Source: Pirellulaceae bacterium
GTDB lineage: Bacteria > Planctomycetota > Planctomycetia > Pirellulales > Pirellulaceae
DNA length: 34,960 nucleotides
Assembly: GCA_030748485.1 (NCBI GenBank)
Contig: JASMLW010000049.1
Span: 1 to 34,960, forward strand
Reading direction: 5' to 3'
The position numbers and the translations under genes were made by a program. The notes beneath the pieces are model-generated. The model was not told the DNA's origin and ran no database searches. It saw only the letters and a program-made list of their open reading frames with translations. Of this stretch, positions 1-34,960 are shown one piece after another (the first letter of the stretch is position 1; each line of letters starts with the position of its first letter).

Positions 1-87
1 GGAGTTCTCTCGGTTGGATTCCAGCGACCAACGGGAGCGGACGAACGCCTACCGAGCGGCAGCTCGCTTTGTGTGTGGCACAGCCAC

Positions 88-1110
88 TTACGGCATCATC
101 TCGAGCGCTTCGTTGATCGGCCCGAGGTAGGCGACGAAGAAGATGCGGAAGACCATGATGATGATCAGCACGAGCACGCCTGCCCAAATCACGCCGCCGG
201 CGAACATGGCCAGCATTTTCAGGTAGGTTTGAGCGCGTTGGCGATACTCGTCCGACAGACGCATCATCGACTCGGCTTGCGTCCCGGACAGCTCGGAGGC
301 CTGCAGGGTGTCGACAAACTCGTCGGGGTAGACATTCGTCTTGCGGAGGGCCACATGGAATTCTTCGCCGTCCAGAATCGACTTGTCGATGCCTTCGAGG
401 TGAGCCGTGTAGAAGAGGTTTTGCGTGCTGTTGACGGCCATTCGAATCGATCGGCGGGCGTCCAGCCCTGACTGCAAGGCCAACGCCAACGACCACGACA
501 ACGTCGACAGATTGATCGTCTGCAGAGCTTTGCCGAGAACGGGGATATGCATCGCCATCACGAGTGGGGCTTGACCGTACCAGCCTCGTCGCAGTCCTTG
601 GATGACCAAGAACACGACCCCGGCGACAGCGGCGATGATGAACAGATAGATCACCAAGCCCCGCGTGCCGACCAATCCGAACCCGAGAATGTCGACCTGA
701 GTGGGGAGCATTCCCATGATGAGAATCAGGAGGCCGACGATACCGATCGCGGCGACCAATTGGAGCGCCGGCCAGGCGATGCCGGCGAGAAATCCGCGGC
801 GGACGTTGATCGTGTGTTGATAGTGATCGGCCAGGCGGAGAAAAACGACCTCGGTGTGGCCGGTCATTTCACCCACGTTGACCAGCTGAATCGCCATCTT
901 GGAGAAGTAGTCGCCACAATCTTTCATCGCGGTCGCCAGGCTCTGGCCGGATCCGATCCGCTCTCGGATCTGGCTCATGTAACGGCGTCGCAGCGGCGGA
1001 CCTTGGCCCGCCTCCAACTCCCAGATGCGGAGGATGTCGACACCCGCTTCGAGTCCCGTGCCGACTCGACGGAACAACAACATCGCCTCGCGGTCTGACA
1101 GTCGAGTCAT
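88..1110 (-). CDS. Type II secretion system F family protein (GspF/PilC-like)
   Basis: A 340-residue polytopic inner-membrane protein of the GspF/PilC family, the platform that works with a GspE-type ATPase in type II secretion or type IV pilus assembly. Two T2SSF-like repeats are visible: roughly residues 8-130 (with the 'GMLP' end of a hydrophobic helix at 133-136) and 200-325 (starting 'LSWSLALALQSGLDARRSI'). Hydrophobic segments lie near 108-133, 152-172 and 301-327. The family is usually about 400 residues, so this is a compact version lacking much of the N-terminal cytoplasmic extension. The ATG start at 1110 is the natural one. It stands alone here, divergent from tyrA; a short GspE-like ATPase sits 27 kb away at 27859-29106, which could be its partner. 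Family call is firm; the machine it serves cannot be told. Confidence 0.85.
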   Translation of the reverse strand: MTRLSDREAMLLFRRVGTGLEAGVDILRIWELEAGQGPPLRRRYMSQIRERIGSGQSLATAMKDCGDYFSKMAIQLVNVGEMTGHTEVVFLRLADHYQHTINVRRGFLAGIAWPALQLVAAIGIVGLLILIMGMLPTQVDILGFGLVGTRGLVIYLFIIAAVAGVVFLVIQGLRRGWYGQAPLVMAMHIPVLGKALQTINLSTLSWSLALALQSGLDARRSIRMAVNSTQNLFYTAHLEGIDKSILDGEEFHVALRKTNVYPDEFVDTLQASELSGTQAESMMRLSDEYRQRAQTYLKMLAMFAGGVIWAGVLVLIIIMVFRIFFVAYLGPINEALEMMP

Positions 1111-1352
1111 GGCAACAATGGAGCGGCGGAGATGGGGAATCGGAAAGGGGCGGGGCCGGGCGGCGCGAGTGCGACGGCGGTCCTGCGCCGAGTCTATACG
1201 TATTCGGCGGCTGTCGGCGGATCTTACTGGCGAGAACGCCCGTTGGTCGTCATTTCCACCATTTTGGCTATCGGACGCCTCCTACGCCAGAGCTCGCCCC
1301 ACTGCTACAATCGCCATTTCGTGGTTCTCCAATCCCCGCCCGACTCTTCACC

Positions 1353-2186
1353 ATGCCGCACTGGAAACGCGTAACCATTGTTGGCGTCGGACTTATTGGC
1401 GGTTCGATCGGGTCGTCACTGCGACGCCTCCGCCTGGCTGATGAAGTGATTGGAGTCGGCCGTTCCCTCGACACTTTGTCCGTCGCCGAGCAACTCGGGG
1501 CCATCACCAGTGCGACAACCGACTGGGCGAGTGGATTGGCCGGTGCGGATGTGGTGGTCGTCTGCACTCCCGTTGAGCACATTCCCGACCACGTTCGGAC
1601 GGCGGCCCAACTCGCCCCACAGGCCTGGATAACGGACGCGGGAAGCGCCAAAAGCCAGATCGTCCAGGCGCTGCGGGATCAGACCGAGCGATACATTGGC
1701 AGCCACCCTTTGGCGGGCAGCGAGAAGACGGGTTGCGGCCATTCTCGCGACGACCTGTTCGTCGATCGGGTCGCGATCGTCACTCCGACCGATGACACAC
1801 CGCCAACTTTGACCGAGCGGGCGAGCGAATTCTGGCGATCGCTGGGAGCGAATGTGGTCGCCATGTCGCCGTCGCAACACGACGATGCGCTGGCCGCCAC
1901 CAGCCACTTGCCGCACGTTGTCGCCTCGGCGCTGGCGGCTGCGACCGACCGCAGCCAGCTCGATTTGACCGGCACGGGATGGCGCGACGCGACGCGCATC
2001 GCGTCCGGAGACGTCGAAATGTGGCGGCAAATCTTGACCGGAAACCAAACGCCCGTCTTGCAAGCCATCGACCGCTTCAGCGAAGTCTTCAACGACTTTC
2101 GCGAAGCTCTGGCGGATGGTGATCAGGCGCGCATTCAGCAGCTCTTGGAAGTAGGGAAACAGAACCGTGACGCTGTGGGAAGTTGA
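1353..2186 (+). CDS. tyrA: Prephenate dehydrogenase
   Basis: Oxidises prephenate to 4-hydroxyphenylpyruvate with NAD(P)+ in tyrosine synthesis (some family members use arogenate). The N-terminus shows the Rossmann nucleotide loop [10 protein letters not shown] (residues 11-20), and the family motif HPLAGSEK lies at 118-125, containing the catalytic histidine (His118). At 277 residues it is the bare dehydrogenase, without a chorismate mutase or ACT domain. The ATG at 1353 puts the Rossmann strand right at the N-terminus as expected. Its 3' end overlaps the purL start by 20 bp, so the two genes are probably cotranscribed and translationally coupled. Whether it prefers prephenate or arogenate is not readable from sequence. 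Confidence 0.93.
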
Positions 2187-5094
2187 CATCGTTCCAGCGG
2201 AAGGGCATCCGGACCGAGCGGCGGCGGCCGTCGCCGCCGACGCCGCCGACCTGGGTTTGGCGGACGACCTCTCGATCGCCGCCGCGCGGGGGTTCTTGGT
2301 CGAGGGCGAGTTGGATCGCGGCGAAATCGAACGGCTGGCCGGCGAGTTGTTCGCCGACACGATCGTCGAACAAACGGTCGTCGATCAAGTCGGAGCCGAG
2401 CGGCTCTGCAAACCTCGCGATGGACGCGATCAGTTGATCCACGTGTTGCCCAAAAAGGGCGTCATGGATCCCGTCGCCAACAGCGCCGAACAAGCGATCG
2501 CCGACCTGCACTTGGCGGCGACCGCCGTCCGCACTCTGCGCAAGTACTGGGTCGGAGGACTCGACGACCAATCGCTGAACTCGCTGTGCACTCGGCTGCT
2601 CGCCAACGATTCGATCGAAGATGTCGTCATCGGCCCGCTCAAGATCGAACGGCTCGAAATCGGACAACCGTACGCCTTTGAACTTCAGCGGGTCGCCATC
2701 CGCGAGCTCGACGAGGAAGGGTTGGAGCGGTTGAGTCGCGACGGCCAACTCTATCTCACCCTTGTTGAGATGCAGACCATTCAACGGCACTTCCGAGATC
2801 TGGAGCGCGAGCCCACGGACGCCGAGCTCGAATCGATCGCGCAAACCTGGAGCGAGCACTGCAGCCACAAGACGCTGGCCGGCCGCATCGCCTATCGAGA
2901 CGAACACGGCGAACGTCAATTCGACAACATGCTCAAAGAGACGATCTTCGCCGCAACGCAGAAGATACGCGAGCAGTGGGGAGACGACGATTGGTGCGTC
3001 AGTGTCTTCAAAGACAATGCGGGTATCGTTCGCTTTGATGAAGACCACAACGTCGTCTTCAAAGTGGAGACTCACAACCACCCCTCCGCTCTGGAACCTT
3101 ACGGCGGAGCCAACACGGGTATCGGCGGCGTCATTCGCGATCCGCTCGGCACAGGCATGGGCGCCAAGCCGATTTGCAACACGGACGTGTTCTGTTTCGC
3201 GCCGCCCGACACGCCGGCCGATGAGCTACCCGAGGGCGTGCTGCACCCGCGACGCGTCATGAAGGGTGTCGTCAGCGGTGTTCGCGACTACGGCAACCGC
3301 ATGGGAATCCCCACGGTCAATGGAGCCGTCTATTTCGATCCCCGCTACCTGGGAAACCCGCTCGTCTATTGCGGCAACGTCGGGATCCTGCCACGCGATA
3401 AATCCTTCAAAGAGCCGCAACCGGGCGACTGGATCGTCGCCATCGGCGGGCGGACGGGACGCGACGGTATTCACGGAGCCACGTTCAGCTCGGCCGAGTT
3501 GACCAGCGAGAGCGAGACGCTTTCCGGCGGCGCGGTGCAGATCGGCAATGCGATTACCGAAAAGATGTTGCTCGATGTGCTGCTCAAAGCCCGCGACCTC
3601 AATCTCTACAACGCCGTCACCGATTGCGGAGCCGGCGGATTCTCGAGCGCGGTGGGGGAGATGGGGGAAGAGATCGGCGCCGAAGTCTGGCTCGAAAAAT
3701 GCCCCCTCAAATACGACGGTCTGAGCTACACCGAGATCTGGATCTCCGAAGCGCAAGAGCGAATGGTGCTCTCCGTGCCCGAGGAAAGCTGGCGAGATTT
3801 TCACGACCTCTGCGCATCGGAGGGAGTTGAGGCGACGGTGATCGGCCAGTTCAAGCCGACGAATCGCCTGGTGCTCAAGTACAACGACGCCGAAGTGGCG
3901 GACCTGGCGATGGAGTTCCTCCACCAAGGGCGGCCGCCCGTCGTTCGTCAAGCTGAGTACTCGCCGCCGCCGCACGTCGAGTTGACGGTCGATGGGCAAT
4001 CGGTCGACCTCAACAAGACGTTGACCGACATCCTGGGCAGCCTCAATGTCTGCAGCAAAGAATGGGTCATCCGGCAGTACGATCACGAAGTGCAGGGCGG
4101 CAGCGTTCTCAAGCCGCTCGTCGGCGTTGACAACGACGGGCCAGGCGACGCGGCGGTGGTGCGGCCCGTGCTCAGCTCGCACCGCGGATTGGCCATCAGC
4201 TGCGGGATGAATCCGCACTTTGGCGACTACGATACGTACCACATGGCGGCCAGCGCGATCGACGAGGCGATTCGCAACTGCGTCGCCGTCGGAGCCGACC
4301 CCAGCCGGATCGCGATTCTCGATAACTTCTGTTGGGGCTACACCGATCGCTCATCGACTCTCGGCTCGCTCGTTCGCGCAGCGCTCGCCTGTTACGACTT
4401 GGCGGTCGAATTGGAGACGCCTTTCATCAGCGGAAAGGACAGCCTGAACAACGAGTTCAGCTTTGTCGACGACCGCGGCGAGAAGCAGACAATCTCGATT
4501 CCGCCCTCGCTGTTGATCAGCGCCATGGGACAAGTCGACGATGTTCGCCGCTGTGTCTCGATGGATCTTAAACGCGCAGGCAACGAGCTCTACCAAATCG
4601 GCTGGACCCGCGACGAACTGGGCGGATCTCACTTCGCACTCGTCAACGACCTGACCGGCGGCGCGCCGCCTACCGTGGACGCCGCCTACGCCAAGCTGGT
4701 CTTCGCTGCTGTTCATCGAGCCATCCAGGCGAGGGCCGTGCGATCCTGCCATGACTTGAGCGAAGGCGGACTGGCCGCCGCCGCCGCCGAGATGGCGTTC
4801 GCCGGTGGACTCGGAGCCGACCTGCGACTCGCGTCGGCGCCGCTCACCGACGACGCCCGCGCACGAGGCGACATCGCCGCGCTGTTCGCTGAATCGAATA
4901 CTCGCTTCCTCGTCGAAGTTCATCCCGATAGCGCCGACCAATTCAAGGCGGCCTGCGCGGGCTTGCCCTGCGAACGCATTGGAGAAGTGACCGACCGACC
5001 GCAGTTGACGATCAGCGGACACGATGGAGCCGCGGTGATCGACGCGTCGCTCGAGTCGCTAAAGCAATCTTGGATTGAGCCGCTCGCCTGGTAA
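2167..5094 (+). CDS. purL: Phosphoribosylformylglycinamidine synthase, PurL with built-in PurS-like N-terminus
   Basis: Converts FGAR to FGAM using ATP and ammonia delivered by a glutaminase, step four of purine synthesis. The catalytic core shows the conserved [13 protein letters not shown] segment (residues 228-240) and [18 protein letters not shown] (301-318). At 975 residues it is longer than small PurL (about 740) and shorter than the fused large PurL (about 1290), and it has no C-terminal glutaminase. That role falls to purQ next door. The extra N-terminus looks like two PurS-like halves: residues 1-75, and 88-160 with the PurS-type motif [10 protein letters not shown] (93-102). The GTG start at 2167 overlaps the end of tyrA by 20 bp; it is the only start giving the full first PurS-like strand ([10 protein letters not shown]). 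No separate purS is seen nearby. Confidence 0.95.
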
Positions 5095-5173
5095 CGCACC
5101 GCACCTCGTCAATGTCACAGTCTCAAACTCGGATCGACCTCCCACAAACGCGATTCAGAAGGAACACCATCGC

Positions 5174-5953
5174 ATGGCCGCGCCCCGCATTCTGATACTG
5201 CGAGCTCCAGGCACAAACTGCGATCAGGAGACCGCCCACGCCTTCGCGCTGGCGGGCGGAGACCCCGAACTGATCCACATCAACCAACTGTTGGCCGAAC
5301 CGCAACTGCCGGAACAATTCCAGATCCTCTGCATCCCCGGTGGTTTCAGCTACGGCGACGATGTGGCCGCCGGACGCATCCTGGCCAATCAGATGAAACT
5401 GAATCTGGCCGACACGATGCAAGAGTTTAAGGCCGCCGACAAACTGATCCTCGGCGTCTGCAACGGCTTTCAGGTGCTGATCAAGTCGGGCGTCCTGCTG
5501 CCGGACAACACGGCCGGCGCGCCCGCCACGCTCGCCTGGAATGACTCGGGACGTTTCGAAGATCGCTGGGTGCGGTTGCGAGTTGACAGCGATCGGTGCG
5601 TGTTTCTCCGCGGCTCCGAATCGCTCTATCTGCCCGTGGCGCACGCGGAGGGGAAGTTCGTCGCGCGAGCCGCCAACGATCTCGATCAATTCGGCCAATC
5701 GGGACAGCTCGTGTTGCGGTACGCCTCGACCGATCCCTCCACCAACGGCCATGTGCCGTACCCCGAGAACCCCAACGGCTCGCAGGCGAACGTGGCCGGC
5801 GTCTGCGATGAAACGGGTCGCGTCTTCGGGCTGATGCCGCACCCCGAGCGGTTCGTCGATCCGACTCAGCACCCGCGCTGGACGCGCGGTGAAGCGTCTG
5901 AAGTGGGCGACGGATTGGCCGTCTTCAAGAATGCGGTCGAGTTCTTCGCCTAG
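5174..5953 (+). CDS. purQ: Phosphoribosylformylglycinamidine synthase glutaminase subunit
   Basis: Class I glutamine amidotransferase that hydrolyses glutamine and passes ammonia to PurL. The catalytic triad is visible: nucleophile Cys96 in LGVCNGFQ, and His223 with Glu225 in MPHPERF. The N-terminal APGTNCDQE (residues 11-19) and the PGGFSYGDD oxyanion region (55-63) are typical. The reading frame is open further upstream, but the ATG at 5174 begins exactly at the conserved first strand and has an AGAAGGAA ribosome-binding site about 10 bp before it. The result is 259 residues, a little longer than the small PurQ of PurS-dependent systems (about 230). It lies 79 bp after purL and clearly forms one enzyme with it. 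Confidence 0.95.
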   Translation: MAAPRILILRAPGTNCDQETAHAFALAGGDPELIHINQLLAEPQLPEQFQILCIPGGFSYGDDVAAGRILANQMKLNLADTMQEFKAADKLILGVCNGFQVLIKSGVLLPDNTAGAPATLAWNDSGRFEDRWVRLRVDSDRCVFLRGSESLYLPVAHAEGKFVARAANDLDQFGQSGQLVLRYASTDPSTNGHVPYPENPNGSQANVAGVCDETGRVFGLMPHPERFVDPTQHPRWTRGEASEVGDGLAVFKNAVEFFA

Positions 5954-5997
5954 TCGGCGGCGGATAACCCTGGCTGACTCTAACGATTATTCCAGAT

Positions 5998-8031
5998 TTG
6001 ACGGTTGTCGAGCCGATAACTGAGTCGGCTTCCTCGATCTGGAACGTGCCTGTGAACTGGCTGCTTGCTTGCTTGCTAGCAACGATATCGGCGACGTTTG
6101 TCGCCGCCGGTCAGGGTTGCGCGCGGTTCATGGCTCCCGAACCGGTTGCGCCCGCCGGGCCGTACTTGCAGCCGTTCGCCACGGAGATCGAATACCCGGA
6201 CGTGGCCGAGGCGTTCGCCCAGGAGGTTCAGTCGCAGGAGCCGCGGGCGCTGGAGAATCCGGCCGAGCAGGAGATTTACGAGCTGACGTTGGAGGAGGCG
6301 ATTCACACGGCGCTTTCCAACAACGAGGTCATCCGTCAACTGGGAGCGGCCGTCGCACAGGCTCCGGGGGCGACGACCGTCTACGACGCCGCGCTGGCCG
6401 AGAGCGATCCCAACGGGGGAATCGAGGGGGCGCTGAGCGCCTTTGACGCCCAGCTGGCGACCTCTTGGTACTGGAATCAAATCGACCGGCCCATCAACCA
6501 GACGTTCCCCGGTCTGTTCCTCCCCTCCTTCAATCAATTCAACAGCGCATTTGTTGCGGAGGTTTCCAAGACGTCGGCTCTGGGGTCTCGCTTCGCGCTG
6601 AAGCATCACGCCAACTACGACCGCAACAACAACCCGAGCAACCGATTCCCGAGCGCGTACACGATCGACTACGAGGCGGAATGGCGGCAGCCGTTGCTGC
6701 AAGGAGCGGGGCTGGAGTTCAACCGCATCGCCGGACCCAACGGCCAGCCCGGCAGCGCCGGCGGTGTGCTGATCGCGAGGATTAACACCGACATCAGTCT
6801 CGCCGATCTCGAAGCGGCCGTGATTCAGTTGGTGTCGGATGTCGAGCAGGCGTATTGGGAGCTTTACTTCGCCAATCAGGATCTCGCCACCAAGATCACA
6901 GCCCGCGAGAGCGCGCTGACGACTTGGCGGAACATCGGCGAGCGACTGCGGCTCAACGTCCGCGGCGGCTCGCCGGAAAACGAAGCTCAACTCCGCGCTC
7001 AGTACTATCTGTTTCACGCGCAAGTTCAGGACGCGCTCAGCGGCGACGCCGGGCTCTACGCGCGGGAGGAGCAACTGCGGTTGTTGATGGGGCTGCCGCC
7101 GAACGACGGCCGCTTGCTGAAGGCGACGACCGACCCGCAATTCGCACCGCTCGTCTACAACTGGACGGAGATCTTGGGCGAAGCGAGCCGGCGGCGAGTT
7201 GAACTGCGCCGCCAGAAGTGGCAAGTGAAACGCCGCGAGTTGGAGATGTCGGCTGCCAAGAATCATCTGCTGCCGCGACTGGACGCCGTCGGGCTGTACC
7301 GCTGGCGCGGTTTTGGCGACACGCTGATCGGACCGCGGGGAGCCAGCGGTCTGGCCAACGCCTACCAGTTGTTGACAGCAGGTGACTATCAAGAGTGGCA
7401 GATGGGTGTCGAGCTGTCGGTGCCGATCGGTTACCGCCGCGCGTCGGCCGGACTGCGCAACGCCGAGTTGCGGTTGGCTCGCGAAAACGCCGTGCTCCGC
7501 GAACAACAGTTGCGCGTGTCCCACGAATTGAGCGCCGCGGTCAGAAGAGCTCAACGGGCGCACGAGTTGATACAAGTGAACTTCAATCGGCGAGTCGCCT
7601 CGGAGTACGAAGTCGAGGCGATCAAGGCGGCGATGGATGTCGGCAACGTCGGCATCGAGGTGCTGCTGCAAGCCGAGCGCCGCTTGGCGGATTCCAAGTC
7701 GGCCTACCACCGCAGTTTGGTCGACTACAACTTGGCGCTTCGCGATGTGCATCTGCGGAAAGGATCGCTGCTCGACTTCAATCGAGTGCTGCTGTCCGAG
7801 GACGCGTGGCTGGACAGCGCCCATGCCGACTCGCACAACCGTTCGCGAAACTTCCTCTGGCGTCACCATCCGAGCCGCCAACCGCCGCCCATCAGTCGCG
7901 GCGCCGTCGAACAACACGAACTCACACCAGCCGAGCCGACGACCACGCCGCCCGCCGCGACACCGCCCGCCGCGACGCCGCCCACAGCGACGCCTCCCAC
8001 GGCTCCCGATCCGGTCATCACCGATCCGTAA
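5998..8031 (+). CDS. TolC-family outer-membrane efflux/secretion protein with Pro/Thr-rich tail
   Basis: A 677-residue outer-membrane channel of the TolC/OEP family, which acts as the exit duct for RND pumps or type I secretion. A hydrophobic export signal (residues 19-36) ends at AAGQGC with Cys41, which may be lipidated although the -3 residue is not a classic lipobox. The first OEP repeat begins with LTLEEAIHTALSNN (97-110). Long amphipathic helices rich in Arg, Glu and Ala fill the rest, and a second repeat covers about 390-610. The last 55 residues are Pro/Thr/Ala-rich with PP[AT]AT repeats, an unusual tail. The TTG start at 5998 is the first available; in-frame GTG codons at 6046 and 6052 would also leave a complete signal peptide. 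No pump subunits lie beside it, so its substrate is unknown. Confidence 0.88.
   Translation: MTVVEPITESASSIWNVPVNWLLACLLATISATFVAAGQGCARFMAPEPVAPAGPYLQPFATEIEYPDVAEAFAQEVQSQEPRALENPAEQEIYELTLEEAIHTALSNNEVIRQLGAAVAQAPGATTVYDAALAESDPNGGIEGALSAFDAQLATSWYWNQIDRPINQTFPGLFLPSFNQFNSAFVAEVSKTSALGSRFALKHHANYDRNNNPSNRFPSAYTIDYEAEWRQPLLQGAGLEFNRIAGPNGQPGSAGGVLIARINTDISLADLEAAVIQLVSDVEQAYWELYFANQDLATKITARESALTTWRNIGERLRLNVRGGSPENEAQLRAQYYLFHAQVQDALSGDAGLYAREEQLRLLMGLPPNDGRLLKATTDPQFAPLVYNWTEILGEASRRRVELRRQKWQVKRRELEMSAAKNHLLPRLDAVGLYRWRGFGDTLIGPRGASGLANAYQLLTAGDYQEWQMGVELSVPIGYRRASAGLRNAELRLARENAVLREQQLRVSHELSAAVRRAQRAHELIQVNFNRRVASEYEVEAIKAAMDVGNVGIEVLLQAERRLADSKSAYHRSLVDYNLALRDVHLRKGSLLDFNRVLLSEDAWLDSAHADSHNRSRNFLWRHHPSRQPPPISRGAVEQHELTPAEPTTTPPAATPPAATPPTATPPTAPDPVITDP
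7945..8004 (+). repeat. 15-bp tandem repeat inside the TolC-family gene
   Basis: Four imperfect 15-bp units of the type ACGCCGCCCGCCGCG run in frame and encode the PP[AT]AT-like repeats of the protein's C-terminal tail. Copy number of such repeats commonly varies between strains. Confidence 0.8.
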
Positions 8032-8112
8032 GCGCTCAGCTTCGCCTATGTCTCGCCGCGAGAACGCGTCGAGACTCTTGCGCCGGCAATCTGAAAAAGC
8101 TGGGCGTCTTTG

Positions 8113-8160
8113 TGGAGTTCCTGCGTGAGTTCATGCGTGAGTTCATCCGTGAGTTCCTTG
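8113..8160. repeat. 12-bp tandem repeat in the 209-bp gap between the TolC-family and PHP genes
   Basis: Four near-identical 12-bp units (consensus GTGAGTTCMTGC) follow one another. They are followed by an imperfect 10-bp duplication (TAGCTCCTTG / TAGTCCCCTT, 8161-8180). On the minus strand the units encode ELT-like tetrapeptides in a 55-codon ORF (8046-8213), which is probably not a gene. No terminator or clear promoter was recognised in this gap. Confidence 0.75.
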
Positions 8161-8240
8161 TAGCTCCTTGTAGTCCCCTTCCGCTTTTTGCGCGTTCGGG
8201 TAGACTTCTCCATGAACACGAACGAATGAAAAAAGCATGA

Positions 8241-9107
8241 ATGGGAGTATGGGAGTATGGTTGGATGAACCAACGTTTGATGTACGAGACGCATTCTCAC
8301 ACGCCGCTCTGCAAGCATTCGCGAGGCTTGCCCATCGAATTCGCGGCGGCCGCTTTGGAAGGCGGATTGGCGGGAGTCTTCACGACCTGCCACAACCCGA
8401 TGCCCGACGAGTTTGACTCGAGGGTGCGGATGTCGGCGGGCGAATTCACCGAGTATCTCGAACTTGTCGATCGAGCCCGGCGACACTGGGCGGGCCGAGT
8501 CGATGTGCAACTTGGCCTGGAAGCGGACTACTTGCCCGGCTACGAGCGATACCTGGAGCATCAGCTTCGCTTCGCTCCGTTTCAGTACGTGATTGGATCG
8601 GTCCATCCGCACCTGCCCGAATACGGCCGACGTTATGCGGACCAGCGGCCGGAGGACCAAGTCGCGACGTACTTTGGTTTGCTCGCCGAGTGCGCCGAGA
8701 CAAAGTTGTTCGACTGCCTTGCTCACCCCGACCTGATCAAGAACGAGCTGGCGGACGACTGGCGGCCCGACGATTGCTTTGACACGATCCGCAATTCGCT
8801 TGATCGAATCGCGGCGACCGGCGTTGCTTTGGAGCTCAACACATCCGGCCGCTACAAACGGATCGCCGAGATGAATCCTTTCCCGGCCATGTTGGCGGCG
8901 ATGTGCGAGCGAGGAATCCCGGTTGTCGTGGGCGGAGACGCGCATTGCCCGGAGCGAGTGGGTGAAGGATTCGCCGAGGCGCTCATGCAACTCGAAGCGA
9001 TCGGCTACACGGAGGTCAGTTACTTCATCAATCGAGAGCGGCGCGGCGTGCCGATCACCGCCGCCATCGAGAGTCTCGTCGACGCGACGATGATGGCGGC
9101 CGTTTGA
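8241..9107 (+). CDS. PHP-domain phosphatase, histidinol-phosphatase-like
   Basis: A metal-dependent hydrolase of the PHP superfamily that resembles HisJ/HisK-type histidinol-phosphatases, which release L-histidinol in histidine synthesis. Metal-ligand motifs are all present: THSHTPLCKH (residues 17-26), GLEADY (92-97), GSVHPH (119-124), AHPD (161-164), and GGDAH (231-235). At 288 residues it fits the family (about 260-290). The ATG at 8241 lies in a short tandem duplication (TGGGAGTA twice), and in-frame ATGs at 8265 and 8280 are at least as likely, since the conserved part starts with YETHSH. No other his gene is nearby, so the substrate is inferred from similarity only; other sugar or nucleotide phosphates are possible. 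Confidence 0.8.
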   Translation: MGVWEYGWMNQRLMYETHSHTPLCKHSRGLPIEFAAAALEGGLAGVFTTCHNPMPDEFDSRVRMSAGEFTEYLELVDRARRHWAGRVDVQLGLEADYLPGYERYLEHQLRFAPFQYVIGSVHPHLPEYGRRYADQRPEDQVATYFGLLAECAETKLFDCLAHPDLIKNELADDWRPDDCFDTIRNSLDRIAATGVALELNTSGRYKRIAEMNPFPAMLAAMCERGIPVVVGGDAHCPERVGEGFAEALMQLEAIGYTEVSYFINRERRGVPITAAIESLVDATMMAAV

Positions 9108-9178
9108 TCGTTTGGTGTTGCCGCCTGGCTCGCTCCTCCCCCCTGCTCGCCATACGCAGTCGTTTGTAGACTGTGATC

Positions 9179-10093
9179 ATGTCCGAGCCCATTGCCTACG
9201 TCGACGGCCGCCTGCTTCCCGCGCGGGAGGCCGTGTTGCCCGTCCATGACGGCGGATTTGTGCTGGGAGTTACGGTTGCGGAACAGATCCGCACTTTCTC
9301 CGGCGAACTCTATCGACTACAGGATCATCTCGCCCGATTGGATCGGTCCCTGGAGACGATCGGCGTCGGCTGCCCGCTCGGGTCGGTTGAGTTAACCGAG
9401 CAGGCGACCGCGGTGGCGACTCACAACCACCGCCTGTTGGCGGCGGGCGATGATTTGGGGCTGTGCATCTTTGTCACGCCGGGCAGCTATCCCACGATGG
9501 CTCCGCAGGCCGCCGGCCCGCGACTTTGCCTGCACACCTACCCGCTGCCTTTCGCACAATGGGCCGACAAGTACTCGACAGGACAATCGTTGTCGATCAC
9601 TTCCGTTCGCCAGGTCCCGACGAACTGTTGGCCGGCCGAACTGAAGTGTCGCAGCCGCATGCACTACTTTCTCGCCGATCAGGAAGCTCACCGCCGTCAC
9701 GCCGGTTCGCGAGCATTGCTGTTGGACCAACACGGATTGGTTTCGGAGGCGTCCACGGCGAATGTGTTGATCTATCGAGCTGACGAGGGCCTCCTGGCTC
9801 CGCCACATGACAAGACGCTGCCGGGCATCAGCATGGCGACGGTGCGCCGCTTGGCCTCCGAATTGCAGATTCCCTTCACCGAACGCGACCTGCAACCTAC
9901 CGAAGTCGTTGAAGCGGACGAGGTGCTGTTGTCGAGCACGTCGCTCTGTTTGCTGCCGGTGACTCATTTGGATGGGCGAGCGATCGCGGGCGGAGAACCA
10001 GGTCCCGTCTTCCACCAGCTGCTGGCCGCGTGGAGCGGCGAGGTCGGCGTCGACATCGCCCACCAGGCCCGCCGGTTCGCCAACCGACCCTAG
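9179..10093 (+). CDS. Class IV PLP-dependent aminotransferase or aminodeoxychorismate lyase-like protein
   Basis: A fold-type IV PLP enzyme of the family containing branched-chain aminotransferase (IlvE), D-amino acid aminotransferase and 4-amino-4-deoxychorismate lyase (PabC). The PLP lysine is Lys156 in PAELKCRSRMHY, the position of the usual 'K..NY' motif. Glu190 in VSEASTANVLIY is the conserved cofactor-binding glutamate. The start of the fold, VDGRLLPAREAVLPVHDGGF (residues 8-27), is typical. The length (304) fits. An in-frame GTG lies 6 bp upstream at 9173, but the ATG at 9179 is preferred. It is 71 bp downstream of the PHP gene on the same strand, and its 3' end nearly touches the convergent hydrolase gene. 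Substrate cannot be decided between the three activities. Confidence 0.85.
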   Translation: MSEPIAYVDGRLLPAREAVLPVHDGGFVLGVTVAEQIRTFSGELYRLQDHLARLDRSLETIGVGCPLGSVELTEQATAVATHNHRLLAAGDDLGLCIFVTPGSYPTMAPQAAGPRLCLHTYPLPFAQWADKYSTGQSLSITSVRQVPTNCWPAELKCRSRMHYFLADQEAHRRHAGSRALLLDQHGLVSEASTANVLIYRADEGLLAPPHDKTLPGISMATVRRLASELQIPFTERDLQPTEVVEADEVLLSSTSLCLLPVTHLDGRAIAGGEPGPVFHQLLAAWSGEVGVDIAHQARRFANRP

Positions 10094-10108
10094 CGTCGTT
10101 CACCGCGA

Positions 10109-11170
10109 TCATCGATTCGCGGGGGCCGACGATTCGACCGCTGGTGTGGCGGCGACTTGATTCGGTGTGGCCGGCGAAGTGGCGGTAATTGCCGGCCCCG
10201 GAAACAGGGCCTCGCGAATCGAGTCGACCAAATCGGGAGAACGCCAGTAACTCATCTCCGCGTGCGTCTTGCCGACCCAGCCGCTGACGTTCTGCTGTGC
10301 GACGCGGGCGAAGAGCACCGGGTGGTCGTCGACGTAGAGTCCTCGATAGCCGAGCGCCTGCGGCCGCGCGCAGCGCTCGACGAATCGATATCTCTTGAGC
10401 GCCGGGTCGCAGACGTTGTAGAGGATCAGCAGATGGTCGAGCTTGGGGACGGTTGTTTCGTGGCGTTGTCCGGGTCTGAGCCAATGCGAATGGATGGCGG
10501 CCGCCAACATCACTGCGCGGGCGGAGGTCTGCTGACGAACAACACCGGCGGTCGCCAGTTCACCGCCAACAGTGGCGTCGTCGCCGTCGCCGTCAGCGAT
10601 AGTGGTCGGCAACGCGGCCCGGTCGATCGCGCCGCTAATGATTCTCGCGCCGTAGCTGTAGGAGATGAAACGCAGATCGACGTCGGGCGGCAGGCGATCG
10701 AGGAACGCGGCCATCAGCCGGGACTCAACTTCGGTGCGGGCCGCCTTGACGCGCACATCGCGGATCTGCCCTTTGACTCTGTCGCTCGGCCAGCTCCAGA
10801 TGACAAATCGAATCTGCGAATCCTCCGCCGACAGCGCGTTGAAGATCTCGTCTGCTCGTCGATCGGCCAGATAACTGGGAGTGCGGTTGCCGTGAACGTA
10901 GAAGACGACGGCGCCCGGCGTCTGCGCGAACTGCTCCCAGTCGACCTCCACCCATTGATCGTTCCGCTCCCGCTCGATCGGAGGCGGTTCGTGCGCGTTC
11001 CACGGCAGCCCCCGCGTGTTGATTCGCCACCGCGTGTTCGGTTCGGCGATCGCCGATCCAATCGTCACAAACAGAAGAACTGCGCCGCAGCACGCAACTC
11101 GCGCAATGTCCCTGCACCGCGGCGGCGGCCACGAAATAAGGGGCGAGGTGTTCTGGGGAGCTGGTGTCAT
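10109..11170 (-). CDS. Alpha/beta hydrolase, probably secreted or membrane-anchored, unknown substrate
   Basis: A 353-residue protein with an N-terminal hydrophobic segment (about residues 24-42, ending GSAIAEPN) that suggests export or membrane anchoring. The hydrolase signature is clear: an oxyanion-type VFYVHGNRTP (89-98) and a nucleophile elbow SYSYGAR (170-176) with Ser172. This layout resembles the DUF900-type alpha/beta hydrolases found in many bacteria. A GH[AT]-like acid and the late KTHAEMSYW histidine complete a plausible triad. The frame is open to an ATG at 11212, adding 14 residues (MATCDC...), but the ATG at 11170 gives a more normal signal. The gene converges on the aminotransferase gene with a 15-bp gap. 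Substrate unknown. Confidence 0.75.
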   Translation of the reverse strand: MTPAPQNTSPLISWPPPRCRDIARVACCGAVLLFVTIGSAIAEPNTRWRINTRGLPWNAHEPPPIERERNDQWVEVDWEQFAQTPGAVVFYVHGNRTPSYLADRRADEIFNALSAEDSQIRFVIWSWPSDRVKGQIRDVRVKAARTEVESRLMAAFLDRLPPDVDLRFISYSYGARIISGAIDRAALPTTIADGDGDDATVGGELATAGVVRQQTSARAVMLAAAIHSHWLRPGQRHETTVPKLDHLLILYNVCDPALKRYRFVERCARPQALGYRGLYVDDHPVLFARVAQQNVSGWVGKTHAEMSYWRSPDLVDSIREALFPGPAITATSPATPNQVAATPAVESSAPANR

Positions 11171-11262
11171 ACGGTCGGGGCAAAGGGGGTCTCGACAATC
11201 GCAAGTAGCCAATATGTAGCTTATGGAAACGGCCCTGTGTGGCGTAAAGCCAACATTCGTTC

Positions 11263-11304
11263 AAAAAAACAACGGTTGAATTTGCACATCAATAACCGTG
11301 TTGT
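11263..11304 (-). terminator. Inverted repeat with T-tract on the minus strand
   Basis: The arms ACAACGGTT (11269-11277) and AACCGTGTTGT (11294-11304, one bulged G) can pair. Read on the minus strand, the hairpin is followed by seven Ts (A7 at 11263-11269). It therefore looks like an intrinsic terminator for leftward transcripts, although no leftward gene lies directly upstream. It would shield the hydrolase gene from antisense readthrough. Confidence 0.5.
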
Positions 11305-11365
11305 AGAGTTGTTTGGCCCACAGCCTCGCCATGGTCCCCGTTGAACATTTTCCGGAGTCATTGCC

Positions 11366-11557
11366 ATGAAGAGGCTACTAATTTTGACGGCGATCGCGGC
11401 TTTAACGGTCAGCAGCGCCGGGTGCTGCCGCACGTGGAGCAACTGGTGGAATCGCGGCGCAGCCTGCGATACTTGCTACGATGGCGTTGTCTACGACGAC
11501 GTCGTCGACGATTACGGCGAGTTGCCCCCGGGGCGTCGCGAGCGCGTGAGAGAGTAG
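11366..11557 (+). CDS. Small Cys-rich lipoprotein
   Basis: A 63-residue protein with a textbook lipoprotein-type N-terminus: MKRLL, a hydrophobic stretch, and SSAGCC with the likely lipidated Cys at residue 20. The mature part is only about 43 residues. It contains a Trp-rich RTWSNWWNRG segment, two further cysteines (CDTC, residues 34-37), an acidic patch (DDVVDDYGEL) and a basic end. A GGAG ribosome-binding site lies 8 bp before the ATG, and an intrinsic terminator follows directly, so it is a monocistronic gene. Small lipoproteins of this style occur in planctomycetes; I recognise no function. Signal peptide, RBS and terminator together argue that it is real. Confidence 0.7.
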   Translation: MKRLLILTAIAALTVSSAGCCRTWSNWWNRGAACDTCYDGVVYDDVVDDYGELPPGRRERVRE

Positions 11558-11578
11558 AGTCGCAGCGTACAACATGGG

Positions 11579-11630
11579 AAAACCACCGACTTTGGCGTTG
11601 ATCCTGAGCGCCGGGGGACGGTGGTTTTTT
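11579..11630 (+). terminator. Intrinsic terminator after the small lipoprotein gene
   Basis: Perfect 10-bp arms AAAACCACCG (11579-11588) and CGGTGGTTTT (11619-11628) end in a T-run. The 30-nt loop holds a nested GGCG/CGCC hairpin. It separates the lipoprotein gene from the transglutaminase-like gene. Confidence 0.85.
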
Positions 11631-11744
11631 ATTGTCCGCGGTCTCGGCGCGGCAATTGCGGCCTGGTTGCAACTACAATGGTTGAAGCAAGTCTGCCGCG
11701 GCGGCTCACAAGGCGGTCGCCGCGTCTTCATGTGAGGAGTTGCC

Positions 11745-12743
11745 ATGCGATCGCGGCGTAGGAAAGATCTGAAATCGTTGGTCCGCCAGTCCCTCGTGAT
11801 CGCGACCACACTTCCACTGCTGCTCACCTGTTTGGCGGCGACGCCGTGCTCAGCGCAGTTCGACGGCGACAAGCCCAAGGGCGGCATTCAACTGGGACGC
11901 CCGGTGACCCAGCAATGGAAGGTCGGCGTCGAAGTGACCGCAGTCGGACCCTGCACGGGTCTGTTCGCGACGGTGCCGGTGCCCACCGATTGGCCCGAAC
12001 AACAAGTGCGGATTTCCAATGAGGAAGTTTCGCAGCAAGTTCGCCGCGTGAGCTATCGGGTGTTGGACAACGGCGTCAAACAGATGCTGGTCAGCATCCC
12101 GTTTCTCGCGCCGGGAGAATCCGCCTCCGCATTGATCACCTTTGAAGTGACGAAAGCTCCGATAACCGGCCCCAAAGAGACCGGTGCGTTCGTCGTGCCG
12201 AAACGCGTTTCGCGCGAGATTCGCCCGTTCCTCGCTCAGAGCCCCTACATCGAAGTTCGCCATTCAAAGATTCGCGCGGCGGCTCGCGAGGCGATCGGCG
12301 ACGCGGAAGGAGGCTGGCGGAAAGCGGAGACCATCTACGACTGGGTTCGCGACAAGGTTGAATATCAGGACGGCAAACTGAAGGGAGCGGCGGCGGCGCT
12401 CAAGGACGGCACGGGCGATTGTGAAGAGCTCACGTCGTTGTTCATCGCCCTGTGTCGAGTCAACAAGATTCCCGCCCGCACGGTCTGGGTGCCGGGGCAC
12501 TGCTACCCCGAATTCTATTTGCTGGACGCGGAAGGCGAGGGCCATTGGTTCCCCTGCCAGGCGGCCGGCACGCGCGCCTTCGGCTCGATGCCCGACGATC
12601 GCCCGATCCTGCAAAAGGGCGACAACTTCAGAGTCCCCGAAAAGAAGGAACGCCAGCGCTACGTCGCGGAGCTGCTGAAAGTCAAGTCGCTGCGGGGAAA
12701 TCCACCCAAAGTCCGATACGTCCGGCAACTTTTGCCAAGATAG
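11745..12743 (+). CDS. Secreted transglutaminase-like (papain-fold) protein
   Basis: A 332-residue exported protein with a signal peptide (hydrophobic 17-33, cleavage probably after PCSA at 37). The transglutaminase-like core lies at about 180-275. The nucleophile Cys226 sits in DGTGDCEELTSLFIALCR, followed by the histidine region PGHCYPEFYLLD (His252). Where most family members have Asp in the W-x-x-x-D end of the motif, this one reads GHWFPCQ, with Gln272 at the expected acid position, so the third catalytic residue is replaced or supplied elsewhere. Residues 50-140 form a beta-rich N-terminal domain. A strong GAGGAG ribosome-binding site precedes the ATG. Members of this fold act as proteases, peptide N-glycanases or cross-linkers; which applies here is unknown. 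Confidence 0.8.
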   Translation: MRSRRRKDLKSLVRQSLVIATTLPLLLTCLAATPCSAQFDGDKPKGGIQLGRPVTQQWKVGVEVTAVGPCTGLFATVPVPTDWPEQQVRISNEEVSQQVRRVSYRVLDNGVKQMLVSIPFLAPGESASALITFEVTKAPITGPKETGAFVVPKRVSREIRPFLAQSPYIEVRHSKIRAAAREAIGDAEGGWRKAETIYDWVRDKVEYQDGKLKGAAAALKDGTGDCEELTSLFIALCRVNKIPARTVWVPGHCYPEFYLLDAEGEGHWFPCQAAGTRAFGSMPDDRPILQKGDNFRVPEKKERQRYVAELLKVKSLRGNPPKVRYVRQLLPR

Positions 12744-12813
12744 TTATCGCAGCTCGAATGCCGACGAATTCGTGAATCTCGGCCCAATTGCCGGCCGCGA
12801 ACTCCGCTCGCAG

Positions 12814-12856
12814 CCGACAATTTGTGTTGTCGGACCGCAAAACAGATTCCTATACT
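12814..12856 (+). promoter_or_regulatory. Putative promoter with inverted repeat upstream of the HEAT-repeat gene
   Basis: A perfect inverted repeat CCGACAA-N6-TTGTCGG (12814-12833) overlaps a -35-like TTGTCG (12827-12832). After an 18-bp spacer comes a -10-like TATACT (12851-12856), 50 bp before the ATG. The repeat is placed where a repressor or activator would bind. Confidence 0.45.
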
Positions 12857-12906
12857 GATGAAGGTCGATCGCGAACTGCCAGGGGATCGGCTCCGAGGGC
12901 TCACCC

Positions 12907-14136
12907 ATGTATCCAACACATTTCGCCCGGCGCTCCATTCTCGCGGTCGGCCTCTGCGCATTCCTGTTGTCGATCGCAATCTCCGCCGGTCTCCGCGCCG
13001 AGACGTTTGTGCTCAGCAATGGTGGTCGAGTCGTGGGCGAGTTGCTCAATCCGGACGAGACCCCGCGAACCAAGTATGTGGTCCGCACTATGCTCGGCAC
13101 CGTGACGCTGGTTGAAAACCAGGTCCGATTGGTGCGGTCCAAGAGCGAAGCGGAAAAGTGGTACGAGCGTTGGGTCGCCAAGATGCCCGATACGCTCGAA
13201 GGCAACGTGACGATGGCGGAGGCGTGTCGTGAACGCGGTCTGACAGCTCAGCGCCGCATTCACCTCGAGAACATTCTTCGCTTCGATCCCGACCACGAAC
13301 CGGCTCGCCTGGGGTTGGGATACACCAGCATCGACGACAAGTGGGTGCTCACCGAAAGCTGGAAACGAAGTCAAGGGCTCATTCGCCATCTGGGCGAATG
13401 GCGCACACGTCAGGAAGTCGAAGTGATCGACGCCTACGATCACCGAGAAGATCGCGAAAAAGAGTGGTGGCGGCGGGTGAAGATGTGGCGGACGTGGGTG
13501 CTCAAGGGCCGCGACCGACAAGCCAAGGGACTTCAGAACATCGGCCTGATCGACGATCCGCTGGCCAGTCGAGCGATCGTCGACACGATGGAGAAGGAGA
13601 AGAACCTCGAATTCAAGAAGATCTTGATTCAAACTTTGGGTCGACTGCAAACCGGCGAGGCGGCCGGGGCGCTGATCAGTACTTCGCTCGAGCATCCGTC
13701 GGAAGCCGTCCGCGACGCCTGCCACGATGAACTCAAAAAATTCGCTCGTCACATGGCGGCCGGCGCCTACGTTTCGAAAGCCGGGTTGCAGAATTCGGAC
13801 AACAAAGTCGTCAACCGGGCCGCAGTCGGATTGGCGCGTATGAATGATCCGCAGACGATTCCTGAGTTGATCGATGCGCTCACAACCAAGCACAAATACA
13901 TCCTCAAGCCGGCCGGCGGGCAAATCAACCCCGTGTTCGGCGCCAATGGCGGTGGCGGACTCAATATGTCAGGCAAGCCGAAGATCGTGACCCGCGACGT
14001 CGCCAACCCAAAGGTCCGCGACGCATTGCTGGTGATGATTGGCGGAGTCGACTTCGAGTACAACAAGCCGCTGTGGAAACGATGGCTGGTCAACGAGTAC
14101 ACGCCCCGCAACGTGAATCTCCGTCGCGGTGAGTAG
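12907..14136 (+). CDS. Exported HEAT-repeat protein
   Basis: A 409-residue protein with a signal peptide (RRSILAVGLCAFLLSIAISA, residues 8-27, cleavage near residue 31). A short beta segment follows (FVLSNGGRVVGELL, 34-47), then a TPR-like helix pair (about 85-135, ending LGYTSIDDKWV). Residues 210-330 are HEAT-like helical pairs (for example LASRAIVDTMEKEK, EAAGALISTSLEHPSEAVRDACHDEL, NRAAVGLARMNDPQTIPELI). Such proteins usually serve as binding scaffolds. A glycine-rich loop (around 340-350) precedes the C-terminal helix. No catalytic motif is visible and no partner is evident; it is probably periplasmic. The ATG at 12907 is well placed for the signal peptide. Confidence 0.75.
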   Translation: MYPTHFARRSILAVGLCAFLLSIAISAGLRAETFVLSNGGRVVGELLNPDETPRTKYVVRTMLGTVTLVENQVRLVRSKSEAEKWYERWVAKMPDTLEGNVTMAEACRERGLTAQRRIHLENILRFDPDHEPARLGLGYTSIDDKWVLTESWKRSQGLIRHLGEWRTRQEVEVIDAYDHREDREKEWWRRVKMWRTWVLKGRDRQAKGLQNIGLIDDPLASRAIVDTMEKEKNLEFKKILIQTLGRLQTGEAAGALISTSLEHPSEAVRDACHDELKKFARHMAAGAYVSKAGLQNSDNKVVNRAAVGLARMNDPQTIPELIDALTTKHKYILKPAGGQINPVFGANGGGGLNMSGKPKIVTRDVANPKVRDALLVMIGGVDFEYNKPLWKRWLVNEYTPRNVNLRRGE

Positions 14137-14162
14137 CTGAGTAGCCACAGCTGAGTAGCCAT
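14135..14162. repeat. 14-bp direct repeat at the end of the HEAT-repeat gene
   Basis: AGCTGAGTAGCCAY occurs twice in tandem (14135-14148, 14149-14162), overlapping the stop codon. It is followed by AGCTA-rich palindromic sequence to 14182 that could fold as a weak terminator between the convergent genes. Confidence 0.65.
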
Positions 14163-14197
14163 AGCTAAGCTAGCTCTAGCTACGGCCGCCAATTCCT

Positions 14198-14223
14198 CCG
14201 GCAATCTCGCCCGGCAATCTCGC
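14198..14223. repeat. 13-bp perfect tandem duplication touching the cdsA stop codon
   Basis: CCGGCAATCTCGC is present twice without interruption; the second copy ends on the last base of the cdsA stop codon. Confidence 0.75.
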
Positions 14224-15131
14224 TAACCGGGCACCAGTTCGGCGGCCCAACACAGGTAGGCGATCGGGGCGGCGACGAGCAGTGAGTCGATCACGTCCAG
14301 CACTCCACCGAGACCGGGCATCCAGGTGCTGGAGTCTTTTTGCTCCATGTCGCGTTTGATCAGCGACTCGGACAGATCTCCAATCATGCCGGCGATCGTG
14401 AGGATGGCTCCGTACAGCAGTGGCCCCCACACGGCCCCCGAGCCGGCGTCGCCCGTCATGGCCGGCGCGATCCATTGGAAAAACACGCAGGACGCGGCGC
14501 AGCCAGTCGCCAAGCCGCCGATCGCTCCGGCGATTGTTTTCCCCGGGCTGAGTTTCGGAGCCAGCTTTCGTTTGCCGAACAGCCTGCCGAATGTGTAGGC
14601 GCCCGTGTCGGACATTTTCACGACGAGGATCAACGACACCAGCGCGGCCATTCCCGTTTGATTGCCGTCGAACGTGCGGAGGGCGATGAGAAAGATGGAC
14701 TGCACGCCGATGTACGCGACCACAAACAGGCAGACGGCGATGCGGACGATGACGCCGCCGGGTTGCTCGTATTTCCGCATCTCGGCAATGAACGCCAGGG
14801 GGACGGCGACCGCCGCGGCTCCCAGCGGCCAGCCGAGTTCTCCCAACGGACAGTCGGGCGGATACGGTTGACCGCTCAGTGGCCAGAACAGCGGTATGCC
14901 GGCTCCAATCCACACCAGAGCGACCCCGGCGTAAACGCTCCACGGCTCAGGACGCTCGGCCCGATTGTTCAGCAGGGTGAGCAATTCGTTCGCGCCGACC
15001 AAGGCGATGACCAAACCCAGTGGATAGAGCCAGGCTCCCGGCGCGGCGGCGCTCATCGAATAGTCGGCGTAGATCAAGCCGACGATCGGGACCAGAATCG
15101 CGATGGCGACCAAGATTCGCTTGTGCAACAT
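14223..15131 (-). CDS. cdsA: Phosphatidate cytidylyltransferase
   Basis: Makes CDP-diacylglycerol from phosphatidate and CTP, the branch point of phospholipid synthesis. This is a 302-residue integral membrane protein with many hydrophobic helices (for example 7-21, 35-55, 66-84, 104-115, 128-150). Conserved SDTGAYTFGRLFGKRKLAPKLSPGKT (174-199) and the CdsA C-terminal signature SLIKRDMEQKD (256-266) are present. The signature ends LGGVLDVIDS (274-283), where the E. coli-type pattern has HGG..DR.D, so the usual His and Arg are replaced by Leu and Val while both Asp residues remain. The start is 3 bp from the uppS stop codon, so the two genes form an operon with purA upstream. Confidence 0.93.
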   Translation of the reverse strand: MLHKRILVAIAILVPIVGLIYADYSMSAAAPGAWLYPLGLVIALVGANELLTLLNNRAERPEPWSVYAGVALVWIGAGIPLFWPLSGQPYPPDCPLGELGWPLGAAAVAVPLAFIAEMRKYEQPGGVIVRIAVCLFVVAYIGVQSIFLIALRTFDGNQTGMAALVSLILVVKMSDTGAYTFGRLFGKRKLAPKLSPGKTIAGAIGGLATGCAASCVFFQWIAPAMTGDAGSGAVWGPLLYGAILTIAGMIGDLSESLIKRDMEQKDSSTWMPGLGGVLDVIDSLLVAAPIAYLCWAAELVPG

Positions 15132-15134
15132 GCC

Positions 15135-15863
15135 TTAGCCGAGCCCCCCATAACGGCGATCGCGCGCGGCGAAGTCGCGTATCGCCTGGTGGAGGTGGGT
15201 CTCCTCGAACTCGGGCCAACCGACCTCGGTCACCCACAGCTCGGCGTAACTGATTTGCCAGAGGAGAAAGTTACTGATCCGCATTTCGCCGGCCGTTCGA
15301 ATCAGCAGATCGGGATCGGGCATGCCGGCTGTGTAGAGCTTGGCCGCAATACTGTCCTCGTTGATTTCGTCCAACGTCATACGTTGGTCGCGGACGTCTT
15401 CCGCGATGCTGCGAACGGCGTCCACTACTTCGGCGCGACCCCCATAGTTGATCGCCAGGCAGAGCCGCGTGCCCGGATTGATGGCGCTCATCTCAACCGT
15501 CAGGTCCATCTCGCGGAGCACGCGATCGGGAATGCCGTCGCGGCGGCCGATGATGCTGACGGAAATATCCTGCTTCATGATCGTCGCGCGTTCCTCGATC
15601 ATGTATTGCTCGAGCAAGTGCATGAGAAAGTCGAGCTCGTCTTGCGGCCGCTTCCAGTTCTCACTGGAAAGGCAATAGAGAGTGAGCTGCCCAATTTTCA
15701 GTCGAGCGCACTCTTCGACTGTGCGGCGGACGCTGGCGACACCCCGGCGATGCCCCTCGATCCGCGGCAACTCACGTTGTTGAGCCCAACGGCCATTGCC
15801 ATCCATAATGATGGCGATATGTCGCGGTCGGCGTTCTTCGGGAACCTCGAGCGGCTCAGTCAC
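15135..15863 (-). CDS. uppS: Isoprenyl transferase (undecaprenyl diphosphate synthase-like)
   Basis: cis-Prenyltransferase that extends farnesyl diphosphate to the long-chain lipid carrier used for peptidoglycan and other envelope polymers. The active-site motif HIAIIMDGNGRWA is near the N-terminus (residues 15-27) with catalytic Asp21. The C-terminal pair RISNFLLWQ and SYAELWVTEVGWPEF, which binds the diphosphate and Mg2+, is present. The frame stays open 72 codons upstream into purA, but that part is not conserved. The GTG at 15863 gives 242 residues, the normal family length (about 245), and starts 79 bp after the purA stop codon. It is followed within 3 bp by cdsA, a common pairing in bacteria. 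Confidence 0.92.
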   Translation of the reverse strand: MTEPLEVPEERRPRHIAIIMDGNGRWAQQRELPRIEGHRRGVASVRRTVEECARLKIGQLTLYCLSSENWKRPQDELDFLMHLLEQYMIEERATIMKQDISVSIIGRRDGIPDRVLREMDLTVEMSAINPGTRLCLAINYGGRAEVVDAVRSIAEDVRDQRMTLDEINEDSIAAKLYTAGMPDPDLLIRTAGEMRISNFLLWQISYAELWVTEVGWPEFEETHLHQAIRDFAARDRRYGGLG

Positions 15864-15942
15864 GGCGATCGTCGGTGGTTTGCGGGCGCAGGGCCGGTTT
15901 GTTGCTTGGCTCAGAATAACGGACGCCGAGCGCCTCGGCGAC

Positions 15943-17232
15943 TCAGTCCGGCGTCGCGAACATCGTCTGGGCTCGGTCGGGTCCCACCGAAACGATCTCG
16001 ACCGGTCGCCCAACCAGCTCGCTGACGCGGTCGAGATAGCGTCGAGCGCCGGCGGGCAGGTCGGCCAATTCGCGGACACCCGTCACGTCGACTTCCCAGC
16101 CGGGAATGGTCTCGTAGATCGGCTTGGCCCGCCTCAAATCGTCCGCGTGGCTGGGAAAATGATCGATCCGCTCACCGTCCAGATCGTACGCCACGCAGAT
16201 CCGCACCTCAGGCAACTGGCTCAACACGTCCAACATCATCACCGACAGGGCGTCGACTCCACTCAATCGCGCAGTGTAGCGAACGGCGACCGCGTCGAAC
16301 CAACCGCAGCGGCGAGGCCGTCCGGTGGTCGTCCCGTACTCATTTCCCAAATCGCGGATCCGCTGCCCCATGTCGTCATCCAGTTCGGTCGGGAAGGGAC
16401 CGCCGCCAACGCGCGTGGAATAGGCCTTGACGACGCCGATCACCCGGTTGATCCAACGGGGCGGAATGCCCGACCCCGCGCTGACACCGACACCCGAACT
16501 GTTGCTGCTCGTCACGAACGGAAACGTGCCGTGATCGATGTCCAAGAGAGCTCCTTGAGCTCCTTCGTAAAGCACCTTCTGGTTCGCTTCGACGGCGTCC
16601 AGCAGAAACGCCGTCGTGTCGGCCACGTGCGGGCGCAATCGCTCGGCGTAAGCCGCAAACTCCGCGAAGATCACTTCCGGGTCGAGCGACTCCACTTCGC
16701 CGTTGAGATTGGAGAGGATTCTCTTCTTGGCCGCCACGATTTCGTGGATTCGCTCACGGAAGTCGTCGCGGTACATGTCTCCCAGCCGAATGGCGAAATT
16801 TCGCCCTACCTTGTCGCGGTAACAAGGTCCGATGCCGCGGAGCGTCGTACCGATGCTCTCGCCGCTCACCCGCTCCGCATTCATCGCTCGGTCCTCGGCC
16901 AGGTGCCACGGGAAAACCACGTGCACTCGATCGCTGATCATCAAATTGTCGCCGACTTCCACGCCGCGCTGTTGCAGTGAGTCGATCTCGCCAAGAATCG
17001 TGGGCGGGTTCAAGACGACTCCCGGCGTCACCAGGTTGCGGACATTCGGATTGAGAATACCCGAGGGGATGTGATGCAGCTTGTAGACGTTCTCGCCGAT
17101 GACCACGGTGTGCCCCGCGTTCGCTCCGCCTTGGTAGCGGACGACCACATCGAATTGGGAGGTCAACAGATCGACGAGCTTTCCCTTGGCTTCGTCGCCC
17201 CATTGCAAACCGATGACGCAAGTTCCGGGCAC
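15943..17232 (-). CDS. purA: Adenylosuccinate synthase
   Basis: Joins IMP and aspartate with GTP to form adenylosuccinate, the first committed step to AMP. The GTP/IMP loop WGDEAKGK (residues 11-18) holds catalytic Asp13; GGANAGHT (35-42) holds catalytic His41. Most bacterial enzymes have Gly where this has Ala15. The length of 429 residues is normal. The GTG start at 17232 is preceded by GAGGGG 7 bp upstream. Together with tyrA-purL-purQ in this window, two purine loci are found here but not as one operon. It heads a probable purA-uppS-cdsA transcription unit. Confidence 0.96.
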
Positions 17233-17411
17233 GGCTGTCCCCTCGTCACTGTAAAAGGTATGACCAAACGAGTTAGTTTAGAGGCAGCACGAAGAGCCCA
17301 CAACCAGCGCGGACATTCAATTTCGACCGGTGATCGTCGTCGCCCACCTGCGGCAGGCAATTCGACAAACAACACGACGGCAGCCCTACTTTCACGCTTG
17401 ACTGACACGCC

Positions 17412-17906
17412 ATGACTCAACGCGAACATCTCCGACATAAGCGGCCGACGGAATTGAGCGGTGAACGCGAGGCGATCGTCGCCTGCCCGCCGCTGCGCAG
17501 CAATGTCAATTTGTCACGGATCGTTCGCACAGCCAGCTGCTGTGGTTTCCGCCGCATGATCGTCTGCGGCAGCGCGAAAGTGGATCCCAAGATCGCGCGC
17601 GACGGCTCCGAACAGGTGCGGCTCGACGTCCGCCGCTCGCTGCCGCCGGTGCTCAAGAAGCTGCGCGGCGAAGGCTATCGACTGGTCGGTGTGGAGCAGA
17701 CGTCCGACTCTCAATCGATTTACGAATACGCCTTTCAACCGCGCTCGGTGATCGTGCTGGGACATGAGCGCAACGGTCTGCAACCGGACGTGCTGGAACT
17801 GCTGGACGACGTCGTCGAGATCCCCGTTTACGGACTACCCCACAGCTACAACGTCGCTTCGGCGGCCGCCATGGTTCTCTACGAGTATTGCAAGCAGATG
17901 AGCTAA
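17412..17906 (+). CDS. TrmH/SpoU-family RNA 2'-O-methyltransferase
   Basis: SPOUT-class, knot-forming SAM-dependent methyltransferase. The three family motifs are in order: NVNLSRIVRT (31-40), VIVLGHERNGL (113-123), and IPVYGLPHSYNVASAAAMVLYEY (137-159). At 164 residues it consists of the catalytic domain alone, closer to TrmL or TrmH minimal forms than to RlmB, which adds an L30e-like domain. The ATG at 17412 leaves a natural basic start. It lies divergent from purA and converges with the TPR-redoxin gene. Whether it modifies tRNA or rRNA is not determinable here. Confidence 0.85.
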   Translation: MTQREHLRHKRPTELSGEREAIVACPPLRSNVNLSRIVRTASCCGFRRMIVCGSAKVDPKIARDGSEQVRLDVRRSLPPVLKKLRGEGYRLVGVEQTSDSQSIYEYAFQPRSVIVLGHERNGLQPDVLELLDDVVEIPVYGLPHSYNVASAAAMVLYEYCKQMS

Positions 17907-17964
17907 TTCGGCTCGCGACACGATCCTCAACACGGCCCATGCCGCGGCGTTCCGTTCATCCCCT

Positions 17965-20352
17965 TCAGTCGGTCTTGGTCAGTTTGCCCTTGGGCTCGAC
18001 CTTCTGCTGGGTGAGCAATCGCTTGGCTTCCTTGAGCACAAACTTCGGGTCCATGAAGGGCTCGTAACTGACGTCTTGCCACAAGACCATTCCCTCTTCG
18101 TCGAGCACAAAGGTGGCGTGCAGAGGCAGCTTCTCGAAATCGTCGTAGACTCGGTGGGACTTAAAAATCTCGTGCTTGGAATCCGACAGCAGTGTGATCG
18201 GCATTTTGCCTGGCTCGTAGTTCTTGAACGACTCTTTCAACCCGTCCTGATCGTCCGTGCTGATCGCGATCAGGTTGATCCCCTCCTTCTTGTAGGTCTC
18301 GGTCATCGGCGCAAACGCTTGTAGCTGCTCAGCGCAATGCAGGCATCCATAGCCGAGATAGAAGATGACGACGACCGGCTCGCCGCGGTAATCCTTCAGC
18401 GAGTGCTTCTTTAGTTCGACGTCGGCCAGCGTCCATTCGGGAGCCGGCGAGGGCCGCCAGCGAAACGGTCCCAGCGAATCTAAGTCCGGTCGCTCGCCGA
18501 TGTCGTCGCGTAGCGTCTTTTCGACGAGCCACTTCTCGGCGAAGCCGAACTCTTTGGCGACCGGAGCCAAACGGCCGAAGACCGGCGACGCATCGAGATC
18601 GATCGACTCGCCCATCGCGCGGAGCTCGTCAAATCGCTTGCGAGCTTCGTTTTTGCGGCCGGCGTCGAACAACATGCCGACCAGCGTCGCCAGAGGTTGC
18701 ACCTCGTTTCTGTGACCGGGCAGGTATTTGACCAGCTCGTCGATCGCCGCGTCTTGCTCACCCGCGTCGTATCGAATTCGCATCAGCTGCGGGCGGTCGA
18801 CAAAGCGTCCCTTCTTCAACAAGTCGTGCGCCTGCTTGGCGTCGCCTTCGGCCAACGCCCGAAATCCCTTCAACGCCGAGACCGACTGTTCCAGCTCGCG
18901 GATGTTCCGATCGAAAGGACGCCGCGCATCTTGCTCGGCTTTCTTGATCTGCTTCTCGTCCTTCTTGTCTTGCTTCGCTTTGGCGGTCGCCGCTTCGACC
19001 TTCTTGTCGCGCTCGGACTTCTTCGCCGCCAGCAGCTTCTCGACCTCCGCCAGTTGCTTGTCGCCCGCTTCCACGTTCCCCAGACGATAATGAGCCGTTC
19101 CCAAATGCTGCAGACGTTTGACCTGCTCGCCGCTGTTCTCGGTCGGCTCCAAGTAGGGCGTCAGGCTGTAGGCGACCAGATCCGACCACTGCTCGTAGCG
19201 GATCAGCGTTTCAAACAGGCGAGTCCGCCCGTAGTAGGCGCTGCCCCGCCGCGTCAAGGTGTTGTACTTCGGATGCCGCGGGAGTTCGGTCATGTTCTTC
19301 GCCAAATCCAACGCGTCGTTCACCCGACCAACGTAGTTCAGGTTGCGAATCAACCACTCGTTGTTGTGAGCGAAGTTGTGAATCTGGTCAGGCAGCACTC
19401 GATCTCGCATCATGTGCGCGTGGTCGACGCGGGCCGACGCCTCCTGCTGCCAAACCGCATCGTTGTATCGCTTCAATCGCGAGAAGATGTGCCCGGGCAT
19501 GTGCCACATGTGGGCGATCGCCGGTGCCGCTTGTCCGCACTTCGCCGCCGAACGAACAGCCAACGCGGGACTCTTGTAGTCCCACAAGTGAATGCGAAAG
19601 TGATGGCACGGATGCAACGGCTCTTTGTCGAGCACTTGTTGCAAAATGGCGTCGACCCCAATGTAGCTGACCATCGTGCGGTCCTTCCACAAGTGCAACG
19701 CCAACAACGCCTTGGCCTCAATGTCCTCGGGATGCTTGAGTGAGATCTCTTCGAACGACTTGGTGAACGCCTCTTTCCGTTTCTTCCGCTCGTCGTTGTT
19801 CGTCGCCTTCGCCGTCAGGTATTTGTTGAGCCCGTCGATGTACATCTTCTCGCGGTCGCTCGCTTTGTCACGGCGCTTCATCGCCTCGGCCAAAAACCCT
19901 TTGGCTCGCTTGGAGTTGTTGATGTTCGACATCGCCATTCCCCAGTAGGCGATCGCGCAATCCGGATCCAGGGCGGCCGCTTGACGAAACGATCGCTCCG
20001 ACTCGAAGTACCAAAAGCCGTAGTACTGGCCCAGCCCTTGCGCGACGAACTTCTTCGCCTCCTCGCTGCTGCTGGTGCACGGGAAGTCGACGCGAATCCG
20101 CCCCGAACCCTCCATCAGATAGGCGCGCTGGCGGGCGCCCTCGTTGAACGCCTCGCCGTGGTACGAATGACCAGCCAGTGGATCGCTCGGATCGCTCGAC
20201 GGATCGGCGGCCGACTTCGTGTCGCCCTCCGTTGTCCCCTTCTTCGCCTCTTGGCTTTGCTTTGACACCTCGACAGGAGCCGGCGGCGGCGCGTCTTGGG
20301 CGAGTAGCGGTGCGGCGACGAAGACGCTGGCGAGCAATGCGCACAGTTTCAT
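17965..20352 (-). CDS. Secreted TPR protein fused to a redoxin (AhpC/TSA-like) domain
   Basis: A 795-residue exported protein. A short signal peptide ends at LLAQDA (around residue 19), followed by a Pro/Glu/Lys-rich linker. TPR-like helices cover about 95-440, with the His-rich family segment HPCHHFRIHLWD (247-258) and HMWHMPGHIFSRL (281-293), known in a family of bacterial TPR proteins. A lysine-rich coiled coil is at about 438-478, and more helices extend to about 610. The C-terminal thioredoxin-fold domain (635-780) has Cys670 and Cys673 in GYGCLHCAEQL, a CxxC-type active site, and the rest of an AhpC/TSA-like fold (VVVIFYLGY, INLIAISTDDQDG, ATFVLDEEGMVLWQ). The start codon has an AGGA site 9 bp upstream. 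It is likely periplasmic and redox-active; its substrate is unknown. Confidence 0.85.
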   Translation of the reverse strand: MKLCALLASVFVAAPLLAQDAPPPAPVEVSKQSQEAKKGTTEGDTKSAADPSSDPSDPLAGHSYHGEAFNEGARQRAYLMEGSGRIRVDFPCTSSSEEAKKFVAQGLGQYYGFWYFESERSFRQAAALDPDCAIAYWGMAMSNINNSKRAKGFLAEAMKRRDKASDREKMYIDGLNKYLTAKATNNDERKKRKEAFTKSFEEISLKHPEDIEAKALLALHLWKDRTMVSYIGVDAILQQVLDKEPLHPCHHFRIHLWDYKSPALAVRSAAKCGQAAPAIAHMWHMPGHIFSRLKRYNDAVWQQEASARVDHAHMMRDRVLPDQIHNFAHNNEWLIRNLNYVGRVNDALDLAKNMTELPRHPKYNTLTRRGSAYYGRTRLFETLIRYEQWSDLVAYSLTPYLEPTENSGEQVKRLQHLGTAHYRLGNVEAGDKQLAEVEKLLAAKKSERDKKVEAATAKAKQDKKDEKQIKKAEQDARRPFDRNIRELEQSVSALKGFRALAEGDAKQAHDLLKKGRFVDRPQLMRIRYDAGEQDAAIDELVKYLPGHRNEVQPLATLVGMLFDAGRKNEARKRFDELRAMGESIDLDASPVFGRLAPVAKEFGFAEKWLVEKTLRDDIGERPDLDSLGPFRWRPSPAPEWTLADVELKKHSLKDYRGEPVVVIFYLGYGCLHCAEQLQAFAPMTETYKKEGINLIAISTDDQDGLKESFKNYEPGKMPITLLSDSKHEIFKSHRVYDDFEKLPLHATFVLDEEGMVLWQDVSYEPFMDPKFVLKEAKRLLTQQKVEPKGKLTKTD

Positions 20353-20518
20353 GGAGGGTCCTACTTTGAGATCGCGATGGGAAACAGACGGGAAGATTCA
20401 GCGTAGATGGGAACTCAAAGATTTGCAATTAGCGACACATCTCGCGACGCCCGCCGCCCTGGTCGTCGCGTCCAGCCGTCGCGTTCGTCCCGCTCAGCAG
20501 CCGTGTCCAACACCGCGC

Positions 20519-20743
20519 CTAATCGTCCTCCCAACCCACCTCCAGTGATTCGCCGTCGAACTCGACCAGGTCGCCCGGGTAGAGCTTCCGCCGGCGGCGT
20601 GTCTCTAGCTCGCCATTGACTTGCACCAGTCCGGTCTGGATGAGAATCTTGGCCTGGCCGCCCGTCCCCACGACACCCGCCAATTTGAGAAACCGATCCA
20701 GCGAGATGAAGGGCGGATCCCCCGCTTGATTCTCTTCAGGCAC
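20519..20743 (-). CDS. Small S4-domain RNA-binding protein
   Basis: A small protein dominated by an S4 RNA-binding domain: PFISLDRFLKLAGVVGTGGQAK, then VNGELETRRRRKLYPGDLVEFDGESLEV. It resembles the YbcJ/RlbA-like single S4 family, about 70 residues. The GTG at 20743 gives 74 residues and has a GGGAG site 6 bp upstream; longer starts exist at 20806 (ATG) and 20869 (GTG), which would add a non-conserved, low-complexity basic N-terminus. The gene is divergent from the BlaI regulator, whose promoter at 20877 would sit just beyond the longest version. It may act in ribosome assembly, but no target is known. Confidence 0.75.
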   Translation of the reverse strand: MPEENQAGDPPFISLDRFLKLAGVVGTGGQAKILIQTGLVQVNGELETRRRRKLYPGDLVEFDGESLEVGWEDD

Positions 20744-20876
20744 GCGCGGCTCCCGTGAAAATGCTGGCAACCGGTCGGAACCGCCACGTGGGCTCCCGAC
20801 CGGCATTGAGCGATTGTCGGTCGGCCGAGTCAGTCTGCCAACCGGTCCCTTTTTTTGGTTTTTCACCACTTTTCTC

Positions 20877-20911
20877 TTGTCAGCCGACTAGACAATCGAT
20901 ATAAGCTTATA
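20877..20911 (+). promoter_or_regulatory. Near-consensus promoter with operator-like palindrome for the BlaI-M56 operon
   Basis: TTGTCA (20877-20882) and TATAAG (20900-20905) are separated by exactly 17 bp, each 5/6 to the sigma-70 consensus. The -10 box forms the left half of a perfect 12-bp palindrome TATAAGCTTATA (20900-20911). The inverted repeat TTGTC/GACAA (20877-20895) embraces the -35 region, and another AAGCTT lies at 20917-20922. This geometry fits autorepression by the downstream BlaI-type repressor, which is known to bind its own promoter region in related systems. Confidence 0.7.
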
Positions 20912-20949
20912 CATCTAAGCTTTAAAACTCCGGCTTAATTGAGCTAACG

Positions 20950-21357
20950 ATGGACAATCAAAACCAGATGGATCGAGAGCCGACGGAGCGCGAGTTGGAG
21001 ATCCTCAAGATCCTCTGGCGGCGCCGTGAGGCGACAGTCCGGCAAGTGTACGAAGAGCTTCGCGAGCGGCTGCCGATCGTGCAGAACACGGTTCAAGCGT
21101 TCTTGCGAACGATGGAGGAGAAGGGATTCGTCAGGCACCGCCGCGAGGGACGGACGTTCATTTACGAGCCGACGATCGACCAATTGGCCACGTCGCAAAA
21201 CATGGCGTCGGACCTGTTGAAGCGGGTGTTTGACGGGGCGGTCGACCAGTTGGTGCAGAGCGTTTTTTCCGCCAAGCCGCCCACCGGCGACGAATTGGAT
21301 CGCCTGGAGGCGTTGATTCAGCAGCAGAAATCGAATGCTGAGGAGACGACGCCATGA
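20950..21357 (+). CDS. BlaI/MecI/CopY-family transcriptional repressor
   Basis: A 135-residue dimeric winged-helix repressor of the BlaI family. PTERELEILKILWRRREATVRQVYEEL (11-37) and the recognition segment VQNTVQAFLRTMEEKGFVRH (44-63) are typical, with the wing REGRTFIYEP (65-74). The C-terminal helices (80-130) form the dimer interface; family members are inactivated there by proteolysis triggered by their membrane peptidase. The stop codon overlaps the ATG of the downstream M56 peptidase by 4 bp (ATGA), so the pair is translationally coupled. Autoregulation is likely from the upstream palindromes. It is not necessarily concerned with beta-lactams. Confidence 0.92.
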   Translation: MDNQNQMDREPTERELEILKILWRRREATVRQVYEELRERLPIVQNTVQAFLRTMEEKGFVRHRREGRTFIYEPTIDQLATSQNMASDLLKRVFDGAVDQLVQSVFSAKPPTGDELDRLEALIQQQKSNAEETTP

Positions 21358-24275
21358 ACGAATGGATGGCTCGCGCGGCCCACCAGGCGCCGGCCCTCAT
21401 CTGCGGCTCGACAGCGATCATGGCGATCGGGATCGGCATGGCGTGCCGGTTCCAGACGGCCGTGCACCGTCAGCGAATCGCGGAGACAGCCGTGACAGCC
21501 GCATTCTTGTGGTGCGTGCTGCTGATTGTTCCGCTGCCGCGGTGGACCGGTGACGATCTCATTCCGCCGGAACCTGTGGCCGCGCCGCGGCGGAGCGCAT
21601 CGATCGAGTCGCCGCCGGAGCGTTCGGGGAGCGGGCCCATGCTGGGGTCGTTTATCGATTGGGCGCGGGGACACGTTGAGATCGACGAGTCAGCGGCGCC
21701 GCCTCAGGAAGATCCGCAGCCGGTGGCTGCTAGCACTCGCCCACAAACAGCGCAAACTCGTTGGAGTTGGCGCGGTGTGGAGTCGTATCTGAGCTGGGGA
21801 TATTTGGCGGGCGTGGGCATTTGCGGCGGCTGGTTAGTGCTGGGGCGGTTGTTGCTGACGTGGCGAGTCCACCTGGCCCGCCCGGCTCCGGATTGGTTGC
21901 AGGAGATCTACGGGGCGTTGCCGTATTCGCGGCGGCGGCCGCGTTTGGTGGTGTCGCCGCATTTCGGCTGGCCGTTTTCCTGCGGAGTGTTTTGGCAGAC
22001 GGTCGTGTTGCCGGAGGCGTATTGCCGCCGCGAGTTGTCGGACAGTTTACGGCATGTGTTGTTGCACGAATTGGTTCACGCCGAGAAGTGGGACGCGCGG
22101 GGACGATTTCTGCTCAACATTGGCTTTCCGGTTTTTTACATCCATCCGCTATACTGGCGCCTCCGCTGGCAAGCCATCTTCGACGCGGAGTTGGTCGCCG
22201 ACGATCGCGCGGCGCGACATTCGTCACTTCAACAGTACGCAAGTGGGTTAGTTCATCTGATCCGAGAAGCCGGAGCGGTGCGACCGACGTCTTGGGCCAC
22301 CTCACCGGCATACGCATCTTGGACGCAGTTCTCGAGGAGAATAAATATGCTTATGGTCCGCGAGGATCCTTTGGCTTGGCGCACGTCGAGAGTCTTTCAA
22401 TTCGTAGTGATCGTGCTAGCGATCGCCGCCTTGGGTCCGGGCGTGGCCATTTGGGGTGTGGACAGCGGGTCGTCGTCGGCGATCGGCGCGTTGCCGGACA
22501 ATTCGGCGGCTGGCCTGACGGCTCCCGCGGAGACGATCCTGCCGCCGTCGACGAAGTCATTTTTCTCGATCCCGAACCTCAAGAAGACGGGCGACGCCTG
22601 GCGGAGGACTCAGCTGGGCAAGCTGACGCAGGATCCGTTGATGAAGCCGTTCATCGAGGATCTGGACAAGCAGATCGACGAGAAGCTGGCGGAGACGAAA
22701 ACTCGCCTAGGAATCACTTGGGAAGACGTCAAGGAGATTTACGCCGGGGAGATCTGTTTAGCGACGGTTCAGCCGGACGGCGACGCCAAGAAATTCGGCA
22801 TGGTGCTGGTGATCGACGTGACGGGCCGGGACGACCAAGTGGCGGCGTTACTCAAGAAGATCGACGCGGGAATGCGGAGCCGCAAGGCGGAGCGGAAATC
22901 CTCGACGGTCGCGGGAGCGTCGGTGGTGTCGCACACGTTGCCGCGTGAAAAGGGCGAGCGAATCCGCCGCCAATCGCTGCACACCCATTACAAAAACCGT
23001 CTCATCGCGACCGACGACGCGGGAACGTTGTCGGCGATCATCGCCAGCATCAACGGCGACGGCGATCAGCAACTGGGCGACTCCAAGGCGTTCCGTTTCT
23101 GCCTGTCTCGCGCCAACGAGTTGGCGAAGAACAAGCCGCACGTTCGTTGGTTCATCGAACCGTTGGGATTTGCTCAGGTGAATCAAGCGGCCAAGTTGGC
23201 CGGCAAGCGGCGGCGCGGGAAAGATCGAGTGGCCGTTCTTCAGAAGCAGGGCTTCTCGGCGGTCGCGGGAGCGGGGGGCGTGATTCTCTTCGATCAGGGG
23301 AGCTTGGACGCGCGGTACCACGCCTACGTTTACGCGCCCGCCCGGAAACGCGAATTGGCCGTTCGTATTCTCGACTTCCCGAATTCGCTCAACCCCACGC
23401 CTCCCGCGTGGCTGCCGGACACGATGGGATCCGCCTTGTCGTTCAATTGGAAAATGCTCAACGCGTTCGACGCCGCCGAGACACTCGTCAACGCGATGGC
23501 GGGCGACGAGATTTGGGAGGACTTGTGGGACAGCATCAAGAACGATCCCAACGGTCCCATGATTGACGTGCGCCGCGACCTGATCAGTCAGTTCGACGAT
23601 CGCGTCCACGTCGTCACGAAGACCAAGACGCCGATCGACGTGGACAGCGAGCAGACGCTTGTCATCATTAAAGTTCGCAACGAGCAACTCGTCGCCAAGA
23701 CGATCGCCGACGCCGTGCGCCGCGACCCGACCGTCACTAAGAAATCTCACCGCAACCGCACGATCTGGCACATCGACGTCGACGCGGCGGACGACGAGGA
23801 CGAAGAAGAAGAGGAGGGCGACGAGCGGCTGATCCGCCACATGGCGATCACGGTGACGAAGGGTTATATCCTGGCTGGCTCCGACTTGGAGATCTTGCAC
23901 GCCGTGATTGACAACATCGACGGGGAGGGCAATGCGCTCAGCGCCTCGGAGGACTACAAGAACGTCGTGGCTTCCTTGGAGAAACTCGGGGCCAAGTCGG
24001 ACAGTTTCCGCGCCTTCGCTCAGCGCAGCGACACGTACCACACGAACTACGAACTGTTGCGACAGGGCAAGCTGCCGCAAGCCGAAACGATGCTCGCCCA
24101 GTTCGTCGGCTCGATCTTCGCCGGCGGAGGGGACCGCGATCCCGATCGCGAGCAAGAGATCGACGGTTCAAAACTGCCTCCCTTCGAGAGCGTGAAGAAG
24201 TACTTTCGTCCGGGCGGATTCTTCGTGCAGACCGAAGACGACGGCTGGGTCTTGTCAGGCGGCGTCGTTCGCTAG
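21354..24275 (+). CDS. M56-family (BlaR1-like) membrane metallopeptidase with a large C-terminal extracytoplasmic domain
   Basis: A 973-residue protein, the partner of the BlaI-type repressor. Membrane segments lie at about 13-31, 47-62, 145-169 and 347-367. The zinc peptidase motif HELVH is at 238-242 and a downstream Glu ligand at 279 (DAELVADD). In BlaR1 this domain is intracellular and cleaves or causes cleavage of BlaI. The C-terminal part (about 370-973) is far larger than the penicillin-binding sensor of BlaR1 (about 260 residues). It has no SxxK motif that I can place, and instead shows DUF3352-like features, a mixed alpha/beta pattern ending in an acidic run (DDEDEEEEEGDE). The signal it senses is unknown. 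Confidence 0.8.
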   Translation: MNEWMARAAHQAPALICGSTAIMAIGIGMACRFQTAVHRQRIAETAVTAAFLWCVLLIVPLPRWTGDDLIPPEPVAAPRRSASIESPPERSGSGPMLGSFIDWARGHVEIDESAAPPQEDPQPVAASTRPQTAQTRWSWRGVESYLSWGYLAGVGICGGWLVLGRLLLTWRVHLARPAPDWLQEIYGALPYSRRRPRLVVSPHFGWPFSCGVFWQTVVLPEAYCRRELSDSLRHVLLHELVHAEKWDARGRFLLNIGFPVFYIHPLYWRLRWQAIFDAELVADDRAARHSSLQQYASGLVHLIREAGAVRPTSWATSPAYASWTQFSRRINMLMVREDPLAWRTSRVFQFVVIVLAIAALGPGVAIWGVDSGSSSAIGALPDNSAAGLTAPAETILPPSTKSFFSIPNLKKTGDAWRRTQLGKLTQDPLMKPFIEDLDKQIDEKLAETKTRLGITWEDVKEIYAGEICLATVQPDGDAKKFGMVLVIDVTGRDDQVAALLKKIDAGMRSRKAERKSSTVAGASVVSHTLPREKGERIRRQSLHTHYKNRLIATDDAGTLSAIIASINGDGDQQLGDSKAFRFCLSRANELAKNKPHVRWFIEPLGFAQVNQAAKLAGKRRRGKDRVAVLQKQGFSAVAGAGGVILFDQGSLDARYHAYVYAPARKRELAVRILDFPNSLNPTPPAWLPDTMGSALSFNWKMLNAFDAAETLVNAMAGDEIWEDLWDSIKNDPNGPMIDVRRDLISQFDDRVHVVTKTKTPIDVDSEQTLVIIKVRNEQLVAKTIADAVRRDPTVTKKSHRNRTIWHIDVDAADDEDEEEEEGDERLIRHMAITVTKGYILAGSDLEILHAVIDNIDGEGNALSASEDYKNVVASLEKLGAKSDSFRAFAQRSDTYHTNYELLRQGKLPQAETMLAQFVGSIFAGGGDRDPDREQEIDGSKLPPFESVKKYFRPGGFFVQTEDDGWVLSGGVVR

Positions 24276-24420
24276 TGAAAGCGGTGTTGAGGGGAGAAGG
24301 CAGTCTGAGGTTGTCAGCGCGCATTGTGCGACGGCCAGCCATGGAACTCTGGTCCGGCCAAATGAAGACGTTGATGACCGCCAGATGTCACCGGCGTCGC
24401 GCGTGGATGTTTTGCGGTTG

Positions 24421-24480
24421 GGTGTCCCGGATTGATCTTCGCGGGTGTCCCGGATTGATCTTCGCGGATTGATCTTCGCG
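24421..24480. repeat. 23-bp tandem repeat
   Basis: GGTGTCCCGGATTGATCTTCGCG occurs twice head to tail (24421-24443, 24444-24466), followed by a third partial copy missing the first 9 bp (24467-24480). Confidence 0.85.
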
Positions 24481-24538
24481 ACGCGTGTGTGGAACGATCC
24501 ATCTCGTGGCTCCCCGCACCCGCGCTCCCAAAAGAGCT

Positions 24539-24594
24539 GGGGCGTTGACGCCCCAATCCGCCGCAGGCGGCGCAGGCCCGTGCTTGAGCACGGG
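24539..24594. repeat. Three consecutive perfect hairpins
   Basis: GGGGCGT-TG-ACGCCCC (24539-24554), CCGCC-GCA-GGCGG (24558-24570) and CCCGTGC-TTGA-GCACGGG (24577-24594) follow one another within 56 bp. This looks like a REP/BIME-type palindromic element rather than a terminator, since no T-run follows. Confidence 0.75.
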
Positions 24595-25311
24595 TGAACC
24601 AGGCGCGGCGGCTGCATCTCAACGTTCCATTCCCGCGTCGCCTCGCGCCACCGCGTTCCAGCATTTCGTCGCCGCTGCAGCCCAACGATCCAATCCACGT
24701 CGCAGAGCGAAATCCGATGGTCGATGACGCATGAAAGCCGCGCGTTGACGATCAAGAGTAGGTTCGCCTTCGCGGGATAACGCACAAGTTGACCGAGCCG
24801 ACCATCAACTCGCAAGTGTATGAGCGGGATAAGAGTTGCCGTCGCGCTTGCGTGACCTCTGACGCCAGTCTGGCACAGTTGGCCGGAAACCACATGAAAT
24901 CGTGGTGAACTGCCGCGATTCGTGATTCATGTGTCAGGTCACTTCCGCTAATCAAACGGTCGACCAGAAGCACATCACACATGGCGCCCAGTTCATGGAA
25001 ACGACAATCGACCTCGATCCGCCTTCGAACTTCCGTGGCTTGCAACTCCTGGCCGTGGCTCGGCCATTGAATCTCTCCATAGATTGGTTGTGGGTTCTTC
25101 GTTAAATTGGGAGGTTTAGCTCGGTGTGACGCACTGTTGTCAGACCTTGGCATTGGCGCAACAAGGGAATCCAGCGCCACGGTTGTTTGCGTTGCGCGAG
25201 TCGTGTTTACCAGCGCGTTCACGGCCAAGAGTGGCCGTGCCACTTCTCTTCGTCGTCTCGCGCACGTTCACCTACGACGCGGCCGGGTCGCTACCGGCTA
25301 GTTCGTTACAC

Positions 25312-26040
25312 CTAGCTCGTTTGAATGCGGTCCGTCAGTTTCTTCACTTCCTGCTGAAACTGCTCGCGGAGTTCATTGAATCGAGCCACGCTCTTTTCGC
25401 CCGGCGCCTTGACGTAGTCCAGCATGATTTCTTCGCAGGCGATGAACTCGCCCGATACGTCGGCGACCGCGGCGGCGATGTCGACTGGAATGTTGGTGAC
25501 TCCGTTGGCGTCGCCGTGCAGCAAGTCGCCTTGGTTCACCATCAGTCCACCAACTCGTACGGGCAGGCCCAAGTGCAGCATGTGGCAGTAGCCGTGCGAG
25601 CAGATCGTGGAGCCCGTGAAGACAGGGTAGCTGAGCGCTTTCACTTGTTCGAGATCGCGACCGCCGCCGTTGGTCACCAGTCCGACGGAGCCGAACGCCT
25701 GATAGGTTGAGCACATCACCTCGCCGAACACAGCGGCCACCGGGGGGTCGTCAGCGTCTTGGAAAGCGACGACCGCCGGACCGGGCAACTCGGCGAATTG
25801 TTCGAGTTGCTTCTGTATGCTCCCGTAGGCGTCGCCGCCCGAGGGCGGGGCGTCGGAGCGAAAACAGGCGGTCGTGGCGAATCCAACCATCGGAGGCATC
25901 TCGGGAAAATTCGATTGGACGCGTTTGTCCATGTAGCCTTGATTTCGCGGCCGCACATCGAACAACTCGATCACATTGCAGATCGTGGGCGTATCAAATT
26001 GAGCCAGTTTGTCGAGCGTATCTTGCGAAATAGCGGTCAT
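25312..26040 (-). CDS. RraA-family protein
   Basis: A 242-residue member of the RraA/HMG aldolase-like fold, which includes RNase E inhibitor RraA, 4-hydroxy-4-methyl-2-oxoglutarate aldolase and proteins once called dimethylmenaquinone methyltransferases. The conserved FGEVMCSTYQAFGSVGLVT (105-123) is followed by NGGGRD (124-129); Arg128 and Asp129 match the substrate and metal positions, but the usual D/G pair before them reads NG. A further match is GDANGVTNIP. A GAGGAG site precedes the ATG. It is 153 bp after glnA on the same strand. Function beyond the fold is not assignable; aldolase or decarboxylase activity on an oxo-acid is the most likely. Confidence 0.8.
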   Translation of the reverse strand: MTAISQDTLDKLAQFDTPTICNVIELFDVRPRNQGYMDKRVQSNFPEMPPMVGFATTACFRSDAPPSGGDAYGSIQKQLEQFAELPGPAVVAFQDADDPPVAAVFGEVMCSTYQAFGSVGLVTNGGGRDLEQVKALSYPVFTGSTICSHGYCHMLHLGLPVRVGGLMVNQGDLLHGDANGVTNIPVDIAAAVADVSGEFIACEEIMLDYVKAPGEKSVARFNELREQFQQEVKKLTDRIQTS

Positions 26041-26193
26041 GCGCGAAAGCTCCTCGGGCGTGACGAAGTGGAGGGAAGCAGGCAGGGCGCCAACGCTCTC
26101 AAGCGTCGAGTGAATCCGCCAACCTACCAGCGCGAACAGAGCGGCTCAACGGGTAGCCGACGCGGCGTGCATCTCACATCGCGGAAGGCGATG

Positions 26194-27606
26194 TCAGACG
26201 TCGTAGTACATACAGAACTCGTACGGGTGAGGCCGCAGTCTCATCGCGTCGACTTCGTTCTCGCGCTTGTAGGCGATCCACGTATCGACGACGTCGGGCG
26301 TAAAGACGTCGCCCTGCATCAAGTACTCTTGATCGGCTTGCAGCGCATCGAGCGCAGCGGACAATGAGCCTGGGGTCTTGGCGACATTGGCGGCTTCTTC
26401 CGGCGGCAAGTCGTAGATGTCCTTGTCGAGCGGTTCGCCGGGATGAATCTTGTTCTGAATGCCGTCGATGGCGGCCATCAGCAGCGCTGAGAAAGCGAAG
26501 TATGGATTGCAACTCGGATCGGGGCAGCGGAACTCAACGCGTTTCGCCTTGGGGCTCTGACTGTACATGGGAATCCGGCAGGCGGCGGAGCGATTGCGCT
26601 GCGAATAGGCCAAGTTGACGGGCGCCTCGTACCCCGGAACCAACCGCTTGTAGCTGTTGGTCGTGGGATTGGTGAACGCCAGCAGTCCGGCTGCGTGCTT
26701 GAGTACTCCGCCGATGGCGTGGAGAGCCACATCGCTCAACCCCGCGTATTGGCTGCCGGCGAACAACGGCTCGCCGTCGCGCCACAACGAGAAATGCGTG
26801 TGCATTCCCGAACCGTTGTCCGAGAAGATCGGTTTGGGCATGAACGTGACCGTCTTGCCGTGCCGTTTGGCGACATTTTTGACGATGTACTTGTACATCA
26901 TCATCTGATCCGCCATGCGCACCATCTCGCCAAATCGCAAATCGATCTCCGCCTGACCGGCCGTGCCCACTTCGTGGTGCTGACACTCAACTGTCAGTCC
27001 GCAATCGATCAGCGTCTGCATCATCTCGTTGCGGATATCCATCAGGTGGTCGACGGGAGGAACGGGGAAGTAGCCCTCCTTGTGCCGCACTTTGTGCCCC
27101 AGGTTGGGAGCCTCGGCGCGGCCTCTGTTCCACTCACCCTCGACGCTGTCGACGTGGTAGTAGGCTTCGTGAGCGTTTTGGTCGAAGCGGACGTCGTCGA
27201 AGATGAAGAACTCGGCCTCGGGGCCAAAGTACGCCGTGTCGGCGACACCCGTTTTGTTGAGATAGTGGACCGCTTTTCTCGCCACGTTGCGAGGATCGCG
27301 CGAGTAGTCCATGCCGGTGATCGGATCTTGTATCGTGCCGATAATGTCCAGCGTGGGCGTCGCTGTGAACGGATCGATGAACGCGGTCTCGGGCTGAGGA
27401 ATGATCAACATGTCCGATTCGTTGATCGCCTGCCATCCGCGAATGCTCGAGCCATCAAAGCCCAATCCGTCAGCGAAGACATCTTTGGAGAACTCGCTGA
27501 CGGGAATCGTCGTGTGCTGCCACTGCCCGGGGAAATCGACGAAACGCAAGTCCACCGCCTTGACGTCGTTTTCACGGCACAGAGCGAGTACTTCGCTGGG
27601 AGTCAC
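26194..27606 (-). CDS. glnA: Glutamine synthetase, type I
   Basis: ATP-dependent amidation of glutamate to glutamine, a key nitrogen assimilation step. Conserved segments are present: [22 protein letters not shown] (metal ligands), [12 protein letters not shown], the ATP/glutamate region [17 protein letters not shown], and NRSAACRIP. The Tyr in [12 protein letters not shown] is Tyr398, matching the E. coli adenylylation site, so control by an adenylyltransferase is plausible. The frame continues to a TTG at 27624, but a GTG at 27606 ([12 protein letters not shown]) matches the usual N-terminus, has GAGG 8 bp upstream, and gives 470 residues, like E. coli GlnA. The previous start adds only six non-conserved residues. 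An RraA-family gene follows. Confidence 0.95.
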
Positions 27607-27643
27607 GATGCTGACCTCAATCAATTCCAGGGAACTTGGCGAC

Positions 27644-27681
27644 GTTGCTCAGACGAGTTGCTCAGACGAGCTGCTCAGGCA
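27644..27681. repeat. 13-bp tandem repeat in the glnA leader
   Basis: GTTGCTCAGACGA occurs twice in perfect tandem (27644-27656, 27657-27669), then a degenerate third copy (GCTGCTCAGGCA, 27670-27681) and a fragment. It lies between the putative glnA promoter and start codon, so it would be in the 5' leader. Confidence 0.7.
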
Positions 27682-27722
27682 TGCTCAGCGCGAGCTGATT
27701 CAACCACATTGATCACGCCTGA

Positions 27723-27750
27723 GTTATAGGCGTTCACCGAGTGAAATCAA
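27723..27750 (-). promoter_or_regulatory. Putative sigma-70-like promoter of glnA
   Basis: On the minus strand TTGATT (27750-27745) and TATAAC (27728-27723) are separated by 16 bp, about 117 bp before the GTG. No sigma-54-type GG/GC motif was found in this stretch. Confidence 0.4.
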
Positions 27751-27858
27751 TCAGGTGGAGCCGGACGAGCAGTTCGGTGAGCCATCGCGCGCCGCGCGTA
27801 TTTGGGCGATCATCCGAGCGACTTCCGCTGTCCGGCTGCGCGGTTGCTTGTCGACTAG

Positions 27859-29106
27859 CTAGTCTTCAAGGCCGAGACATTCGGCGGGGACATCGCGCAA
27901 CAAGTCTTCGATGTTGGTCAGGCCCTGGCTGACCTTGAGCATCGCCGACTTGCGAAAGTCGACCATCCCGTTGTCGACCGCCGCCTGGTGGATTTCTCGG
28001 CTGACGGCCATCCGCGCGGTCAGTCGCCGCAACTCGGTATTGAAGCCGAGCACTTCGAACAGTCCCGTGCGGCCGCTGTAGCCGGAGCCTTGGCAGCTGA
28101 CGCATCCCTCGCCGGGGGCGAACACCGTACTCGGCGCCTCGGTCTCGAACAGCGCCACCGTTTCGGCGATCTCGTCCGAGTGCCCGACATCGTACGCGCG
28201 GCGGCAAGCGCGACAGAGCGTGCGAACCAGCCGTTGGGCGACGACTCCCAACAGGCAACTCGACAGGAAATAGGGGTTGGCGTTGAGCGCGAACATGCTT
28301 TGCAGCGCACCGGCGGCGCGGGGTGCGTGCAATGTGGAGAGCACTAAGTGGCCGCTGTTGGCGGCGCGAACGGCGGTCGCCGCCGTCGACGAGTCACGAA
28401 TCTCGCCGATCATAATGACGTCGGGAGCTTGGCGGAGAATATTTCGCAGCAGTTCCGGATAGTCGACCCCCAAGTCAGCGCGAACTTGCGATTGACGAAT
28501 GCCGGGGATCGCGAACTCGACCGGGTCCTCGAGCGTGTTGATTTTCCGCGAGCCGTCGCGCAGCGTCTCGAGGCATGCGTAGAGCGTGGTTGTCTTGCCG
28601 GCTCCCGTCGGCCCCGTCACCAGAATCAAACCGCTCGGCCGCTGCAGCATCGAGTTGACTTTGCGAAGGTCGCTGGCGGCCAGTCCGAGTTCGTCGAGAG
28701 GAATCAAGCCGGTCTCGCGGCTCCACAACCGCATCGTCAGGTCGGAGCCGAACAGAGTCGCGATGCAGTTGACTCGCAATTCAACTTGTTCCTCACCCGC
28801 GCCCCAGATCCAGCGACCGTCGAGCGGCCGTCGCGCTTCGGCGATATTCATTCCGGCGAGGGCCTTGATGTGACTGATCAGCCGCCGTCCCTGTTCGCGG
28901 GAGACGCGGGAGATAGGAGTGACGACGCCAAATCGCCGGACGGCGATCGCGACGGCTCGCTCCTCGGTCATAAAGAACAGGTCGCTGGCCCGCAGTTCAA
29001 CAGCTCGACGGATCAGGGCGTCGACTGCGTGTTCGCTGTCCAAGTCAAAAAGCGTTTCAGGTTGGAAGGTGTCCGGCTGGAAAACGCTTTCGGATACGGT
29101 CGTCAT
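27859..29106 (-). CDS. GspE/PilB-type secretion or pilus ATPase, short form
   Basis: A 415-residue traffic ATPase of the GspE/PilB family, which powers type II secretion or pilus extension. Walker A GPTGAGKTTT is at 165-174, the Asp box at about 189-210, Walker B VIMIGEIRD at 230-238, and the His box STLHAP at 257-262. Two CxxC pairs (Cys298/301 and Cys335/338) form the GspE zinc-binding subdomain. The N-terminal GspE/MshEN domain is missing or much reduced compared with the 500-570 residue relatives. The frame is open to 29199, but the ATG at 29106 has an AGGAG site 7 bp upstream and is preferred. A GspF homologue sits at 88-1110; no other secretion genes are present between. Confidence 0.88.
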   Translation of the reverse strand: MTTVSESVFQPDTFQPETLFDLDSEHAVDALIRRAVELRASDLFFMTEERAVAIAVRRFGVVTPISRVSREQGRRLISHIKALAGMNIAEARRPLDGRWIWGAGEEQVELRVNCIATLFGSDLTMRLWSRETGLIPLDELGLAASDLRKVNSMLQRPSGLILVTGPTGAGKTTTLYACLETLRDGSRKINTLEDPVEFAIPGIRQSQVRADLGVDYPELLRNILRQAPDVIMIGEIRDSSTAATAVRAANSGHLVLSTLHAPRAAGALQSMFALNANPYFLSSCLLGVVAQRLVRTLCRACRRAYDVGHSDEIAETVALFETEAPSTVFAPGEGCVSCQGSGYSGRTGLFEVLGFNTELRRLTARMAVSREIHQAAVDNGMVDFRKSAMLKVSQGLTNIEDLLRDVPAECLGLED

Positions 29107-29516
29107 CGGGAGACTCCTAACGGGAACGGTGTCCGCGGATGTCGTTAACATCGAACTGTTGGGCGCTTTAGTGTGGGTTTTCCGCTGAGGTCGGCGCATC
29201 CGTTTTTACGCAGCGCGCGCGGCTCGACTGGCGCGACTGCTAGAAACGTCGTTTCCGCGCGGTTGACCGCGACCAACCGGCTGCCTAGCATTCCACGAGT
29301 TGTCGGCCATCGGGCCGCGACCAAATGGGAATACAGGGATGATGCTCCCGGAATCGAGGTGGTCACCGCCGCCATCGATTCGCCAACCGCGTCATGACGC
29401 GCAAGTTTGCGATTCGTTCGACGCCATTTTCTCCGTGCGATCCTCGCCAGCTAACCACCGCAGTTCCACCTGTAGTTGTTGCGCCAAATGCACCGCGAGA
29501 AGTTGCGAACGATTTT
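29107..29516. other. Intergenic region between the divergent GspE-type and S41 protease genes
   Basis: No coding region is supported here. It contains the AGGAG site of the GspE-type gene at its left end; a promoter for that gene was not recognised. The right end leads into the protease promoter. Confidence 0.55.
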
Positions 29517-29545
29517 TTGACCCGACCCAAATCGTGACTTATATT
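29517..29545 (+). promoter_or_regulatory. Putative sigma-70-like promoter of the S41 protease gene
   Basis: TTGACC (29517-29522) and TATATT (29540-29545), each 5/6 to consensus, are separated by 17 bp. They lie about 100 bp before the ATG at 29646. Confidence 0.6.
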
Positions 29546-29645
29546 CCCTTGGCGTTCTTTCCATCCGCGCTCGGAGCACTCCGCATTGTCCGATCGCTCA
29601 CGGGTGAAAGAGAATCGCCTGCACCCTCCCCGCGATGGACCGACT

Positions 29646-31286
29646 ATGCGACATCATTTACTGCTCCTATCCGCGCTCCTGCTCCTCTTCTTTTCCGTTC
29701 CCGTTCCCGCTCCTGCGCAGCAAACACGCGAAGGCGAGCCTCCGCGAGAGACGGTTCGGATTCCCGGCGACGTCTTTTCCGTCGAGGAGGTCCTTTCCAA
29801 GGGACGCCAGCTCGAGCAGAAGGAGCGCTGGAGCGAGGCGCTGTCCCATTATGAAAAGGCGACGCGCGATTACCCGAACGAGCAATCACTGACCGACCGC
29901 TTGTCGGCGGTGCGGCGACGATTCAACGTCACGCGACGCTACGCCGACCGCAGTTATCTGGCCGTTGTCCGCCGCGGCGAACGCGAGTCGACGGACATCT
30001 ACTCCGAGATTTTGCGCAAGATCCACACTCACTACGTTGACGAACCTCGCTGGCGCGCGATTACCGCCCGCGGCGTCATGCAATTGGAAACCGCGCTGCA
30101 GTCGACCGAGTTTCATCGAGTTCATATGGAGCGCGTCAAGAGCGACGCCATCAGTAGTTTTCAACGCAGTCTGAAGTCGCGGCTGTCGATGCTGCCGATT
30201 CGCGATCGCCATGAAGCGCTCGACGCGGCCGTGATGGCCGGCCGGCTCGCCGAGAAACAGCTGGGCGTTCCTCCGCAGGCGGTGATTCTCGAGTTCGCCT
30301 GTGGGGCGGTGGATACTCTAGACGCATATTCGGCTTTCTTGACCAAAGACCAGCTCGACGATTCGCTGTCCCAGATCGAAGGTAATTTCGTTGGGTTGGG
30401 AATCGAGTTGAAGGCTGAAGGCAATTCGCTGCTGATCGTCAACGTCATTACCGGCGGGCCCGCTCACGAAGCCGGCATGAGGCGGGGCGACCGAATTGTC
30501 GAGGTCGATCGCAAAACGATGGACGACGTCACCACCGACGAAGCGGCGGAAATGCTGCGGGGTGTGGAGGGATCGACGGTCGACGTCGTTATTGTCAAAC
30601 AGGACCAGTCGTCGCAGCAGGTCCGCATGATGCGGCGACGCGTGGATGTGCCCAGCATCGAGGAAGTGCAGCTGATCGACCGCGACGCGGGCGTCGGGTA
30701 CTTCAAGTTGACGTCATTCCAAAAGAATACTCGCAACGATTTAGACCGAGCGCTCTGGCAGTTGCATCGGCAGGGGATGCGAAGCTTGATCGTCGACGTT
30801 CGCAACAACCCCGGTGGATTGCTGCCGGCGGCAATCGAAGTGGCGGACCGGTTCATCTCGCGCGGAATCATCGTCTCGACACGCGGTCGCAGCCCCAACG
30901 AGGACTTCGACTATCACGCCAACGGCGCCGGCACTTGGCGAGTTCCGCTGCTGGTTCTGGTCGACGGCGACTCAGCCAGCGCGAGCGAGATTTTCGCCGG
31001 CGCCATTCGCGACCATGACCGAGGCGATGTCGTCGGGCAACGCACCTACGGCAAGGGAAGCGTGCAGGGGATCTTCCCGCTCAGTTACTCCCGCGCCGGT
31101 GTGCGGTTGACCACTGCGAAGTTCTATTCTCCCGCAGGGCACGCGATCAGCGACCGGGGCGTTGTCCCCAACGTGGATGTGCAGATTCGCCGCAAGGCGG
31201 TCGCGGAGAAAGATCCGGCGAGTGAGACGGATTCGGTGTTGCAAACCGCGATCAAGATCGCCCAAGACAAGTACGGCGCTCGCTGA
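29646..31286 (+). CDS. S41-family C-terminal processing protease (CtpA/Tsp-like)
   Basis: An exported serine protease that trims or degrades periplasmic proteins from their C-termini. It has 546 residues: a signal peptide (hydrophobic 4-18, ending APAQQ), a helical TPR-like segment (about 45-80), an N-terminal domain, a PDZ domain (about 245-325, with IEGNFVGLGIELK and GPAHEAGMRRGDRIVEVD), and the catalytic domain. The latter has VDVRNNPGG (383-391), the serine motif DGDSASASEIFAGA (440-453) and Lys470 in RTYGKGSVQ, the Ser-Lys dyad of the family. The frame is open to a TTG at 29586, but the ATG at 29646 gives the correct signal peptide. It converges with the histidine kinase gene. Confidence 0.92.
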   Translation: MRHHLLLLSALLLLFFSVPVPAPAQQTREGEPPRETVRIPGDVFSVEEVLSKGRQLEQKERWSEALSHYEKATRDYPNEQSLTDRLSAVRRRFNVTRRYADRSYLAVVRRGERESTDIYSEILRKIHTHYVDEPRWRAITARGVMQLETALQSTEFHRVHMERVKSDAISSFQRSLKSRLSMLPIRDRHEALDAAVMAGRLAEKQLGVPPQAVILEFACGAVDTLDAYSAFLTKDQLDDSLSQIEGNFVGLGIELKAEGNSLLIVNVITGGPAHEAGMRRGDRIVEVDRKTMDDVTTDEAAEMLRGVEGSTVDVVIVKQDQSSQQVRMMRRRVDVPSIEEVQLIDRDAGVGYFKLTSFQKNTRNDLDRALWQLHRQGMRSLIVDVRNNPGGLLPAAIEVADRFISRGIIVSTRGRSPNEDFDYHANGAGTWRVPLLVLVDGDSASASEIFAGAIRDHDRGDVVGQRTYGKGSVQGIFPLSYSRAGVRLTTAKFYSPAGHAISDRGVVPNVDVQIRRKAVAEKDPASETDSVLQTAIKIAQDKYGAR

Positions 31287-31315
31287 CGCGGCATGTCTCC
31301 ATGGCGGCTCGACGG

Positions 31316-33406
31316 CTACGCCACCGCGGCCGCTTCCGTGCGCAACGGCAACCGCAATTTGAACCGCGCGCCGCTGCCACGCCCTTCGCTTTCGACGGTC
31401 AGCGAGCCACCCATCTCCTTGGCGGCCAGCGCGGCGCTGTGCAGTCCAAATCCATGGCCGCCTTGCTTCGTTGTGAATCCGTGACGAAAGATGCGGTCGA
31501 GGTTCTCTTGCAAAATGCCCACGCCGTTGTCGACGACTTCCAATTGGAAGTCGTCGTCATCTCGCTTGACGATCAGTTCGATGTGGCCGTGGACTGACGT
31601 GTTTTCCTGCACGGCTTGTTTGGCGTTGGCAACCAGGTTGATGAGGATCTGGAGCAACTTCTGTTTGTCGAGCGTCACTTCAGGCAGCTCGCTGTAGTTG
31701 CGCTCGACAACGATCTGATGACGTTCCAGCGAGGCGCTGTTGATTTGGACGGCGTCCTCCATCAACTCGGCTACAGAAACGGGTTGCGCCATACCGGACG
31801 AACCGGCGTAGGATTGCTGCGTCGCCACGATGTCTTTGATGTGGTCGATTTTCTTGGTCAGAGAGGCGACCTTTTCCATCACGGTTTCGCGTTCCTGGTT
31901 CAGCACCTTGCCGGCCTCGATGAGGTAGTTTGGCAGGTGTTTGCCGCGCGGATCGTCAGCGATGAAGGTCGACAGGTTGGGCAGGTTTTGTTCGACGATT
32001 CCCAGCACGCGACCCAAATCGTTCACTTCTGAATTGCGAACGGTTTCGCTAATCAGCGAGGCGGAAACATTGACGCTATTGAGCACGTTGCCGACGTTGT
32101 GGAGCACTCCGTTGGCGACTTCCGCCATGCCCGCTTGGCGCGAGATATCCACCAGCCGCTCGTTCATGTCCTGGAGTTTCTCGGCAGCCTCGTTGGCGGC
32201 GGTCAGATCGCGGATAAAGCCGGTGAATACTCGACGATCGAACAGCCGGAACTCGCTGACAAACAACTCCAACGCGAACTCGGATCCATCCTGGCGGCGT
32301 CCTTCAAACTCAACTTGCCCCCCCATGATTTGCGTTTCACCGGTCTCGGCGTAGTGCTTGACGAAATTCCCCCGGTCGGCGTACTGGTTCGCCATCAGCA
32401 CATTAACTTCAGCGCCGAGCACTTCGCTCGCCTTATAGCCGAACATCTTCTCCGCCGCCGGGTTGAATGACTCGATCGCGCCCCGTTCGTCGACGGTGAT
32501 GATCGCATCGAACGCGCTGTCGACGATCGCGCGAACGCGTTTCTCGCTTTGCTTGAGTTCGTTGTGGACGCGAGCCCGCTCTTCGATTTCGTTCTTGAGC
32601 TGATCGTTGGCGATCGACAGCTGCTCAGTGCGTTTTTGAACGCGCTCCTCCAGCTCGTTGTTAGCGGCTTGCAATTGCGTGTGAGTTTGATGGATTTCTT
32701 CGTCGGCCATTTGGATGCGGTCGAGCATGCCGTTGAATTGATCGTAGAGATCGCCGATTTCGTCGTCCGACGTCTTCTCAACTCGAATCGAATAGTTGCC
32801 TTCCGACGAGATCTGCTTGGCCGCACCGGCCAGTTGGAGGATTGGTCCCGAGATGAATCGCTGCAGTCGCGAAGCCAACAGCACGGCGACCACCAGCGAA
32901 GCGATCAGCACACTGGCCGCGATACTGGCGTGGGTGTAGAGCTGATTCTTAAGGTCCGTCATGGCGGTGTGCATGTAGAGCGTGCCCAGTTCCGTACCGT
33001 CTTCCTCGAGGACCGGCATCGCGATGTCGAGAAACCCGGTCTTGGTGAAGTTGGAGCCGTGCTGAGGTCGCGGCGGCGGATCGAACTGGGCGTCGGCGTC
33101 GCGGCGGAACTCGGCGAACAAGTTCCCGTCGGAGTCGTACAGGCAGGCGAAGTGCACCGTCGGCCGACTTCCCAGCGAGGCCAGCAGTTCCTCGGCGGCC
33201 ATTGGCTGATCGAACGCCAACGTGGCCGTGCTGTTCGAGGCGATCACCCCACCCAAGGCCGACAGCTGGCGGATCTTGGATTGCCGTATCGAACTCCAGT
33301 CGTTGACAAAGAACGCCACCGTCGACAGGAGCAATGCGATGCCGCTGGAGACCGCGGTCAGCATGGTCAGCTTGCTGTTGATGGATTGGCCTTGAATGAG
33401 GTTCAT
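31316..33406 (-). CDS. Sensor histidine kinase with CHASE8-like periplasmic domain, HAMP and PAS
   Basis: A 696-residue membrane kinase. TM1 is at about 14-35 and TM2 at 161-180, enclosing a periplasmic domain (about 36-160). Its STATLAFDQPMAAEELLASL and CLYDSDGNLFAEF segments resemble CHASE8, the domain of the diguanylate cyclase YfiN/TpbB. HAMP follows (179-231), then a coiled coil (232-288) and a PAS domain (288-405). The phosphoacceptor region is GVLHNVGNVLNSV with His436, an H-x-x-x-N type. The ATPase domain has an N box (LINLVANAKQAV), DNGVG (627-631) and HGFGLH (651-656). No response regulator is next to it. It is 40 bp after the YfiR-family gene, so it is probably the third gene of the operon. 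Confidence 0.9.
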   Translation of the reverse strand: MNLIQGQSINSKLTMLTAVSSGIALLLSTVAFFVNDWSSIRQSKIRQLSALGGVIASNSTATLAFDQPMAAEELLASLGSRPTVHFACLYDSDGNLFAEFRRDADAQFDPPPRPQHGSNFTKTGFLDIAMPVLEEDGTELGTLYMHTAMTDLKNQLYTHASIAASVLIASLVVAVLLASRLQRFISGPILQLAGAAKQISSEGNYSIRVEKTSDDEIGDLYDQFNGMLDRIQMADEEIHQTHTQLQAANNELEERVQKRTEQLSIANDQLKNEIEERARVHNELKQSEKRVRAIVDSAFDAIITVDERGAIESFNPAAEKMFGYKASEVLGAEVNVLMANQYADRGNFVKHYAETGETQIMGGQVEFEGRRQDGSEFALELFVSEFRLFDRRVFTGFIRDLTAANEAAEKLQDMNERLVDISRQAGMAEVANGVLHNVGNVLNSVNVSASLISETVRNSEVNDLGRVLGIVEQNLPNLSTFIADDPRGKHLPNYLIEAGKVLNQERETVMEKVASLTKKIDHIKDIVATQQSYAGSSGMAQPVSVAELMEDAVQINSASLERHQIVVERNYSELPEVTLDKQKLLQILINLVANAKQAVQENTSVHGHIELIVKRDDDDFQLEVVDNGVGILQENLDRIFRHGFTTKQGGHGFGLHSAALAAKEMGGSLTVESEGRGSGARFKLRLPLRTEAAAVA

Positions 33407-33446
33407 GCCGGTCGTCCTTGCCCCTGGCGCCTTTGGTTAGCGGCGG

Positions 33447-34016
33447 TTAGTTGCCCTTGATGATATCGGCGAGATTGAGCAGTTTGGCGTTGACTTGCAG
33501 CTGCCGCCGCATCACGACGCCGATATTGATCTCGATGGCGATCGAAGTGTTGGGTCGCATCTGAAAATTGACCGGAGCGCCTTGCTTGGCCCCGCCCGGC
33601 ACCTCGCCGACGACGAGAATAGGACGTCCGGCTGAAGCCCGGACTACAGCCTGAGTCATCGCCGGATCGTTCTTAGAGACGAACAGAATGTGGCAATCGG
33701 CGCAGGCCGGCGCCCATCTTTGAAACTGCTGGATGATGATCGACCGACCGTTCGCTTTCCGCTTGGCGGCGATCTTGTCCAGCTTGTTCCCAAACGGATT
33801 CTCGCCGACGACGCCGATCACCACTGGGGACGTTTTGTTCTGGAAAGCGCCGGCGGGCCAGGTGACGTAGCGAGCCAAGTTGTACAAGTAGGCCGCCTTG
33901 ATCGAGTACTCGCGGTTCTGCGCATAGCTGCTCGCCGGAAACGCCAGCAACATGGCGGCCGCCAGGATAGTGGCGATCCCTGCGCGCAAGCCGGTTATTT
34001 TCTGCTTCGGATCCAC
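33447..34016 (-). CDS. YfiR-family (DUF4154) periplasmic protein
   Basis: A 189-residue protein with a signal peptide (hydrophobic 11-30, cleavage after SSYAQ). The rest matches the YfiR/DUF4154 fold: IKAAYLYNLARYVTWPAGAF (39-58), IGVVGENPFG (67-76), CADCHILFVS (105-114, Cys105 and Cys108), RPILVVGEVPGG (131-142), and IEINIGVVMRRQLQVNAKLLNLADIIKG (161-188). In Pseudomonas, YfiR binds and inhibits YfiN in the periplasm and responds to redox. Here it lies between a TonB-dependent receptor (21 bp upstream) and a kinase with a YfiN-like sensor domain, so the kinase is its likely target. The ATG at 34016 gives a good signal peptide. Confidence 0.88.
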   Translation of the reverse strand: MDPKQKITGLRAGIATILAAAMLLAFPASSYAQNREYSIKAAYLYNLARYVTWPAGAFQNKTSPVVIGVVGENPFGNKLDKIAAKRKANGRSIIIQQFQRWAPACADCHILFVSKNDPAMTQAVVRASAGRPILVVGEVPGGAKQGAPVNFQMRPNTSIAIEINIGVVMRRQLQVNAKLLNLADIIKGN

Positions 34017-34037
34017 GTAGTCGGTCCGCCCCTGCCG

Positions 34038-34960
34038 TTAGTAGTTGAGAGTGGCCATGCCGTACACGCCACGCTCCACCTCGGTACCGATGCCCCCAGT
34101 GAATGCTTCACCCACGAACTCCAAGTGTTGGCTGTCCAGCAGATTCTGGCCCACCAACGAAAGCTCAAGATTCTCATGCGCCCACCAACCCAGCCGGACG
34201 TTGAGATCGACGTAGCTGGGTACATTGAAAACGGGCAAGTCCTCCACATAACGCAACATGAAGTCCAGTTGAACGTCGCTACCCACGTCACCTGACAACA
34301 TGAGATAGGCCTGATTGCGGGGCGCTCCGCCCTCCAGACGGCCCGACGTTACGGACGGTGATGAGTTGATACGCAGGAAACTGTAGTTTCCGTACAAGTC
34401 CCAGCAATCGTTGATCGCGTAGTTGATCGCCACTTCGACGCCGTACGATTCAGCATCCATCGCGTTGGTCAGCAGCAGCGCCGTCGGGGGCGCCGGCGGG
34501 CCCACCGGTACAACGCCGATTGCATGATTGTATTTGTGGTAGAAGGTGGCGATATCGAATGAGAAGTACTCTGATACCTGCGAGCGATATCCGAGTTCGT
34601 AGGCGATCAATTCTTCGCTGATCACTCCCCGATGTCCCGCCAGCGTGGCGAACACGCCTGGAGTCGTGGTCAACGAACGGAGGAACACGTCGTCTTCGAC
34701 TCGGGTCGGGCGTCGGATGGCGCGCGACACAGCGCCCCAGATCGATTGCGTTTCAGTCGGGTTCCAGACAAGCCGTCCGCTCGGCTGATACTCGAAACCC
34801 GTGAAGTCGTTTTCTTCGAACTTTGATCCGACCGTGAAGAACAGTGTGTCGTCGACCAACTCAATTTCGTCCTGCACGAAGAAGCTGATCGTGTCCAGCG
34901 TGCGTTCGGTGGGCGCGATCGTGATCGCGAACGGATTCACTGCTCGAAACAGATCCTTGC
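34038..34960 (-). CDS. TonB-dependent receptor, C-terminal part (cut by the window end)
   Basis: Only the C-terminal 307 codons are visible; the frame is open to the right edge, so the signal, TonB box and plug are outside. The visible part is beta-barrel: alternating amphipathic strands with aromatic girdles, such as TLFFTVGSKFEENDF, SQVSEYFSFDIATFYHKYNHAIG, and the TonB C-terminal pattern NLELSLVGQNLLDSQHLEF leading to GVYGMATLNY. The last residue is Tyr, rather than the more usual Phe, but aromatic as the assembly machinery requires. A GTG at 34940 is a within-gene codon, not a start. The receptor would import a siderophore, glycan or cofactor; the ligand is unknown. It is followed by yfiR- and kinase-like genes 21 and 612 bp on. 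Confidence 0.88.
   Translation of the reverse strand, partial: KDLFRAVNPFAITIAPTERTLDTISFFVQDEIELVDDTLFFTVGSKFEENDFTGFEYQPSGRLVWNPTETQSIWGAVSRAIRRPTRVEDDVFLRSLTTTPGVFATLAGHRGVISEELIAYELGYRSQVSEYFSFDIATFYHKYNHAIGVVPVGPPAPPTALLLTNAMDAESYGVEVAINYAINDCWDLYGNYSFLRINSSPSVTSGRLEGGAPRNQAYLMLSGDVGSDVQLDFMLRYVEDLPVFNVPSYVDLNVRLGWWAHENLELSLVGQNLLDSQHLEFVGEAFTGGIGTEVERGVYGMATLNY

Follow-up and report, generated by a model that had tools for sequence, protein, structure and literature searches.

The window, that is the whole stretch of DNA analysed here, is one entire contig (C49, 34,960 bp) of an 8.7-Mb Planctomycetota MAG, which is 96% complete with a contamination of 6.2%. At one of its ends three minus-strand genes, separated by gaps of 21 bp (receptor-YfiR) and 40 bp (YfiR-kinase), encode part of a TonB-dependent receptor, a periplasmic protein of the YfiR family and a sensor histidine kinase (Table 1). 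The receptor flanks the other two genes on one side, and a convergent S41 protease gene lies on the other.

Table 1. Position of the genes, domain and residues of the operon in the window.
Feature	Position	Strand	Remarks
TonB-dependent receptor, C-terminal barrel half, TOL_0244-like	34038..34960	(-)	Open at the contig end
YfiR-family (DUF4154, TOL_0243-like) periplasmic protein, 189 aa	33447..34016	(-)	
Sensor histidine kinase, 696 aa	31316..33406	(-)	TM, CHASE8, TM, HAMP, coiled coil, PAS, HNVGN-type phosphoacceptor, HATPase
CHASE8 domain, kinase residues 42-144	32975..33283	(-)	Equivalent to the YfiN periplasmic PAS domain
Phe65 codon of the kinase	33212..33214	(-)	Aligned with E. coli YfiN Phe70 (AAVVF motif, proposed YfiR contact)
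His436 codon of the kinase	32099..32101	(-)	Predicted phosphoacceptor (HNVGNVLNSV)

The order of the genes, the gaps and the domains had been claimed in an earlier note made from the sequence of the window, and they were borne out, the domains by Pfam and NCBIfam, with the qualification that the contig holds just one half of the receptor gene. The receptor part matched TonB_dep_Rec (2.2e-25) and the second gene DUF4154/YfiR (4.7e-37), the product of the latter carrying an apparent signal peptide (...FPASSYAQ). The periplasmic part of the kinase, which the same note had likened to CHASE8, was placed in this family by the HMM search (8.5e-14; 52.1 bits, cut-off 27), and HAMP, PAS and HATPase_c were detected as well; a Foldseek search with a model of the CHASE8 domain returned generic extracellular PAS/Cache sensor domains only, a result that is neutral for the identification. 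By its motifs (H436 in HNVGNVLNSV, N590, DNGVG at 626 and GGHGFG at 649), the kinase has the predicted phosphoacceptor His, the N-box and the G-boxes expected of a two-component sensor kinase, and a receiver domain is absent from it.

The C-terminal part of the receptor covers positions 314-597 of the NCBIfam model TonB_dep_TOL0244. The missing positions 11-301 (of 604), with a Plug domain, are matched at a single other place in the genome, the extreme end of the 9110-bp contig C518 (G000:C518:8164-9110, locus L044), and the two halves probably represent one receptor gene; the join is based on complementary coverage of the model, as sequence overlap between the contigs is absent. Split over two contigs, with about 12 positions missing, the halves score 365.9 and 219.5, the NF053590 cut-off being 645 bits; three relatives from the phylum score 623-674. 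An STN domain was not found on the N-terminal half, where only Plug was detected. The genes upstream on C518, as read from their translations, resemble oxidoreductase, rhamnulokinase and sulfate-assimilation genes. By sequence the closest solved receptor is the colicin I receptor Cir, which imports catecholate siderophores; this likeness may be taken as a hint on the ligand, not as an identification.

Conservation of the gene set and its outputs

A YfiR gene is present in 45 of 392 Planctomycetota genomes, for 59 YfiR genes altogether, and for 51 of these a CHASE8 kinase is encoded on the same strand at a distance of no more than 2.5 kb. Genes at the loci were called by profile hits and codon scoring, because longest-ORF calling mislabelled high-GC loci; the order receptor, YfiR, CHASE8 protein was then found in 30 loci of the phylum, and, in this set of loci not picked by receptor, more YfiR-CHASE8 pairs (30/51) have a receptor directly upstream than show any other arrangement. 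When named genomes were searched with a receptor alignment, 80 loci were obtained, which are best matches and not a random sample: in 54 of them YfiR is directly downstream, and 50 hold the full receptor-YfiR-CHASE8 set. The three genes stay together in relatives and the periplasmic domain falls within CHASE8, so that neither of the two findings named in the earlier note as refuting its reading was made. The set is spread over about ten bacterial phyla, the record titles of the receptor search naming Acidobacteria, Nitrospinota, Nitrospirota, Verrucomicrobia, Deltaproteobacteria/Desulfobacteria, Alpha- and Gammaproteobacteria, Planctomycetota, Armatimonadota, Bacteroidota and Gemmatimonadetes. 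Across 229 genomes of Gammaproteobacteria, CHASE8 and YfiR were found together in 27, and alone in 4 and 5, respectively (Fisher 6e-26). No YfiR-CHASE8 fusion was found; an apparent receptor-YfiR fusion at L087 was rejected as an assembly or frame artefact, since its frame crosses a run of unknown bases.

Among the 69 aligned CHASE8 proteins of the phylum, HATPase is present in 63, a receiver in 45, Hpt in 11 and an MCP signalling domain in 5. At L115 the gene order is receptor-receptor-YfiR-CHASE8-MCP, and at two gammaproteobacterial loci (L186 and L214) the CHASE8 protein is a GGDEF-EAL protein. The inputs can be multiplied too, with three consecutive receptor-YfiR pairs before a single kinase at L125 and two pairs at L227. 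In 16/87 loci the first 2.5 kb beyond the kinase contain a GGDEF, EAL or HD-GYP gene; for a stretch of equal length ahead of the receptor the count is 1/62 (Fisher 0.001). REC-GGDEF-EAL or REC-HD-GYP genes come after the kinase in many relatives. Given this enrichment, kinase and c-di-GMP outputs are not alternatives, and the idea that the signal goes to a phosphorelay "instead of c-di-GMP" has become doubtful, all the more because the likeliest partner of the window kinase, described below, is a REC-HD-GYP protein.

Nor is a kinase in the place of GGDEF beside YfiR a new composition. In silico, CHASE8 (YfiN[PAS]) proteins next to YfiR have been described whose output is a kinase, a hybrid kinase, Hpt, GGDEF-EAL or MCP (Malone et al. 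2012, PMC3375315), and those divergent YfiR-YfiN[PAS] systems have in common with the window the same output replacement and the conserved contact residues; TonB has 0 occurrences in that paper, where the outer-membrane input is YfiB or none. Moreover, NCBIfam families already name all three genes: NF053590 (TOL_0244), which is the best match of the receptor, NF053591 (YfiR_like_TOL0243; window YfiR 135.3 bits, cut-off 125) and NF053592 (HK_near_YfiR_like; N-terminus of the window kinase 206.6 bits, cut-off 194). For these families only names and no described function were found, and the cut-off of NF053592 is also passed by the CHASE8-GGDEF-EAL protein of L186. Literature searches, whose coverage left out most subscription journals, returned nothing on the pairing of a TonB-dependent receptor with YfiR. 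We believe three points to be new: the receptor as a recurrent outer-membrane partner replacing YfiB, the dependence of contact-residue conservation on YfiR, and a likely way back to c-di-GMP.

The proposed contact residue of CHASE8 and the YfiR protein

Suppressor genetics led Malone et al. (2012, PMC3375315) to propose that YfiR docks onto a stretch of the YfiN periplasmic domain, AAVVF, that is centred on Phe70; the site considered here had been named in advance by that work. In the window kinase ATLAF aligns with AAVVF of the reference E. coli YfiN, the Phe being identical. Phe occupies site 65 in 95/98 CHASE8 proteins with an adjacent YfiR and in 7/7 with YfiR nearby. The figure drops to 4/9 if YfiR is encoded at another place in the genome and to 2/9 if the genome lacks YfiR, some of these orphans being more distant relatives (Fisher 1.6e-7, a raw value that overstates the link). 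Nine other conserved CHASE8 positions (e.g., L68 and G134, segment numbering) are kept in all the YfiR groups. The replicate in Gammaproteobacteria gave Phe in 25/26 proteins with YfiR versus 1/4 without, Leu replacing it in three of these four; the single exception, L271, was scored as non-Phe by the script, yet its motif is LFFGDE, and by eye the count becomes 26/26.

The overstatement of the Fisher value follows from the tree, on which only 5 independent contrasts are well supported: Phe and YfiR come together in about 2.3 of them and the opposite practically never occurs (p ~0.5). Conservation of Phe conditional on YfiR is what direct YfiR-CHASE8 binding predicts, and after correction for phylogeny it is a weak indication of such binding; a contact of this kind would be expected in the window system as well.

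The AlphaFold2 model of the window YfiR (54 sequences, pLDDT 91) has P. aeruginosa YfiR as its best match (TM 0.75 by target). At the position of YfiR Phe162 the window protein has Ile, and at another site, occupied by Phe in 87/98 homologues, it has Gly. It has been reported that Pseudomonas YfiR is redox-sensitive and that a Cys145-Cys152 disulphide stabilises it (PMC4655355). This pair is absent from all 98 homologues; the Cys71 position is Cys in 25/98 and the Cys110 position in 70/98. The absence of the pair and the rarity of Cys71 make redox control of the Pseudomonas type unlikely in that form.

Candidate response regulators

The earlier note had advised looking for a response regulator upstream of the receptor or elsewhere in the genome. 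Beside the receptor, upstream on C518, there was none; elsewhere the search yielded two candidates, on contigs C54 and C252. The window kinase has the phosphoacceptor motif HNVGNVLNSV, which is found in few relatives only. Of the kinases at the loci, that of L097 is the one most closely related to it (41% identical); downstream of the L097 kinase come a REC-HD-GYP gene, the receiver of which has DDNEAIHEDF, and also an OmpR-type regulator. In 2.57 Mb of loci, and excluding those picked from the window genome by similarity, DDxxxIHxDF receivers occur near HNVGN kinases only. Such receivers stand beside HNVGN kinases at L097 (REC-HD-GYP), L169 and L255, and also on two Variovorax plasmids. The plasmids came from a search of 72,556, in which the kinase core had two close matches, both from Variovorax and each directly followed by a DDxxxIHxDF receiver with EAL.

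In the window genome the kinase core closely matches itself alone (606 bits; next 50), which makes it the only HNVGN-type kinase, and exactly two DDxxxIHxDF receivers are present. The first, on C54, belongs to an orphan REC-HD-GYP gene between hisS and an aminotransferase gene, with intact HD and GYP motifs; the second, on C252, belongs to a REC-kinase at the contig end. Since there is a single kinase of this type and two matching receivers, we predict, by elimination and motif pairing in an incomplete MAG, that the window kinase acts on the C54 REC-HD-GYP protein and/or the C252 REC-kinase. The C54 protein, a predicted c-di-GMP phosphodiesterase in a genome with 14 GGDEF matches, appears to be the likeliest partner.

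A proposed relay and its alternatives

We propose that the operon is a relay from the cell surface to the cytoplasm with C54 and/or C252 as the likeliest targets, an explanation that, taken as a whole, we hold to be moderately probable. Secreted YfiR would bind the kinase CHASE8 in the periplasm through the Phe65 patch and would hold the kinase in one signalling state, which by analogy with YfiN may be the off state. The receptor, which is encoded first, would occupy the place of Pseudomonas YfiB; by binding or transporting its ligand it would alter free YfiR, in the simplest case by sequestration at the outer membrane, so that YfiR would be titrated off CHASE8 and the kinase would switch. The released kinase would then phosphorylate a regulator encoded elsewhere, most likely the C54 REC-HD-GYP protein, and/or the C252 REC-kinase. 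We infer that the receptor drives the YfiR switch, and the repetition of receptor-YfiR cassettes before one kinase (L125 and L227) argues for the receptor as input.

YfiBNR/TpbB of P. aeruginosa corresponds to HmsCDE in Yersinia and to YfiR-DgcN-YfiB in E. coli. The window shares with YfiBNR the YfiR fold, a CHASE8/PAS domain with the proposed contact Phe, the adjoining HAMP and the neighbouring position of the genes; by contrast, its CHASE8 protein has PAS and a HATPase kinase and lacks GGDEF, its locus has a TonB-dependent receptor and no OmpA-like lipoprotein YfiB, and the YfiR of its family is without the Cys145-Cys152 pair. Known signalling by TonB-dependent receptors depends on an anti-sigma factor and on an additional domain at the N-terminus of the receptor. 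As in FecA-FecR-FecI, a TonB-dependent receptor would pass a signal to the cytoplasm, but the receptor of the window operon is without the STN domain, and neither FecR nor a sigma factor is adjacent.

The recurrence of the set suggests a widespread route by which news from the surface may enter the cell. If YfiR carries the message, receptors devoid of the N-terminal signalling domain could report to kinases, chemoreceptors and c-di-GMP enzymes, and YfiR systems would gain an outer-membrane input that is specific for a ligand, where YfiB brings in envelope stress. More broadly, and with a probability that we put a little below even, receptor-YfiR-CHASE8 may be a general class of TonB-receptor signalling in the ~10 phyla, in which a receptor with no signalling domain titrates a diffusible periplasmic repressor, several cassettes can share one transducer, and the outputs (kinase, GGDEF-EAL, chemoreceptor) are exchangeable and often lead back to c-di-GMP via phosphorelay. 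With the Phe65 rule at one end of the relay and a named regulator at the other, either end can be put to the test.

On the other hand, the receptor may be a passenger: 26 of the 80 receptors of the TOL_0244-like family are without YfiR directly downstream, and some YfiR-CHASE8 pairs (L075, L083, L088 and L098) have no neighbouring receptor of this family. YfiR and the CHASE8 kinase would then sense the envelope or the redox state by themselves, in the manner of YfiR/HmsC control, and the receptor would be only a co-regulated target or a neighbour. We consider this unlikely, even if the redox sensitivity of Pseudomonas YfiR (PMC4655355) speaks for it, as the receptor is most often directly upstream in the phylum pairs, receptor-YfiR cassettes are repeated before one kinase, and the cysteines concerned are absent (Cys145-Cys152) or kept in a minority (Cys71) of the homologues. 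Still less probable, in our opinion, is that the YfiR-regulated kinase controls its own receptor operon, and with it nutrient uptake, through a DNA-binding or single-receiver regulator and not through c-di-GMP. Single receivers do follow several non-hybrid relatives of the kinase (L080, L084, L104 and L131), besides the OmpR-type regulator of L097, but a DNA-binding regulator is absent both beside the window operon and upstream on C518, and the receivers of the matching subtype in the genome are joined to HD-GYP or to a kinase. Finally, that the operon is contaminating DNA, or was acquired recently and may not be functional, as the contamination of the MAG and eight sampled genomes of the same family (seven without YfiR, one with YfiR and without the kinase) could suggest, is very improbable, because GC and GC3 of the operon are similar to those of its neighbours and of the remainder of the contig, the frames and the kinase motifs are intact, and the same assembly holds both matching receivers and a second receptor-YfiR pair, on C5.

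CHASE8 joined to other outputs

In six loci (L115, L124, L089, L140, L141 and L178), one protein combines CHASE8-HAMP with the signalling domain of methyl-accepting chemotaxis proteins. In several of them the fusion adjoins YfiR and receptor genes, and the arrangement suggests the existence of chemoreceptors under YfiR control. The kinase family NF053592, named 'sensor histidine kinase, YfiR-like protein-associated' in NCBIfam, may misname CHASE8-GGDEF-EAL proteins, because one such protein, in locus L186, scored 202.4, above the cut-off of 194.

Gene content around YfiR

Three receptor-YfiR pairs in tandem, followed by a single CHASE8 kinase, were observed in genome G352 (locus L125), and genome G427 carries nine YfiR genes versus only two CHASE8 matches. 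In L075, L083 and L098 no receptor was present upstream of YfiR; its place is taken by two related genes, one checked member of which is an M14 zinc carboxypeptidase, and by a protein of ~390 aa, for which Pfam and NCBIfam gave no match.

Other loci of the same genome

The genome of the window holds another receptor-YfiR pair (L002 and L121), which has no kinase and precedes a gluconolactonase/SMP-30-like gene. The receptor of this pair barely matched the TOL_0244-type profile. On the contig end carrying the N-terminal half of the window receptor (L044), the likely signal peptide is out of frame with the plug domain; either the frame shifts here, the sequence contains an error or the gene starts elsewhere.

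Coordinates of the features
Feature	Position	Strand
135-aa gene, before the 973-aa gene and overlapping its start	window 20950-21357	
973-aa protein, BlaR1-type M56 peptidase domain and DUF3352 match	window 21354-24275	+
CHASE8-GGDEF-EAL protein	L186:9534-11591	
Tandem receptor-YfiR pairs before the kinase	L125:6680-16841	
Second receptor-YfiR pair (L002)	G000:C5:17955-18401	
Likely signal peptide, out of frame with the plug domain	L044:7617-8110
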